A DNA stretch of 64,000 bases. Origin: Arthrobacter sp. B1I2 (GTDB lineage Bacteria > Actinomycetota > Actinomycetes > Actinomycetales > Micrococcaceae). Positions 1 through 64,000 of the stretch are shown here, piece by piece (position 1 is the stretch's first letter; each line of letters starts with the position of its first letter). The stretch covers positions 1,488,001 through 1,552,000 of the forward strand of contig NZ_JAUSYC010000001.1 of the NCBI RefSeq assembly GCF_030816485.1, read 5' to 3'. Under the pieces are notes generated by a model. The model searched no databases and was not told the DNA's origin. It saw only the letters and a program-made list of their open reading frames with translations. Made by a program: the position numbers and the translations under genes.

Positions 1-317
1 ATCTTTCTCTTGGTCGCCTGGTGGTTGAAGTCGAAGAGGGCGTCGCCGGCCTGCCAGAGCGACAACGCTGTGCAGGCGGCGAAGCTGCCCCACAGCAGGA
101 ACGGGCCAACAGGCATGGTGGCCAGTTCGGCCACCGCGCCGCTGAAGTCGGCATGGCCGGTGCCGCCCATGGCCAGCCGCACGGCGATGGCACCCACCAG
201 CAGGTGCAGGATGCCGCTGACTGCAAAGCCGGACCGGGCCAGAATCTCGAGTGCCTGCGAATTCGTGGCGTCCTCGGCCTTGTCAACGACCTGCTTCAAT
301 TCATTTTTGATTGTCAT
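1..317 (-). CDS. DUF1206 membrane protein, N-terminal part (runs off left edge)
   Basis: Only about 105 N-terminal residues are inside the window; the minus-strand frame opens at an ATG at 317 and stays open to base 1. A charged start (MTIKNELKQVVDKAED) is followed by two hydrophobic segments at about residues 30-55 and 70-90. The first has a GF-x3-G-x2-HLLVGAIA pattern typical of DUF1206 proteins, which usually carry three such repeats in the membrane. The family has no established role. The gene is divergent from the WXG100-like gene at 549. The family call comes from pattern memory and the 3' end cannot be seen. Confidence 0.75.
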   Translation of the reverse strand, partial: MTIKNELKQVVDKAEDATNSQALEILARSGFAVSGILHLLVGAIAVRLAMGGTGHADFSGAVAELATMPVGPFLLWGSFAACTALSLWQAGDALFDFNHQATKRK

Positions 318-434
318 TCCTTTGGACAGGCGCGGTGGTGCGCTGGTGTGCGTGCCCTTCTTACCAGGGCAATCGTCCCATGGTTCGCGTAATCCCGAAC
401 AGCCGCGCCGCGCTGCTTCTCCCTGGGCCGGCGC

Positions 435-476
435 CGATGGGGATCCCTCCCCGGCGATGGGGAGGGATCCCCATCG
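435..476. repeat. 18-bp perfect inverted repeat between divergent genes
   Basis: Bases 435-452 pair perfectly with 459-476 around a 6-nt loop (GGCGAT). The arm core is GATGGGGATCCCTCCCC. No T-tract follows on either side, and the repeat sits between two divergent genes, where a terminator is not expected. It could be an operator, a structured leader of the gene at 549, or a small repeat element. I see no other gene or signal between 318 and 548. Confidence 0.7.
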
Positions 477-548
477 CCGGGCTCCGTTACCTGTGCAACC
501 ATAAGGACCAGCGATCGACACGTACCGCACTCTTTTCCGGGGGAAACC

Positions 549-2124
549 ATGACTTTTTACGGCGCAGACATCAGCCAGTTGCGGGCGCTGGCCAAGGCGG
601 CGGACCAGGCCGCGTCGCTGCTTAGCAGCCGCGCAGGGTCCCTGCACAGCCAGATCCAGTCCGCGCCGTGGAAGGGCCGGGACGGGGAACGCTTCCGCCA
701 GGAGTGGAGCGCCAGCCACCGGCCCAGCCTGGACAAAGTGGCGGCCAGTCTGCGGGAGAACTCAAAAATCCTGATGAAGCATGCCGACGAGCAGGAAAAG
801 GCGTCCACTGCGGGCGGTTCCGGCAGCACCGCGTGGGACCGGATTACGTCGCTGGCCGCGCAGGCCAGGGAGTGGTTCAAGGAAAAGGCTGAAGCAGCCA
901 GGGCAGCGGCCGAACACCGCCGGGAGCTGGAGTCCGGCCTGGACCGGATGCTCAATGCCAGCCCGGAAGAGCAGGCAAAGTGGTGGGCCGGCCTGTCCGA
1001 TGCCGACCGGAAATACCTGATCGAGGGCGAAGGCAGCGATGGCCCTTTCGCCGAGGACCTGATGCGCATGGATGGCGGCGTCCCCGCGGCCGCTCAGCAG
1101 TTGGCCAAGCAGCACCTGCAGGAACTGGCCAAGGCGGACATCCCGGTCTATTCGGAGACGGGCAAGGCCTCCATCGAAGCCAGGGTCGCGTGGGTCCACG
1201 GCGGCGCCGAAGTGGGGACCGAAGTGGTGGAGAACGCCGATGGCACCGCCACCATGAGGGTCTACGGAAACATGGGCCTGGGCGTCAATGACGCCACCGG
1301 AACGGCGGGTGCCACGCTGACCGGGGAGGTCTCCCGCGAGTTCACGTTCGCCAGTGTGGAGGAAGCCATGGCCGCCCGCGAACAGATGTACCGGGACCTT
1401 CCGCCGGACAGCATCGGTGAAATTAAGGATGTGGCCGGGAACCCGCCCGGATACATCCTGGACACCATCAACGATGCGGCAAAGGACAAACGGCTCCACC
1501 GGGCAGACGGACAAGGCCAAGGGAACGTTCTCGCTTGATGCCTCCGGAGAAGCAGGCACCGCGTCCGGCGGCGCGAAGCTGGACCTTGCGTACGAGCGGA
1601 ACCTCACGGACGGTACCTCCACGGCCAGCGGCGAGGTCTCAGCCCAGGGTGAGCTCAAGCTGGACGGCCGGGTGTTCGAAGCGTCAGGCAAGGGCGGGCT
1701 GCAGGTCAAAATGGACAAGAGCAACAACATCGATTCCGTCTCCGTGTCCATGGACGGCACCGTCGCCCAGGGCGTCACCTCCGGTGTGAAGTCCGAGGCC
1801 GCCAAGTTCGATTCCACCGTGACGGCCGGAACCCAGGGCACGGTCAAGATCGACGTGGACTACACACCCGAGAACCGGCCCGTCATCGACAGCTACCTGC
1901 GCAACGTTGCCCTGGGAAATGATGCCGGTGCCGCCCGCGATGCGGCCCGCCTGTACGAGGCCGGCTCCGCTACCGTCCAGGTGAACTCCGTCGTCACTGC
2001 CACGAACGAGGCAGGGTTCGATGTGAAGGTGGGTGAGGTGGACGTCAAGACCGAGAACCAGTCCACCACCAACGTGTCCACGTACTATAAAGTCCCCAAC
2101 GACACCAAGCTCGAGAGGCTCTGA
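549..2124 (+). pseudogene. WXG100-like secreted/ESX-type protein, single-base frameshift
   Basis: The N-terminal about 90 residues look like a WXG100-superfamily helical hairpin: a MTFYGADISQLRALAK start, then APWKGRDGERFRQEW at about residue 40 (W-x-G variant) and a second helix. A longer alpha/beta region follows. The frame from 549 stops at 1538 after an unrelated tail, while the continuation (Gly/Ser/Thr-rich repeats, then about 190 residues ending KLERL) lies in another frame up to 2124. Removing one A from the AAA run at 1488-1490 restores a single protein of about 524 residues reading ...AAKDNGSTGQTDKAKG.... The break is therefore a one-base insertion, biological or from assembly. The next gene starts 5 nt downstream, suggesting an operon. 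ESX-type export is inferred from the N-terminus only. Confidence 0.65.
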
Positions 2125-2129
2125 AACCC

Positions 2130-2576
2130 ATGTCAGTGCACATCGAATCCCCGCTGGGCTTCACCGCAGACTTTCCCGAGCACACCCAGGTCCTGGATGA
2201 TTCCACCGCCGGGCCCAACAGCGAGCAGTACGGCCTGCTGGGCGGCGTCCTGGTCACCGTGATCAAAGACGACACCTCTGTGCAGGATGCCCCGCAGGCC
2301 AACGGCTGGGCCCACCTGATGGCAGGCTTCTACCTCGAGGAACGCGGCGGCACCCTCCTTGCAGAGGGTGAGCTGAACCTGCCCGGCAGGGCCGCCTACG
2401 GCGTCGTCGTGGGATATGACGACGACGGCGGGCAGGCGAAGGTTGCAGCGACGGTGGGCGTGTGGGAAAGCGGGCGGTTCATTGGCGTGGTGGTCATCTG
2501 GCCCTACCTGAACTCCGAGGCAGAACCCCGTCTGGACATGCTCAAGGAGATCGTGGGCGGCATCCGCGTGGGCTGA
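2130..2576 (+). CDS. Conserved hypothetical protein, 148 aa
   Basis: The 148-residue protein has no signal peptide or membrane helix. It is rich in short beta-strand-like runs (GLLGGVLVTVIKD, AAYGVVVGYDDDG, RFIGVVVIWPY) and ends in a helix (LDMLKEIVGGIRVG). It begins 5 nt after the frameshifted WXG100-like gene, so the two are probably co-transcribed, and a partner or chaperone role for that protein is a reasonable guess from position alone. I do not recognise a named family. Confidence 0.6.
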   Translation: MSVHIESPLGFTADFPEHTQVLDDSTAGPNSEQYGLLGGVLVTVIKDDTSVQDAPQANGWAHLMAGFYLEERGGTLLAEGELNLPGRAAYGVVVGYDDDGGQAKVAATVGVWESGRFIGVVVIWPYLNSEAEPRLDMLKEIVGGIRVG

Positions 2577-2591
2577 CAGCCCATACGGTGG

Positions 2592-3515
2592 TCAGCGGCG
2601 GCGATAGCAGAGATCGAAAATCAGCCGCCCTGCCTCGTGGGCCTTCGCCTCGAAGCTGGTCCTGATCCTGCCCTCGAAGCGGGGGGCCCAGCCGCCCGTT
2701 TCGTCTACGCCTTCGTTGGGCCCGGTGTGCTCTGTGCTCACGGGTGCGCGTCCCTCACGGACGGGGGCCCCGCCCACCACCGATTCGACACCGGACTGCC
2801 ACACCTGCGTCAGGGGGCTTTCCGGCCCGCGGCGCTCGCCGGTATGCAGGTTCTCAAACTCCTCCGAGCCCGCCAGGACGTCCCGCACGTGGACGGCATA
2901 GTTGGACCAGTCGGTGGCGATCCGGAACAGCCCGCCCGGCTTCAGCGCCCGGGCCGCCAGGCCGGCGAACTCAGGCTGGATGAGGCGGCGCTTATGGTGC
3001 CGCGACTTGTGCCAGGGGTCCGGGAAAAAGACCCAGAGTTCGCTGACCGATCCTTCGGGCAGCATGGTGGCCAGTACTTCCGGGGCGTTTGCCTCCACCA
3101 CCCGGACGTTGTCCAGGCCGCGGCTGTTGATCTTGATGATGGTGTTGGCCAGCCCCGGGGTGTAGACCTCCACGGCCAGGAAATTGGTGTCCGGGTTCTG
3201 TTCCGCCGCATGGCAGATGGCGTCGCCAAGGCCGGAGCCGATCTCGACGATGAGCGGGGCCTTACGGCCGAACTCGGCCGCCGCGTCAAAGGTGTAGTCG
3301 GGGTGGACCGAGGTGTTGGCGACGTGCCGCGGAACGTTGACGGCCCAGCGCTCGGCGTGCTCGGCCCAGGCCGCCTGCCGCCGGCCCTGCAGCCGGGTGC
3401 CGCGGCGCACGAAGCTGACAGGGCGGCCGCCGTAGGTGCCGAAGGAGGCCTGGGTTCCGGGCGTGACAGGCCTGGGGACATGCGGCTGCTGGGGGTTTTC
3501 AGGGGATTCGCTCAT
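2592..3515 (-). CDS. trmB: tRNA (guanine-N7-)-methyltransferase
   Basis: TrmB methylates N7 of G46 in tRNA variable loops using S-adenosylmethionine. The 307-residue product shows the SAM-binding motif IVEIGSGLGDAICHAAEQNP, an acidic EVY at the end of the next strand, and the family signature FFPDPWHKSRHHKRRL with the following QPEF. I start it at the ATG at 3515 (MSESPENPQ) because the upstream extension of the frame is arginine/proline-rich read-through. The C-terminal half carries an insertion of about 40 residues rich in Gly, Glu and Pro before RFEGRIRTSFE, as in other actinobacterial TrmB proteins. It lies downstream of a small membrane-protein gene on the same strand. Confidence 0.93.
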   Translation of the reverse strand: MSESPENPQQPHVPRPVTPGTQASFGTYGGRPVSFVRRGTRLQGRRQAAWAEHAERWAVNVPRHVANTSVHPDYTFDAAAEFGRKAPLIVEIGSGLGDAICHAAEQNPDTNFLAVEVYTPGLANTIIKINSRGLDNVRVVEANAPEVLATMLPEGSVSELWVFFPDPWHKSRHHKRRLIQPEFAGLAARALKPGGLFRIATDWSNYAVHVRDVLAGSEEFENLHTGERRGPESPLTQVWQSGVESVVGGAPVREGRAPVSTEHTGPNEGVDETGGWAPRFEGRIRTSFEAKAHEAGRLIFDLCYRRR

Positions 3516-3559
3516 CCCTTCCAGAATAGCGCTGCGGCGACGGCGGGAGGTCGGAGTGA

Positions 3560-4015
3560 CTAGAACACTCCTATGAGGTCGAGCGCCGGGCCCAAGGCCA
3601 GGGCGAAGACCAGGCCGCAGATGCAGAGCGAAACTGCTGCCGCGGACCAGTTGCCTGATCCGCGCAGTGACCGGTTCATGGCGGGGAGTGAGAGCCGCAG
3701 GGCGAGCGAGGCAAAAAGGAGAGGCAGGCTGAACAGAACCAGCGGAGTTACCCACGGCCATGGGGAAGGGCCTTCGTCCGGGTAGGTCATCAACATGGCG
3801 AACATGGAGAGCGGGCCGGTGAGGAACATGCTTGCAGGAGCAAGGATCGCCAGGACCAGGCTGGTGGCTCCTTTGTTTCCCGGGCCTCTGTTGGAGGGCC
3901 CCTCGTTGCCGGGCACGCCATGCGGCGGCTGGTCAGAGTGGCCCCCAAAGTCGGAGGGTGCACTGGTCCCGCCCGGGGGCGCGGGGCGGGGTTCCTGTGG
4001 CGGCGTAGTTTCCAT
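3560..4015 (-). CDS. Small membrane protein with three to four helices (DUF4190-like)
   Basis: A 151-residue protein starting at the ATG at 4015 behind AGGAG. Residues 1-45 are a Pro/Gly/Asn-rich soluble tail. Hydrophobic segments follow at about 47-70, 82-103 and 125-148, with a basic loop before the last (MNRSLRGSGNW). This layout, a disordered N-terminus then a small helical bundle, resembles actinobacterial DUF4190-type membrane proteins of unknown function. It ends 44 bp before trmB on the same strand and is divergent from the MFS gene at 4154. Confidence 0.65.
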   Translation of the reverse strand: METTPPQEPRPAPPGGTSAPSDFGGHSDQPPHGVPGNEGPSNRGPGNKGATSLVLAILAPASMFLTGPLSMFAMLMTYPDEGPSPWPWVTPLVLFSLPLLFASLALRLSLPAMNRSLRGSGNWSAAAVSLCICGLVFALALGPALDLIGVF

Positions 4016-4153
4016 GGTGCTCCTGCTAGTCGGTGCGGCTGTGTGCTTGGCCGCGGCTGGTTTCAACGTACGAAGCTGCGCGACGCACCGGAAGATAGGC
4101 CGGGCCCTATGTGGATAACTCCCGCCGCAGTGGTCTGCTGCAAGAATGGGCGG

Positions 4154-5497
4154 ATGACGGACGCGATGGATGCCGGGGCAAGGGAGCAGCGGCGAAGGGA
4201 AGTCTCCGGGGAGGTCCGGGGAGGGGCCGGGACGGACAGCAGCGTGGTGGACCTCAGCAATCTGGTGGACGCCGAAATCGATGAGCTGCCGGCAGCGGAA
4301 CCCACGCGGGTTGGCAGCCGGCGTGCTCTGGCCTACCTGGGCGTGTGCCTGGTCCTGATCGGCCTGAACCTGCGCAGCGTCTTTTCCAGCCTCTCTGCGG
4401 TCCTGCCGGAGGTGACCTCCCAGGCGGCGCTGCCCGGCTGGTCCGTGGTGGTGCTGACCACGGTTCCCGTGACGCTGCTGGGTGTCTTCGCCCCGATCGC
4501 CCCGGTTCTTGCCCGCCGGTTCGGCGCGGAGCGGGTGCTGCTGGGGGCCATGGCCTTGCTGACCGCGGGGCTGCTGCTGCGGCCGGTGGATACCGGTGCG
4601 GCCGGCGGCGCCGGCCACCTGCCTGCCCTCCTGGTGGGCACGGCAGCCTGCGGCGCGGCGATCGCGCTGTGCAACGTGCTTCTCCCGGGCCTTGTGAAGC
4701 GCGACTTCCCCCACCGGCTGGGGCTCATGGGCGGCCTCTACACCACCGCCATCTGTGCCTCCGCCGCGCTCGGAGCCGGCTTCACCTACCCGGTCTACAC
4801 GGCGACGGGGGAGTGGACCAAGGCGCTGTGGGTCTGGGCGGTGCCCGCCGCCGTCGTCCTTCTCTTGTTCCTTCCCGTCGCCGTTCGGCAGGGGAGCGTC
4901 CGGCACCAGTCGATCAGGGACGGGGTCAATGTGTGGCGCTCACCGGTTGCCTGGCAAGTGACCCTCTTCATGGTGCTGCAGGCCATGATGTCCTTCAGCG
5001 GGTTCGCCTGGCTGGCGCCCATCCTTCGCGAGAGAGGCGTTGACGGGGCAACCGCGGGGCTGATCGTTGCGGTGTGCATCGTGCTGCAGATGCTCGGTTC
5101 CCTGTTCGCGCCCGCGCTGGCCGCCAGGTTGCGGGACCAGCGCGCCATCAACACGGTGGTGGCGCTGATGACCGGCGGCGGGTTCGTATTGAGCATCCTG
5201 GGCCCGCTGGACCTGATCTGGGTGTGGGCCGGACTGCTGGGGCTGGGACAGGGAAGCCTCACGGCCTGTGCACTGACCCTGATCATGCTCCGCACCCGCG
5301 ACGGCCACACCGCGGCCCACCTGTCCGGCATGATGCAGGGGGTGGGCTACGGGGTGGGGTCCACGGGGACGCTTATGGTGGGGCAGCTGCATCAGGCCAC
5401 CGGGTCCTTCGTTCCCGCCGGAATCCTGTTCACGGTGGTCGGCCTGCTCGCGGCGGTCTTCGGTTACCGCTCCGGCCGCAACCGGTACGTGGGCTAG
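4154..5497 (+). CDS. MFS transporter, CynX/NimT type
   Basis: A 447-residue, 12-helix major facilitator protein. I start it at the ATG at 4154 (MTDAMDAGAREQ); about 60 soluble residues precede the first helix (LAYLGVCLVLIGLNLRSVFS). The opening G-L-N-L-R-S-V-F-S-S-L-S-A-V-L-P pattern and the helix-2/3 loop PVLARRFGAERVL are typical of the CynX/NimT branch, whose members move cyanate, 2-nitroimidazole or unknown substrates. The substrate here cannot be told. A second MFS gene follows 8 bp later, so the two are probably co-transcribed. Confidence 0.85.
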   Translation: MTDAMDAGAREQRRREVSGEVRGGAGTDSSVVDLSNLVDAEIDELPAAEPTRVGSRRALAYLGVCLVLIGLNLRSVFSSLSAVLPEVTSQAALPGWSVVVLTTVPVTLLGVFAPIAPVLARRFGAERVLLGAMALLTAGLLLRPVDTGAAGGAGHLPALLVGTAACGAAIALCNVLLPGLVKRDFPHRLGLMGGLYTTAICASAALGAGFTYPVYTATGEWTKALWVWAVPAAVVLLLFLPVAVRQGSVRHQSIRDGVNVWRSPVAWQVTLFMVLQAMMSFSGFAWLAPILRERGVDGATAGLIVAVCIVLQMLGSLFAPALAARLRDQRAINTVVALMTGGGFVLSILGPLDLIWVWAGLLGLGQGSLTACALTLIMLRTRDGHTAAHLSGMMQGVGYGVGSTGTLMVGQLHQATGSFVPAGILFTVVGLLAAVFGYRSGRNRYVG

Positions 5498-5505
5498 GAA
5501 CCGCC

Positions 5506-6903
5506 GTGCGGGACTCCACCCTTCCGGCCGCCCACCCTGCCACCGGGATCTTCCGGCCTCCGTACTTCTGGGTAACGGCCGGCACCTGCGCCCTGGTGTT
5601 CCTGGCCGCCTTCGAATCCCTTGCCGTGACCACCATCATGCCGCTGGTCAGCCGTGAGCTGAACGGCGGAAACCTCTACGCCCTGGCCTTCGCCGGGCCA
5701 TTGGCCACCGGCGTGATCGGCATGGTGGGGGCTGGAAACTGGTCCGACCGCCGCGGGCCCGCCATGCCGCTCTACACCTCGGTGGCACTGTTCGTGGCCG
5801 GCCTGCTGATTGCGGGCACCTCGGCTTCCATGCCCATGCTCGTGGCCGGCCGGCTGGTCCAGGGGCTCGGCGGGGGTGCCCTCACCGTGGCGCTTTACGT
5901 GCTGGTGGCGCGGTTCTTTCCCGGCCCGCTGCACCCCAGGATCTTCGCTGCGTTCTCGGCCGCCTGGGTGGTCCCGTCGCTGGTGGGACCGTTCGCGGCC
6001 GGCGTGGTGGCCCAGGTCTTCAGCTGGCACTGGGTGTTCCTGGGCGTGGTGGGCCTGGTCATTCCGGCACTGGCAATGATCGTGCCGGTATTGCGGGGCC
6101 TCAACGAGCCGGGAGAAGCAGGCCGCTCGGAAGTAACCGCCCCGCCATGGGCCCTCGGCCGGCTGGGGTGGGCGGCACTGGCTGCGCTCGCCGTGCTGGG
6201 CCTGAACCTTTCCGCCGACGTCAGCATCCCTGCCTTTCCCGCCGCCACCGCATTCCTGGCGTGCGCCGCCGTCGTCCTTGCCCTGGTGGCTGTCCGGCCA
6301 CTGGTGCCGGCCGGGACCCTTACTGCCCGCCGTGGGCTGCCCAGCGTGATCCTGGCACGGGGGCTCGCGTCGGCGTCGTTCTTCGGCGCGGAGGTGTATC
6401 TTCCCTACCTGCTGATCGACCAGTACGCGTTCCCGCCCACCCTGGCCGGCCTGACCCTTACCGGAGGTGCGCTGGCCTGGGCCGCTGCCGCCGCCGTGCA
6501 GGGCCGGCTCGGCTCCCGGCTGCCGGACCTGCGCGCCGTCCAGGTGGGGTCGCTGATGGTTCTGGCCGCCGTGCTCCTGGCCCTGGCCACCACGGCCCTG
6601 CACTGGCCGGCCGCAGTCGCCATAGGGGGGTGGGTCCTGGCGGGCGGCGGCATGGGCCTGCTCTACCCGCGCCTGAGCGTAATGACCCTGGCGCTGTCCA
6701 CCAAGGACAACGAGGGCTTCAACAGCTCCGCCATGTCCATCTCCGACTCCCTCGGCGGGGCACTTTCGCTGGCCGCCACGGGGATCGTCTTCGCGGCATT
6801 TACGACGGCGGTCCAGTCCTTCGCGGGCGTCTTCGCCTTCACCGCGGCGATCGGTGCCGCCGCGGCACTGGCGGCACCACGGGTCACCGCCCCTGACTCC
6901 TGA
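5506..6903 (+). CDS. MFS multidrug-type transporter
   Basis: A 465-residue hydrophobic protein. No ATG fits; the GTG at 5506 (VRDSTLPAAHP) has AGGAA 5 nt before it and lies 8 bp after the previous stop. Helix 1 ends in ESLAVTTIMPLVSREL, and the helix-2/3 loop NWSDRRGPAMPLY matches the MFS motif A region. The NSSAMSISDSLGGALSLA stretch near the C-terminus also fits drug/proton antiporters of the EmrB/QacA side of the family. Substrate unknown. Transcription probably ends at the inverted repeat just after the stop. Confidence 0.82.
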   Translation: MRDSTLPAAHPATGIFRPPYFWVTAGTCALVFLAAFESLAVTTIMPLVSRELNGGNLYALAFAGPLATGVIGMVGAGNWSDRRGPAMPLYTSVALFVAGLLIAGTSASMPMLVAGRLVQGLGGGALTVALYVLVARFFPGPLHPRIFAAFSAAWVVPSLVGPFAAGVVAQVFSWHWVFLGVVGLVIPALAMIVPVLRGLNEPGEAGRSEVTAPPWALGRLGWAALAALAVLGLNLSADVSIPAFPAATAFLACAAVVLALVAVRPLVPAGTLTARRGLPSVILARGLASASFFGAEVYLPYLLIDQYAFPPTLAGLTLTGGALAWAAAAAVQGRLGSRLPDLRAVQVGSLMVLAAVLLALATTALHWPAAVAIGGWVLAGGGMGLLYPRLSVMTLALSTKDNEGFNSSAMSISDSLGGALSLAATGIVFAAFTTAVQSFAGVFAFTAAIGAAAALAAPRVTAPDS

Positions 6904-6964
6904 GTTTTTGGGCAGCTACGACGGCCCCACGGCTCCGGAAGTCGCGTTATCTGCCCAAAAACTC
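6902..6964. terminator. Long-loop inverted repeat between convergent genes
   Basis: GAGTTTTTGGGCAG at 6902-6915 is repeated in perfect inverted form at 6951-6964, around a 35-nt loop that itself holds CGAC/GTCG complementarity. It fills the gap between the MFS gene (stop 6903) and the convergent methyltransferase (stop 6973), with T-runs on the outer side of both arms, so it probably ends transcription from both sides. Confidence 0.55.
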
Positions 6965-6972
6965 CTGGGTGA

Positions 6973-7731
6973 TCAGGGCAGGCGGGTGGCGCGCAGGACG
7001 ACGTCGGCAATCGTCGCTTCCTGTCCTTCCGGACCGGTCACCGGCCGCTCCCGGCTGGTGAGGACCTCAATTTGCCAGTCGGGACCGTTAAGCCCTAGTT
7101 CGCGGACCAGGTCGTCACCGGTGTAGAACATGTCCCGGTGGTTGTGGTGATCGCTGCCCCAGGGCGGAAGCCGGTCCGGGTGGTGGCCCACCACCAACAG
7201 GGTTCCGCCCGGCTTGACGGCTGCGGCGGCCGCGCGCAGCGGAATCCGCCAGTCCAGTTCCTGGGAATGCAGGAACTGCGAGGTCACCAGCTCGTAGGAA
7301 GCATCGGGTTGCCACTGCGTGAGGTCCGCCAGTTGCCACGTGATCTTGCTGCGGATGTCCCCGTTCGACGCGTGCACGCTTTCCCGCGCCAGCTCAGCCA
7401 GCTCGTGGGAATGCGCCCGTTCCAGGGCAACGGCGGAAACGTCGACGGCGGTCACGGACCAGCCTTGCCGGGCAAGCCAGATGGCGTCGGCACCCTCGCC
7501 GCAGCCCAGTTCCAGCGCGTTTCCCGGATGCAGGCCGCCGGCTTCACGGACCAGCTGCGGGTTCGGCTTCCCGCTCCAGAGCCGCGCTTTGCTGCGGTAC
7601 CGCTCGTCCCAGACTGCTGCCGGATCTATGCCGCCACCAGCCGCTTCCGGCCCGCCGCCGCCGTCGTGCGCTTCATGCGGGCGGTCCTCATTTTGGTGCA
7701 TGTCCTGTCGCTGCCCCGGGTGTTCGCTCAT
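6973..7731 (-). CDS. Class I SAM-dependent methyltransferase
   Basis: A 252-residue soluble protein. After about 45 His/Asp/Gly-rich residues of low complexity comes DPAAVWDERYRSKARLWSGKPN, then motif I ALELGCGEGADAIWLARQGW and motif II VTAVDVSAVALERA. This order, with the W-x-G-K-P-N lead-in, is the TehB/tellurite and thiopurine-like group of small-molecule methyltransferases. The true substrate is unknown. The start could also be the internal Met at residue 11 (MHQNEDRPHE). It is divergent from the helicase leader. Confidence 0.82.
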   Translation of the reverse strand: MSEHPGQRQDMHQNEDRPHEAHDGGGGPEAAGGGIDPAAVWDERYRSKARLWSGKPNPQLVREAGGLHPGNALELGCGEGADAIWLARQGWSVTAVDVSAVALERAHSHELAELARESVHASNGDIRSKITWQLADLTQWQPDASYELVTSQFLHSQELDWRIPLRAAAAAVKPGGTLLVVGHHPDRLPPWGSDHHNHRDMFYTGDDLVRELGLNGPDWQIEVLTSRERPVTGPEGQEATIADVVLRATRLP

Positions 7732-7795
7732 GCGTTAACACTGCCCCGCGGCGCCCCCGCAGGCAACGGCGCGCGGATGCGGGGCCGGGGGATGG

Positions 7796-8047
7796 TAGAC
7801 TGGAGGAACTTGATGTGCAGTGATGCCCGCCCGCTCCGGATCTGGAGTTCCTTTCCAGGGAGTGGGCTTTCTTCATGTGAGAGGCACATCCTGCGTCGAT
7901 GAACGCGTTCCATTTGGTCCCTGCCGGCTGTCCTAATTTGCAGCGGCACGGTTGATCACCTGACTTTTCTTCGGCGAACCCCTGGTCCAACCGGCACCGG
8001 GGGCCGATATCCGCATGGATACCGCCTGAAAGACCGTAAAAAACTAC
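7796..8047 (+). ncRNA. Structured 5' leader of the DEAD-box helicase gene
   Basis: About 316 bp separate the methyltransferase start (7731) from the helicase ATG (8048). TAGACT at 7796-7801 is a good -10, which would start the transcript near 7808 and give a leader of about 240 nt. The first 80 nt fold as a three-tier stem: GATGTGC 7812-7818 with GCACATC 7884-7890, GCCCGCTCC 7829-7837 with GGAGTGGGC 7859-7867, and CTGGA 7842-7846 with TCCAG 7854-7858. A 29-codon frame (7813-7902, starting MCSDARPLRIW) lies in the same stretch. The leader is probably regulatory, as is common for cold-inducible helicases, but no known RNA family is claimed. Confidence 0.55.
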
Positions 8048-9931
8048 ATGACTACTTTTGCTGCCCTCGGTACTCCCAAGGCCCTTGCAGACACCCTTTC
8101 CGCGCAGGGAATCGTTGAGCCGTTCCCCATCCAGGTCAAGACACTCCCGGACACGTTGTCCGGCCGTGACGTCCTGGGCCGCGGCCGGACCGGATCCGGT
8201 AAAACCATTGCTTTCGCCATCCCGCTTGTAGCACGACTCGCTGAGCGGGAAGCCAAGCACTTCCGCAAGCCCGGCCGCCCCATGGGCCTGGTCCTGGCAC
8301 CCACCCGTGAACTGGCAACCCAGATCAACGCCACCATTGAGCCGATGGCCAAGGCCATGGGCCTGAACACCACCGTGATTTACGGCGGCATCTCCCAGGC
8401 CCGCCAGGAAAAGGCGCTGCGCGCCGGCGTCGACATCGTCATCGCCTGCCCGGGCCGCCTGGAGGACCTGATCCGCCAGCGCATCCTGACCCTCGAAGGC
8501 GTCGAGATCACGGTCCTGGACGAGGCCGACCACATGGCCGACCTCGGCTTCCTCCCGGTGGTCAAGAAGCTCATGGACATGACCCCCAGCCAGGGCCAGC
8601 GCCTGCTGTTCTCTGCCACCCTGGACAACGGCGTGGACAAGATCGTCCAGCGCTACCTGTCCAACCCGCTGACCCACGCGGTGGACGAATCACAGGCCGC
8701 GGTCACCACCATGGAGCACCACGTGCTGGTGGTCAACGACCAGACCGTCAAGAAGCAGCTGATCGTCGAGCTCGCCTCCGGCGCCGGCCGCCGGGTGCTG
8801 TTCCTGCGCACCAAGCACCACGCCCGCAAGCTTGCCAAGACCCTTACCGACGCCGGCATCCCCGCCGTCGACCTGCACGGCAACCTCTCGCAGAACGCCC
8901 GTGACCGCAACCTGGCCGAGTTCTCCTCCGGCGAGGTCCGCGTCCTGGTCGCCACCGACGTCGCAGCCCGTGGCGTCCACGTCGACGACGTCGAACTGGT
9001 CATCCACGTGGATCCGCCCACCGAGCACAAGGCGTACCTGCACCGCTCAGGCCGCACAGCCCGCGCCGGTTCCGACGGCACCGTGGTCACGCTGACCCTG
9101 CCGGAGCAGCAGTCCGACGTCAAGAAGCTGATGAAGGCTGCCGGCGTGGACGTCAACTTCGAGCGCGTCACCGCCAACTCGCCGCTGGTCGCCGAACTGG
9201 TAGGCGAAATGGCCGACAAGATCGATCCACGAACCCGCGCTGCGCTGCTGGCCGCCAAGTCCAGGCAGGGCGGTGGCACCTCCACCGGCGCCAACGCCGA
9301 GCGTAAGCGTGCACGGCGCCAGGCTGCGCCGTCTGCCGGTGGCCGTGGCGGCCGCGGCGGGCGCGGCAAGGTGGCGCCCGAGGCAGCGCGGACCGATGTT
9401 CCCCGCGCCGAGCGCCGTGCCGTTGCCTTCGAAGGCCGCACGGAAGCCCGCGCCGCCTTCGACCGCAATGCCGAGCAGAACGAGGACCGCGCAGTGGCAG
9501 CAGCCGCTGCACGGCGTAACAACCGTGGCCGCGGCACCGCCTCCACGCACCGCAACGACGTCCCCGCGGCAGGTGGCCGTGCATCGGCTGGCCGCGGTTC
9601 GGACGGCCGTGCAGAGTCACGCGTAACCCGCAGTGACGCTCCGCGTGGCGGCACTGGACGCCCGGCTTCGTCGGGCCGCCCGGCTGCTTCCGGCGGCCAG
9701 CGCAGCGGACGCCCCGCGACCGGCCAGCGTGCGGCAGCAGGAGCAGCCGGCCAGCGCTCCGCAGGTGCAACCGGCGGCAGCAAGGCCGTATGGTCCTCCA
9801 ACACCGGCGGAACATCCGGCGGCTCCTACTCGGCCGGCAACGGTGGGAACGGCGGAGGCTCCGGCCGTCCCGCCCGCAGTGGGCCGCGCCGCGCGTCTGC
9901 CCCGGCATCGAACGAACGCCGCGGCCGCTAA
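8048..9931 (+). CDS. DEAD-box ATP-dependent RNA helicase with long basic tail
   Basis: An RNA-unwinding ATPase of the DeaD/RhlE type, likely acting in ribosome assembly or cold adaptation. Visible motifs: Q-motif region FAALGTPKALADTLS...PFPIQ, motif I GRGRTGSGKT (Arg where many family members have Ala), PTRELATQ, DEAD in VLDEADHMADLGF, SAT in LLFSATL, then ARGVHVDDVELVIHVDPP and HRSGRTARAG in the second RecA domain. The core ends near residue 400. The remaining about 225 residues are low complexity and rich in Arg, Gly and Ala, an RNA-binding tail typical of high-GC actinobacterial helicases. A strong terminator follows. Confidence 0.92.
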   Translation: MTTFAALGTPKALADTLSAQGIVEPFPIQVKTLPDTLSGRDVLGRGRTGSGKTIAFAIPLVARLAEREAKHFRKPGRPMGLVLAPTRELATQINATIEPMAKAMGLNTTVIYGGISQARQEKALRAGVDIVIACPGRLEDLIRQRILTLEGVEITVLDEADHMADLGFLPVVKKLMDMTPSQGQRLLFSATLDNGVDKIVQRYLSNPLTHAVDESQAAVTTMEHHVLVVNDQTVKKQLIVELASGAGRRVLFLRTKHHARKLAKTLTDAGIPAVDLHGNLSQNARDRNLAEFSSGEVRVLVATDVAARGVHVDDVELVIHVDPPTEHKAYLHRSGRTARAGSDGTVVTLTLPEQQSDVKKLMKAAGVDVNFERVTANSPLVAELVGEMADKIDPRTRAALLAAKSRQGGGTSTGANAERKRARRQAAPSAGGRGGRGGRGKVAPEAARTDVPRAERRAVAFEGRTEARAAFDRNAEQNEDRAVAAAAARRNNRGRGTASTHRNDVPAAGGRASAGRGSDGRAESRVTRSDAPRGGTGRPASSGRPAASGGQRSGRPATGQRAAAGAAGQRSAGATGGSKAVWSSNTGGTSGGSYSAGNGGNGGGSGRPARSGPRRASAPASNERRGR

Positions 9932-9955
9932 GCAGTAAACAGCCGCCAGGCAATG

Positions 9956-9995
9956 AAACGGCGGGCTCAACCACATGGTTGAGCCCGCCGTTTTT
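9956..9995 (+). terminator. Rho-independent terminator after the helicase
   Basis: A 17-bp perfect stem, 9956-9972 with 9977-9993, around the loop ACAT, runs straight into TTTTT at 9991-9995. The A-run on the left arm also gives a T-run on the other strand, so it can serve the convergent MBL gene as well. Confidence 0.9.
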
Positions 9996-10008
9996 GTGTC
10001 TTCAGCCG

Positions 10009-10659
10009 CTACCAGCCGCGGGCCCGCCACTCCTCGAGGTGCGGCCGTTCGGCACCCAGGGTGGTGGGCTTGCCGTGCCCGGGATGCACGACGGCGGTAT
10101 CCGGGTAGGCGTCGAACAACCGTTCTGTGACATCGGACAGGAGCTGGTTGAACCGCTCCGGGTCCTGCTGGGTGTTGCCCACCCCGCCCGGGAACAGCGA
10201 GTCCCCGGAGAAGATGTGCGCCGGCCCGTCCGGGTCCTGGTACACGAACGCGATCGAGCCGGGGGTGTGCCCCCGCAGGTGCACGGCGGTCACGTCGAAG
10301 CCGTCGAATTTGCCGACGTCCCCGTGGCTAAGCCGCACGTCCACGGGAACAGGCAACGCACCGGCGTCGTCCGCCCCCGCCGCTGTCCGGGCCCCGGTGG
10401 CGTCCACCAGTTCCTTCAGCGCCCGCACGTGGTCCCAATGCTGGTGCGTGGTGGCGATCAGGGCAAGCCGAGGCCTGGCAGCAGTGTCGCGGGCCCCATC
10501 CGCGAGCAACTGCCGGATGGCGGGAAGGTCGTCAGCGGCGTCGATCAACAGCTGCGCGCCGCTCTCCTTGGCAGTCAGCAGGTAGACATTGTTGTCCATG
10601 TCGCTGACGGAGATGCTGCGGATGGTGAGGGCCGGCAGGTCGTAGAGAAGTGAGTCCAT
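10009..10659 (-). CDS. MBL-fold metallo-hydrolase (glyoxalase II-like)
   Basis: A 216-residue metallo-beta-lactamase-fold hydrolase. The metal motif is THQHWDH at about residue 72, followed by GHTPGSIAFVY, a metal Asp in SGDSLFPGG and a last His in VVHPGHGKPT. The FSGDSLFPGGVGNTQ pattern is common in small hydroxyacylglutathione-hydrolase-like actinobacterial enzymes. The substrate is probably a thioester or similar ester but cannot be read from sequence. It is the last gene of a run of minus-strand genes from 13441 downward. Confidence 0.82.
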   Translation of the reverse strand: MDSLLYDLPALTIRSISVSDMDNNVYLLTAKESGAQLLIDAADDLPAIRQLLADGARDTAARPRLALIATTHQHWDHVRALKELVDATGARTAAGADDAGALPVPVDVRLSHGDVGKFDGFDVTAVHLRGHTPGSIAFVYQDPDGPAHIFSGDSLFPGGVGNTQQDPERFNQLLSDVTERLFDAYPDTAVVHPGHGKPTTLGAERPHLEEWRARGW

Positions 10660-10680
10660 GGGCTTCAGTCTAGGGATGGG

Positions 10681-10983
10681 CTACAGGTCGAGCGGCAGGG
10701 TGGTGGAGTAGAGCTGCTTGGACGGCGGCGCGGCGAGGATTTCGTGCAGCGCGCTTTTGCCTTCCGGCGTGGTCCGCCACGCAGCGTAGTCGGCATGGTC
10801 CTGGGTGGTGGCCCAGGTTTCCACCACCAGGATGTGGCAGGGGTCGGCGTCGTCCACCAGCGCTTCTATGCCTTGGTTGCCGGGCCAGGCTCGCGTGGCA
10901 GCGAGCGTTTCGGACAGGTATTTGGCGGCGTCGTCGCGGTGCGCGGGGTCGATCCGGACTTCGAAGTGCACGATGGCAGGCAT
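10681..10983 (-). CDS. Putative quinol/antibiotic-biosynthesis monooxygenase (ABM domain)
   Basis: A 100-residue single-domain protein of the dimeric ferredoxin-like ABM fold. The start IVHFEVRIDPAHRDDAAKYLSE, the central strand HILVVETWATTQDHADY and the closing helix around SALHEIL match the family layout. Members range from quinol monooxygenases to proteins of unknown role. It sits between the aldo/keto reductase and the MBL hydrolase on the same strand, which may indicate an oxidative or carbonyl detoxification set. Confidence 0.75.
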   Translation of the reverse strand: MPAIVHFEVRIDPAHRDDAAKYLSETLAATRAWPGNQGIEALVDDADPCHILVVETWATTQDHADYAAWRTTPEGKSALHEILAAPPSKQLYSTTLPLDL

Positions 10984-11040
10984 GGGGCTCCTAAAGGGTG
11001 GTGGTCAAATGTGCGGTTGTTGGCTCTGAAGGAAGGCGCC

Positions 11041-12054
11041 CTATTCCCGCCCCTGTGACACCCACTTGGGGTCCGCCGAACGTGAGCCGACGACGGCGTC
11101 CGAAGCCGCATCCAGGGCTTCGAGGTGCTCCGGGCTGAGGTCCAGGTCCAGGGCGCCAAGGTTCTCGTCGATCCGCGCGGCCTTGCGGGTGCCCGGAATG
11201 GGAACCACCGGCAAACCGAGCCGTTTGCCCTGGGCGAACAGCCAGGCCAGGGCCACCTGTGCCGGTGTGGCAGCCAACTGGTCCGCCACTGCCCGGACGG
11301 CGTCCACTACAGCCTGGTTGGCGTTTGCGGCGTCCGGGGCAAAGCGGGGAATGTTCCGCCTGAAGTCCTTCTCGCCCAGGCTTGCGGTATCAACCGTTCC
11401 GGTGAGGAAGCCGCGTCCCAGCGGGGAATAGGGGACAAAGCCCACTCCCAGGCCGGCCGCGGCGGGAACAACGTGGCCTTCCACGTCCCGGCTCCAGATG
11501 GACCACTCGCTTTGGACCGCGGCGATCGGGTGGACCGCTGCGGCGTCCTGCAGTTCCCGGGCGGTCACTTCGGACAGGCCCAGGTGCTTGACCTTGCCCT
11601 GCTTCACCAGTTCAGCCATGGCGCCGACGGTTTCCTCGATGGGGACCCGGACGTCCCGGCGGTGCATGTAGTAGAGGTCGATGACGTCGGTGCCCAGCCG
11701 CTGCAGGCTCCGTTCCACCGCCTGGCGGACGTACTGGGCATCACCCCGGATGTCCGTGTAGCCGTCGGTCGGAGTCCCCACCAGGGCGAATTTGGTGGCC
11801 AACTGGACTTCGTCCCGCCGGTCCTTGAGCAGCTGGGAAATCAGCTCCTCGTTGCTGCCGCCGCCGTAGATGTCCGCGGTGTCGATGAAGTTGACGCCGG
11901 CGTCGACGGCGTGGTGCAGCGTCCGCAGTGCCTCGGCCGGGTCCACTTCGCCGTACACGGGGGTGAGGGCCATGCCCCCGAATCCAAGGGGGCTGACGGC
12001 CAGGCCGTCGCCGAGCTGGACAGTGTGGCCGCGGTCAGTGGGTGCGTTTGTCAT
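11041..12054 (-). CDS. Aldo/keto reductase
   Basis: A 337-residue NADPH-dependent carbonyl reductase with a TIM-barrel fold. The catalytic tetrad is visible: Asp in FIDTADIYGGG, the Tyr of IYGGG, Lys in LATKFAL and His in LYYMHRRD. The C-terminal cofactor site VVPIPGTRKAARIDENLGAL is intact. The ATG at 12054 has AGGAG upstream. The overall pattern (GFGGMALTPVYGEVDPAEALRTL) fits the AKR group of plant-perakine-reductase/YajO-like enzymes. The natural substrate is unknown. Confidence 0.9.
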   Translation of the reverse strand: MTNAPTDRGHTVQLGDGLAVSPLGFGGMALTPVYGEVDPAEALRTLHHAVDAGVNFIDTADIYGGGSNEELISQLLKDRRDEVQLATKFALVGTPTDGYTDIRGDAQYVRQAVERSLQRLGTDVIDLYYMHRRDVRVPIEETVGAMAELVKQGKVKHLGLSEVTARELQDAAAVHPIAAVQSEWSIWSRDVEGHVVPAAAGLGVGFVPYSPLGRGFLTGTVDTASLGEKDFRRNIPRFAPDAANANQAVVDAVRAVADQLAATPAQVALAWLFAQGKRLGLPVVPIPGTRKAARIDENLGALDLDLSPEHLEALDAASDAVVGSRSADPKWVSQGRE

Positions 12055-12093
12055 GGGTGCTCCTGTTCTTTTCCTGCTCTTGCAAAAGTTCGG

Positions 12094-12720
12094 TTACAGC
12101 CAGGGGATGGTGCGGTGCGCGGCCGGGCGGGTGGCCTGGATCAGGCGGGCATTTGCTTCGTCGGGTCCGGTGGCCCAGGCGGTTGCTGCCTCGCGGTCCA
12201 TCCCGAATGCCATGTGCCGGTCCACCAGCCGCTGCAGCCGGAGCGCGGGCGGGGTTTCAAGGAACCACACCTCGTCCAGCTGCGCCCTGACCTCTTTCCA
12301 CGGCTCCTGGTCCGCCAGCAGGTAGTTGCCCTCGGTGATGACCAGAGGGACGTCGGCCGGCACGGCAATGGAGGCCGCCACTGGTTCGTCCAGGGTGCGG
12401 CGGAACTCCGGCGCGTACACCACTGCCTCGTCCCTGCGCACCAGGCGGCGCAGCAGCGAAAGGTAGCCGCCGCCGTCGAACGTATCAATGGCGCCCTTAC
12501 GCTGCCGAAGCGGGGTCCCCTCGATGATGGCGTTGCCCAGATGGAAGCCGTCCATGGGCACCACCACAGAGGTTCCGGGGCTGAACTGCTCCTGCAGCCA
12601 CGCCGCAAAGGTGGATTTTCCGGACCCTGGCGCCCCGGCGATCCCCAGGATGGTGCGCGCTCCGGGCACTATCCGGCGCCGCAGTGCGTCGACGGCGTGG
12701 GTGATCTCGGGGGAGTCCAT
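12094..12720 (-). CDS. Nucleoside/nucleotide kinase-family P-loop protein
   Basis: A 208-residue P-loop kinase. Walker A is GIAGAPGSGKSTF at about residues 24-36. The uridine-kinase/pantothenate-kinase-like segment VVPMDGFHLGNAIIEGTPLRQRKGA-type region holds the substrate Asp (MDGFH), and VPLVITEGNYLL is the Walker-B-like strand with Glu. Actinobacterial proteins of this type are annotated as nucleoside/nucleotide kinases or fructose-transport-associated kinases, and the substrate is not settled. It lies 39 bp upstream of the aldo/keto reductase and 23 bp downstream of the SMR pair, so it may be part of the same transcript. Confidence 0.8.
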   Translation of the reverse strand: MDSPEITHAVDALRRRIVPGARTILGIAGAPGSGKSTFAAWLQEQFSPGTSVVVPMDGFHLGNAIIEGTPLRQRKGAIDTFDGGGYLSLLRRLVRRDEAVVYAPEFRRTLDEPVAASIAVPADVPLVITEGNYLLADQEPWKEVRAQLDEVWFLETPPALRLQRLVDRHMAFGMDREAATAWATGPDEANARLIQATRPAAHRTIPWL

Positions 12721-12743
12721 GGGAAAAGCCTAAACCGCCGGCA

Positions 12744-13118
12744 TCAGTGGCGCGCAGGCTCCGCGGGTTTATCAGCGGCGTGGTCCGTGGCAGGCAGCGC
12801 CTTCAGCCCCGCGGCGCAGCCCACGATCCCCGCGATGAACAGCAGCTTCACCACACTGAAGGGTTCCACGCCGGTGGCCATGGCCCAGCCGACGGTCAGC
12901 GCGGCACCGATGCCCACCCAGATGGCGTAGGCGGTGCCCAACGGGATGCTCCGGATGGCCATGCCCAGGCCCAGCATGCTCAGGGTTGCGGTGACGGCGA
13001 AGATGAGCGTGGGCAGGGGCCGGCTGAAACCGTCTGACAGGCCCAGGGCTGTGGCCCAGACAGCTTCGAGGACAGCGGAGGCCAGGAGCACCAGCCAGGG
13101 AAGCGGGCGCTTCATCAT
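12744..13118 (-). CDS. SMR-family exporter subunit (guanidinium exporter type), second of pair
   Basis: A small multidrug resistance protein of 124 residues with four helices. The conserved membrane Glu is in LEAVWATAL (helix 1), and the family pattern SIPLGTAYAIWVGIGA is in helix 3. The start is the ATG at 13118, which shares one base with the upstream stop (TGATG), so translation is coupled to the first SMR gene. Paired SMR genes usually form heterodimers. The upstream guanidine-III riboswitch makes guanidinium the likely substrate. Confidence 0.88.
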   Translation of the reverse strand: MMKRPLPWLVLLASAVLEAVWATALGLSDGFSRPLPTLIFAVTATLSMLGLGMAIRSIPLGTAYAIWVGIGAALTVGWAMATGVEPFSVVKLLFIAGIVGCAAGLKALPATDHAADKPAEPARH

Positions 13119-13441
13119 CACGCCACCACCTTCAGGCCAACCACGCACGCGGCGATGCCGGACAGCAACAGCAGGCGCGCCGCCGTGGGACGTTCCACCC
13201 TGGTGACCATCGCGTAGGCGGATGTCAGGACCACGCCCACTCCCACCCAGACCGCGTAGGCCGTGCCGGTGGGAATGGACTGCATCGCCACGGCCAGGCC
13301 GCCGGTGCTCGCCGCGACGGCCACCAGGAAGAGCGCGGCGGGGGCGAGGCGGCGGCGGCCGGAAGCCTTGGAGGCGCGGTGGAGGGCGGCCGCCCAGACG
13401 GCCTCAAGGGCGCCGGAAAGAACGAGGATTAACCACGACAT
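13118..13441 (-). CDS. SMR-family guanidinium exporter (SugE/Gdx type), first of pair
   Basis: A 107-residue, four-helix SMR protein starting at the ATG at 13441 (MSWLILVLSGALEAVWAAAL). The essential membrane Glu is at position 13 and the helix-3 signature is SIPTGTAYAVWVGVG. The W-x-x-AL after the Glu is seen in SugE/Gdx proteins, which export guanidinium in exchange for protons. The SD AAGGA lies in the 13-nt spacer between the riboswitch and the ATG. It heads a minus-strand group that may extend through the kinase and reductase genes. Confidence 0.9.
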   Translation of the reverse strand: MSWLILVLSGALEAVWAAALHRASKASGRRRLAPAALFLVAVAASTGGLAVAMQSIPTGTAYAVWVGVGVVLTSAYAMVTRVERPTAARLLLLSGIAACVVGLKVVA

Positions 13442-13454
13442 GATCCGATCCTTT

Positions 13455-13495
13455 GGCCAGTCTTGTCGCGTGCCGGGTACTGAACCGTCGTCCGG
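13455..13495 (-). promoter_or_regulatory. Guanidine-III riboswitch (ykkC-III type)
   Basis: On the minus strand, immediately before the SMR pair, the sequence begins CCGGACGACGG, continues with AGTACCCGG and ends GACAAGACTGGCC. These are the three conserved blocks of the guanidine-III class (CCGGACGA, GUACCCGG, GACAAGAC) in order, with correct spacing over 41 nt. The expected pairings are present: CCGG with CCGG, and TTCAGT with ACTGG (one G-U). The 3' end is 13 nt from the ATG and directly abuts the SD, so guanidine binding probably controls translation start. Confidence 0.85.
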
Positions 13496-13601
13496 AGGCT
13501 CGGGGTGGAGCCTTGGCTTCCAGCGTAGCAACGTCCGACGGCGGGCGGCCACCTTGGTGCCCAACCTCACCAGGGTCGGTTCCGCCTCCTTGGTTCCGCT
13601 C

Positions 13602-14792
13602 TCAGCCCGCGCGCTGCAGCAGCTGTTCAACCCGCTCCGGTGCATAAAGGCTCTCCTCCACGAGCCGGCAAAGACCCGCGGCTGTGGCCCTGCGGCTGTC
13701 CGCGGGGACGATCTCCAGATCCACCAGGGAAGGTTCAAAGGCGTTGGTGAGAATCTCCTGCCGGCACGCCTGCAGGAATTCAGGGAGGACACCCACCAGC
13801 CCGCCCACCGCCACCCGGCCGGGGTTGAGCGTCCCCACCACGGCCGCGAGCGCCCGTCCGAGCACCCGTCCGGCCTCTGCGACGGCTGCGCGGACGTCCG
13901 GATCGCTGCCCGCCGCATCAACCAGCCCGCGCAAGGTCCGGTAGTGCGCAAATCCTGGGGCCGCCAGCAGCGCACGTCCGGAAGCCACTGCCGCCAGGCA
14001 ACCGTCCCTGCCGCACCGGCACAGGCACCCCGCTGCCTCAGGGACGCGGACATGACCGATGTCCCCGGCAGCACCGTGGGCGCCCCGGACCAAGGCACCG
14101 CGGACGATGATGCCGGAGCCGATCCCGGTACTGACCTTCACCGCGACAAGGGAGTCAAGGGGGCCGCGGACCTCTCCGACGGCCATCGACCGGGCATCGT
14201 TTTCCAGCAGCACCGGGCAGTCGAGCCTGGACTCCATCACCTCCTGCAAAAGCTGCAAGTCCCAATGGGCGAGGACAGTCCGCTCCAGGCCCAGGCGGTG
14301 GAGGGGGTCAACCGGAGCGGGCAGCCCTACTCCTGCGCCCACCGGCTGCCGGCCATGGAGCAGCCGGAGGGCCTCGCCGACCACCTGGCCAACCACCACT
14401 TCCTGGGACTGCCCGATCTCCGCGGGGATGCGCGCTGACGCGACCACCTCCCTGCTCAGGGACAGGAGGTGGATTCCGGCGTGGGTGTGGCCGATCTCCA
14501 GGCACACCACAATCTTGTGCCGGTCATCGAACCGGAGCGAGCGGGGCGGCCTGCCGCGCTGCGCCCGAAGGGGGGTGGACTCATAGACGAGGCCTGCCGC
14601 AAAGAGCGCATCGAGCCGCTCGTACAGGGTGGACCGCGCCATGCCGGTGATCTCCAGCAGGTCTGCGCGGCTGTATCCCGCCGCGTTCGAGCGCAGCAGC
14701 TGGAGGAGATGGCCGGCGCTGGTGGCCGGGCCCACCGACGGCTGGGCGGGCTCGCCCACGAGGGTCCGGTACTGGGTCCGGTACTCCGCCAT
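13602..14792 (-). CDS. ROK-family transcriptional repressor
   Basis: A 396-residue sugar-responsive regulator. The N-terminal winged HTH is visible at LLQLLRSNAAGYSRADLLEITGMARSTLYERLDAL-type residues (about 30-65). The ROK kinase-like domain follows, with VAVKVSTGIGSGIIV and the zinc motif region HVRVPEAAGCLCRCGRDGCL. I start it at the ATG at 14792, which has AAAGGA 10 nt before it; the longer frame from 14834 would begin inside the divergent promoter. It is divergent from the ABC importer operon and probably represses it, with release by a sugar or sugar derivative. Confidence 0.88.
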   Translation of the reverse strand: MAEYRTQYRTLVGEPAQPSVGPATSAGHLLQLLRSNAAGYSRADLLEITGMARSTLYERLDALFAAGLVYESTPLRAQRGRPPRSLRFDDRHKIVVCLEIGHTHAGIHLLSLSREVVASARIPAEIGQSQEVVVGQVVGEALRLLHGRQPVGAGVGLPAPVDPLHRLGLERTVLAHWDLQLLQEVMESRLDCPVLLENDARSMAVGEVRGPLDSLVAVKVSTGIGSGIIVRGALVRGAHGAAGDIGHVRVPEAAGCLCRCGRDGCLAAVASGRALLAAPGFAHYRTLRGLVDAAGSDPDVRAAVAEAGRVLGRALAAVVGTLNPGRVAVGGLVGVLPEFLQACRQEILTNAFEPSLVDLEIVPADSRRATAAGLCRLVEESLYAPERVEQLLQRAG

Positions 14793-14840
14793 GCGGCAGG
14801 CGTCCTTTCGACTGCGGCGCGCAGGGTTGCGCATCCGTCA

Positions 14841-14877
14841 TTGACGTGATCTGTATCACACAATTATGATCGATCAT
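14841..14877 (+). promoter_or_regulatory. Promoter and operators of the sugar ABC operon
   Basis: TTGACG (14841-14846) and TATGAT (14865-14870) are separated by 18 nt and point to the ABC operon. Two palindromes overlap them: GTGAT-N4-ATCAC at 14846-14859 in the spacer and the perfect ATGATCGATCAT at 14866-14877 across the -10. Both are natural sites for the divergent ROK repressor. Confidence 0.7.
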
Positions 14878-14917
14878 CAGACAAAAACGTAGCAGCCCTT
14901 CACCCCAGGAGGCTCTC

Positions 14918-16246
14918 ATGTCCGTTCTTGACCACCGTGGCGTCAGCCGACGGGCCATGCTGAAGGGGGGCCTTGCAGCTTTGGCTGCCGGCCCGGTGCT
15001 TGCGGCCTGCGGGGTGAATACCAGCGGAAGTGGCGGCAAGGGCTCGGTCAGCTTCCTCTCCACGCAGTTCTCCCCCGTGGAGGAGCGCCAGAAGTATGAG
15101 GCCACCCTCAAGAAATTTGCAGGGGACATCAGCGTGGCCTACAACCCTGTTGATACGGGCGTCTTCAATACCACCCTGAAGTCCCAGCTCGCGGCCGGAA
15201 AGGTGGAGGTGGGAATCGCCGGAGGGCTGCACGGCGACCTCGCCCCCTTCGCTTCCCAGCTGGAGGACCTTAGTTCGCTGATGAACGATTTGTCCTCGGC
15301 CGGCTACTCCAAGGACGTGGCAGATCTGGCCAAGCTCGGCACCGACGTTCCCCGGTACATCCCCTGGATCCAGGCGACCTACGTCCTTGCGGTCAACAAG
15401 AAGGCGCTTCAGTGGCTGCCATCGGGAGCGGATGTCAACAAACTCACCTACGACCAGTACCTGGAGTGGGCGAAGGCCGCCAAATCGGCCAACGGGCGGC
15501 CCGTGTTTGGGCTTCCGGCCGGTCCCAAGGGCCTCCACCACCGCTTCTACCAGGGCTTCCTCCTGCCCAGCTTTACCGGCGGGCAAATCACCACGTTCCG
15601 CAACCAGGACGCCGTCAACGCCTGGACATATATGCGGGAGCTCTGGGCCAACACGAACCCGGCCTCCACCAACTACGACTTCATGCAGGAACCCCTGGCC
15701 AACGGCGAGGTCATGGTGGCCTGGGATCACGTGGCGCGCCTCATTACGGCAGTCAAGGACAAACCGGACGACTGGCAGATGGTTCCCGCACCATCCGGGC
15801 CCAAAGGCAAGGGCTACCTCCTGATTGTCGGCGGCATGGCGGTACCGAAGGGTTCACCGGAGAAGGACAAAGCCTTTGAACTCATCAAGGCGCTGTCCAA
15901 GCCTGAGGCACAGATCGAAACACTGAAATCCAACGCCTTCTTCCCCGTTGTGAAGACGGATATCAGCGGCGACCTCCCCGGCGGCGTGGCTCTTGAAGCG
16001 AAGGCTGTCAAGGCACAACAGGAGGCCTCCGATGCGCTGCTCGCACTGCCCCCGGTGGGCCTGGGCGACAAGGACCCCCAGGTCTCCCAGCTGTTCAAGA
16101 ACTGCTTCCAGGAGATCTGCCTGAACAACGCGGACGTCAAGGCGACGCTGGACCGGCAGGGAGCGGAGCTGGCCAAGATCATGGACACCCTCAATGTCCC
16201 GTGCTGGGCGCCGGATCCCAAGGCGTCCCCCTGCAAGGTCGCTTGA
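14918..16246 (+). CDS. ABC transporter substrate-binding lipoprotein (CUT1-like)
   Basis: A 442-residue extracellular solute-binding protein. The export signal has a twin arginine (SRRAMLKGG), a hydrophobic core, and the lipobox LAAC at about residue 30, so it is probably Tat-exported and lipid-anchored. The fold of family-1 sugar-binding proteins is suggested by VGIAGGLHGDLAPFASQLEDLS near residue 90 and the late GGMAVPKGSPEKDKAFELIK segment. It is the first gene of an operon ABC(SBP)-permease-permease-ATPase-hydrolase-oxidoreductase. The hydrolase suggests a glycoside ligand such as glucosylglycerate. Confidence 0.9.
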   Translation: MSVLDHRGVSRRAMLKGGLAALAAGPVLAACGVNTSGSGGKGSVSFLSTQFSPVEERQKYEATLKKFAGDISVAYNPVDTGVFNTTLKSQLAAGKVEVGIAGGLHGDLAPFASQLEDLSSLMNDLSSAGYSKDVADLAKLGTDVPRYIPWIQATYVLAVNKKALQWLPSGADVNKLTYDQYLEWAKAAKSANGRPVFGLPAGPKGLHHRFYQGFLLPSFTGGQITTFRNQDAVNAWTYMRELWANTNPASTNYDFMQEPLANGEVMVAWDHVARLITAVKDKPDDWQMVPAPSGPKGKGYLLIVGGMAVPKGSPEKDKAFELIKALSKPEAQIETLKSNAFFPVVKTDISGDLPGGVALEAKAVKAQQEASDALLALPPVGLGDKDPQVSQLFKNCFQEICLNNADVKATLDRQGAELAKIMDTLNVPCWAPDPKASPCKVA

Positions 16247-17151
16247 TGGCCGCGCCGGCGGATGCCAGGCCGCAGGTTGCCCCTGCCGGTCCGAAAAGCG
16301 GTGCGCCGAGGAGGAAAGGAAACTCCGCCGCCCTGCTGCTGATTGCCCCGTCGATCGTGTTCATGACGCTGCTCTTCGGCTGGCCGATGGTCAGCGGCTT
16401 CCTGCAGGCGTTCGGCGGCCCGGAGGGATTGACGACGGCGAACTTCACCCGCATGTCCCAGGACCCCTACTTCTGGTCATCCGTGGGCAACACCCTGCTG
16501 CTCATCGTGGTGATGATCCCCATCCAGTTTGTCCTGGCCCTGGCGATGGCCCTGCTGATCCGGGCCAAACCGCGGGGCGCCTCGGCCTACTTCTACATCT
16601 GGGCCATCCCGCTGGCGGTCAGCGACCTCGCCGCCGGCCTGGTCTGGCTGACGGTCTTCACGGACCGTGGCTACCTCAACTCCCTTCTTGCGTCCGTGGG
16701 CCTGCAGCCCGTCGCCTGGCTCGCCTATGACAACTACCCCTCGATGTTCGGCGCCGTGCTGATCGCGGAGGTCTGGCGCGCCACGTCGCTGGTGTTCGTG
16801 ATTGTCGTGGCCGGGCTGCAGTCCATTCCAAAGGATTACGAGGAGGCGGCCGGCGTCTTCGGCGCCAGCTTCTGGAACCGGCTGTGGCACGTGACCTTGC
16901 CACTGCTGCGCCCCAGCCTCCAAACGGCCTTGATCCTGAGGACCATCCTCGCCTTCCAGACCTTCGCCGTAGCACTTGCCCTCACCGGCCAGAACTTCCC
17001 GCTGGTGGTCGGTGAGACCTACCGCTGGTACACCGGCCTGCAGGATCCCAACGTGGCGTCGGCGCTGGCGTTGGTGGTCATGGCCGTGTCCATGGTGACG
17101 GCTGTCGGGTACCTGAAACTCCTGAGGGACCAGTCGGAGGCCCCGCAATGA
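16246..17151 (+). CDS. Sugar ABC transporter permease 1
   Basis: A 301-residue inner-membrane permease with about six helices, pairing with the next gene. The start is the ATG at 16246, sharing one base with the SBP stop (TGATG). The EAA loop that docks on the ATPase is DYEEAAGVFGASFWNRLWHV-type, around residue 205, followed by LPLLRPSLQTALILR. The LIAPSIVFMTLLFGWPMVSGF first helix is typical of MalF-like CUT1 permeases. Confidence 0.9.
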   Translation: MAAPADARPQVAPAGPKSGAPRRKGNSAALLLIAPSIVFMTLLFGWPMVSGFLQAFGGPEGLTTANFTRMSQDPYFWSSVGNTLLLIVVMIPIQFVLALAMALLIRAKPRGASAYFYIWAIPLAVSDLAAGLVWLTVFTDRGYLNSLLASVGLQPVAWLAYDNYPSMFGAVLIAEVWRATSLVFVIVVAGLQSIPKDYEEAAGVFGASFWNRLWHVTLPLLRPSLQTALILRTILAFQTFAVALALTGQNFPLVVGETYRWYTGLQDPNVASALALVVMAVSMVTAVGYLKLLRDQSEAPQ

Positions 17152-18032
17152 GCCACGCAACCACATCCAAGGCCGCGGAACCGGCTGCCGGCCACGAGCC
17201 TGAGGTGGACCGCAGGCCCCTGGCACGGCAACGCCGGAACAGGGTGCTGCTCCAGGTGGCCTGCATCCTGATCACCCTCTTCATGGCCCTGCCGATCTAC
17301 CTGATCGCCCTGGCCGCCATGTCCAGCCGGCAATCGCTGCAGAAGTTTCCGCTCAGCTTCATCCCGGACAACTTCTCCACCGAGACCATGCAGACGTTCC
17401 TGCAGTCCACGGGCATCCTCGGCGGCCTGATCAACTCGGTGCAGGTGGGCGTGTTCACCCTCGTGTTGTCGCTGATCATCGGCGTCCCGGCCGGGTACGC
17501 CGTGGCGCGGTTCGCGTTCCGCGGCAGGGATCCGTACCAGCTCTTCCTGCTTTTCACCCGGGCGTTGCCCATCGTGGTGCTCTCGGTGCCCCTGGCGCAG
17601 CTCTTCCTGCAGACGGGACTGTACGACACCGTGCCCGCCGTCGTCCTGCTCCACACGGCCCTGGCCCTGCCCACAACCATCCTGATCACCGCCTCCGTCT
17701 TCCTCGGCGTTCCCCGCGACGTCGAGGAGGCCGCGCGGATCTTCGGCTGCAGCCCTTTGCAGGCCTTCCTCAAGGTGGTCCTGCCCATGGCTGTGCCGGG
17801 CATCGCCGCGGCATCGATCTTCACGTTCGTGATGTCCTGGAATGAAGTCCTGGGGGCGTCGATCCTGACACTGAACCAGCGCACCCTGCCCGCCCAGGTC
17901 CTCAGCTCCCTTGCTGAATCACCACTTGCCTACCGCTTCGCCGGCGGCTTCCTGCTGGTGCTCCCGGCACTGATCTTCATCTTCTTCATGCGCCGCTACC
18001 TCACCAACATGTGGGGCTCCACCATCCGCTGA
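17148..18032 (+). CDS. Sugar ABC transporter permease 2
   Basis: A 294-residue MalG-like permease, overlapping the first by 4 bp (ATGA). After about 35 soluble residues the helices begin at VLLQVACILITLFMALPIYL. The EAA loop is DVEEAARIFGCSPLQAFLK near residue 190, followed by LPMAVPGIAAASIFTFVMSWNE, the usual MalG-type ending. It forms a heterodimer with permease 1. Confidence 0.9.
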   Translation: MSHATTSKAAEPAAGHEPEVDRRPLARQRRNRVLLQVACILITLFMALPIYLIALAAMSSRQSLQKFPLSFIPDNFSTETMQTFLQSTGILGGLINSVQVGVFTLVLSLIIGVPAGYAVARFAFRGRDPYQLFLLFTRALPIVVLSVPLAQLFLQTGLYDTVPAVVLLHTALALPTTILITASVFLGVPRDVEEAARIFGCSPLQAFLKVVLPMAVPGIAAASIFTFVMSWNEVLGASILTLNQRTLPAQVLSSLAESPLAYRFAGGFLLVLPALIFIFFMRRYLTNMWGSTIR

Positions 18033-18055
18033 TTGCGTCCCAGAGAGGCTGTCCC

Positions 18056-19144
18056 ATGGCTGACATCTCCATCAAGGGTCTTCACAAGACCTATCCGGGC
18101 AGCACCGAGCTGGCCACGAACAACGTCTCGCTCGAGGTGGCGGAAGGCGAGTTCATGGTGCTGCTGGGGCCTTCGGGGTGCGGGAAGACCACCCTGCTGC
18201 GCATGGTGGCGGGCCTGGATTTCCCGGACCAGGGCAGCATCTCCATCGGCGGCAGGGACGTGACCTACCTGCCGCCCCAGGACCGTAACCTCTCCATGGT
18301 GTTCCAGTCCTATGCCGTGTTCCCGCACCGCATGGTCCGGACCAACATCGGCTTCGGGCTGATGATGAAGAAGGTCCCGCGGGAGGAAATGGAGCGGAAG
18401 GTGGCATGGGCGGCGGACCTGCTGCAGCTCAGCCCCTATCTGGACCGGTACCCGGCGCAGCTTTCAGGCGGCCAGCGGCAACGCGTCGCCGTTGCCAGGG
18501 CCATCGTCATGGACGCCGATGTGCTGCTCATGGATGAGCCCCTGTCCAACCTCGACGCCCTGCTTCGACTCGACTTCCGCGCCGAACTGAAGAAGATCGT
18601 CCAGCAGCTCGGTTCCACCACCCTGTACGTCACCCACGACCAGGTGGAAGCAATGAGCCTCTCGGACCGGGTCGCGGTGATGAAGAAGGGCCAGATCGCC
18701 CAGCTTGGCCATCCGCTCACCGTCTACGAGGAGCCCGCAGACCGTTTCGTGGGCGGCTTCATCGGCTCACCGCCCATGAATTTCCTGGACGGCCGTATCT
18801 CCCAGCAGGGCGCCCTGGAAGTCGGCGGTCAGAGCATCGCGGCCCCCGAATTCCTGGCCCGGGCAGCAGCACGCACCGGCGGCACGCCGGTCATGGTGGG
18901 CATCCGGGCAGAGAACATCGCACTGGCCCAGCGCGGTTCGGAGGGGTCGCTGGACGCCGCCGTGGAGGTGGTGGAGCCGCTCGGGCACGCCACCCTGCTG
19001 ACAGTGGACATGGGCGGCCAAACCGTCAAGGTCCAGGTTTCCTCCACGGCGCGGGTCTCCGCAGGAGACAAGGTGGGGCTGCGCTTCGAGCAAAGCGCCC
19101 TCCGCTTTTTCGACACCGAAACCCAATTGGGGCTGACGGCATGA
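18056..19144 (+). CDS. Sugar ABC transporter ATPase (MsmK/UgpC type)
   Basis: A 362-residue ATP-binding subunit starting at the ATG at 18056 behind GAGAGG. Walker A is GPSGCGKTT, the Q-loop region is SMVFQSYAVFPH, the ABC signature is [15 protein letters not shown], Walker B is VLLMDEPLSNLD and the switch His is in THDQVEAM. The C-terminal about 120 residues form the OB/TOBE domain of CUT1 ATPases (SPPMNFLDGRI..., VGIRAENIAL). It powers the permease pair just upstream. Confidence 0.93.
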   Translation: MADISIKGLHKTYPGSTELATNNVSLEVAEGEFMVLLGPSGCGKTTLLRMVAGLDFPDQGSISIGGRDVTYLPPQDRNLSMVFQSYAVFPHRMVRTNIGFGLMMKKVPREEMERKVAWAADLLQLSPYLDRYPAQLSGGQRQRVAVARAIVMDADVLLMDEPLSNLDALLRLDFRAELKKIVQQLGSTTLYVTHDQVEAMSLSDRVAVMKKGQIAQLGHPLTVYEEPADRFVGGFIGSPPMNFLDGRISQQGALEVGGQSIAAPEFLARAAARTGGTPVMVGIRAENIALAQRGSEGSLDAAVEVVEPLGHATLLTVDMGGQTVKVQVSSTARVSAGDKVGLRFEQSALRFFDTETQLGLTA

Positions 19145-20496
19145 GCGCAGACGCGGACGCAGACGCGTATCCGCTCCGGAACCTGGAGGATATGGAGCAG
19201 CGGGCCAGGGCTGTCCTGGCCGCGAATGACCTTGGCACCATGGTCACCGCCGCGCCGAACCTCTATCCGCACATGTGGAGCTGGGACGCGGCCTTCGTTG
19301 CCACCGGCCTGTCCACCGTAAGCGTGGCCCGGGCCCTGCAGGAGCTCGACCACCTCATCGCGGCGCAGTGGGACAGCGGAATGATCCCGCACATCGTCTT
19401 CTCCGATGTCCCGGGCTACTTCCCGGACGTGGAGCGGTGGGGAACCCGCGGAGCATCACCCGAGGGCGTGCAGTCCAGCGGCATTTGCCAGCCACCTGTG
19501 CATGCGACGCTGCTGCGCCGCATCGTGGAACGCGCGACGGCGGCGGGCGGCGGGGATGCCAGGCTCGCCGAGGAATTCACCCGGCGGACCCTGCCGCAGT
19601 GGATCCGCTGGCATGCCTGGCTCCGCAACAGCCGCGGCGCCGACGGTTCCGGACTGCTCACGATCTACCATGGCTGGGAGTCCGGAATGGATAACTCGCC
19701 ACGGTTCGACGGGCCATATTCCCGTGTCCGGCCCGGGAAGATGGAGCCCTTTGTCCGCACGGACACGTTGAAGGTCACCGACCGCAGCCAGCGGCCCAGC
19801 GATGAGGAATACAGCCGCTACCTGTGGCTGGTGCAGCAGATGGCCGACGTCCGGTTCGACGATGCCCGGCTGCCCGGCGTGATGGCCTTCCAGGTCAAGG
19901 ACGTTTTCATGTCGGCGATCTTCGCGGCGGCCAACGAGGACCTGGCCGTGCTGGCAGAACATGCCGGCCTGCGCGGGGATGCGCCCCGGTTGCGGGAGTG
20001 GGCCCGGGAGTTCCGGGACGGAGTGGACGCCACCGTGGACGAACAGACAGGGCTGGCGCGCGACCGCGACGTGCTGGCCGGGGACTGGATCGGGCTGCCC
20101 ACCATGGCAGGGTTCGCTCCGCTCATCTCCACCGCGGACGACACCCTGCTGGGGCGGCAGCTGGAGGTCTTTGAAGGGCCGGACTGGACCGGCGACCCGC
20201 GCCTGGCCTTCCCGCTGCCCGCGTCAACCTCCACCACCTATGCGGGCCTCAAACCCCGGCAATATTGGCGGGGACCGGTCTGGCCGGTGATGAACTGGTA
20301 CCTGGCCAGCTGCCTGCGCAGGCGCGGCGACGAGGCAAGGTACCGGCGGCTGCGCCAAGCGTCCCTTGACCAGCTGATGGAAGGCCATTTCGCCGAGTAC
20401 TACGAACCGTTTACGGGCGAGCCGCTCGGCAGCATGGACCAGTCCTGGACGGCGGCCGTTGCGCTGGAATGGCTCGCCGATCCCGACGCCGGCTGA
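19141..20496 (+). CDS. GH63-type glycoside hydrolase, glucosylglycerate hydrolase-like
   Basis: A 451-residue (alpha/alpha)6-barrel enzyme with no signal peptide, so it acts inside the cell on imported substrate. Key pieces are YPHMWSWDAAFVATGLS near residue 45, HGWESGMDNSPRFDGP with the likely general acid Asp184, and EYYEPFTGEPLGSMDQSW near 420 with the likely base Glu422. This size and motif set match mycobacterial glucosylglycerate hydrolase (about 446 residues, Asp182/Glu419 from memory). It overlaps the ATPase gene by 4 bp (ATGA). The alternative is a related small alpha-glucosidase or mannosylglycerate hydrolase. Confidence 0.8.
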   Translation: MSADADADAYPLRNLEDMEQRARAVLAANDLGTMVTAAPNLYPHMWSWDAAFVATGLSTVSVARALQELDHLIAAQWDSGMIPHIVFSDVPGYFPDVERWGTRGASPEGVQSSGICQPPVHATLLRRIVERATAAGGGDARLAEEFTRRTLPQWIRWHAWLRNSRGADGSGLLTIYHGWESGMDNSPRFDGPYSRVRPGKMEPFVRTDTLKVTDRSQRPSDEEYSRYLWLVQQMADVRFDDARLPGVMAFQVKDVFMSAIFAAANEDLAVLAEHAGLRGDAPRLREWAREFRDGVDATVDEQTGLARDRDVLAGDWIGLPTMAGFAPLISTADDTLLGRQLEVFEGPDWTGDPRLAFPLPASTSTTYAGLKPRQYWRGPVWPVMNWYLASCLRRRGDEARYRRLRQASLDQLMEGHFAEYYEPFTGEPLGSMDQSWTAAVALEWLADPDAG

Positions 20497-21815
20497 CCGT
20501 GGAGGCACCGCCGTCGTCCGCCCAAGCGCCCGGGCCACCAGTGCGCCTCCTCATCGCCGGCGCCGGTGCACGCGGCTCCGCCTATGCCCGGCTTGCCGTG
20601 GGTACCGGCCGGGCCGCCGTGGTGGGAGTCGCGGAACCGCGCCGCATGCTGCGCGAACGCATCGCAGCGGAGCTTGGAGTTCCGGAGGCGGGCCTTTTCG
20701 AGGACTGGCAGGCCATGCTCCGCACCCGGCTGCCGGCTGACGGCATCATCATTGCCACTCCCGACCGTGAGCACGGAGGGCCCTTTGCGGCGGCCGCAAC
20801 CCACGGCTACCCGGTCCTCCTCGAGAAGCCCATTGCCACGGACCCCGCCGGCTGCGTGGAGCTGGCCCGGCTGCAGCGGGAATCGGGGATCAGGGCAACC
20901 GTCTGCCACGTCCTGCGCTACACGCCGCTGACTGCGCTGCTGCGGCAACTCCTCGCCGCCGGGGCAGTAGGACGGGTCATCTCCGTCCAGCACCTGGAAC
21001 CGGTGGGTTTCTGGCATTTCGCGCACTCCTACGTCCGGGGGAACTGGCGGCGGGAGGAAGAGTCCAGTCCCTTCCTGCTGGCCAAGTGCACGCACGACGT
21101 CGACTGGCTCTCCTTCATTATCGGAAGCCGGCCCCTGCGGGTGTCCTCGTTCGGCCGGCTCTCGCATTTCCGGCCGGAGGAGGCGCCGGAAGGGGCGTCG
21201 GATCGGTGTACCGGCTGCGCGGCCGAACCGCGCTGCCCCTACTCCGCCCTGCGCATCTACGGGCCCGGCCGTCCTCCGAGCGGCACCGCGCCGGACCCCG
21301 GGAGGGCCTACTTTGCCGACGTGGTGGATCCGGGCGGTACGCGGGAATCGCTGTGGCAGGCGCTGGCAACCGGGCCTTACGGCCGTTGCGTCTACTCCTC
21401 AGACAATGACGTGGTGGACCACCAGGTGGTGAACATCGACTACGAGGACGGCACAACCGCCGCTTTCACCGCCACGGCCTTTACCGCCAAGGGCCCCAGG
21501 CAGACCCGGATCTTCGGGAGCCACGGCGAGATCACAGTCGAGGCCGGCACCGTCTCGGCCTATGACTTCCTGACCGGGGAAACCACGGTCCACACGGTGC
21601 CGTCCGTCGCTGCCCAGGTACAAGGCGAAAAGCACGAGGGCGGCGACCGGGGCCTCGTGCAGGCATGGGTGGGGGCACTGGCCACCGGAGACTGGTCAGG
21701 AGTCGTATCGGGGCTGGACGAGTCGCTGGTCAGTCACGGCACGGTCTTCGCCGCCGAGGAAGCCCGTCGGCGCGGGACGGTGGTATCGGTGGAAGAGTTC
21801 AGCCCCGGGCTGTGA
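20469..21815 (+). CDS. Gfo/Idh/MocA-family NAD(P)-dependent oxidoreductase
   Basis: A 448-residue sugar oxidoreductase. The Rossmann motif is LLIAGAGARGSAYARLA, followed by VGVAEP and the family EKP motif in VLLEKPIATDPAGC. The middle carries a cysteine cluster DRCTGCAAEPRCPYSA seen in a subgroup of this family, of unknown use. The ATG at 20469 overlaps the hydrolase by 28 bp; a GTG at 20499 is an alternative start just after the hydrolase stop. It probably oxidises a sugar or sugar acid released by the hydrolase. Its 3' end overlaps the convergent hutD-like gene by 17 bp. Confidence 0.85.
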   Translation: MARRSRRRLTVEAPPSSAQAPGPPVRLLIAGAGARGSAYARLAVGTGRAAVVGVAEPRRMLRERIAAELGVPEAGLFEDWQAMLRTRLPADGIIIATPDREHGGPFAAAATHGYPVLLEKPIATDPAGCVELARLQRESGIRATVCHVLRYTPLTALLRQLLAAGAVGRVISVQHLEPVGFWHFAHSYVRGNWRREEESSPFLLAKCTHDVDWLSFIIGSRPLRVSSFGRLSHFRPEEAPEGASDRCTGCAAEPRCPYSALRIYGPGRPPSGTAPDPGRAYFADVVDPGGTRESLWQALATGPYGRCVYSSDNDVVDHQVVNIDYEDGTTAAFTATAFTAKGPRQTRIFGSHGEITVEAGTVSAYDFLTGETTVHTVPSVAAQVQGEKHEGGDRGLVQAWVGALATGDWSGVVSGLDESLVSHGTVFAAEEARRRGTVVSVEEFSPGL

Positions 21816-22368
21816 CCGGGTCGATCGACACCACTGCAAGGAAACCCCGGCCCAGGATCTCCGGGGAATCGGCATCCGAGCCGACGACGGCGTCGTACCG
21901 CCCCAGCTCCAGCGGCTCGGCGCCGCTTTCGCCGGCCTTCGCCTGCCCCTGCAGCAGTACCCCGAGCTGCCCCTGAAACACAGGGTGGGCGCGTTTCTTG
22001 GACAGCTCAATGATGGACGTGTAGCCCTTGAAGGCGTCCCGGCGCGCGATGACGTTCAGGTCCCTTATATCCCCGGTGGGCAGCTTGGCCCCGGCGGCCG
22101 CGCCGCCGTCGAACCTGAAGGGACGGTACTTTTCCATGGCGTGTTCGGCGCCGTCGACGGTGAGCACCAGCAGTTCACCCTCAATGACCGTCAGGACGCG
22201 CTCCATCCCGGGGAACGGCGAAAAGTCCCCGGCCTTGGCCACGTCCGCGATGCTCACCCGCCAGTCCCAGCCCCCGTCTTCCGAGCCGTGGCGTGCGATT
22301 TCCCTGGTCACCCCGCCGCCATTGCGCCATGGTTCGGCCTTGAGGTCGGCGAAGCGGATGATCTGCAT
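21799..22368 (-). CDS. HutD/Ves family protein
   Basis: A 189-residue bicupin-like protein. The opening MQIIRFADLKAEPWRNGGGVTREIA is the HutD/Ves hallmark (W-x-N-G-G-G-x-T-R), and DFSPFPGMERVLTVIEGE and a hydrophobic cupin core follow. HutD occurs with histidine-utilisation genes in Pseudomonas, but no hut genes are here and its biochemical role is not settled. It is convergent with the oxidoreductase (17-bp overlap) and divergent from trpF. Confidence 0.85.
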   Translation of the reverse strand: MQIIRFADLKAEPWRNGGGVTREIARHGSEDGGWDWRVSIADVAKAGDFSPFPGMERVLTVIEGELLVLTVDGAEHAMEKYRPFRFDGGAAAGAKLPTGDIRDLNVIARRDAFKGYTSIIELSKKRAHPVFQGQLGVLLQGQAKAGESGAEPLELGRYDAVVGSDADSPEILGRGFLAVVSIDPVTARG

Positions 22369-22472
22369 CAGCCCAGCCTAGTTCCCCGGGTGGTCACGCG
22401 TCGCAGCCGGCGCCTTCTCCCTGCTACTCTCCTGCGGGGGGTCAACACGAAAACAGCCTGAAGGAGCCGGGA

Positions 22473-23084
22473 ATGTTCGTCAAAGTGTGTGGTCTCAGCA
22501 CGCCCGAATCGGTGCGTGAAGCCGTGGACGCCGGCGCGGATGCCGTGGGATTCGTCCTCACCGCCAGCCCCCGGGTGGTCTCGCCGTCCCAGGCGGCCTC
22601 CCTGCTGGCCGGGGTACCCAGCGGCGTTTCCCCGACCGGTGTTTTCCGCCATGAGCCCGTGGCCGACGCCATCGCCATTGCCCGGGCCGCAGGCCTGGAA
22701 TGGATCCAGCTGCACGGCCCGCGGACACGCGCGGACGTGGCAACAGTGCACGACGCCGGCATGAAGCTGATCAGGGCCATCACCATGGGTGCCGGCCAGG
22801 ATGAGTTCGAGGACTGGGGCGAGGACCTGCTGCTGATCGACGCCGCGGTGCCCGGTTCGGGGGAGGCCTGGGACTACGCCTCAGTGGCGGCCCTGCCAGT
22901 GCTCCAGGGACGGAACTGGCTGCTTGCCGGCGGCCTCGATGCTGCCAATGTGGGCCAGGCATCAGCGGCGGCGCACGCGTGGGGAGTGGATGTTTCCTCC
23001 GGTGTTGAAGCATCCCGCGGCGTGAAGGACCCGGCCAAGATCCGCGCCTTTGTCCAGGCTGCAAAGGCCGCCGCTACCGTCTAG
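22473..23084 (+). CDS. trpF: Phosphoribosylanthranilate isomerase
   Basis: TrpF catalyses the Amadori rearrangement of phosphoribosylanthranilate in tryptophan synthesis. The 203-residue product has KVCGLSTPESV with the catalytic Cys at residue 6, IQLHGPRTRADV in the middle and the phosphate-site ending WGVDVSSGVEASRGVKDP, including the catalytic Asp. AAGGAG lies before the ATG at 22473. No other trp gene is adjacent. Many actinobacteria use bifunctional PriA for this step, so a stand-alone trpF is of some note. Confidence 0.88.
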   Translation: MFVKVCGLSTPESVREAVDAGADAVGFVLTASPRVVSPSQAASLLAGVPSGVSPTGVFRHEPVADAIAIARAAGLEWIQLHGPRTRADVATVHDAGMKLIRAITMGAGQDEFEDWGEDLLLIDAAVPGSGEAWDYASVAALPVLQGRNWLLAGGLDAANVGQASAAAHAWGVDVSSGVEASRGVKDPAKIRAFVQAAKAAATV

Positions 23085-23156
23085 GCGCTGCTTTCAGGGG
23101 CAAGATCAGGGGAGTCCCCCAGCTTTTTGTCGGCGGGCTGGGGGCACAATGGGTGC

Positions 23157-23573
23157 ATGAAGACACTTCTGAACATCATCTGGCTGGTTTTCGGCGGCTT
23201 TTGGCTGGCCCTGGGCTATTTCTTCGCAGGCGTGGTCTGCTGCCTGCTGATCGTCACCATCCCGTGGGGTATTGCCTCATTCCGGATCGCTGCCTACACG
23301 CTGTGGCCGTTTGGCCGGATGGTGGTGGACAAGCCCGGCGGCACCGGTGTCTTCTCGCTGCTGGGCAATGTGATCTGGCTGCTGGTGGCGGGGATCTGGA
23401 TCGCCATCGGCCACGTGGTGACCGCGTTCGCCATGGCCGTGACCATCATCGGCATCCCGCTGGCCATCGCCAACCTCAAGCTCATCCCGGTCTCCCTGAT
23501 GCCGCTCGGCAAGCAGATCGTGCCTACCAGTACGCCTTTTGTGAGCAACTACCCGGTGCGCACCTACCGTTAG
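23157..23573 (+). CDS. YccF domain membrane protein
   Basis: A 138-residue integral membrane protein with four hydrophobic segments in two repeats: NIIWLVFGGFWLALGYFFAG and GNVIWLLVAGIWIAIGHVVT, each followed by a TIPWGIA/TIIGIPLAIA-type turn and a W/L-P-F/L-G segment. This duplicated pattern defines the YccF family of unknown function. I use the ATG at 23157 (MKTLL); the longer frame from 23127 is not supported. The gene end overlaps the convergent VOC gene by 4 bp. Confidence 0.85.
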   Translation: MKTLLNIIWLVFGGFWLALGYFFAGVVCCLLIVTIPWGIASFRIAAYTLWPFGRMVVDKPGGTGVFSLLGNVIWLLVAGIWIAIGHVVTAFAMAVTIIGIPLAIANLKLIPVSLMPLGKQIVPTSTPFVSNYPVRTYR

Positions 23574-23953
23574 GCAGATTCGTCCGGCCGCCGGGCGCGC
23601 AGCACGCAGAACTCGTTGCCGTCCGGGTCGGCCATGACAACCCAGGTGGCAGCTGCACCCTGGCCCACCGTGACCTGACGGGCGCCCAGCTCCTCCAGCC
23701 TTGCCACCTCGGCGTCCTGGTCCTCGGGGCGCAGGTCCAGGTGAAGACGGTTCTTGAGCTCCTTCTGCTCCGGGACCCGGAGGAAAAGCAGGTCGGGCAG
23801 CACGCCGTCTTCGGCGCTGCCTGCCGGCGGTTCCAGCACGATCTCGTCGTCCTCTTCATGGGTGCGGCGCCAGCCGAGCGCCTTTTCCCAAAAAGCCGCG
23901 GGAACGCGGGGGTCGGTGGAATCAATGGCGAGGGCTTGGATGCGCAGGCTCAT
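23570..23953 (-). CDS. VOC-family (glyoxalase/bleomycin-resistance fold) protein
   Basis: A 127-residue vicinal-oxygen-chelate protein with two beta-alpha-beta-beta-beta modules: ALAIDSTDPRVPAAFWEKALGW at the start and HLDLRPEDQDAEVARLEELGA in the second half, ending with MADPDGNEFCVL. The metal-type His and Glu positions are present (LHLDL, NEFCVL). Substrate unknown; many actinobacterial members are orphan enzymes. Confidence 0.82.
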   Translation of the reverse strand: MSLRIQALAIDSTDPRVPAAFWEKALGWRRTHEEDDEIVLEPPAGSAEDGVLPDLLFLRVPEQKELKNRLHLDLRPEDQDAEVARLEELGARQVTVGQGAAATWVVMADPDGNEFCVLRARRPDESA

Positions 23954-24009
23954 CCGTGCAGTTTTGCATCCGGTCCCGGGATCCGTAAACCCTGGCAGGC
24001 TGCGGCCCC

Positions 24010-24819
24010 TTACAGCGGCCGGAATGCCCCGTCCCGCAGGATGGCCACCGAATCGCTCTGGTCCAGTTCAGCGGCGATGTCCACGTCCTCCGCGTAGCCG
24101 GCCCCGCACAGCTCGCGGCCGCTGGAACAGTGCTGCAGCATCTCCCGCAACCGCGGTTCGGCGGATTCATAAACCGCCATCGCGGCCACGGCTTCCGGCG
24201 CATAGCCGTGCCGGCCGTCCCCGGCCTCATAGCCGCCCTTGCCGGCGGCCACCAGCCCGGCGATGAACGCTCCGGCACCGATCTGGTCCTCCACAGCTGG
24301 CCGCAGAGTGCCGTCCGGCCAGCGCTCACCGGCAGCCACCACCGCCACAACCGCCTCTGCCGGAAGGTTCGCGCCCATCCAGTCTGCCGTTGCGGCGGCG
24401 TTCCGCAGGCACACTGCGGCGACCAGCGGCACGTCCCTGGCCAGCGCATGGCAGAGCTCAGAACCGTTAGGGGACGGCAGGACCACTTTCTCCAGAAATT
24501 CTGCACCGCGGAGGCTTGCCGGGGAGAGACTCAACCCGCCGCCGTCGCGGGGGCCGGCCAGCGGCGCGTGGTGGCGGGCGGCGAAATCCTCTGCGCTGGT
24601 GTCCCGCCAGGGATACGGGAAGACTGCAGCGCCCCTGTCCAGTGCCACGCTGACGCAGGTGCTGAAGGACAGGACGTCCACCACCACCGCGAGGTCCGCG
24701 CCGGGCGCCACCGTCCTGGCTCCCTCCAGCCCCCAGTCAAGCCGGACCGTGAAGGGGAGTTGCCGGTGCGCGGCGTTGGCGGAGCGCGTGTGCCGCGGGT
24801 TGGAGCTGGGTGCGTTCAC
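24010..24819 (-). CDS. 2-phosphosulfolactate phosphatase family (ComB-like) protein
   Basis: A 269-residue protein of the ComB fold. Visible elements are VVVDVLSFSTCVSVALDRGA near residue 40 (conserved Asp and Ser/Thr), LPSPNGSELC in the centre, and VCLRNAAATADWM. ComB hydrolyses 2-phosphosulfolactate in methanogen coenzyme M synthesis, but actinobacterial homologues have another, unknown substrate. I start it at the GTG at 24819, which overlaps the previous stop (GTGA), so it is coupled to the DUF4031-HD gene. Confidence 0.8.
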   Translation of the reverse strand: MNAPSSNPRHTRSANAAHRQLPFTVRLDWGLEGARTVAPGADLAVVVDVLSFSTCVSVALDRGAAVFPYPWRDTSAEDFAARHHAPLAGPRDGGGLSLSPASLRGAEFLEKVVLPSPNGSELCHALARDVPLVAAVCLRNAAATADWMGANLPAEAVVAVVAAGERWPDGTLRPAVEDQIGAGAFIAGLVAAGKGGYEAGDGRHGYAPEAVAAMAVYESAEPRLREMLQHCSSGRELCGAGYAEDVDIAAELDQSDSVAILRDGAFRPL

Positions 24820-25685
24820 GCCAGCTCGCCTTTCAGGTTGCGGTGCGCGGCGTCCAGCCACAGTTCCAGGGCCCGCGGGTGGTGGAAAAGGGGGTCCAGT
24901 TCCAGCAGGTGGCGCACGACGGCGGCCCGGCCGGCTGCGAAGTCGGCGTCACCAATGTGCGCATAATCCTTCCGCACGGCCGCAACGTAGCGGGCGTACT
25001 CCTCCGGATCGCCGCCGAGAACCGAAAGGTCCGCGTCGCACAGGAGCGCGCCGTCGTCGTCCCCCGGTCCGGGCCGGTGGTCCGACGTAAGACGGACCAG
25101 CCGCGCCGTTTCCGCCACCTCCTCCTCCGGCAGGCCGGCTCCGGCGAGGCGATCCTCGGCAAGCCGGGCGGACTCCTCCTCGTCCTGGCCCGCCGTGCCG
25201 CGGTACACCGCGTCATGGAACCAGGCCGCCAGCAGCACGGTCCGTGGCGCCTCTTCCGGTTCGGTGAGCAGGTCCAGCGCCTCCAGGACGGAGAGCAGGT
25301 GCGTGCAGCCGTGGTAGTGGCGGTGCGGCTCGCTCCACCGGTCCAACAGGTCCAGGAACAGGGCGTCATGGCCGGGCATGATCGCCTCCCAGCGGGTCAG
25401 CAGGGGAACCTTCAGCGATTTGTTCCGCCGGCGGGCCGGGATCCGCAGCCCGCTGGCAATGAGTTTGCGGACCAGCACTCTGCCCTCCACGGACACCGCC
25501 CCGGCCGCCACAAGCTCGGCAAAGCGGCGTTCCGGGACGTCGTAATGGTCGCCGTCGAACGCCCGCTCCGGGATCCCCGCAGCGGCAGCGAACGCGTGCA
25601 GTTCATCCAGTGAAGCGTCGGAGACCAGATGCGAAAAGTGTGTCCCGTGTGCAGGCCACAGCGGCGGATCGATATAGATGGCCAT
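24816..25685 (-). CDS. DUF4031 plus HD-domain phosphohydrolase-like fusion
   Basis: A 289-residue two-domain protein. Residues 1-85 are DUF4031 (MAIYIDPPLWPAHGTHFSHLVSD start, RAFDGDHYDVPERR). Residues 100-289 are an HD-type domain with HYHGCTHLLSVLEAL, AAWFHDAVYRG (the H-D pair) and a later DADLSVLGG, which supplies the fourth metal ligand. HD proteins are usually metal-dependent nucleotide phosphohydrolases; the DUF4031 role is unknown. It is translationally coupled to the ComB-like gene. Confidence 0.82.
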   Translation of the reverse strand: MAIYIDPPLWPAHGTHFSHLVSDASLDELHAFAAAAGIPERAFDGDHYDVPERRFAELVAAGAVSVEGRVLVRKLIASGLRIPARRRNKSLKVPLLTRWEAIMPGHDALFLDLLDRWSEPHRHYHGCTHLLSVLEALDLLTEPEEAPRTVLLAAWFHDAVYRGTAGQDEEESARLAEDRLAGAGLPEEEVAETARLVRLTSDHRPGPGDDDGALLCDADLSVLGGDPEEYARYVAAVRKDYAHIGDADFAAGRAAVVRHLLELDPLFHHPRALELWLDAAHRNLKGELA

Positions 25686-25789
25686 GGGAGGAGTCTAGTG
25701 CCGCCCTTCGGCCGGAAGCCCGGCAGCCCCGGGAGGGCCACGGTCCTCGATTGCGTCTTGCCACACGGACCCAGACCGCATTTGCGGAC

Positions 25790-25795
25790 TAGAAT
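25790..25795 (+). promoter_or_regulatory. -10 element for a leaderless molybdate-operon transcript
   Basis: TAGAAT at 25790-25795 is 7 nt from the A of the ATG at 25802, so transcription would start at the start codon and give a leaderless mRNA, which is common in actinobacteria. CCGCA-TT-TGCGG just upstream (25777-25788) is a small palindrome that could bind the operon regulator. No clear -35 is visible. Confidence 0.55.
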
Positions 25796-25801
25796 CACCG
25801 C

Positions 25802-26212
25802 ATGGCCCTTATCCGCGTTTCTGAAGCCGCCCGGTTCCTGGGCGTAAGCGACGATACCGTCCGCCGCTGGACGGAGCACGGAACGCTCACCCCGCTCCGG
25901 GACGGCTCCGGCCGGCTTGCCGTCGACGGACTGGAACTGGCAGCGCATGCCCAGAAGCTGGCGCAGCTCCCCGACGACCCCAAAAGCGGCACCAGCTCGG
26001 CGCGGAACCGGTTCGTCGGCCTGGTCACCAACGTCATCACGGACAAGGTCATGGCCCAGGTGGAACTGCAGTGCGGGCCCTTCAGGGTGGTCTCGCTGAT
26101 GAGCAGCGAAGCCGTGCGCGAACTGGGCCTGGAATTGGGCTCCGTGGCCACCGCCGTCGTCAAGGCAACAACGGTCATCATCGAATCGCCCAAGGGCCGG
26201 GGCACCGCATGA
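25802..26212 (+). CDS. MerR-like HTH plus TOBE domain molybdate regulator
   Basis: A 136-residue protein with a helix-turn-helix at residues 1-30 (LIRVSEAARFLGVSDDTVRRW) and one molybdate-binding TOBE/Mop domain at about 68-132 (RNRFVGLVTNVITDKVMAQVEL...SVATAVVKATTVIIE). This small HTH-TOBE layout heads mod operons in actinobacteria and replaces the full ModE. It probably senses molybdate and tunes modABC. The downstream modA overlaps its stop (ATGA). Confidence 0.88.
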   Translation: MALIRVSEAARFLGVSDDTVRRWTEHGTLTPLRDGSGRLAVDGLELAAHAQKLAQLPDDPKSGTSSARNRFVGLVTNVITDKVMAQVELQCGPFRVVSLMSSEAVRELGLELGSVATAVVKATTVIIESPKGRGTA

Positions 26213-27063
26213 CCCAGGCATCCATCCGGTCCGGAGCGAGATTCCGGGCACGCATCGCTCCATTGGGTGTGCTGCCGGCCGCCGCGCTGCTGCTGGCCGT
26301 CCTTCCCGGCTGCGCCGCAGGTGGCTCGGCTCCGGGAACAGCGGCGGGTGAAGGTGGCACATCCAGTGGCACCATCACCGTTTTCGCGGCCGCCTCCCTC
26401 AAGGCCACCTTCACCGAGCTCGCCCGCACTTTCGAGGCGGAACACCCGGGCACCGCGGTCTCCCTGAGCTTCGCCGGGTCCTCGGACCTTGCTGGCCAGA
26501 TCAACCAGGGGGCGCCCGCGGACGTCTTCGCGTCGGCGGACGCGGGCACCATGAAGAAGCTGCAGGACGCGGGCCTCGCGGACGGCACGCCGAAAGACTT
26601 CGCCACCAATACCCTGGCCATCGCAGTACCGCCGGGCAACCCGGCCGGAATCGCCTCGCTGGCTGACCTGGCCAGGCCGGGTGTCAAACTGGTCACCTGT
26701 GCCAGGCAGGTCCCCTGTGGAAGTGCCACGGCCAAGGTGGCGGAAGCGGCCGGAGTGACGCTGGCCCCGATCAGTGAGGAAAACGCGGTCACAGACGTCC
26801 TGGGCAAGGTGACCTCCGGCGAGGCAGACGCCGGGCTGGTCTACGGCACGGACGTCAAGGCCGCCGGGACCAAGGTGGCGGGCATTCAGTTCCCGGAATC
26901 GGGGAGCGCGGTCAACAGCTACCCCATCACAGTGGTGGGCGGAGGGCGCAACAAGGCCACCGCGCAGGCTTTCCTGGACCTGGTAACCGGCCCGGAGGGC
27001 CAAGAGGTCCTGGCCGCTGCGGGATTCGGGCTGCCCGGGGCCGGTAACGGAGGCGGCAAATGA
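26209..27063 (+). CDS. modA: Molybdate ABC transporter substrate-binding lipoprotein
   Basis: A 284-residue periplasmic-type molybdate-binding protein tethered to the membrane. The signal peptide ends with LLLAVLPGC near residue 37, an acceptable lipobox. The family core is [21 protein letters not shown] and [26 protein letters not shown], with oxyanion-contact serines. It overlaps its regulator gene (ATGA). Its molybdate would feed the molybdopterin enzymes, including the FdhF-like formate dehydrogenase at 39.8 kb. Confidence 0.93.
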
Positions 27064-27962
27064 CCCGGAAGCACGTGGGACAGCAGGCAGTACGGCCGCC
27101 CCTGGTGCCGCTCCGCTCCCCAAGCCCGGCGTACTCCGGCATCCCCGGCTGGGTCCGCGCCCTGGCAGTCCTGGCTGCCGTCGTCGTCATGCTTCCGCTG
27201 CTGGCGATGGTGCTGCGCGTGGACTGGGCGCAGTTCGTTCCACTGGTGACGTCGGAGTCGTCCCTGACGGCGCTGGGACTGAGCCTGCGGACCTCCGCGG
27301 CGAGCACCCTGCTGTGCGTTGTGCTGGGCGTCCCGCTGGCCCTGGTCCTTGCCCGGGACACTTTCCGCCTGCAGGGGCTGCTGCGCTCGCTGGTGCTCCT
27401 GCCGCTGGTACTTCCGCCGGTGGTGGGCGGGATCGCCCTGCTGTACACGTTTGGCCGGCAGGGGCTGCTGGGGCAGACACTGAATGTGCTCGGCCTGCAG
27501 ATCGCGTTCTCCACCACGGCGGTGGTCCTGGCGCAGACGTTCGTGGCGCTGCCCTTCCTGGTGGTGAGCCTTGAAGGTGCCCTGCGCACGTCAGGCTCCC
27601 GGTACGAGGCGGTGGCCGCCACCCTGGGCGCCCGGCCGGGCACGGTGTTCCGGCGCGTCACGCTGCCGCTCGTCCTGCCGGGACTGGCGTCGGGCGCTGT
27701 CCTCTCCTTCGCGCGGAGCCTGGGCGAGTTCGGCGCCACGCTGACCTTCGCGGGCAGCCTGCAGGGGGTGACGCGGACCCTGCCGCTGGAAATCTACCTG
27801 CAGCGCGAAACGGACCCGGATGCCGCCGTCGCCCTGTCCCTGGTGCTGGTAGCGGTGGCCGTCGCCGTAGTGGCACTGGCCTACGGCCGACCGGCCGCGG
27901 GCCGTTCCGGAGCAGGACAGCGGACGACGGCGCCCCCAGCGTCAGACGGTGGCCTCCGGTGA
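27060..27962 (+). CDS. modB: Molybdate ABC transporter permease
   Basis: A 300-residue permease with six helices, overlapping modA by 4 bp. The docking loop is [22 protein letters not shown], with the following [29 protein letters not shown] segment, the classic ModB ending. The N-terminus has about 35 soluble residues before [21 protein letters not shown]. It forms the homodimeric channel of the importer. Confidence 0.93.
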
Positions 27963-29035
27963 CGCTGTCCTTCCAGGCAGTGGTGGCCGGGCGCGGTTTC
28001 GACGTGTCCCTGACGGTCCGGCCGGGTGAAACCGTTGCCGTCATGGGGCCCAACGGCGCCGGCAAATCCACCCTGCTGTCCAGCATCGCGGGCCTGCTGC
28101 GGCCGGACAGCGGCCGGGCCGAACTCAACGGCAGGACCCTCTTTGACCTCGACGGCGGAAAGCGTGCCTGGGCACCTCCGCACCACCGCGGCATTGCCCT
28201 GCTGGCCCAGGAACCCCTGCTCTTCCCCCATCTGAGCGCCGTGGACAATGTCTCCTTCGGGCCGCGCAGCGCCGGCGTTCCCAAGCGGGGCGCGCAGGAG
28301 CAGGCGCTGCGATGGCTGGCCGAAGTCGAAGCCGAAGACCTGGCCGGAAGGCGTCCAGCCCAACTCTCCGGCGGCCAGGCCCAGCGGGTGGCCGTGGCCC
28401 GTGCGCTCGCGGCCGATCCGGCGCTCCTCCTGCTCGACGAGCCGCTGGAAGCCCTGGATATCCACTCCGCCCCGCTGCTCCGCCGCCTGTTCAAGCGCGT
28501 CCTTGCAGGCCGCCAGGCCATCATCGTCACCCACGACGTGCTGGACGCATGGATGCTGGCGGACAGGGTGGTCATCCTGGAAAACGGCCGGATAGCGGAG
28601 GAAGGCCCCACCCGGGCGGTGCTGGAACGTCCCAGGAGCTCATTCGCCGCCGGGCTGGCAGGGCTGAACTTCATTCCGGGCACCCTTGACGGCGCGGGGG
28701 TGTGGACCAGCGGGGGACTCAGAATCGCCGGACACGACGATGAGCCGGACCTTTCCGAAGAACCGCGCCCGCCGGCGAAACGGGGCAGTCCCGGCGTCGC
28801 GGTGTTCCCGCCGTCGGCCGTTTCCGTTTTCCTCAATGACGCACACGGGAGCCCCCGGAATTCGTTCGCCGTCACCATCACGGACCTCGAGCCGCACGGC
28901 GACCAGGTCCGCGTCCGCGCCGGCAGCCTGGCCGCGGACATTACCCCTGCTGCCTCCGCTGACCTGGGCCTTGTTCCAGGCATGGCGGTGCACTTCGTGG
29001 TGAAAGCGGCTTCTGTGACGGTCTACGCGGCCTGA
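27959..29035 (+). CDS. modC: Molybdate ABC transporter ATPase
   Basis: A 358-residue ATPase starting at a GTG at 27959 overlapping the modB stop (GTGA). Walker A is GPNGAGKST, the ABC signature is [16 protein letters not shown], Walker B is [12 protein letters not shown] and the switch His is in THDVLDAW. The C-terminal about 60 residues are a TOBE/Mop molybdate-binding domain ([19 protein letters not shown]), which in ModC proteins mediates trans-inhibition. It completes the mod operon. Confidence 0.93.
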
Positions 29036-29095
29036 TGCGGCGACCCGAGGCAGCAGGCCGGGCCGGCAGCCCAAGGGTTAGCCGTGTATAACGGC

Positions 29096-29431
29096 CTACA
29101 TCCCCGGCATGTCCTGGGATTCGTAAACCTGGATGCTGGCGCCAGGCATCATGAGGTGCGGGTGCCCGTCCAGCAGGGCCTCGGCTCCGGCGAGGTCATC
29201 GGCCTGGAGGATCGTGTAGCCGGCCACCCCGGTAGTGGTCTCTGACGCGCCGGATGCCGTGATGTCCTTCCCGGTCCCCAGCGGGGTCCCCAGATCCACA
29301 ATGCCTTCCCCGGCCCGCTCGGCCCATGTCATCCAGGCCTTCATGCCTTCCTGGGCGGCCTCCGGCGAACTTTGGGTCATTTGAGCCTGGGCCGACTGAG
29401 CTGCGATGTAGAGAACAACAAACTTCTTCAT
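29096..29431 (-). CDS. YciI-family protein
   Basis: A 111-residue ferredoxin-like protein starting at the internal Met (MKKFVVLYIAAQSAQAQM). Pieces of the YciI-type fold are MKAWMTWAERAGEGIVDLGTPLG and YTILQADDLAGAEALLDGHPHLMMPGASIQV-type segments. The family is of unknown function, sometimes regulatory or peroxidase-like. It is convergent with modC. Confidence 0.75.
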   Translation of the reverse strand: MKKFVVLYIAAQSAQAQMTQSSPEAAQEGMKAWMTWAERAGEGIVDLGTPLGTGKDITASGASETTTGVAGYTILQADDLAGAEALLDGHPHLMMPGASIQVYESQDMPGM

Positions 29432-29618
29432 TGCCTGTCCCGTCTCACGTGTGCCGGCGGCATTGTGCGCTCCGGTCACTAGCCGATCCTAGGGCGACGG
29501 GCGCTGAAGGGGAACCGGAATTACTGCAGGTTCATTAGGGTCAGTCGCCTCTGTCGGTCGCTTTACCGAGGTGTTTCGCTCTTAGGTAAACAAGCATTGG
29601 AAGTGCTGCCAAACCAAA

Positions 29619-29639
29619 GTTGAGCGTAGTACACTCAAC
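29619..29639 (+). promoter_or_regulatory. HAIR-like HspR operator before clpB
   Basis: GTTGAGC-N7-ACTCAAC (29619-29625 and 29633-29639) closely resembles the HspR inverted repeat CTTGAGT-N7-ACTCAAG that controls clpB and dnaK in actinobacteria. It lies 35 nt before the clpB start. The spacing of exactly 7 nt supports the call; hspR itself is not in the window. The rest of 29432-29674 shows nothing else that I can support. Confidence 0.75.
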
Positions 29640-29674
29640 TTCAAGATTGGAACAATTCCCGAAAGGAGCTCTCT

Positions 29675-32318
29675 TTGGACGTCAAATTCACCACCAAGAG
29701 CCAGGAGGCTCTTTCCGCCGCGGCAATGAACGCCTCGACGGCCGGTAATCCCCAAGTGGAACCGGCCCACCTCCTCAAGGCGCTGATGGACCAGCGGGAG
29801 GGCGTCGCCGTCGCGCTGCTCCGCGCCACCGGTGCCGATCCCGATGCCGTCAGCGTCCAGGCCAGCAGCGCCATCAAGGCCCTGCCTGCAACGTCCGGCG
29901 GCTCCAGCCAGCAGGCGCAGCTGTCCCGGCCCGCCCTCCAGGCCATCCAGCATGCCAAGGAGGAGGCTGACCGCCTGGGCGACAGCTTTGTCTCCACCGA
30001 GGTTCTCCTGGTGGGCCTGTCCGCGGGCAACGATGCCGCTGCCCGCCTGCTGCGCGATGCCGGCGCCTCCCGGGAAGCGCTCCTCGCTGCCCTTCCCGGC
30101 GTCCGCGGTGACCGCAAGGTGGACAGCCCGGACCCCGAAAACACCTTCCAGGCGCTCGAGAAGTACGGCACGGACCTTACTGCCATGGCGCGGGCCGGCA
30201 AACTGGACCCCGTTATCGGCCGGGACTCCGAAATCCGGCGCGTGGTCCAGGTGCTGTCCCGGCGCACCAAGAACAACCCGGTGCTCATCGGCGAGCCGGG
30301 CGTGGGCAAGACGGCCGTGGTGGAAGGCCTTGCCCAGCGGATGGTGGCGGGCGACGTCCCCGAAAGCCTGCGCGGCAAGACGCTGATCTCCCTGGACCTC
30401 GGCTCCATGGTGGCCGGCGCCAAGTACCGCGGCGAATTCGAGGAGCGGCTGAAGGCGGTCCTCGAGGAAATCAAAGGTTCCGAGGGCCAGGTCGTCACGT
30501 TCATCGATGAGATCCACACCGTGGTGGGGGCCGGCGCCACCGGCGACTCCTCCATGGACGCCGGCAATATGCTCAAGCCCATGCTGGCCCGCGGTGAACT
30601 GCGGCTGATCGGTGCCACCACGCTGGACGAGTACCGCGAAAACATCGAGAAGGACGCAGCCCTGGAACGCCGCTTCCAGCAGGTCTACGTGGGTGAACCC
30701 AGCGTGGAGGACACCATCGGCATCCTCCGCGGCCTCAAGGAGCGCTACGAGGCGCACCACAAGGTGTCCATCGCCGACTCCGCCCTGGTGGCGGCCGCCA
30801 CGCTGTCCAACCGCTACATTTCGGGCCGCCAGCTGCCGGACAAGGCAATCGACCTGGTGGATGAGGCCGCGTCCCGGCTGCGCATGGAGATCGACTCAGC
30901 TCCGGAGGAGATTGACCAGCTGCGGCGGCAAGTGGACCGGCTCACCATGGAAGAGCTCGCCCTGGAGGGCGAAACCGATGCGGCCTCCGGTGGAGCGGCT
31001 GGCCGCGCTCCGGGCCGACAAGGCGGACAAGGAAGAGGAGCTCTCCGCGCTGAACGCCCGCTGGGAAGCTGAGAAGGCCGGCCTTAACCGGGTGGGTGAC
31101 CTGAAGGCGAAGCTGGATGAGCTGCGCTCTGCCGCCGACAAAGCACAGCGTGAGGGTGACCTGGAGGCTGCCTCCCGGATCCTGTATGGGGAAATCCCCG
31201 CGCTTGAGCGCGAGCTGAACGCCGCTGCCGAGGCGGAGGCCGCCGTCACGGACAAGTCCGCCCAGATGGTGGCGGAGGAAGTGACAGCGGAGGACATCGC
31301 CGAGGTCATCTCCGCGTGGACGGGCATCCCGGCCGGACGCATGCTGCAGGGCGAAAGCCAGAAGCTGCTGCACATGGAGGAGGAACTGGGCCGGCGCCTG
31401 ATCGGTCAGGCCAAGGCCGTGACCGCAGTGTCCGACGCCGTCCGGCGTGCGCGGGCAGGTATCAGTGATCCCAACCGGCCCACCGGGTCCTTCCTGTTCC
31501 TGGGCCCCACCGGCGTTGGTAAAACGGAGCTGGCCAAGGCCCTGGCGGACTTCCTGTTCGACGACGACCGCGCCATGGTGCGCATCGACATGTCCGAGTA
31601 CGGCGAGAAGCACAGTGTCGCCCGGCTGGTCGGGGCGCCTCCGGGATACGTGGGCTACGAGGAGGGCGGGCAGCTGACCGAGGCCGTCCGCCGTCGTCCA
31701 TACTCCGTGGTGCTGCTGGACGAGGTGGAGAAAGCGCACCCCGAGGTGTTCGACATCCTCCTGCAGGTGCTCGACGACGGCCGCCTCACCGATGGCCAGG
31801 GCCGTACCGTGGACTTCCGCAATGTGATCCTGGTGCTGACCTCCAACCTGGGCAGCCAGTTCCTGGTGGACCAGTCCCTGGATGCCGAGGCCAAGCGCAA
31901 CGCCGTCATGGCCACCGTGAACGCGTCCTTCAAGCCGGAGTTCCTCAATAGGCTCGATGAAGTGGTGCTGTTCGACGCCCTCACGGTGGAGGAACTGTCC
32001 CACATCGTCGAGCTCCATGTGGCCGAACTGGGGCGGCGGCTGCACGAACGGCGGCTCACCCTGGAAGTCACCGATGGCGCCAAGGCGTGGCTTGCGCTGT
32101 CCGGCTACGATCCCGCATACGGTGCGCGGCCGCTGCGCCGGCTGGTGCAGCGGGAGATCGGCGACCGGCTGGCCAAGGGCATCCTGGCCGGCGAGATCAG
32201 CGACGGCGACACCGTCCTGGTTGACACTGCGCCGGACTTCGGCGAGCTTGCCGCGGGGAACGTGGACGCCTTGACCGGCGCGCCCAGTTCCGGGCTCTCC
32301 GTCAGGCGGAAGGACTAG
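29675..32318 (+). pseudogene. clpB: ClpB disaggregase, single-base frameshift in the middle domain
   Basis: ClpB is the hexameric AAA+ disaggregase working with DnaK. It starts at a TTG at 29675 ([14 protein letters not shown]) behind AAGGAG. The N-domain, first AAA module ([28 protein letters not shown]) and part of the coiled middle domain are in one frame up to 31072. The rest of the middle domain, the second AAA module (GPTGVGKTELAKAL) and the C-terminus ending VRRKD are in another frame to 32318. Deleting one G at 30989-30990 gives ...[14 protein letters not shown]... and an 880-residue ClpB, as expected for the family. The gene is therefore intact except for this one-base insertion at about codon 438. 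It may be real or an assembly error. Confidence 0.93.
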
Positions 32319-32361
32319 CCTGGCGGTATAGGCGGCGGTGTGCTGTCCTGGCGGTTGACTG

Positions 32362-33042
32362 TCAGGGCAGCACGCTTGCGGTAATGACATTGCCGGCGTC
32401 GGCCGTGACGTAGCAATCCACCCTGCGGTCACCGGATTCCCAACTGGTGCTGCTGGGGAAACTCCGCTGGTAATTGAGCTGGAACTGCTTTGCTGCCGGA
32501 CCCAGTTTCGCCGCCTGGCAGGCCTCCAGCGCCTTGGCCTTGAGCGGCTCCACTCCCGGGTAGCCAGTGCTGTCCGCGTACCGGAAGGTAGCCACAAGCT
32601 GCGCCGAATGGCCCGTGTCGCACGGCACCACCGTGGTCGTCAGTGCCTGGGGATCAAAATCCTTGAAGCAGTCACCAATCGCGTATGCGGCGGGTGCAAC
32701 CCCTTCCCGGGGGAGGGGCTGGGGCGTGGCCGGCGGGGTAACGGCGGTCTGCAGCACGCCCGCAGCGTCACCCTTCGCCGCATCGTTGCCCGGGGCGGAG
32801 TTCAGCCACACGGCAAGCCATACCAGTGAGCCCGCAACGGCCAGGATGACGACGACGAGGAACGCCTTCCAGAAGGCCGGTCTCCTGTTGACGCGCTTTT
32901 CCGGGGCGGGATCCTGGCGCGGCTGGGACCAGGTGACGGATTCCGGAGCGGGGGCTGGACCCGCCGCCCGGTTTTGGATCTTCGGCAGGCTTCCGGTTCG
33001 CGGCGGCGAGGCGGGTTTGGGCGGGATGTCCTGGTGGTTCAC
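32362..33042 (-). CDS. Membrane-anchored septum-formation-like protein
   Basis: A 226-residue protein starting at a GTG at 33042 with AGGAGG 10 nt upstream. Layout: a Pro-rich cytoplasmic tail (1-65), one transmembrane helix at about 68-93 (AFLVVVILAVAGSLVWLAVWL), a Pro/Thr linker, and an extracellular domain with four cysteines (GDCFKDF, VVPCDTGHSAQLVATF, LEACQAAK, VDCYVTAD). The GDC-x-VPC-x2-GH-AQ pattern matches the Septum_form domain of actinobacteria. The role in cell division is inferred by family only. Upstream, 33043-33315 (273 bp) holds promoters that I cannot resolve. Confidence 0.75.
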   Translation of the reverse strand: MNHQDIPPKPASPPRTGSLPKIQNRAAGPAPAPESVTWSQPRQDPAPEKRVNRRPAFWKAFLVVVILAVAGSLVWLAVWLNSAPGNDAAKGDAAGVLQTAVTPPATPQPLPREGVAPAAYAIGDCFKDFDPQALTTTVVPCDTGHSAQLVATFRYADSTGYPGVEPLKAKALEACQAAKLGPAAKQFQLNYQRSFPSSTSWESGDRRVDCYVTADAGNVITASVLP

Positions 33043-33315
33043 GGGTGCGCATCCTCCTGGGTTTTTGGTTCCGCGGCTCGCCAAAGATCAGACAAAATCG
33101 GCAGTTCCTAAGTGACTCTACCGAAGAAAAATGCCGGAATCCTGCGGCAGGAGGTGCGTCATGGTACCCCACCCGCCCGTCCGGGCCCGGAGGCGGCGAG
33201 CGGGGCCAGCCGAAAGCATGTAATCTAGGTGTACGACAAATTGACCAAACATTCCGGGGCCTCACCGATCGCCAAGGTGACCACCTCCGGTCCAAGTACA
33301 AAAGGGGGTCACGCC

Positions 33316-33549
33316 ATGGGGCGCGGCCGTCAAAAGGCAAAAGCTACCAAGCAGGCTCGGGACATCAAGTACTACTCCCCGAACACTGACTACTCGGCAC
33401 TTCAGCGTGAGCTGACGGGTCCAGGCAGTCGTTCAACGAGCCGTTACTCGAATGAGCCGGTTGAACCGGACTATTCGGCTTATGTGGATAAGTACGCGGA
33501 TGATTTGGATGACGATGACGACGAGGTAAACAACCGTCGCATCGGCTAG
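33316..33549 (+). CDS. DUF3073 protein
   Basis: A 77-residue actinobacteria-specific protein. The start MGRGRQKAKATKQARDIKYYSP is the family hallmark, and the ATG at 33316 follows AAAGGGGG. The basic N-terminus and strongly acidic C-terminus (DDLDDDDDEV) suggest RNA or ribosome contacts, but its function is not known. It is commonly found near purM/purF, as here. Confidence 0.92.
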   Translation: MGRGRQKAKATKQARDIKYYSPNTDYSALQRELTGPGSRSTSRYSNEPVEPDYSAYVDKYADDLDDDDDEVNNRRIG

Positions 33550-33666
33550 TCGTGATACCCGGACAGGGTGACCGCCTACAGCACGCAGCCCGCTGCCATA
33601 CCGGATTCCCGGTGCGGCAACGGGCTTTCCGTGTTGTTTGCAGCGTGGCGTTGGTAACCTGACCGC

Positions 33667-34455
33667 ATGACTGTTCGGAACACATACGCCAGCGGCGAGC
33701 CCTGCTGGGCTGATCTCCAGACCCCTGATGTCGCCGCCGCCAAGGACTTCTATGGACGGCTCTTCGGCTGGACCTACCAGGACTTTCCCACCCCGGACGG
33801 TCGCAGCTACGCGCAGGCCTCTGTCCGCGGGCAGTTGGTGGCCACCATCGCACCGCAAAACCACTTGCAGCTGAAGGCCGGCACCGCCGCGAAGTGGAAC
33901 GTCTATTTTGCGGCCGTTAACGCCGCGGACCTGCTCCAGGAAGCCGGCCACGCCGGGGGTACGGCCCAGTTCGGGCCGGAGAAAGTGGGGGACACCGGGG
34001 TGCTGGGTTTCATTGCCCCTCCGGGCGGAGGAACCACCGGGATCTGGGAAGCGGGAACCCACTACGGAAGCGGGCTCTTCGACGAGCCGGGCGCGCTGGC
34101 CTGGGCGGAACTCTTCACGCCCCAGCCGCAGGCCGCCGTCGGCTTCTTCCAGCAGCTTTTCGGCCATGAGGTCACCGAGTACCCCCAGGACGACGGCGGC
34201 AGCTACAGCACGCTGCTCATTGACGGCAGTGAGGTGGCCGGCGTCGTTCCAGCCGGCCAAGGCGAGGAAGCGGACTGGGAGATCTACTTTGGCGTGGCAG
34301 ATGTTGCCCTGGCGGCGGCGGCCGCCCAGGCAGCAGGCGGGGAAGTTCTGGTGGAGCCCGATGAGCACCAGGCTGACGGCTCCCTGGCCACCATCAAGGA
34401 CCCGCAGGGCGGAGTGCTCAACCTCATCCAGGTGCAGGGGGATTCGGGCACTTAA
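33667..34455 (+). CDS. VOC-family protein with two domains
   Basis: A 262-residue protein with two tandem VOC modules: EPCWADLQTPDVAAAKDFYGRLFGW at residue 12 and LAWAELFTPQPQAAVGFFQQLFG at about residue 145. The C-terminus ends TIKDPQGGVLNLIQV. It resembles mycobacterial Cfp30B-type glyoxalase-like proteins with no known substrate. It precedes the purM/purF pair, converging on purM. Confidence 0.85.
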   Translation: MTVRNTYASGEPCWADLQTPDVAAAKDFYGRLFGWTYQDFPTPDGRSYAQASVRGQLVATIAPQNHLQLKAGTAAKWNVYFAAVNAADLLQEAGHAGGTAQFGPEKVGDTGVLGFIAPPGGGTTGIWEAGTHYGSGLFDEPGALAWAELFTPQPQAAVGFFQQLFGHEVTEYPQDDGGSYSTLLIDGSEVAGVVPAGQGEEADWEIYFGVADVALAAAAAQAAGGEVLVEPDEHQADGSLATIKDPQGGVLNLIQVQGDSGT

Positions 34456-34463
34456 AGGACACC

Positions 34464-34493
34464 GAGCGCCCCCCACAGCGGTGGGGAGCACTC
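34464..34493. terminator. Hairpin between VOC gene and purM
   Basis: GAGCGCCCCCCAC at 34464-34476 pairs with GTGGGGAGCACTC at 34481-34493 around AGCG, with one or two mismatches. It lies between the convergent stops at 34455 and 34504. There is no long T-run, so it is a probable but unproven bidirectional terminator. Confidence 0.5.
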
Positions 34494-34503
34494 GATGGAG
34501 GCT

Positions 34504-35649
34504 TTAGGCGTAGGCGTTGACCAGGCGGACCGCGCCGCCGTCCACGCCCTTGGCGCCCTGGACGTAGTCCGGGCCGGACTTCACGATTGAGTCCGAGTTC
34601 TCCTCGACGGTGCCCATGATCCAGGACGGCAGGCCGCGGTCGTTGAGGCGGGACACGGCCGCGTCGGCGGCTTCGGGGGAGACGATGGCCACCATGCCCA
34701 CGCCCAGGTTAAGCGTGCGCTCGAGGTCCGCCAGTGGAACATTGCCCAGCTCCGAGACCAGCTTGAAGATGGCGGGCAGTTCCCACGTGGCACGGTCCAC
34801 CGTGGCCACGAGGCCCTGGGGGAGAACGCGGGCCAGGTTGGCGGCCAGGCCGCCTCCGGTCACGTGGCTGAAGCCGTGGACGGCCGCCCCGGCGCTGACC
34901 GGAAAGGTGCGCGCCAGGTCAAGGCAGTCGGCGGCGTAGACGCGCGTGGGTTCCAGGAGTTCCTCGCCCAGGGTGCGGCCCAGTTCGGACACCTGGCGGT
35001 CAAGGGCCCAGCCGGCGTGGTTGATGACACGGCGGACCAGGGAATAGCCGTTGGAGTGCAGGCCGGAGGAGGCCATGCCGATCACCACGTCGCCGGCGCG
35101 GACGCGGTCCGGACCCAGGAGTGCATCGGCCTCGACAACACCGGTGGCTGCGCCGGCGACGTCGTATTCGTGCTCGCCCAGCAGGCCCGGGTGCTCCGCG
35201 GTTTCGCCGCCCACCAGGGCGGTGCCGGCCACCGAGCAGGCGGCCGCGATGCCGCGAACAATGTCCGCGATGCGCTCCGGGACCACCTTGCCGCAGGCGA
35301 TGTAGTCGGTCATGTAGAGCGGCTCGGCGCCCACCACCACGATGTCATCCACCACCATGCCCACCAGGTCGAACCCGATGGTGTCGTGGATGTCCATGGC
35401 CTGCGCGATGGCAACCTTGGTGCCCACGCCGTCCGTGGATGTGGCCAGCAGCGGCTTCTTGAAGGTCAGCAGCTTTGAGACGTCGTAGAGGCCGGCGAAG
35501 CCGCCCACCCCGCCGATCACCGAGGAGTTGTGGGTTGCCTTGACGGCATCCTTCATGAGCTCGACGGCGCGGTCCCCGGCTTCAACGTCCACGCCTGCGG
35601 AGGCGTAGGTGATGCCGGAGTTCTCTGCGGCGGTGTTAGCGGAAGTCAT
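34504..35649 (-). CDS. purM: Phosphoribosylformylglycinamidine cyclo-ligase
   Basis: PurM closes the imidazole ring in purine synthesis (FGAM to AIR, ATP-dependent). The 381-residue product shows ITYASAGVDVEAGDRAVELMK, ATSTDGVGTKVAIA, FDLVGMVVDDIVVVGAEPL and ALVGGETAEHPGLL, the standard order for the family. It overlaps purF by 4 bp on the minus strand (ATGA), so the two are coupled. Confidence 0.96.
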   Translation of the reverse strand: MTSANTAAENSGITYASAGVDVEAGDRAVELMKDAVKATHNSSVIGGVGGFAGLYDVSKLLTFKKPLLATSTDGVGTKVAIAQAMDIHDTIGFDLVGMVVDDIVVVGAEPLYMTDYIACGKVVPERIADIVRGIAAACSVAGTALVGGETAEHPGLLGEHEYDVAGAATGVVEADALLGPDRVRAGDVVIGMASSGLHSNGYSLVRRVINHAGWALDRQVSELGRTLGEELLEPTRVYAADCLDLARTFPVSAGAAVHGFSHVTGGGLAANLARVLPQGLVATVDRATWELPAIFKLVSELGNVPLADLERTLNLGVGMVAIVSPEAADAAVSRLNDRGLPSWIMGTVEENSDSIVKSGPDYVQGAKGVDGGAVRLVNAYA

Positions 35650-37316
35650 ACGGACTCTTTCTTGTCGGCGCTGGTGGCGGCGGGTACGTCGGGCACAAGG
35701 TCGGCTTCGGTCAGCAGGTTCTCGAATTCGGAGTCCGGGCCCGGATCGCAGCCGGTGGCACCGGCCTTCTCCGCGGGATCCTCGGTGGCGTCAATGGCCA
35801 GGGCGGCGGTTTGGCCGGGAAGCGCGGAGGGGGAAGGCTTCAGGCCGCCCAGGTCCGTGCGCTCCAGCAGGTTCTTGCCCAGCTTGTCCGCGTCCGGGAG
35901 CTTGATCGGGTACTTGCCGGTGAAGCAGGCGGTGCAGAGACGCTCGCGCGGCTGCCGGGTGGCTCCGATCATGCCGTCCTCGGAGATGTAGGCCAGCGAG
36001 TCTGCGCCGATGGCCTGGGAGATTTCCTCGATGGTGGCGCCGTTGGCGATCAGTTCGGCGCGGGAGGCGAAATCGATGCCGTAGAAGCAGGGCCACTGCA
36101 CCGGCGGAGAGGAAATCTTCACGTGGACGGTTGCGGCGCCGGCCTCCCGGAGCATCCGCACAATGGCGCGCTGGGTGTTGCCGCGGACGATCGAGTCATC
36201 CACCACTACAACACGCTTCCCGCGGATCACGGACTCCAAGGCGTTGAGCTTGAGCCGGATGCCCAGCTGGCGCAAGGTCTGGGAGGGCTGGATGAAGGTG
36301 CGGCCCACGTAGGAGTTCTTGACGAAGCCGTGTGCGAAGGGAATGCCGGATTCCTCGGCATAGCCGACGGCCGCGGGGGTGCCGGATTCGGGCACGGGGA
36401 TGACGATGTCCGCCTGTTGCGTGTTCTCCCGGGCCAGCTGGCGGCCCATCTCCACGCGGGACTCATAGACGGAGCGCCCGGCGATAGCGGCGTCCGGGCG
36501 GGCGAGGTAAACGTATTCGAAAACGCAACCGGCCGGCGTCGGCTCCGCGAACTTCTTGGACCGCACGCCGTCCTCGTCGATGGCAATGAACTCGCCCGGC
36601 TCGATCTCCCGGATGAAGCTGGCGCCCACGGTGGCCAGGGCGGACTGTTCGGAAGCGACAACCCAGCCGCGCTCCAGCCGGCCCAGGACCAGCGGGCGGA
36701 TGCCGAAGGTGTCACGTGCGGCGTAGAGCGTGCCTTCATCCATGAAGACGAAGCAGAAGCCGCCCTTGATCTTGGGCAGGAGTTCGGTGGCGGTTTCTTC
36801 GAGTGTCTTGCCCGGCTCGCCCTCCAGCAGGGCGGTGACCAGGGCGGTGTCCGAGGTGTTGCCCTGCTTCATTTCGCCGGTGAGCTGGCCGCCGTTGCGC
36901 TCGGTGATCATGGCGTTGAGCTCGGCGGTGTTGGTCAGGTTGCCGTTGTGCGCCAGGGCAACCGTGCCGGTGGCGGTGGCACCCAGGGTGGGCTGCGCGT
37001 TGGCCCAGTGGCTGGCGCCGGTGGTGGAGTAGCGGCAGTGGCCGACGGCCAGGTGCCCGGTCAGGGTGTTCAGGGTGGTCTCGTCGAAGACCTGGGACAC
37101 GAGGCCCATGTCCTTGTAGACGTTGATCCGCTTGCCGTCGCTGGTGGCTATGCCAGCGGACTCCTGACCGCGGTGCTGCAGTGCGTACAGCCCGTAATAG
37201 GTAAGTTTTGCTACTTCTTCGCCTGGGGCCCAGACGCCGAAGACGCCACAGGCGTCCTGCGGGCCTTTTTCGCCGGGGAGAAGATCATGGGAAAGTTTTC
37301 CATCGCCGCGTGCCAC
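35646..37316 (-). CDS. purF: Amidophosphoribosyltransferase
   Basis: PurF makes phosphoribosylamine, the first purine step. The 556-residue protein begins at a GTG at 37316 and has a 22-residue propeptide (MARGDGKLSHDLLPGEKGPQDA) before the catalytic Cys23 of CGVFG, as in Bacillus-type enzymes that are self-processed. Iron-sulfur ligands are visible in GCVFEY, WPCFYGID and CTACFTG. The PRPP loop is VVDDSIVRGNTQRAIVRML. A C-terminal acidic tail of about 60 residues follows. It is upstream of purM. Confidence 0.96.
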   Translation of the reverse strand: MARGDGKLSHDLLPGEKGPQDACGVFGVWAPGEEVAKLTYYGLYALQHRGQESAGIATSDGKRINVYKDMGLVSQVFDETTLNTLTGHLAVGHCRYSTTGASHWANAQPTLGATATGTVALAHNGNLTNTAELNAMITERNGGQLTGEMKQGNTSDTALVTALLEGEPGKTLEETATELLPKIKGGFCFVFMDEGTLYAARDTFGIRPLVLGRLERGWVVASEQSALATVGASFIREIEPGEFIAIDEDGVRSKKFAEPTPAGCVFEYVYLARPDAAIAGRSVYESRVEMGRQLARENTQQADIVIPVPESGTPAAVGYAEESGIPFAHGFVKNSYVGRTFIQPSQTLRQLGIRLKLNALESVIRGKRVVVVDDSIVRGNTQRAIVRMLREAGAATVHVKISSPPVQWPCFYGIDFASRAELIANGATIEEISQAIGADSLAYISEDGMIGATRQPRERLCTACFTGKYPIKLPDADKLGKNLLERTDLGGLKPSPSALPGQTAALAIDATEDPAEKAGATGCDPGPDSEFENLLTEADLVPDVPAATSADKKESV

Positions 37317-37373
37317 TGGTCGATTATCTCACGATATGGGGTATGACTTTTCCGGCCGCCGGTTTGTGACCTG

Positions 37374-37688
37374 CTAGGCCTGGGGATCCGTATCCGGTTC
37401 CGAATCCGAAACGGACTCCACCACGGCCCTCTCCTGCCGCTTCACGCTGCGGCGGTCCAGGATCAGCGCAAGCACGGCACCCAGGATGGCGCCGGCGGCG
37501 GCGAACATCACCAGGAAGAATCCGAAGACCGCGCCCGGGTCGAACGTGGTGTCGCCAGGTACCGCATAGGCCACCACCGCCGCGGCAACAACACCCACCA
37601 GTGCGCCCAGGATCAGGAAGGGGACGTACTTCGGTGCGCGGCGGACGGTAACTTCGCGCCGCTCGGCAGGGTGTTCTTCGAAAGCCAT
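37374..37688 (-). CDS. Small two-helix membrane protein
   Basis: A 104-residue protein starting at the ATG at 37688 (MAFEEHPAERREVTV). Two hydrophobic segments are visible (YVPFLILGALVGVVAAAVVAY and GAVFGFFLVMFAAAGAILGAVLAL) before a charged tail. It resembles hypothetical actinobacterial membrane proteins encoded beside purF. No function is known. Confidence 0.7.
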   Translation of the reverse strand: MAFEEHPAERREVTVRRAPKYVPFLILGALVGVVAAAVVAYAVPGDTTFDPGAVFGFFLVMFAAAGAILGAVLALILDRRSVKRQERAVVESVSDSEPDTDPQA

Positions 37689-37806
37689 GCCATCCAGCCT
37701 ACTGCCGGAGTTAAGGTGCAAATAACGGAAGGTGGAAGGGTGCCGCCTGTCCTCGACCGACGTTCCTGTGGGCGCAGGGGAAGCTGCTGGCAGGCTTCCC
37801 GCAAAC

Positions 37807-37846
37807 TGATATATCTATTGACACGGGATGTGCCCACTGTCATATT
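37807..37846 (+). promoter_or_regulatory. mscR promoter with a GntR-type TGATATAT site
   Basis: TTGACA (37818-37823), 17 nt, then CATATT (37841-37846) is a near-consensus promoter reading toward mscR, with a leader of about 150 nt. TGATATATCT at 37807-37816 sits directly before the -35 and matches the sites around the GntR gene at 56.6-57.5 kb. The rest of 37689-38002 has a palindromic ATTGCGCAAT at about 37877 and no gene that I can support. Confidence 0.65.
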
Positions 37847-38002
37847 TCATAGGAGCGCTGCGTGCATCCCGTTGCGTATTGCGCAATCAGTTTTGGCCCT
37901 CACAGCAGAAGGGGGCGCCTCCAGGAACGTCAGGTCAGCTAGATTGGCAACTGGTGCCGACCACCGGATTCTGCACGGATCCAGGAAAGGAACACGAGAA
38001 CA

Positions 38003-39109
38003 ATGGTCCATAAAGTCCAAGCAGTTGTTGTCAAGGAAAAGAACGCTCCGGTGTCGCTGGAGACCATCCTGGTTCCGGACCCGGGCCCGGGGGAGGCGCT
38101 GGTGGACATCATCACCTGCGGCGTCTGCCACACGGACCTGCACTACAAGCAGGGCGGCATCGGCGACGACTTCCCCTATTTGCTGGGTCATGAGGCCACG
38201 GGCGTGGTCAGCGCGGTGGGCCCTGGCGTGACGCAGGTAGCCCCGGGCGACCGGGTCATCCTGAACTGGCGGGCCGTCTGCGGCGAGTGCCGGGCATGTG
38301 CCAAGGGCCAGCCCCAGTACTGCTTCAACACCCACAACGCCACCCAGAAGATGACCCTGGAAGACGGCACTGAGCTTTCGCCCGCCCTGGGCATTGGGGC
38401 CTTCGCCGAAAAAACTCTTGTTGCCGCCGGCCAGTGCACCAAGGTTGATCCCGAGGCTGACGCCGCGGCCGTCGGCCTGCTGGGCTGCGGCGTGATGGCC
38501 GGCATTGGCGCCGCCATCAACACCGGCGAGGTCAAGCGCGGCGAGTCCGTGGCGGTCATCGGCTGCGGCGGCGTGGGCATTGCGGCGATCGCCGGGGCAA
38601 AGCTGGCGGGTGCGACGACGATCATCGCTGTAGACATCGACGACAACAAGATCGAAATGGCCAAGTCCCTGGGTGCCACCCACGGCGTGAACTCCAAGCA
38701 GGAGGACGCCGTTGAAGCCATCCGTGCCCTCACCGGAGGCCACGGAGCGGACGTGGTGATTGACGCCGTCGGCCGTCCTGAGACCTATAAGCAGGCCTTC
38801 TATGCCCGCGACCTCGCCGGCCGGGTGGTCCTGGTGGGCGTGCCGACGCCGGAGATGACGCTGGAACTGCCGCTGCTGGATGTCTTTGGCCGCGGCGGCT
38901 CGCTGAAGTCCTCCTGGTACGGCGACTGCCTGCCCTCCCGCGACTTCCCCATGCTGGTGCAGCACTACCGGCAGGGCAACCTTGACCTGGACGCCTTCGT
39001 TTCCGAGCGCATCTCCATTGACCAGATCGAGGAGGCCTTTGGGAAGATGCACGAGGGCAAGGTCCTGCGGTCCGTCGTCGAGGTCCAGCCGACGGGGGCG
39101 TCCGCATGA
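38003..39109 (+). CDS. mscR: S-(hydroxymethyl)mycothiol dehydrogenase
   Basis: A zinc alcohol dehydrogenase that oxidises the formaldehyde-mycothiol adduct to S-formylmycothiol using NAD+. The 368-residue protein has the catalytic zinc start [30 protein letters not shown], the structural-zinc cysteines [15 protein letters not shown], and the NAD motif [19 protein letters not shown]. It is followed at a 4-bp overlap by the MBL hydrolase, the arrangement known for actinobacterial formaldehyde detoxification. In this strain it would remove formaldehyde released by GbcAB. Confidence 0.92.
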
Positions 39110-39726
39110 GCGTCACCATCGAGAACCTGGTGACCTCGGGCACGTTTTCGCTCGACGGCGGCACCTGGGACGTGGACAACAACGTCTGGATCGTGGGCAA
39201 TGACGAGGAATGCGTCATCATCGATGCGCCCCACGACGCCGCCGCGATCATCAACCAGGTCCGCAGCCGGAAGGTGAAGGCCATCCTGCTCACGCACGCG
39301 CACAACGACCACATTGGTGCCGCGCGGGAGGTTGCTGATGCCCTGGGTGCCCCGATCCTCCTGAACCAGGAGGACCTGGTCCTGTGGGAGCAGGTGTACC
39401 CGGACGCCAAACCGGACCAGTACCACGCCGATGGCGACGTTTTCGAGGTGGGTGGCGCCGCGCTGCGGGCTGTCCACACCCCCGGCCACTCGCCCGGTTC
39501 CACCTGCTTCTACCTGGAAAGCGAAGGAACCGTCTTCACGGGGGACACCCTGTTCAACGGCGGCCCGGGTGCCACCGGGCGGTCCTACAGTGACTACCCC
39601 ACCATCCTGAAGTCCATCCGCGAACGGCTGCTGACGCTCCCGGCCGAAACCGTGGTCCGCACCGGCCACGGCGACAGCACCACCATTGCGGCGGAGCAGG
39701 AAACCCTGGCAAAGGTTCAGCAGTAG
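39106..39726 (+). CDS. MBL-fold hydrolase, likely S-formylmycothiol hydrolase
   Basis: A 206-residue metallo-beta-lactamase-fold enzyme overlapping mscR (ATGA). Metal motif [10 protein letters not shown], then [13 protein letters not shown] and [17 protein letters not shown]. Genes of this kind are found next to mscR in mycobacteria and arthrobacters, and hydrolysis of S-formylmycothiol to formate plus mycothiol is the likely role; this step is inferred from context, not from motif. It supplies formate to the next gene. Confidence 0.82.
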
Positions 39727-39740
39727 CCAGCGGGAAGTTT

Positions 39741-39801
39741 ATGAAGTGCCAGTGAAATGAAGTGCCAGTAGAAGGCGCGCCGGGCAGGCCTGGCGCGCCT
39801 T
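39741..39801 (+). repeat. Tandem 16-nt repeat followed by a hairpin, before the formate dehydrogenase
   Basis: ATGAAGTGCCAGT occurs twice at a 16-nt period (39741-39756 and 39757-39772). A 10-bp hairpin then follows: AAGGCGCGCC 39772-39781 with GGCGCGCCTT 39792-39801, followed by TTGCC. It may attenuate transcription into the formate dehydrogenase gene, which begins at 39845. Confidence 0.55.
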
Positions 39802-39844
39802 TGCCGGCCATCGAACAGCGTAAGCCGGCAAGGAAGTTGGAACA

Positions 39845-42199
39845 ATGAAGTTCGGGAAGCAGCCCGCCCCGGTCGCGGACATCAACGAGGACAAGCTCGA
39901 GGTCCACAAACCCAAGACAGAGGCCGCCGGGGTCAAAGCCGTCATGGTGGCCCTGGAACGTGCCGTGGCCCAGGCGGGCGTGGCCCGTACGACACAGTCG
40001 CTGTTGCGGCTGAACCAGCGCGGCGGCTTCGACTGCCCGGGCTGTGCGTGGCCGGAATCGGACAAGAAGCGCAAGACAGCGGAGTTCTGCGAGAACGGCG
40101 CCAAGGCGGTGGCTGAGGAAAACACCGTGCGGACCGTGGGGGCGGAGTTCTGGGCGAAGCACTCCATCGCGGAGCTGTCGGAGAAGACCGAGTACTGGCT
40201 GGGCAACCAGGGCCGGCTCAGCGAACCGGTGGTCATCAGGGAGGGCGAGACGCATTACTCGCCGATTTCCTGGGCCGATGCCTTCGACCTCATTGGCGGA
40301 CACATCCGCGCCACCACCCCTGACCGCTGCGTCTTTTACACCTCCGGCCGCACCGCCAACGAGACAGCGTTTATGTACCAGCTGTTCGCACGGTCCCTGG
40401 GCACCAACAACCTGCCCGACTGCTCCAACATGTGCCACGAATCCTCCGGCTCGGCCCTGAACCCGACCATCGGCATCGGCAAGGGCACGGTGTCCCTTGA
40501 GGACATCCACGACGCCGAGCTGATCTTTGTGGTGGGCCAGAACCCGGGCACCAACCATCCACGCATGCTGTCCGCGCTGAAGGAGTGCAAGGACAAAGGC
40601 GGCAGGATCGTGGCCGTGAATCCGCTGCCCGAGGCCGGCCTGTTCAACTTCAAGGATCCACAGACGGTCTCCGGGGTGGTGGGCGGCGGCACCCCGCTCG
40701 CGGACGAGTACCTGCAGATCAAGGTGGGCGGTGACCTGGCCTTGTTCCAGGCGCTGGGCCACCTGCTGCTGGAAGCCGAGAAGGAGAACCCGGGCACCGT
40801 CGTCGACCATTCCTTCATTGCCGCGCAGACGGACGGGTTCGACGCCTACCGTGAAGCGCGCCGGGTGCTCGATTGGGATGAGACCGAAAAGGCCACCGGG
40901 CTGTCCCGCGCACAGATCGAGAAGGTCGCCGGCATGCTGGTGGCGTCCAAGGCTTCGATTTTCTGCTGGGCGCTGGGCGTGACGCAGCAGCCGCACTCCG
41001 TGGACACCATCAAGGAGATGGTCAACGTCCTGCTGCTGCAAGGCAACTTCGGCAAACCCGGCGCCGGCGCGTGCCCCGTCCGCGGGCACTCGAACGTCCA
41101 GGGCGACCGGACCATGGGCATCTGGGAAAAGCCGAAGGAATGGCTTCTCTCGGCACTCGATTCCGAGTTCGGCATCACCTCCCCGCGGCACCATGGGTAC
41201 GACGCGGTGGAGTCCATGGAGGCGTTCGAACGCGACGAGGTGGACGTGTTCGTGTCGATGGGCGGGAACTTCTCGCTCGCCTGCTCTGACACCGAGGCCC
41301 TGGAAGCGGGGATGCAGCGGATCGGGCTGACTGTGCACATCTCCACCAAACCCAACCGCTCCCACATCGTGCACGGCCGCACGTCGCTGATCCTGCCCAC
41401 CCTGGGCCGGACCGACAAGGACGACAAGCACCCGAAGGGTGCGCAGTTCCTGTCCGTGGAGGACTCCATGTCCGTGGTGCACTCCACCCAGGGCCGCCTG
41501 ACCCCCGTGTCCGAACACCTGCTGGCCGAACCCGTGATCGTGGCCCGGATGGCGGAGGCCACCTTCGGGCCGGACCACCCCGTGGACTGGAAGGCCATGG
41601 CCGGGGACTACGACATCATCCGCGACCACATTGCCCGCGTCCTGCCCGGGTTCGAGGACTTCAACACCCGGGTGCGAACCAAGAACGGATTCGTGCTGCC
41701 CAACCCGCCGCGGGACACGCGCTCCTTCGCCACGGACATCGGCCGGGGCCGGTTCACGGTCAGCCCGCTGGAGTACCTGACCCCGCCGCCCGGGCACCTG
41801 GTGCTGCAGACCATCCGCAGCCACGACCAGTACAACACCACGTTCTACGGCCTGGACGACCGCTACCGCGGCATTTCCGGCGGCCGCCGCGTGATCCTGG
41901 TTCACCCTGAAGACCTCGCCGAATCCGGCTTCCAGGACCGGGAACTGGTGGACGTGGTCAGCACCTTCCAGGGCGTGGACCGCAGGGCAGATAAGTTCCG
42001 GCTCGTTGCCTACCCCACCGCCAAGGGCTGCGCAGCGGCGTACTTCCCTGAGGCCAACGCCCTGGTCCACAAGGAAAACGTGGCCCGCGTGTCCAATACG
42101 CCCGGCTTCAAGGCCATGTTCGTCCGCTTCACGCCACACGTGGCAGAGGTAGCGGCAGCCCAGGCCTCAGCTGGGGAGCTGGCAGGGACGCCGGCTTAG
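39845..42199 (+). CDS. FdhF/YdeP-type molybdopterin oxidoreductase, probable formate dehydrogenase
   Basis: A 784-residue molybdopterin (bis-MGD) protein of the FdhF/YdeP branch. It carries GGFDCPGCAWPE near residue 60 in place of a classic four-cysteine iron-sulfur site, FYTSGRTANETAFMYQLFAR, and NMCHESSGSAL, whose Cys is in the usual Mo-ligand position. Later come VGQNPGTNHPRML and SMGGNFSLACSDTEAL. YdeP-like proteins have uncertain substrates, but its place behind mscR and the MBL hydrolase points to formate oxidation to CO2. AAGGAAG precedes the ATG at 39845. A terminator follows at 42234. Confidence 0.85.
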   Translation: MKFGKQPAPVADINEDKLEVHKPKTEAAGVKAVMVALERAVAQAGVARTTQSLLRLNQRGGFDCPGCAWPESDKKRKTAEFCENGAKAVAEENTVRTVGAEFWAKHSIAELSEKTEYWLGNQGRLSEPVVIREGETHYSPISWADAFDLIGGHIRATTPDRCVFYTSGRTANETAFMYQLFARSLGTNNLPDCSNMCHESSGSALNPTIGIGKGTVSLEDIHDAELIFVVGQNPGTNHPRMLSALKECKDKGGRIVAVNPLPEAGLFNFKDPQTVSGVVGGGTPLADEYLQIKVGGDLALFQALGHLLLEAEKENPGTVVDHSFIAAQTDGFDAYREARRVLDWDETEKATGLSRAQIEKVAGMLVASKASIFCWALGVTQQPHSVDTIKEMVNVLLLQGNFGKPGAGACPVRGHSNVQGDRTMGIWEKPKEWLLSALDSEFGITSPRHHGYDAVESMEAFERDEVDVFVSMGGNFSLACSDTEALEAGMQRIGLTVHISTKPNRSHIVHGRTSLILPTLGRTDKDDKHPKGAQFLSVEDSMSVVHSTQGRLTPVSEHLLAEPVIVARMAEATFGPDHPVDWKAMAGDYDIIRDHIARVLPGFEDFNTRVRTKNGFVLPNPPRDTRSFATDIGRGRFTVSPLEYLTPPPGHLVLQTIRSHDQYNTTFYGLDDRYRGISGGRRVILVHPEDLAESGFQDRELVDVVSTFQGVDRRADKFRLVAYPTAKGCAAAYFPEANALVHKENVARVSNTPGFKAMFVRFTPHVAEVAAAQASAGELAGTPA

Positions 42200-42233
42200 C
42201 CGCGCGATTACATTCCACAACAACAGACCCGCG

Positions 42234-42266
42234 ACGGCGGCACACCGGTAGCCCGTGTGCCGCCGT
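42234..42266 (+). terminator. Terminator-like hairpin after formate dehydrogenase
   Basis: ACGGCGGCACAC 42234-42245 pairs perfectly with GTGTGCCGCCGT 42255-42266 around a 9-nt loop. Only TCTG follows, so the T-run is weak. Confidence 0.6.
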
Positions 42267-42343
42267 TCTGATGCTGCGGGGTGGCGGTTGTTGTGGGGTG
42301 GGACGCCGCTGATCCTGAGCTTTTTTGTCATATCCGAAATTGA

Positions 42344-42397
42344 TTGACAGCCCGGCGTGGCAGGAGTCACACTGTTGCATATGGTGATCGGTGTTGC
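42344..42397 (+). promoter_or_regulatory. gbcAB promoter with TGTTGC-N14-GTTGC operator
   Basis: TTGACA at 42344-42349 is the -35. TGTTGC at 42373-42378 and GTTGC at 42393-42397 are separated by 14 nt. The same pair with the same 14-nt spacer and a TTGAC box 28-31 nt upstream occurs before the DMGO paralogue, the MFS carrier and BCCT. The rest of 42200-42554 (355 bp) is leader; no other gene is seen. Confidence 0.75.
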
Positions 42398-42554
42398 GTT
42401 AGGTGCTTCCAGTTTCCTTCTGGAGTCATCGCTTCTGTTGCTGATGGACCTCCCCACATTCATGCACAGAACGTCTTGGACACCCCCTGTTGCCCCACCT
42501 GCTCCCTAATCACCGCAAATCACTCATTCCCCAGCCCTTTCGGGAGGAAACACA

Positions 42555-43859
42555 ATGACTACCTCAGTGAACGCGCCGCTCAGCGCACGCGGAAAGCTCG
42601 CCTCAGCAATGCCTGCCGAGCAGCTGGCTGAAATTACCGAGCTGTTCGCCTTGCGGCGCACTGGCTACTCCCTCGATGCCCCCTTCTACACCGACCCGAC
42701 AATCTTCAAGCTCGACATGGAGGCCATCTTCGGCCAGCACTGGATCTTTGCCGGCAGCGTTGCCGAGCTGCCGGAGCCGGGCGACTACATCACGGTGGAC
42801 TACGGCCCCTACTCCTTGATCGTGCTGCGCACCGACGAGGGTGACGTCAACGTCCTGCACAACGTCTGCCGCCACCGCGGTGCACGTGTCCTGACCGAAG
42901 CTGCCGGTTCCACCGGAAACCTGGTCTGCGGCTACCACTCCTGGACCTATTCCCCCGAGGGCAACCTGATCCACGCCTCCGCCCCCGGCGAAGCCAAGTT
43001 CGACAAGAACTGCTTTGCCCTCAAGCGCGCCCACAGCCGCGAGGTTGCCGGGCTCATCTTTGTCTGCATCGCAGACGTTCCGCCCGCAGACTTCGACGAG
43101 ACCGCCAAGATCTTCGAGCCCTACCTCGCACCCCACGACCTGTCCAAGACGAAGATTGCCTACCAGCAGAACATCATCGAAGAGGGCAACTGGAAGCTCG
43201 TCATGGAGAACAACCGTGAGTGCTACCACTGTGACGGGCACCCGGAACTCGCCTGCTCGCTCTTCCCCACCTGGGGCCTGACCGAGGGACTGATCCCGGC
43301 CCACCTCGAAGAGGTCTGGGACCGCAACAAGGAAGCCCAGTCTTCCCTCGAGGAGCGGTGCCGCCGCTACGGCCTGCCCTACGAGGTGGTTGAGGAACTC
43401 GATACCCGTATTGCCGGTATCCGTATTTCACGCGAATCCCTGGACGGCGAAGGCGAATCGTTCTCGGCCGACGGCCGCAGGCTCTCCAAGAAGCTGCTCG
43501 GCGACCTGCGGGACTTCCGCCTGGGCCGCTGCTCGATGCACCTGCAGCCCAACAGCTGGTTCCATTTCCTGGGCGACCACGTCATCACCTTTGGCGTCTT
43601 CCCCATCAACGAGCACCAGTCCCTGGTCCGCACCACCTGGCTGGTGGCCGACGACGCCGAGGAAGGCGTTGACTACGACCTAGAGAAGCTCACCTACACC
43701 TGGAAGCAGACCAACCTGCAGGACAAGGCGTTCGTGGAACTGTGCCAGCAGGGCGCTGCCAGCCCCGCCTACGAGCCCGGCCCGTACATGAAGAGCGAAT
43801 ACCAGGTAGAGGCCTTCATCAACTGGTACGTCCAGCGCGTGCAGGAGCACTTGGCATGA
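42555..43859 (+). CDS. gbcA: Glycine betaine monooxygenase, Rieske oxygenase subunit
   Basis: GbcA demethylates glycine betaine to dimethylglycine and releases formaldehyde, using electrons from GbcB. The 434-residue Rieske oxygenase has C105-x-H107 in NVCRHRG and C125-x2-H128 in CGYHSW. The mononuclear-iron site lies in ENNRECYHCDGHPEL with His225 and His229. The ATG at 42555 follows GGGAGG. gbcB overlaps the stop (ATGA). Distinguishing betaine from related substrates (stachydrine, carnitine) rests on the flanking DMGO, BCCT and FdhA genes, which all fit betaine. Confidence 0.9.
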   Translation: MTTSVNAPLSARGKLASAMPAEQLAEITELFALRRTGYSLDAPFYTDPTIFKLDMEAIFGQHWIFAGSVAELPEPGDYITVDYGPYSLIVLRTDEGDVNVLHNVCRHRGARVLTEAAGSTGNLVCGYHSWTYSPEGNLIHASAPGEAKFDKNCFALKRAHSREVAGLIFVCIADVPPADFDETAKIFEPYLAPHDLSKTKIAYQQNIIEEGNWKLVMENNRECYHCDGHPELACSLFPTWGLTEGLIPAHLEEVWDRNKEAQSSLEERCRRYGLPYEVVEELDTRIAGIRISRESLDGEGESFSADGRRLSKKLLGDLRDFRLGRCSMHLQPNSWFHFLGDHVITFGVFPINEHQSLVRTTWLVADDAEEGVDYDLEKLTYTWKQTNLQDKAFVELCQQGAASPAYEPGPYMKSEYQVEAFINWYVQRVQEHLA

Positions 43860-45262
43860 TTGACGTCCTCACTGAGACGCCCGTCCAGGAACCACAGCGC
43901 ATCCGCGGTCTTGAGATGCCGTGGAACCGGGTGATGGGCAGCATCGAAGGACCTGCCAGCGCAGCCAAGGCCCTGGGCCCGTGGCATCCGCAGGAGTTCG
44001 TGGCCGAATGCGTCGAGACCGTTCCCGAAGCGGGCGGCATGATGACGTTCGTGTTCCGCCGCTGCGACGGCGCGCCCCTGGCGTTCCGCCCGGGCCAGTA
44101 CGTGAACATCGCCTTCCCCGTGAACGGCGACGACCAGGAACCGGTGGACCGCAGCTACTCGCTGTCCAGTTCGCCCACGCAACCGTGGACCTTCAGCGTC
44201 ACCGTCAAGCGCGACCCCGGCGGACTGGTTTCCCCGTGGGTGCACCAGAACGTCAGGCCCGGCACCGTCCTGGACATGCTGGGACCGGTGGGGGCATTCC
44301 ACCTGCCTGACGCCGACCGGCGCGCCCGGTACCTCTTCCTGGCTGCCGGCGCCGGCATCACCCCCATCATGTCGATGATGCGGACCATCCACTCCCTGGC
44401 GGGAACCGCCGATGTGGTGGTGCTTTACCACGGCGCGGAAGCCGGCGGCTTTGCCTTCCACCGGGAGTTGGCCTATATCGCTTCCGTGGACTCGCGGATC
44501 AAGGTCTTTTACGCCCTGGGCGACCGCGGCAGGCCCGAGGACTGGGAAGGCTTCAGCGGACGGCTGACCTCAGCCATGATCGATGAGGTGGCACCCGACG
44601 CCAATGGCCGGCAGGTCTACGCCTGCGGCCCTGAGGGTTACCTGAACAGTGCCACTGAGCTGCTCAGGAAAGTGGGCGTCGACGACACTTCAATCTACAT
44701 GGAGTTCTTCTCCGGCGACCGGCAGACCCTCCTCGAATACCAGGCCGAGCTCGCCCTGGCGGCGGACATCGCAGGGGAGATCGCCGAGGACATTGCCGAG
44801 TCCGCCGAGGACTACTTTGAAAGCCAGCCTGCGGCGTTCGGGATGTACGAGCCCGGCTACGACGAGGATGGAACCCTGCAGGCCACGGGACTCGCGCTGG
44901 AAGCAGTCGGCCCGGAAGCCCCTGCTGCCGCCGCCACTCCGGCTCCGGCCCCGGAGGCGCAGGCCCCCGACGCCTCAAGCTTCGACACCGTGGGAACCGG
45001 GAGCCTCACTCTGTCCTTCATGCGCACCGGGATCAATGTGCGGATCGACCCGGAGGAGCCCATCCTTGGGGTGGCGCAGCGTGCGGGTGTCCGGATCGGC
45101 GCCAACTGCAAGGAGGGCATGTGCGGCTCCTGCAAGGTGGTCAGGCTGTCCGGGGAGATCGACATGAACCACCAGGGTGGAATCCGGAAACGGGAGATTG
45201 ATGCCGGCAAGTTCCTTCCCTGCTGTTCCACGGCGCGTACCGACATGGTGATCGACGCCTAG
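43856..45262 (+). CDS. gbcB: Glycine betaine monooxygenase reductase with long Ala/Pro linker
   Basis: A 468-residue electron-transfer partner of GbcA. The FNR-type FAD site is VDRSYSLSSSP, the NAD site is GAGITPIMSMM, and a plant-type 2Fe-2S ferredoxin is at the C-terminus with CKEGMCGSC (Cys418, 423, 426) and a late CC. Between the reductase (ending near 288) and the ferredoxin (from about 382) is a linker of about 90 residues: an acidic helix (ALAADIAGEIAEDIAES), then an Ala/Pro/Glu-rich stretch. I recall Pseudomonas GbcB at about 370 residues without this linker, so the insertion is notable. Confidence 0.88.
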   Translation: MIDVLTETPVQEPQRIRGLEMPWNRVMGSIEGPASAAKALGPWHPQEFVAECVETVPEAGGMMTFVFRRCDGAPLAFRPGQYVNIAFPVNGDDQEPVDRSYSLSSSPTQPWTFSVTVKRDPGGLVSPWVHQNVRPGTVLDMLGPVGAFHLPDADRRARYLFLAAGAGITPIMSMMRTIHSLAGTADVVVLYHGAEAGGFAFHRELAYIASVDSRIKVFYALGDRGRPEDWEGFSGRLTSAMIDEVAPDANGRQVYACGPEGYLNSATELLRKVGVDDTSIYMEFFSGDRQTLLEYQAELALAADIAGEIAEDIAESAEDYFESQPAAFGMYEPGYDEDGTLQATGLALEAVGPEAPAAAATPAPAPEAQAPDASSFDTVGTGSLTLSFMRTGINVRIDPEEPILGVAQRAGVRIGANCKEGMCGSCKVVRLSGEIDMNHQGGIRKREIDAGKFLPCCSTARTDMVIDA

Positions 45263-45321
45263 CCACCCGTTCAAGCGGGGGGTGCACCCCATGATTCACG
45301 GCAAGTGAAAAGTAAGACCAC

Positions 45322-45358
45322 ACGGAAGGCCTGAGGCACCTAGCGCCAGGCCTTCCGT
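45322..45358 (+). terminator. Hairpin between gbcB and fdhA
   Basis: ACGGAAGGCCTG 45322-45333 pairs perfectly with CAGGCCTTCCGT 45347-45358. No T-run follows, so it may be a partial terminator or a processing site that lowers fdhA expression relative to gbcAB. Confidence 0.55.
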
Positions 45359-45391
45359 AGCAACCGAACGCCAACCATAGGAGCCATGCCC

Positions 45392-46606
45392 ATGTCAGGT
45401 AACAAAGCCGTTGCGTACAAGGAGCCCGGAGTCGTCGAGGTCATCGACACCCCCTATCCCTCGTTTGAACTGAAAGCCGGCCCCGGCGTCAATCCCGCTA
45501 ATGTCGGCCGGAAGGTCCCGCACGGCGTCATCCTGCGCACCGTGAGCACCAACATCTGCGGGTCCGACCAGCACATGGTCCGCGGCCGGACCACCGCCCC
45601 TGCCGGCCTCGTCCTGGGGCACGAGATCACCGGCGAAGTCATCGAGACCGGGCCCGACGTCGAGTTCATCAAGGTCGGGGACATCGTCTCGGTCCCCTTC
45701 AACATCTCCTGCGGGCGCTGCCGGAATTGCAAAGAGCGCAAGACCGGGATCTGCCTGAACGTGAACCCGGACCGTCCGGGCTCTGCCTACGGCTATGTCG
45801 ACATGGGCGGCTGGGTCGGTGGCCAGGCGGAGTACGTCCTGGTTCCGTACGCCGACTGGAACCTGCTGCGCTTCCCCGACCGGGACCAGGCACTGGAGAA
45901 GATCATGGACCTGACCATGCTCTCCGACATCCTGCCCACCGGTTTCCACGGTGCCGTGACGGCCGGCGTCGGCGTCGGGTCCACCGTGTACGTTGCCGGA
46001 GCCGGTCCCGTGGGCCTTGCCGCGGCCGCCAGCGCCCAGCTGCTGGGAGCCGCGGTGGTTATCGTGGGCGACCTGAACGAGGACCGCCTGGCACGGGCCC
46101 GGTCCTTTGGCTGTGAAACCGTCAATGTGGCCAACGGCGACCCCGCCGACCAGATCGAGCAGATCCTCGGCGTCCGGGAAGTCGACTCCGGCATCGATGC
46201 CGTCGGTTTCGAGGCCCGCGGACACGGCAACGGCGCCCAGGAAGCACCGGCCACGGTGCTTAACTCGCTGATGGACCTCACCACTGCGGGCGGCTCCGTG
46301 GGCATTCCCGGCCTCTACGTCACGGGCGACCCGGGAGCTGCGGACGAGGCCGCCAGGAAGGGAAGCCTGTCCCTGTCACTGGGGACCGGCTGGGCCAAGT
46401 CCCTGTCCTTCACCACGGGCCAGTGCCCGGTGATGAAGTACAACCGTCAGCTGATGATGGCGATTTTGCATGACAGGATCCAGATCGCCAAGGCGGTCAA
46501 CGCTACGGCCATTTCGCTGGACGATGCCCCGCGCGGGTACGCGGAGTTCGACGCCGGAGCTGCCACGAAGTATGTCCTGGACCCGAACGGCTACCTCAAC
46601 AACTGA
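45392..46606 (+). CDS. fdhA: Glutathione-independent formaldehyde dehydrogenase
   Basis: A zinc-dependent NAD enzyme that oxidises free formaldehyde, here the product of GbcAB. The 404-residue protein has SNICGSDQHMVRGR at the catalytic zinc, LGHEITGEVIETGPDV, the structural-zinc cysteines CGRCRNCKERKTGIC, the NAD motif VAGAGPVGLAAAASAQL, and the long loop GFEARGHGNGAQEAPAT characteristic of Pseudomonas putida-type FdhA. I use the second ATG at 45392 because AGGAG is 8 nt before it; the ATG at 45386 is only 2 nt from it. Terminators follow at 46641 and 46792. Confidence 0.92.
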   Translation: MSGNKAVAYKEPGVVEVIDTPYPSFELKAGPGVNPANVGRKVPHGVILRTVSTNICGSDQHMVRGRTTAPAGLVLGHEITGEVIETGPDVEFIKVGDIVSVPFNISCGRCRNCKERKTGICLNVNPDRPGSAYGYVDMGGWVGGQAEYVLVPYADWNLLRFPDRDQALEKIMDLTMLSDILPTGFHGAVTAGVGVGSTVYVAGAGPVGLAAAASAQLLGAAVVIVGDLNEDRLARARSFGCETVNVANGDPADQIEQILGVREVDSGIDAVGFEARGHGNGAQEAPATVLNSLMDLTTAGGSVGIPGLYVTGDPGAADEAARKGSLSLSLGTGWAKSLSFTTGQCPVMKYNRQLMMAILHDRIQIAKAVNATAISLDDAPRGYAEFDAGAATKYVLDPNGYLNN

Positions 46607-46640
46607 TGCCTGGTTCCCGTTTGTGAAGAACGGGAAGGAC

Positions 46641-46679
46641 CAATGGCGGCAGCCCGCTCAGTGCGGGGTGCCGCCATTG
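46641..46679 (+). terminator. Hairpin after fdhA
   Basis: CAATGGCGGCA 46641-46651 pairs perfectly with TGCCGCCATTG 46669-46679, 35 nt after the fdhA stop. The run after it is TCATG, so the T-tract is weak. Confidence 0.6.
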
Positions 46680-46791
46680 TCATGCCCGGGCCCGTAGGGC
46701 GGCTCGGAATGGGGGTGCCACACTCGCAGCCACGTGCCATCCCGTGGCACGGGGGGTGAAACAGTTCGCGCTCCGCGGGCGGGCAACAAAA

Positions 46792-46832
46792 AGGTGGTTG
46801 GGCCTGCCGGTCTCAAGCAGGCCCAACCACCT
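46792..46832. terminator. Bidirectional terminator, mainly for the DMGO paralogue
   Basis: A 15-bp perfect stem, 46792-46806 with 46818-46832 (arm AGGTGGTTGGGCCTG), loop of 11 nt. The AAAAA just before it gives a T-run on the minus strand after the hairpin, so it chiefly ends the minus-strand gene that stops at 46850. Confidence 0.85.
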
Positions 46833-46849
46833 GGCGTGGTTGGGGCAGA

Positions 46850-49576
<2,727 letters not shown>

Positions 49577-49610
49577 TTATCCGGCGGCGTGTGGCCGTGC
49601 AGTACCGGTG

Positions 49611-51023
49611 TCAGTGGGAGAAGTCTGCTGAGATCTCGGCGAGGGTGCGCCCCTTCGTCTCAGGCGCGAGCCATTGCGAGAGGACTGCGCCGAGTAATGC
49701 GACGGCGGCGGCTACCACCATGGTTGCGCCCATGCCGATGTTGGCGATCGCCCATGGCAGGGCGAAGGTGCCGAGTGCGGCTCCGATGCGGCTGAAGGAC
49801 GCGGCGAAGCCCATGCCGACGCCGCGCAGGTGGCCGGGGAATACCTCGGCCGGATAGACCTGGGTCATCGTGGTGTAGCCGGCATTGAAGTAGGAGAAGG
49901 CGAGAAACAGGACGAGCACGAGGATCGCTGGTGCGTTCCCCCATACTCCGATGACCAGAAGGATGCCCGCGCAGAGCCACTGCCCGGGCACGGTGAGGAT
50001 TCGGCGACCGAGCTTGTCAATCAGAAGTACGCTGGTGACAACGCCCGCGACCGCAAGTGCGGACAGGCCGACTCCACCGGCCCAGCCGCCGCCGAAGCCG
50101 AATTGGTTGAGCACCTCGTCGGCGAAGGTCGCGATCGCGAAGTACGGAGTGACCGCGCAGAACCAAAAACCTGCAGTGAAGATGGTGGCGCGCCAGTACT
50201 GCCTCGAGAACAGCATTCCGAAGGAGGCGTTCTTGATTTTGGTCCCACTCTCCGCGGCTTGGGCCTCCTGGATCATCCTGAGATCCATCTCTCCGGTGAT
50301 GCTGTCGTGCATCTGCGGCGATTCGATATATCGGTGTGCGATCGCGAGTGCTTCCTTGTGCCGTCCCTTCGTAATGAGCCAGCTCGGCGATTCGGGGAGG
50401 CCTATGCGGGCGAGGAACAGAACGAATGCCAGTATCGTGCTCGTGCCGAGTACTAGGCGCCATGGGGTGCCGACGTCCTGCAGGAGCGTGCCGATGATGA
50501 ATGCCATCATGAAACCGACGTACCAGGCGATCAGGGTCAGTCCGAGCAACCGCCCGCGGAGCTTGGGCGGGGAGAACTCTGACAGCAGTGGCCCACCGAT
50601 TGAGTACTCGCCGCCGATCGCGACGCCCATCATGAATCGGATGATGGCCAGCTGGATCACGGCGCCGTCTCCAGAGGTTACGAAGAATTGGGCTCCTGAG
50701 GCGACCAGGAACAGGCCCATGTCCACGAGGAACATTGGCTTGCGTCCGAACTTGTCAGTAGCCCAGCCGGCCAGCGGGGAGCCGATGAAGATGCCAGCCA
50801 GCGGGCCTGCAGCGATCATGCCCAGCGATAGTGCGTCGAGCTTGAGATCTGACCGCATGGATCCGGTGACGGGGCCGATGATTCCGAGGATGTAACCGTC
50901 GAGGAACATCCCGCCGATGAAGACCGCGACAAGCCGCACCATGAAGCGGCGTTTGAACCTGGAGCTGGTCTCTTTTGATATGGAGGTGTCGACGGAGGCC
51001 GTCGTCCTGGTCGGATTGATCAT
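49611..51023 (-). CDS. MFS metabolite transporter in the betaine cluster
   Basis: A 470-residue, 12-helix sugar-porter/AAHS-type MFS protein. The start is the ATG at 51023 (MINPTRTTASVDTS). Motifs: DGYILGIIGPVTGSM in helix 1, the loop GWATDKFGRKPMFLVDMG, GEYSIGGPLLSEFSPPKLRGRLLG in helix 4-5, and PESPSWLITKGRHKEAL before the central loop. It carries the same operator as gbcAB, so its substrate is probably a betaine-pathway compound, but this is inference. Two sampled 60-nt stretches count 55 and 60 percent GC, which looks low, and recent acquisition is possible. Confidence 0.82.
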   Translation of the reverse strand: MINPTRTTASVDTSISKETSSRFKRRFMVRLVAVFIGGMFLDGYILGIIGPVTGSMRSDLKLDALSLGMIAAGPLAGIFIGSPLAGWATDKFGRKPMFLVDMGLFLVASGAQFFVTSGDGAVIQLAIIRFMMGVAIGGEYSIGGPLLSEFSPPKLRGRLLGLTLIAWYVGFMMAFIIGTLLQDVGTPWRLVLGTSTILAFVLFLARIGLPESPSWLITKGRHKEALAIAHRYIESPQMHDSITGEMDLRMIQEAQAAESGTKIKNASFGMLFSRQYWRATIFTAGFWFCAVTPYFAIATFADEVLNQFGFGGGWAGGVGLSALAVAGVVTSVLLIDKLGRRILTVPGQWLCAGILLVIGVWGNAPAILVLVLFLAFSYFNAGYTTMTQVYPAEVFPGHLRGVGMGFAASFSRIGAALGTFALPWAIANIGMGATMVVAAAVALLGAVLSQWLAPETKGRTLAEISADFSH

Positions 51024-51351
51024 TGAAATTCGTTCCCTTCGGGCTTCAGCGCAAACCGCTGACGGCACCAGAGCGCCGTTTCTTAGACGCACAGATTGAT
51101 TTCGGCGGCGCCCCCAGGTTCCGGCACTCCGCGCTGCTTTGATCGATGGTGCTGCCACCTTTGATAGTCATAGACAGTTTCCTTTGGTGATCCAGGCTGC
51201 CGCAAGGATGCTGACAACGTTGTGCGGCCGATGCGCGAGCCAGAGCTCCACCATGGATCGGCCATCATGAATTAGTTCGTCTGTTTCCAAGGCCGCCACG
51301 GGTGGAGCCGGGTGACTGGAGGATATCCGCGCGAGCCGCGTTCCGCGATGA

Positions 51352-51407
51352 TCAACAACGTTCGCTTTCTGCAACAAGATGGTGCGCTAGCTCACACTCG
51401 ATGTCAA
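51352..51407 (-). promoter_or_regulatory. MFS carrier promoter with TGTTGC-N14-GTTGA operator
   Basis: On the minus strand TTGACA is at 51407-51402, TGTTGC at 51376-51371 and GTTGA at 51356-51352, again with a 14-nt spacer. The transcript would have a leader of about 330 nt to the ATG at 51023. I see no supported gene in 51024-51351. Confidence 0.7.
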
Positions 51408-51485
51408 GAGTGTGACCCTGAAAGGCAGAGTATGTAAGCGTTTTGCTCGTGATCCGCGGCATGCTGAGGGCCCTACCGATGCGGG

Positions 51486-51571
51486 GTCCCGTTTTCCGAA
51501 AACGGTGCTTCGATGGGGAATACCTCCCCAGGTCTTAGGCCCACCGAAGCACCTTTTACGGAAAACGGGAC
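51486..51571. repeat. 86-nt near-perfect hairpin, 32-bp arms
   Basis: Bases 51486-51517 and 51540-51571 form a 32-bp inverted repeat with three mismatches around a 22-nt loop. The outer 13 bp (GTCCCGTTTTCCG) are perfect. It lies 26 nt beyond the folD stop and about 80 nt from the divergently read MFS promoter. It may be a folD terminator, a processing site or a MITE-like remnant. Nothing else is seen between 51408 and 51596. Confidence 0.75.
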
Positions 51572-51596
51572 ACCCGTTGCTGGCGCTGTGCCTTTC

Positions 51597-52502
51597 CTAG
51601 CCCGCCGTTTCCAGGACCTGGGCCTCCACGGCTTCGGCCGGCAGTGGCAGGGAGGAAGATTGCCGGCGCGCGGCCTCCACGGTGTGCAGGAGCAGCAGCG
51701 CGGTGGTCACGGAGCCGACGCCGCCGGGAACAGGGGTGAGTCCCGCTGCGGTCCCCGTGACGCTGGCTTCGTCCACATCACCCACCAGCGAGCCGTCGGC
51801 AAGGACGTTCGTGCCGACGTCCACCACGACGGTCCGGGAGGAGACGTGGCTGCCCGTCAGCAGCCCGGCGCGGCCGGCGGCGACCACCACGACATCGGCG
51901 TCCTTCGTGTAGCGCTCCAGCGGGCCCGACCTGGAATGGCAAACCGTCACCGCGGCGTCTCGTGCCAGCAGGAGGAGCGACAGCGGCTTGCCCACAACGG
52001 CGGACCGGCCCACCACCACCACGCCCTTGCCCGCGACGGGAACCTGGTAGTGGTCCAGGATTTCGACGACGGAGCGGGCGGTGGCGGGAGCAAAGGCCGG
52101 CTGACCGACGGCCAAGCGTCCCAGGCTCAGCGGATTGGCGCCGTCAATGTCCTTTTCGGGGGCGATGAGGCCCACGAGGTTGTCGGTCCGGACACCCGCC
52201 GGCAGCGGGGTTTGCAGGATGATGCCGTTCACGGACGGTTCCTCGCTGAGGTCCCGCAGGACACTGGCCAGCACCGGTTCCGTTGCATCATGGCCCAGGT
52301 CGACGATTCGGCAGCCGACTCCGGCGCGCTCCGCTGCCCGCTCGATGGAACGGACGTACCAGCGCGTTGACTCATCGGCGGTCGCCATGACCACCGCCAC
52401 GACCGGGCGGACGCCGTCCAGTCCAAGCGACCGGACCTGGTCCTGGACCTCCTGTTGGAACAAACCGGCCAAAGGCTTTCCGGAAAGTACTGCGGTGTTC
52501 AA
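51597..52502 (-). CDS. folD: FolD-like methylene-THF dehydrogenase lacking the cyclohydrolase lysine
   Basis: FolD normally converts methylene-THF to methenyl-THF and then to 10-formyl-THF. The 301-residue protein keeps Tyr49 in STRWYVRSIERAAERAG, the substrate motif GIILQTPLPAGV, the NADP region VVVVGRSAVVGKPLSLLLL and the C-terminal GLTPVPGGVGSVTTALLL. At residue 53, where E. coli FolD has the catalytic Lys54 of the cyclohydrolase step, it has Ile. It overlaps fchA by 4 bp. The gene is probably a dehydrogenase only, with FchA doing the hydrolysis. The role of this lysine is known from E. coli and human enzymes; the loss here is my reading. Confidence 0.88.
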   Translation of the reverse strand: MNTAVLSGKPLAGLFQQEVQDQVRSLGLDGVRPVVAVVMATADESTRWYVRSIERAAERAGVGCRIVDLGHDATEPVLASVLRDLSEEPSVNGIILQTPLPAGVRTDNLVGLIAPEKDIDGANPLSLGRLAVGQPAFAPATARSVVEILDHYQVPVAGKGVVVVGRSAVVGKPLSLLLLARDAAVTVCHSRSGPLERYTKDADVVVVAAGRAGLLTGSHVSSRTVVVDVGTNVLADGSLVGDVDEASVTGTAAGLTPVPGGVGSVTTALLLLHTVEAARRQSSSLPLPAEAVEAQVLETAG

Positions 52503-53125
52503 CCCAGGATCCTTTCCCGAACGCGGGCGGAGAGGGCATCTGCTGCCAGGACGACCTTCTCCTCGATGCCGTCCGTCTGTTGGGCAAGCAGCGCGCGTGC
52601 CTCCGGATCCTTGACCGCCACGACGTTGATGTCGATGTTGACGCGCGCCGTGGTGGCAGCTGCGCGGGCGGCGTCAGCGGCCGCGGCAACGTCGCTGATG
52701 ACGTTGGCATTGGCGACGTCGAACAGTTCGCTGGCGAGGTCCACGATGCCACCCGACAGCTTGATCAGCCGGGCAGGGGTCTGCGCCGCCTGGATGAGCG
52801 CGGACTGGATCCCGGCCGCACGGGCGACCTTGAGTTCATCGGTGCCGGACGGGAGCTTGTAGGAGTCGATGACTGCCTGGAAGGCACGTTCGTCCTCGTC
52901 GGCCAGGCTCAGCGCCTCACCGACGAGGTCGTCGGCGGCCTGCGTGATGCGCTGGACCAGCGGTGCATGCTGTTCGTATTTGGCGCCGGTGGTGTAACGC
53001 GCCACCATGGCCACCAGGGCGGCACCTTGGGCGGCGTGCAGGGCCGCTGCAGCGCCACCGCCTGGCGTGGGCTGCTTCCCGGCCAGCCGGGTGAGGTAGC
53101 TGCTGACTGTCTCTGAACTGATCAT
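52499..53125 (-). CDS. fchA: Methenyl-THF cyclohydrolase (FchA), cyclodeaminase family
   Basis: A 208-residue all-helical protein of the formiminotransferase-cyclodeaminase C-terminal family. The start MISSETVSSYLTRLAGKQPTPGGGAAAALHAAQGAALVAM-type region contains the PTPGGGAA motif. FchA proteins hydrolyse methenyl-THF to 10-formyl-THF, as known from methylotrophs and Clostridium. It overlaps folD (ATGA) and follows the DMGO gene by 4 bp on the same strand, so it fits between FolD and PurU in the one-carbon route. Confidence 0.88.
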   Translation of the reverse strand: MISSETVSSYLTRLAGKQPTPGGGAAAALHAAQGAALVAMVARYTTGAKYEQHAPLVQRITQAADDLVGEALSLADEDERAFQAVIDSYKLPSGTDELKVARAAGIQSALIQAAQTPARLIKLSGGIVDLASELFDVANANVISDVAAAADAARAAATTARVNIDINVVAVKDPEARALLAQQTDGIEEKVVLAADALSARVRERILG

Positions 53126-53129
53126 GGTG

Positions 53130-56578
<3,449 letters not shown>

Positions 56579-56591
56579 ACCCTGCTCCTTC

Positions 56592-56665
56592 TAGATATAT
56601 TCAAAAGCGACAGACTGATATATTAGATTGGGTGCCAGCGTATACTGGTCCACAGGCGAGGTCAA
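56592..56665. promoter_or_regulatory. Divergent purU/gntR promoter region with two TGATATAT-type operators
   Basis: For purU (minus) TTGACC at 56665-56660 and TACGCT at 56642-56637 are separated by 17 nt. For the GntR gene (plus) TATACT at 56641-56646 is the -10. Operators are TAGATATATTC (56592-56602) in the purU leader and CTGATATATTAG (56615-56626), a near palindrome, downstream of the purU start and at the gntR -35. This placement suits repression of both directions. Confidence 0.7.
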
Positions 56666-56698
56666 TAGTTTTTTCTGGTTGGGAAGAAGGGGCTCAGC

Positions 56699-57379
56699 AT
56701 GGCATTCGAAGCTTTGGTGGTGGCGGACGTCGTGGGGAAGAAGTCCCTGGCTGACGTTGCCTACGAAAGCATCCGCGACTGGTTGCTGACCCTTGAAATC
56801 AAACCCGGAGAGCTGCTGAATGACGAACTCCTGGCCAAGAATCTAGGTGTGGGGCGCACTCCAGTGCGCGAAGCCCTGAAGCGGCTGGAACTGGACCGGC
56901 TGGTGAAGACCTATCCCCGCCGGGGCACCTTCGCTACCAGGGTGGACGTGACTGACCTTTCCTACATTTCGGAGATCCGCGCCCAGCTCGAGCCCCTCGC
57001 TGCGGCGCGTGCCGCACGGGTGGCTTCCCCTGCGGTCCGGGACGAGCTGCGTGCCACGCTCGAAAAGGTTGAGGCGTTCGACGTGTCCTCGGCGACCGTG
57101 ACGGAGACGCTGCAGCTGGATGCCCGGGTGCACCAGGGCATTTACGCCGCCGCCGCCAACCCGCACCTGGAAGACATCCTGATTCGCTATGACAACCTGG
57201 CAACGCGCATCTGGTGCATGGTCATTGACCGGCTGCCGGACCTGTCCCATCACGTTCGTGAACACCTCGATCTGCTCCGCGCCGTTATCGACGGGGATGA
57301 GGAGCGGGCTGCGGAGCTTGCCCGCGTCCACGTGAGCGGATTCGAAAGCGCGGTCCGGGAGGCGCTTTTCAAGGCCTAG
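56699..57379 (+). CDS. GntR-family (FCD) regulator of C1/betaine genes
   Basis: A 226-residue repressor-type protein. The winged HTH is at about residues 17-75 (SLADVAYESIRDWLLTLEIKPGELLNDELLAKNLGVGRTPVREALKRLE region). The FCD effector domain follows, with the metal/ligand residues in LDARVHQGIYAAAANPHL and HVREHLDLLRAVIDGDEERA. It is divergent from purU and precedes a small gene. TGATATAT sites lie on both sides of it and at the mscR promoter. The effector may be a folate or C1-related acid, which cannot be told. Confidence 0.87.
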   Translation: MAFEALVVADVVGKKSLADVAYESIRDWLLTLEIKPGELLNDELLAKNLGVGRTPVREALKRLELDRLVKTYPRRGTFATRVDVTDLSYISEIRAQLEPLAAARAARVASPAVRDELRATLEKVEAFDVSSATVTETLQLDARVHQGIYAAAANPHLEDILIRYDNLATRIWCMVIDRLPDLSHHVREHLDLLRAVIDGDEERAAELARVHVSGFESAVREALFKA

Positions 57380-57401
57380 TGCCTTTCGCCCCGGGCGCCT
57401 G

Positions 57402-57455
57402 TTGACACGGAGCGTCAAGTGGACCATACACTGAATTCAGATTGATATATCAATC
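57402..57455 (+). promoter_or_regulatory. Promoter with a perfect 16-bp palindrome before the small gene
   Basis: TTGACA (57402-57407), 17 nt, then CATACA (57425-57430). CTGAATTCAG (57431-57440) and GATTGATATATCAATC (57440-57455) are perfect palindromes straddling the expected transcription start, and AAATATCAG follows. The palindrome is the best copy of the TGATATAT operator. Confidence 0.75.
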
Positions 57456-57507
57456 AAATATCAGCGATGGACTCGAGCGGCGACGGCGCCGGCGATCGGA
57501 GTAACCA

Positions 57508-57786
57508 GTGAATTCCCAGGCAACCCTTGAAGCCCCACGTGATGCCACCGACCTTAACCGCGAACAAGATGGCCAGGGCGGCGCGTCGAAAAAGGTTCTC
57601 GGCCTCCGGGCCGACTGGGCGCGCCTGCCCGGCCGCAGCGTCGAAGTGTGGCTGCATGGGGAGCACGTAGCCAGCGGGGTGGTGGACCAGGCTGCGGAGG
57701 ACGGCTCGGTGCTCTGGATAGCCGCCGAGGGCATCAGCACCCGGCGCATCTTCGACAAGTCATCCGGCTACCAAATCTGGGTTTAG
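57508..57786 (+). CDS. Small conserved hypothetical protein, 92 aa
   Basis: A 92-residue protein from a GTG at 57508 behind GGAG. The first 30 residues are polar and likely disordered; the rest alternates as beta strands (SVEVWLHGEHVASGVVDQAAED, VLWIAAEGISTRRIF, YQIWV), perhaps a small barrel. I do not recognise a family. Its operator-bearing promoter is the strongest of the GntR-type sites, and it lies between the GntR and BCCT genes, so it probably belongs to the betaine/C1 system. Confidence 0.65.
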   Translation: MNSQATLEAPRDATDLNREQDGQGGASKKVLGLRADWARLPGRSVEVWLHGEHVASGVVDQAAEDGSVLWIAAEGISTRRIFDKSSGYQIWV

Positions 57787-57832
57787 CCCCCCGGCGCCCT
57801 GGGAGCTGGAGCTCTCAATGCAGGCAATAACC

Positions 57833-57867
57833 ATGGAGCCCCGGCGCTTCCCGCGCCGGGGCTCCAT
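57833..57867. terminator. Bidirectional terminator hairpin
   Basis: ATGGAGCCCCGGCGC 57833-57847 pairs perfectly with GCGCCGGGGCTCCAT 57853-57867 around TTCCC. It lies between the convergent stops of the small gene (57786) and BCCT (57881). No strong T-run is present. Confidence 0.7.
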
Positions 57868-57880
57868 CCATTCCATACTG

Positions 57881-59815
57881 CTACCGCATGGCTGCCTTTT
57901 CCGGCTCCGGATCTTCCACGCCGGGACCCGTGCCGATGCAGTTTGTGCCTTGGGCGCATCCTTCGGCACATTCATGCTTCGTCACAAGCTCAAACTGGAC
58001 ACCGCGGTGCTGCTCAACGCCGGTCCGGATAGCCCGTTCCACCACGGAGTCCGCCAGCCGGCGGCGCAGGGAGAGGGGGTCCCTGCGCAGGTCCTTGGTG
58101 ATGGCGAAACAGAGCAACAGCATGACGATGACGAAGGGCAAGGCCGCGACGATGGTGATCCGCTGCAGGCCTGACAACGCTTCGGAGGGCTGGTCACCGC
58201 CCGCCAGCAACATGACGGCGGCCACGGCACCGGTGAGGGCACCCCAGAAAATTACCAGCGCACGCTTGGGGTCGGAACTGCCGTTGGAACTCAGCGACGC
58301 CATGATCAGGGAGGCGGAGTCGGCGCCCGTGATAAAGAAAATTGCCACTAGGACCATGGCCAGGACGATCACGGCCGCAATCATCCACGCGGGCAGGGGG
58401 AGATTCTTTACCAGGTTGAACAGGGCGCCGTCAAAATCGATGGTTGCCTTGCCGTCGGTGACGGTCATCAGGCCAGGTGTGCCGGCCTTGTCCGCTTCCT
58501 GCTGGATATGGAAGGCGGTTCCGCCGAAGATGCCGAACCAGATGACACTGACAATGCTGGGAACCAGCAGTACGCCGGTGACGAACTGCCGGATGGTCCG
58601 GCCCCGGCTGATCCGGGCGATGAACATGCCCACGAAGGGCGTCCAGGAAATCCACCAGGCCCAGTAGAAGATGGTCCAGCCGGACATCCAGGTCCGGAGC
58701 GCCTCGTCGCCTACGGCCTCAGTACGGGAGGACATTTCGGCCAGGTCGCGCAAGTAGTCGCCGACCGCCGAGGGGATGAGGTTGAGGATGAAAAGAGTGG
58801 GGCCCGCCACGAACACGATGAGGGCAAGGACCACCGCCAGGACCATGTTGACGTTGGACAGCCACTGTATTCCGCGGCTGATGCCGGACAGGGCGGACGC
58901 GATGAAGCACGCTGTCAGGATCGCCACGATGCCCACGAGCACGGGCGTTCCGATCTCGCCTGTCCAGCCGTTGGAGGTGAAACCGCTGCCAATCTGCAGG
59001 GCGCCGAGGCCCAGTGACGCGGCGGTGCCGAACAGGGTGGCGAAGATGGCCAGGATGTTGATGACCTTGCCCACCGGCCCCTCTACGGTCCTGATGCCGA
59101 ACAAGGAGGTGAAGGCAGCGGAAATCAGTTGCCTGCGGCCCAGCCGGTAGGTGCCGTAGGCCATGGCAATGCCCACCACCGCGTACATGGCCCACGGGTG
59201 CAGGGTCCAGTGGAAGATCGAGGTGGCCATGGCCGTCTGGATGGCTGCGGGGGTCCGGCCGTCAACGGTGCCGGGCGGGGGAGAGACGAAGTGGTACAGC
59301 GGCTCGGCCACCCCATAGAACATCAGGCCGATGCCCATTCCGGCGGCGAACATCATGGCGATCCATGACACCGTGCGGAACTCGGGTTTCTCGCCGTCCT
59401 TGCCGAGCGGAATGTTGCCGAACTTGCCTAGGGCCAGCCACAGGACGAAGACGACGAACAGGGAGGCGAGGACCATGAAGAGCCAGCCCGTGTACTCCAT
59501 GACCCAGTCGAGGGCGTCCTTGGAAGTGGTGGCCAGGCCGTCCTTGTCGAGGAATCCCCATGCCACGAACGCCAGTGCGATGGCGCCGGTGATGCCGAAC
59601 GTCGCCTTGTCCAGCGTCAGCTTCCGGTTGCGGCGCTGGGAGACGGCCTGCTCCCTGTTGCTCTGCCGCAGTTCCTCCAGGATCTGCTCGTGTTCGTTGA
59701 CGGCAGGAGGGGCCGTTGCCACTTCCTCTTGATAGGTGTCCAGCGGCTCGGGGGGAATGTCCCCTGAAGGCGGCACTTTTGGTTTGGCGGAGCTCAGGTC
59801 ACTGGTAATGGCCAT
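57881..59815 (-). CDS. BCCT-family betaine/choline/carnitine transporter
   Basis: A 644-residue, 12-helix sodium- or proton-coupled carrier. The BCCT signature is WTIFYWAWWISWTPFVGMFIARIS, preceded by GMGIGLMFYGVAEPLYHF, the substrate-site region of BetP-like carriers. Both ends are long: about 75 charged N-terminal residues before the first helix and about 90 residues after the last, with a cysteine pair (HECAEGCAQGTNC). In BetP such tails sense osmotic stress. Context (operator shared with gbcAB) fits uptake of betaine for catabolism. The ATG is at 59815. Confidence 0.93.
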   Translation of the reverse strand: MAITSDLSSAKPKVPPSGDIPPEPLDTYQEEVATAPPAVNEHEQILEELRQSNREQAVSQRRNRKLTLDKATFGITGAIALAFVAWGFLDKDGLATTSKDALDWVMEYTGWLFMVLASLFVVFVLWLALGKFGNIPLGKDGEKPEFRTVSWIAMMFAAGMGIGLMFYGVAEPLYHFVSPPPGTVDGRTPAAIQTAMATSIFHWTLHPWAMYAVVGIAMAYGTYRLGRRQLISAAFTSLFGIRTVEGPVGKVINILAIFATLFGTAASLGLGALQIGSGFTSNGWTGEIGTPVLVGIVAILTACFIASALSGISRGIQWLSNVNMVLAVVLALIVFVAGPTLFILNLIPSAVGDYLRDLAEMSSRTEAVGDEALRTWMSGWTIFYWAWWISWTPFVGMFIARISRGRTIRQFVTGVLLVPSIVSVIWFGIFGGTAFHIQQEADKAGTPGLMTVTDGKATIDFDGALFNLVKNLPLPAWMIAAVIVLAMVLVAIFFITGADSASLIMASLSSNGSSDPKRALVIFWGALTGAVAAVMLLAGGDQPSEALSGLQRITIVAALPFVIVMLLLCFAITKDLRRDPLSLRRRLADSVVERAIRTGVEQHRGVQFELVTKHECAEGCAQGTNCIGTGPGVEDPEPEKAAMR

Positions 59816-59950
59816 GAAAGCGGGTCCTTTGGCTAGTCCATGGGCTTGCGTTTAATGCTGGCTGTGGGCAGCGCCATCCGCGGAGGGATTGCCGCCTGGT
59901 CGCCAGCGGGGTCAGGGCCTTAAGCCCCATGGGGAGGTGTTCCACAAAGA

Positions 59951-60004
59951 TCAACAGAGTTCGCGCTAAGCAACAAGAGTGCTGTACGTCACTTTCAAAG
60001 TCAA
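59951..60004 (-). promoter_or_regulatory. BCCT promoter with TGTTGC-N14-GTTGA operator
   Basis: On the minus strand TTGACT is at 60004-59999, TGTTGC at 59975-59970 and GTTGA at 59955-59951, with a 14-nt spacer. The leader to the ATG at 59815 is about 140 nt. Stretch 59816-60150 has no gene; it also holds the tandem repeat and terminator listed below. Confidence 0.75.
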
Positions 60005-60045
60005 GGGCACCAGGCGCGGCGAAAAGGGATTCTTCAGGCGGGCGG

Positions 60046-60091
60046 AGAGGGGCAGGCCGCCGTTAAGAAGAGGGGCAGGCCGCCGTTAAAA
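60046..60091. repeat. Tandem repeat, 2 copies of 23 nt
   Basis: AGAGGGGCAGGCCGCCGTTAA is repeated at a 23-nt period (60046-60068 and 60069-60091), with only the last two bases differing (GA versus AA). It lies between the BCCT operator and the IclR terminator. A recent slippage duplication is the simplest reading. Confidence 0.75.
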
Positions 60092-60092
60092 G

Positions 60093-60131
60093 GGCAATGA
60101 CCCCAGGTCCCAACGAACCCGGGTCATTGCC
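60093..60131 (-). terminator. Terminator after the IclR gene
   Basis: GGCAATGACCC 60093-60103 pairs with GGGTCATTGCC 60121-60131. On the minus strand CTTTT follows the hairpin (the complement of the AAAAG at 60088-60092), giving a rho-independent layout for the gene stopping at 60151. Confidence 0.75.
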
Positions 60132-60150
60132 GTGTTGACTCTGGGGGCTT

Positions 60151-60960
60151 TCAGCGCTGCGTGTAACCCATGTTGGCGCTGACTTTGAGTCCCGCGTCCT
60201 TGAGGGTTTCCAGCAGGCCCGGGATCTTCTCCGGATCGAACCGGAATGCCGGCCCGGAAATGCTGAGGGCACCGATCACGACGCCTTGGTGGTTGTAGAC
60301 GGGCACGGCCACGGCATTCAGGCCGATCTCGAATTCCTCCCGCACCACCGCGTACCCCTTGGCCGCTACCTCGAGCAGCTGTGCGTCCAGTTCCCTGCGG
60401 GAGGTGATGGTGCGGGCGGTGCGGGCAGTCAGGCCCGTCTCCTTCAGGATTCGGTCCCGGTCGTCCGCCTCCAGTGCCGCCAGGAGGACCTTGCCGCTGG
60501 AGGTAGCGTGCAGCGGGGTCAGGCTTCCCACCCAGTCGTAGGTGGCCAGGGTGGAGGGACCCATGGCCTGGTCCACGTTCACGGCGTAATTGGAGCGCAA
60601 GACAGCCAGGTTGACGGTTTCCTTGAACTCTTCCGCCAGGCTCTCCAGAACGGGCCTTGCCTCGCGGACCAGGCTCAGGCGGCCGGGAATGGAGCTGGCC
60701 AGGCGAAGAATTCCAAAACCGAGCTGGTACTTGCCCCGTTCACTGTTTTGATGGACCATCTCGCGGGTGACCAGCGAACCCATCAGCCGGGACACGGTGG
60801 ACTTGTGGATCCCCATTTCCTCGGCTATTTCACTCACGCCCGCATGCCCCTCCCGTGCCAGGATCTGCAAGACGGTCAGGGCTCGCTCCACGGACTGCAC
60901 GCCGCCGGACTGTCCGCCTTCCGCATCGGTATCGGATTCAATATCTTTATTCGAGGCCAT
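60151..60960 (-). CDS. IclR-family regulator, candidate for the betaine regulon
   Basis: A 269-residue IclR protein. The N-terminal winged HTH is at about 22-85 (SVERALTVLQILAREGHAGVSEIAEEMGIHKSTVSRLMGSL region). The GAF-like effector domain follows with NLAVLRSNYAVNVDQ, LHATSSGKVLLAAL and VPVYNHQGVVIGALSISG. It lies next to the BCCT gene and is the best candidate to read the TGTTGC-N14-GTTG sites. The alternative is control of the adjacent urate genes, as IclR proteins such as AllR control allantoin use. Confidence 0.87.
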   Translation of the reverse strand: MASNKDIESDTDAEGGQSGGVQSVERALTVLQILAREGHAGVSEIAEEMGIHKSTVSRLMGSLVTREMVHQNSERGKYQLGFGILRLASSIPGRLSLVREARPVLESLAEEFKETVNLAVLRSNYAVNVDQAMGPSTLATYDWVGSLTPLHATSSGKVLLAALEADDRDRILKETGLTARTARTITSRRELDAQLLEVAAKGYAVVREEFEIGLNAVAVPVYNHQGVVIGALSISGPAFRFDPEKIPGLLETLKDAGLKVSANMGYTQR

Positions 60961-61037
60961 ACTTCCTGATCCTATGCCGGTTAATGTGATGGCCGTGACA
61001 TTGGGGCAGGGCGGCTGGGCGATGGCAGCCGAAACCG

Positions 61038-61376
61038 CTAGCTGCCGCGGTACGTGGAGTATGCGAACGGGCTCAGGAGCAGGGGCACGTGGTAGTGCTC
61101 GGGGCCGGTGACCTCGAAGACCAGGTCCACTTCCGGGAAAAACGTCTGCGTCTGCAGCCCGGCGTAGTACTTGCCCGTGGCGAAGTTCAGTTTGTAGTTC
61201 CCGGGTTCCAGCTGCTCCGGCCCCAGGTCCTTGGCCCGGCCGTCCGCGTCCGTACTGGAGGTTGCCAGCTTCCGCCAGGTGCCGCCGTCGTTTTTCAAAA
61301 GGACGACGGCGACCCCCGCCGCCGGGCGCCCGGCACCGGTGTCAAGGATGTGGGTGGTGACGTGGGAGACGCTCAT
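61038..61376 (-). CDS. uraH: 5-hydroxyisourate hydrolase
   Basis: A transthyretin-like tetrameric enzyme hydrolysing 5-hydroxyisourate to OHCU after uricase. The 112-residue protein has SHVTTHILDTGAGRPAAGV at the start, TQTFFPEVDLVFEV in the middle, and the C-terminal hallmark YSTYRGS. It overlaps uraD by 4 bp (ATGA). No uricase gene is in the window. Confidence 0.92.
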   Translation of the reverse strand: MSVSHVTTHILDTGAGRPAAGVAVVLLKNDGGTWRKLATSSTDADGRAKDLGPEQLEPGNYKLNFATGKYYAGLQTQTFFPEVDLVFEVTGPEHYHVPLLLSPFAYSTYRGS

Positions 61377-61870
61377 TCGCTGATCAGTCCTTCGAGCCGC
61401 AGTACGGCAATTTCACGCAGCTGCTGGGCCACGATGGTGTCTTCTTCTTTGGGGGAGTGGGCGAGCCGCTGGTTCAGGGCCTGCAGGATCTCCGGCGCGG
61501 TGCGTCCGGCTGCCCGGATCAGGAAGACGCGGCCGAACTTCTCCTCGTACTCCCGGTTTCCCCGGGCGAGCGCCTCCGCTGCCGCAGCATCCGCCGGGTC
61601 CACCCCGGCCTGTTCGGAACGGGACATGGACGCCTCGGTGCCGGCCGCCGTCGGGCGTTCCCCGATCCTGGGATGGTGGGCCATGGCAGCTTCGATTTCC
61701 GCATGGGTGAAGGGGCTGGCTGCCTGGGTGGCGAAGTCCAGGAGCTGTTCGCGGGTGGCGTACGGCCGTGCCCCGGCCACCGCCTCCACCCAGCGGCTGA
61801 CATCGATGCAGGGCCGGAGGGTGGCCTGGGCCGCGGCGGGATCCGCGGTATTGAATTCGGCAAGCTTCAT
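61373..61870 (-). CDS. uraD: OHCU decarboxylase
   Basis: UraD decarboxylates OHCU to S-allantoin. I start it at the ATG at 61870 (MKLAEFNTADPA), giving 165 residues, the family's usual length, with GAGGA upstream; longer starts exist at 61894, 61906 and 61945. Motifs are FTHAEIEAAMAHHPRIGERP with the catalytic His, FGRVFLIRAAGRTAPEIL and the NREYEEKFG segment. It is paired with uraH. Confidence 0.88.
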   Translation of the reverse strand: MKLAEFNTADPAAAQATLRPCIDVSRWVEAVAGARPYATREQLLDFATQAASPFTHAEIEAAMAHHPRIGERPTAAGTEASMSRSEQAGVDPADAAAAEALARGNREYEEKFGRVFLIRAAGRTAPEILQALNQRLAHSPKEEDTIVAQQLREIAVLRLEGLISE

Positions 61871-62050
61871 GCTGGCGTAGTCCTCGGTGGTCATGCTGGC
61901 ATCCATGGCGACGGCTATGCGGAGGCCGGAAAGCCCGGCGCCCATTCATGGAACACCACAAAGAGGCTTCCGCATCATGGAACTGTTATTTCAGCATACG
62001 TAATATTGAAGTGCAGCCGTCCGGCAGTGTCAAGCGGTTACCAGGAACCC

Positions 62051-62476
62051 TCAATCCTGGGAGGACGTCCTGGACAGCACCCAGGTATTGGTGCCGTCCT
62101 GGCGCTCAAAGGTCACGGTCGTGACAAGCGCCTCGATGAGGGCGAGGCCGCGGCCGGACTCGGAATCGTCGTCGGGGGTGGAAGCATCCATAAGGCCGAA
62201 GGGGGGCTTGGCGTAGTAGGCGCTGACCCGGGCCTGCAGCAGCGCGGGCTGCACGGTGGTTTCCACGCCCAGCTCCACCTCCCGCTCCCCGGATGGCTGC
62301 GCATGCTGGACGATGTTGGACGCGGACTCGATGACCGCGGTGGTAAACGTCATCTGGTCCATGTCGTTGACGAACGGGACGTCGAGCCACAGGCTGTCCA
62401 GGTCGTTGTGGACCGCCTCGACGGCGTCCTCGGCAGCCGGTCCCCGGAAGCTGCGCGACGCCAGCACCTCAGTCAT
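62051..62476 (-). CDS. RsbW-like anti-sigma-type ATP-binding protein
   Basis: A 141-residue GHKL ATPase/kinase domain protein. The N-box is AVIESASNIVQHAQ at about residue 50 and the G-box is SESGRGLALIEALV at about 107. Such proteins bind and phosphorylate a STAS antagonist, here the overlapping upstream gene (8-bp overlap). No sigma factor gene is nearby, so the final target is open. Confidence 0.85.
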   Translation of the reverse strand: MTEVLASRSFRGPAAEDAVEAVHNDLDSLWLDVPFVNDMDQMTFTTAVIESASNIVQHAQPSGEREVELGVETTVQPALLQARVSAYYAKPPFGLMDASTPDDDSESGRGLALIEALVTTVTFERQDGTNTWVLSRTSSQD

Positions 62477-62801
62477 TGCTGAACGCCTCCTCCACGGTGG
62501 GGTACGCGGTGAGGACCTTGTCCATGCTGGTCAGCTTCAGGACCATGTTCACCTGCGGTTGCACCGCTGCGATCCGCAGGTCGCCGCCGGCCTGGCGGGC
62601 GGCTTTGAGGCAACCGATCAGGGCGCCAAGGCCGGAGGAGTCCATGAAGGCGGTCCTTTCCAGGTTGACCACGATCCGGTTGGATCCCCCGGCGATCACG
62701 TCTGTCACGAATTCGCGCAGCTTGGGTGCGGAGACCATATTGAGCCGCCCGTCCGCCTTGACCTCCGCATACGAATCTTTGACCTCGTAACTGAACTCCA
62801 T
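62469..62801 (-). CDS. STAS-domain anti-sigma factor antagonist
   Basis: A 110-residue RsbV/SpoIIAA-like protein. The phosphorylatable Ser is in FMDSSGLGALIG near residue 54. It shares one base with the stop of the upstream glycosyltransferase (TGATG), and its 3' end overlaps the ATPase gene by 8 bp. It forms a partner-switch pair with that ATPase. Confidence 0.88.
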   Translation of the reverse strand: MEFSYEVKDSYAEVKADGRLNMVSAPKLREFVTDVIAGGSNRIVVNLERTAFMDSSGLGALIGCLKAARQAGGDLRIAAVQPQVNMVLKLTSMDKVLTAYPTVEEAFSND

Positions 62802-64000
62802 CAGGATTCCTCTCTGTTTGCAGGTTCTGCGGCCGGTTGGTACCCCTTGTAGAGCACAGCGCGGACCAGGATGCTCATGACCACCAGGTCAAAGACCACC
62901 CAGACAACATTGACCAGGGTGCCCAGCGGTTCGGCCAGCCCGGCGGCCAGTCGGATGAGTCCGACGACGGCGGCGACAGCCAGCAGGACGGACACCACCA
63001 TCTGGGGCCGGATAAGGCTCCAGCTGGGTCCGCCGCTTTGGCGCGCCTTGGGCGTGACCGCGAACCCCAGGGGACGGCCGAACCACACGTTGCGGGCCGC
63101 CGTCGTGCATGCCTTGATCCAGGTGGGGAACAGCGCCAGGCTGTACTGCTGCCCGCGCCAGGTGGGGATGCCGCGGCCGGCCACGGCAAACAACAGCTGG
63201 TTGACCACCATGAACGGGATGAACCGGATGAAGAAGTCCCAGCTCAGGCTGCTGACCGGCAGGATGCCCAGCAGCAGGTAGATGATGGGGGCCGAGAAGT
63301 AGATGACCGCCGCGAAGCCGCTGAGGTAGGTCCACATGGTGGCGAAGTACATTAGGCGCTGGCCGAGCTTCAGGCCCTTCTGCACCAGCGGATTCTCCCG
63401 GAGCAGTACCTGGATGGTCCCCTGTGCCCAGCGAAGGCGCTGGGTCAGCATGGTCTTCAGGTCCTCCGGCGCCAGGCCGTAGGCAAGGATCTCGTGGTGG
63501 TAGACACTCTCCCAGCCCATGGCGTGCATGCGCATGGCGGTGGCCATGTCCTCGGTGACGGAGATGGTGGCCAGCGGCATCACCGGCTGGGCCTCGTCGC
63601 TGCGTTCCACGGTCAGCGCATCCAGGACGGCCTGCACGGATTCCAGGGCGCCCAGCGGCGACCAGTCGCGGGCGGACATGCGCCGGACGGCGTCGTCCGC
63701 CACCACCGGGACGCCTGACTCGCCCACGTGGGCCAGTTCCATGGCGGCGATCTCTTCGAGGTCCGCCTGCAGGGCGGCCACGTCGGCCTGGACCAGGGTC
63801 TGGACCGCGGTGTCCACACGGCGGCGGACCCGGTATGTCACCTCGCTAAGGGGCCTGCCGGCGTCCACCTCCTCCTGGGCTTCGCGGGTGGCTGCCTCCA
63901 CCTCGTCGAGGACCTCCGCCACCAGCGTTGACTCCACATCCGCTGACTTGCGGGCCTGCCTGATGGCTGCCCGGGATGCGGCCAGTGCGCGGCGGATGCT
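62801..64000 (-). CDS. Cellulose-synthase-like family 2 glycosyltransferase, C-terminal part (runs off right edge)
   Basis: At least 399 residues are visible; the frame is open at base 64000, so the true start is outside. The GT2 acceptor and catalytic motifs are TEDMATAMRMHAMGW (TED) and QRLRWAQGTIQVLL (QxxRW), followed by about five membrane helices. A charged, probably coiled-coil segment of about 75 residues (ADVESTLVAEVLDEVEAATRE onward) lies before the TED, an unusual insertion inside the GT domain. It is coupled to STAS (TGATG), which suggests that polysaccharide production is regulated post-translationally by the partner switch. Confidence 0.85.
   Translation of the reverse strand, partial: SIRRALAASRAAIRQARKSADVESTLVAEVLDEVEAATREAQEEVDAGRPLSEVTYRVRRRVDTAVQTLVQADVAALQADLEEIAAMELAHVGESGVPVVADDAVRRMSARDWSPLGALESVQAVLDALTVERSDEAQPVMPLATISVTEDMATAMRMHAMGWESVYHHEILAYGLAPEDLKTMLTQRLRWAQGTIQVLLRENPLVQKGLKLGQRLMYFATMWTYLSGFAAVIYFSAPIIYLLLGILPVSSLSWDFFIRFIPFMVVNQLLFAVAGRGIPTWRGQQYSLALFPTWIKACTTAARNVWFGRPLGFAVTPKARQSGGPSWSLIRPQMVVSVLLAVAAVVGLIRLAAGLAEPLGTLVNVVWVVFDLVVMSILVRAVLYKGYQPAAEPANREES

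Follow-up and report, generated by a model that had tools for sequence, protein, structure and literature searches.

This study analyzed a 64,000-nucleotide stretch of the Arthrobacter sp. B1I2 genome (contig NZ_JAUSYC010000001.1, positions 1,488,001 to 1,552,000; hereafter the window), in which a folD-like gene overlaps an fchA-like gene and encodes isoleucine at the position of the catalytic lysine of Escherichia coli FolD. It is highly likely that this FolD is a dehydrogenase only, that FchA acts as the cyclohydrolase, and that the two carry the methylene-THF made by dimethylglycine oxidase (DMGO) to 10-formyl-THF, from which PurU would release formate. The sequence, the gene order, the conservation, and a paralogue were observed, and from these we infer the activities, the direction of the flux, and the cofactor. 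The features of the window are as follows.

38003..39109, plus strand: S-(hydroxymethyl)mycothiol dehydrogenase (TIGR03451, above the cut-off)
39845..42199, plus strand: FdhF/YdeP-family molybdopterin oxidoreductase (TIGR01701, above the cut-off)
42555..43859, plus strand: glycine betaine monooxygenase oxygenase subunit-like gene (GbcA; best model NF058607, below the cut-off)
43856..45262, plus strand: glycine betaine monooxygenase reductase-like gene (GbcB; best model NF058606, below the cut-off)
45386..46606, plus strand: glutathione-independent formaldehyde dehydrogenase (TIGR02819, above the cut-off)
46850..49498, minus strand: second DMGO-type gene (copy 1)
49611..51158, minus strand: MFS transporter
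51597..52502, minus strand: folD-like gene, 301 aa, TTG start; Tyr49, Gln97, and Asp120 kept, Ile53 for E. coli Lys54
52344..52346, minus strand: Ile53 codon (ATC) of folD
52499..52502, minus strand: 4-bp overlap TTGA of the fchA stop and the folD start
52499..53125, minus strand: fchA-like gene, 208 aa, FTCD_C (PF04961, E 8.7e-49)
53130..55676, minus strand: dimethylglycine oxidase-type gene, copy 2 (DAO + FAO_M + GCV_T + GCV_T_C domains)
55673..56578, minus strand: purU, formyl-THF deformylase (NCBIfam, 318 bits against a cut-off of 286); GTGA overlap (4 bp) with DMGO copy 2
56699..57379, plus strand: transcriptional regulator, divergent from purU (sole NCBIfam match TIGR03338, below the cut-off)
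57881..59815, minus strand: BCCT transporter (passes the BCCT subfamily cut-off; top score from the betaine BCCT model, below that model's own cut-off)

Alignment with the E. coli FolD reference sequence (L063, from NC_000913) placed Y49-V-R-S-I53 of the window FolD on Y50-V-A-S-K54 of the E. coli enzyme (motif Y-V-x-S-x), and Tyr49, Gln97, and Asp120 on Tyr50, Gln98, and Asp121. The first-pass annotation had claimed that Ile53 stands where E. coli has Lys54, and the alignment that it proposed as a check bore this out: lysine is absent at the site, as a split of the two activities predicts, and residues 49-61 around the site contain none. The human equivalent of Lys54 is Lys56. The protein matched the FolD families of Pfam (PF00763, 84.5 bits against a cut-off of 32.8; PF02882, 181.2 bits against 27), and its top score with the NCBIfam bifunctional FolD models was 248 bits against a cut-off of 423; among the best 25 of the 30 NCBIfam FolD models matched, it stayed below every cut-off. 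Because Ile53 falls in the Lys54 column, where bifunctional FolD has its catalytic lysine, the protein was not classed as a bifunctional FolD. It shares with the E. coli bifunctional enzyme the family and the equivalents of Tyr50, Gln98, and Asp121, but differs in having Ile for Lys54 and an FchA encoded next door. The retained Tyr49, Gln97, and Asp120, together with GRS and CHSRS motifs of a type common in Lys-bearing FolDs, suggest that dehydrogenase activity is preserved, and the motif type, together with the human enzyme, points to NADP+ as the probable cofactor. In E. coli, FolD K54N showed ~19% dehydrogenase activity and undetectable cyclohydrolase activity, and FolD Q98H showed ~8% and an estimated 1%, respectively, according to the available part of PMC5688156. 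These data predict that losing the Lys/Gln pair by either route would abolish the cyclohydrolase; for a Gln98-to-Glu change, no measured effect was found.

The window FchA matched the FTCD_C domain at 166 bits (cut-off 24.5) but scored 140 bits with the curated FchA equivalog NF045657, below the cut-off of 275; judged by its context, it may work like FchA while standing outside the certified NF045657 equivalogs. The solved structure nearest to it by sequence was 7vg4, named methenyltetrahydrofolate cyclohydrolase (E 7.6e-29), which we take to be of methylotroph origin. In Methylobacterium, the partner of FchA is MtdA, not FolD. The literature searched for an FchA structure held, judged by title, no paper on such a structure. 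The PGGG and Asp152/Asn174 positions are conserved within the FchA group. The overlapping next gene had been called FchA in the first-pass annotation; the 4-bp overlap and the FTCD_C family stood, whereas the order was reversed, with fchA upstream of folD in transcription, which makes folD the last gene of the set. A profile search for formiminotransferase (PF07837), which in a control matched in 1 of 14 known genomes, gave no match in the Arthrobacter genome, which speaks against a formimino-THF route there. A second, weaker FTCD_C protein is encoded in the same genome (G000:C1:908103-908573; L061, L065), not beside folD, and has Asp where the FchA group has Asn174.

The minus-strand genes run in the order purU-DMGO-fchA-folD, with a 4-bp overlap between purU and DMGO, a 4-bp gap between DMGO and fchA, and a 4-bp overlap between fchA and folD. 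The domains of copy 2 (53130..55676) come from the search; its presumed name, DMGO, follows the first-pass annotation. The surroundings were read as a glycine betaine breakdown island, in which the GbcA, GbcB, and betaine-BCCT models scored below their cut-offs and which includes two formaldehyde-oxidising dehydrogenases. Both DMGO-type genes (46850-49498 and 53130-55676), ~66% identical, have been kept in this one island.

The first-pass annotation had proposed looking for a second, standard folD elsewhere, and one was found: the other FolD of the genome (G000:C1:4071252-4072121) is Lys-bearing and lies beside glyA. Of 80 genomes sampled from the family, 8 encode a FolD closely related to that of the window (identity >= 58%, E <= 6.7e-93). 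In each of the 8, this FolD has Ile and lies next to an fchA, the second FolD carries Lys and Gln, and a full-length DMGO is found at most ~6 kb away on the same contig. Some DMGO-bearing relatives lack the FolD/FchA pair, among them G682, with an 87% identical DMGO and one FolD only, of ordinary score; DMGO therefore does not require the Ile-type FolD. Three near-complete genomes of one genus of the family (g259; G620, G649, and G672) have a full-length DMGO but gave no convincing FolD match (best E 6.0e-5 to 2.7e-4).

By sequence and gene order, a FolD lacking the cyclohydrolase lysine is thus encoded together with an FchA, as in a split system, and one activity per enzyme is predicted for the pair. 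With its catalytic lysine now isoleucine, the window FolD would have lost the methenyl-THF cyclohydrolase step. The product of Arthrobacter DMGO is established to be methylene-THF; DMGO would thereby transfer the methyl carbon of dimethylglycine to THF, the Ile-type FolD would oxidize methylene-THF to methenyl-THF, presumably with NADP+, and FchA from the overlapping gene would convert methenyl-THF to 10-formyl-THF. PurU would then release formate and free THF for the next DMGO turnover. The formate would probably be oxidized by the FdhF-like enzyme of the island, and housekeeping 10-formyl-THF would be the task of the Lys-bearing FolD beside glyA. The earlier proposal that a FolD/FchA split serves DMGO-derived methylene-THF is supported by this reading of the sequence, the gene order, and the published E. 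coli mutants. The genome encodes one formate-THF ligase, elsewhere, so the reductive direction would be possible; the oxidative direction is favoured because purU and DMGO share the operon. In bifunctional enzymes, the cyclohydrolase is the slow step. We hypothesize that the benefit of the split is relief of this step; in the DMGO operon, the pair may lift it and return THF quickly to DMGO. Methenyl-THF can hydrolyze spontaneously, as stated in the available part of PMC5688156, so FchA may merely speed that step.

A genome scan for relatives of the window FolD yielded at least 56 loci. Among the matches listed, Ile occurred with an adjacent fchA in all 45 loci of the Arthrobacter group (here Arthrobacter, Pseudarthrobacter, Paenarthrobacter, and Sinomonas), on which basis the presence of Ile53 beside fchA is more than chance. 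The same combination was found in Planotetraspora (L047), Streptomyces (L048), and a Saccharimonadales MAG (L050), and fchA was adjacent in 48/48 Ile-type loci among the matches listed. Of these 48 listed loci, 42 carried purU and DMGO copy 2, the six without both being L005 and L029 (contig ends), L032, L047, L048, and L050; an FdhF-like homologue (47-57% identical) lay downstream of folD in 29, and the folD match was single and unbroken in 47. In L049, the folD frame is broken, and the piece with the site reads Ile. Genes flanking the Planotetraspora and Streptomyces pairs offered no clue to the pathway. Seven loci (L051-L054 and L056-L058) had Lys and no FchA neighbour. In the divergent FolD of a small Lactobacillus MAG (L055:8001-8750), the two catalytic positions are occupied by Leu and Thr; the MAG gave no FTCD_C match.

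Among plasmid records, a protein search matched FolD in 305 and FchA in 4; in all four of the latter (L328-L331), the FolD adjoining the FchA has Ile. The Paenarthrobacter sp. YJN-5 plasmid pYJN5-2 (L327:4001-4882) encodes an Ile FolD that is 78% identical to the window FolD; fchA was absent beside it within 8.8 kb, no FchA match was found on the plasmid, and its neighbours, an amino acid permease and an aminobutyraldehyde dehydrogenase, form an unrelated neighbourhood. This exception, read from the plasmid sequence alone, indicates that Ile is not strictly dependent on a linked fchA.

FolD and FTCD_C were further searched in 396 genomes of Actinomycetota and in 199 genomes from the phylum to which the Lactobacillus MAG belongs, assumed to be Bacillota; an FchA on the same strand within 600 bp of FolD was counted as adjacent, and identical sequences were removed. 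Counted as distinct FolD sequences, which are not independent events, 0/149 FolDs with an adjacent FchA kept both Lys54 and Gln98 (74 from Actinomycetota, 27 from Bacillota, and 48 contig loci near the window), against 105/117 FolDs lacking one. The latter comprised 25/27 from Actinomycetota, a set skewed toward FolDs that match that of the window best (30 loci), 66/75 from Bacillota, 7/8 contig loci, and 7/7 of a mixed remainder including E. coli. Beside FchA, the residues at the two sites were Ile/Gln (the window clade), Ala with Phe, Leu, or Met, and Val/Leu, with a few Ile/Leu, Ile/Phe, and Leu/Phe; in Bacillota they were Lys/Glu (23/27) and Ala/Met (4/27). The 12 non-adjacent rows lacking the Lys/Gln pair read Leu/Gln (L069, L071), Gln/Gln (L297, L299, L305, L306, L324), Lys/Glu (L313-L316), and Leu/Thr (L055). 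An FTCD_C gene lies ~5.5 kb away in L315 and L316, and an FTCD_C match was found elsewhere in 10 of the 12 genomes, with none in G462 (L324) and G403 (L055).

For Actinomycetota, 90 FchA places were taken (30 loci and 60 regions, weaker matches being left out), with a FolD nearby at 71 and none at 19; for Bacillota, the material was 30 FchA loci, the 30 FolD loci with the best matches, and 60 selected regions, 18 of which had been picked for close FolD and FchA coordinates. The non-adjacency of some later-fetched loci rests on coordinates among the matches listed. Three partial rows lacking the sites (L308, L309, and one of L049) were removed, and the second L049 piece was entered as Ile/Gln; L001, L002, and L059, being repeats or cut, did not enter the count. 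Reads added after the count gave Ile with FchA in ten loci (L328-L337, of which L332 and L334 were probably already counted), Lys/Gln lacking FchA in six (L338-L343), and one more exception, the Ile FolD of L327.

A quick tree was built from 146 FolDs after thinning at 80% identity, with the Lys54 and Gln98 columns excluded; it required at least 3 changes of the Lys/Gln state and at least 6 of FchA adjacency. Three independent pairs were supported, with 6 at most, a number too small for a sign test to reach 0.05; the neighbour pattern is strong over a handful of clades and is not a statistically independent test. It is fairly likely that across bacteria an adjacent FchA predicts a cyclohydrolase-dead FolD (Lys54 replaced by Ile, Ala, Val, or Leu, Gln98 by Glu, or both), and that the Ile-type pair serves purine synthesis in Saccharimonadales and forms a methylene-THF-to-formate unit of the DMGO operon in Arthrobacter relatives. 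The broader idea that FchA anywhere in the genome predicts loss of the lysine was rejected: many Bacillota with an unlinked FTCD_C keep Lys and Gln, which limits the claim to adjacency. An FTCD_C match over the cut-off occurred in 128/396 genomes of the phylum sample, not all of them beside folD. A placement of the Val/Leu FolD clade near the yeast-type dehydrogenase 1edz was likewise rejected, with bacterial FolDs matching at E 2.5e-54 against 3e-11.

An Ile- or Leu-type FolD was the only FolD found in G375, G398 (the Saccharimonadales genome), G291, G244, G214, and G049. In the Saccharimonadales MAG, a purK-purE-fchA-folD-purF-purN-purD run (L050:5746-12358; gene names from Pfam domains) includes the only FolD found, in an fchA-folD(Ile) pair. 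A purine run of this kind requires 10-formyl-THF for synthesis. The sole FolD within the purine run suggests that the pair can probably replace bifunctional FolD. In the window, the pair is an addition within a breakdown operon. In two genomes of one genus (L069 and L071, with L169 and L182), a Leu-type FolD was the only FolD found, and FchA lay on a different contig.

We also considered that the window FolD is still bifunctional, with another residue in the role of lysine and FchA redundant or adding capacity. The kept Tyr, Gln, and Asp of the site, the standard family and cofactor motif, and L327, with its Ile FolD and no fchA beside it, would fit this reading. It is nevertheless unlikely, given that no lysine stands within residues 49-61, that the Lys/Gln pair is missing in 149/149 FolDs beside FchA, and that E. 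coli K54N has no detectable cyclohydrolase in the available part of PMC5688156. A FolD that is decayed or regulatory and inactive is scarcely credible: the catalytic residue is gone and one frame is broken (L049), but the dehydrogenase residues and the cofactor motif are conserved, the match is unbroken in 47/48 loci among the matches listed, and six genomes have an Ile- or Leu-type protein as the only FolD found.

The neighbour could instead be a formimino-THF cyclodeaminase, making its link to FolD incidental. Membership in FTCD_C and the score under the curated FchA cut-off speak for this alternative, which is highly improbable in view of the missing PF07837 match, the methenyl-THF cyclohydrolase as nearest solved structure, and the gene overlap with linkage in 48/48 loci among the matches listed. 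A further proposal concerns the origin of the site and is compatible with the dehydrogenase-only reading: the lysine may have been lost under pressure of a lysine-binding natural compound such as carolacton, with FchA kept as compensation. In PMC5688156 (available in part), two hydrogen bonds link K54 with carolacton, which leaves the residual dehydrogenase activity of E. coli K54N wholly unaffected. We regard this origin as very unlikely, as a Lys-bearing FolD is still in the same cell and another FchA-linked clade keeps Lys, with Glu at Gln98.

A division of labour between a dehydrogenase-only FolD and an FchA cyclohydrolase is of a known kind. Aluri et al. (2016; doi 10.1099/mic.0.000209) are said to have described in Clostridium perfringens a dehydrogenase-only FolD and a separate FchA that replace bifunctional FolD. 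The split predicted for the window resembles this one but differs in its place: the C. perfringens pair is reportedly the main set, whereas the window pair comes on top of a Lys-bearing FolD encoded elsewhere, as a second set within a catabolic operon. The FchA-linked Bacillota FolDs sampled mostly had Lys with Glu at Gln98 (23/27). The available part of PMC7219735 cites the C. perfringens FolD/FchA paper as a reference. For Arthrobacter, the available part of PMC3534580 describes DMGO in folate-linked demethylation and PurU within a sarcosine cluster, features shared with the window; the word cyclohydrolase has 0 occurrences in the main text of this Rue61a genome paper. It cites Meskys et al. 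(2001) on Arthrobacter DMGO and sarcosine gene clusters, a work that may describe part of the window operon. In the literature searched, which excludes most subscription journals, no description of a DMGO-linked pair or of the neighbour pattern was found, judged mostly by titles and the opening lines of abstracts; on DMGO with folate, the Rue61a paper was the one clear match. Both the neighbour pattern and the placing of such a split, as an extra set, in a catabolic operon may be new.

Annotation usually treats FolD proteins as bifunctional, and the NCBIfam family models do the same. Should the neighbour pattern hold, gene order and two residues would tell which FolDs are not bifunctional, and folate models of the genomes concerned would change. 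The Arthrobacter case offers a compact, testable example of a cell in which biosynthesis would have its own FolD and one-carbon breakdown a split version. In three Bacillota genomes, two FolD genes lie in tandem or close together (L305:547-1371 + 1502-2335; L306:529-1350 + 1484-2314; L324:291-1121 + 3545-4372). One copy is ordinary; in the other, the Lys54 and Asp121 sites hold Gln and Glu, respectively. Such pairs could represent another division of labour.
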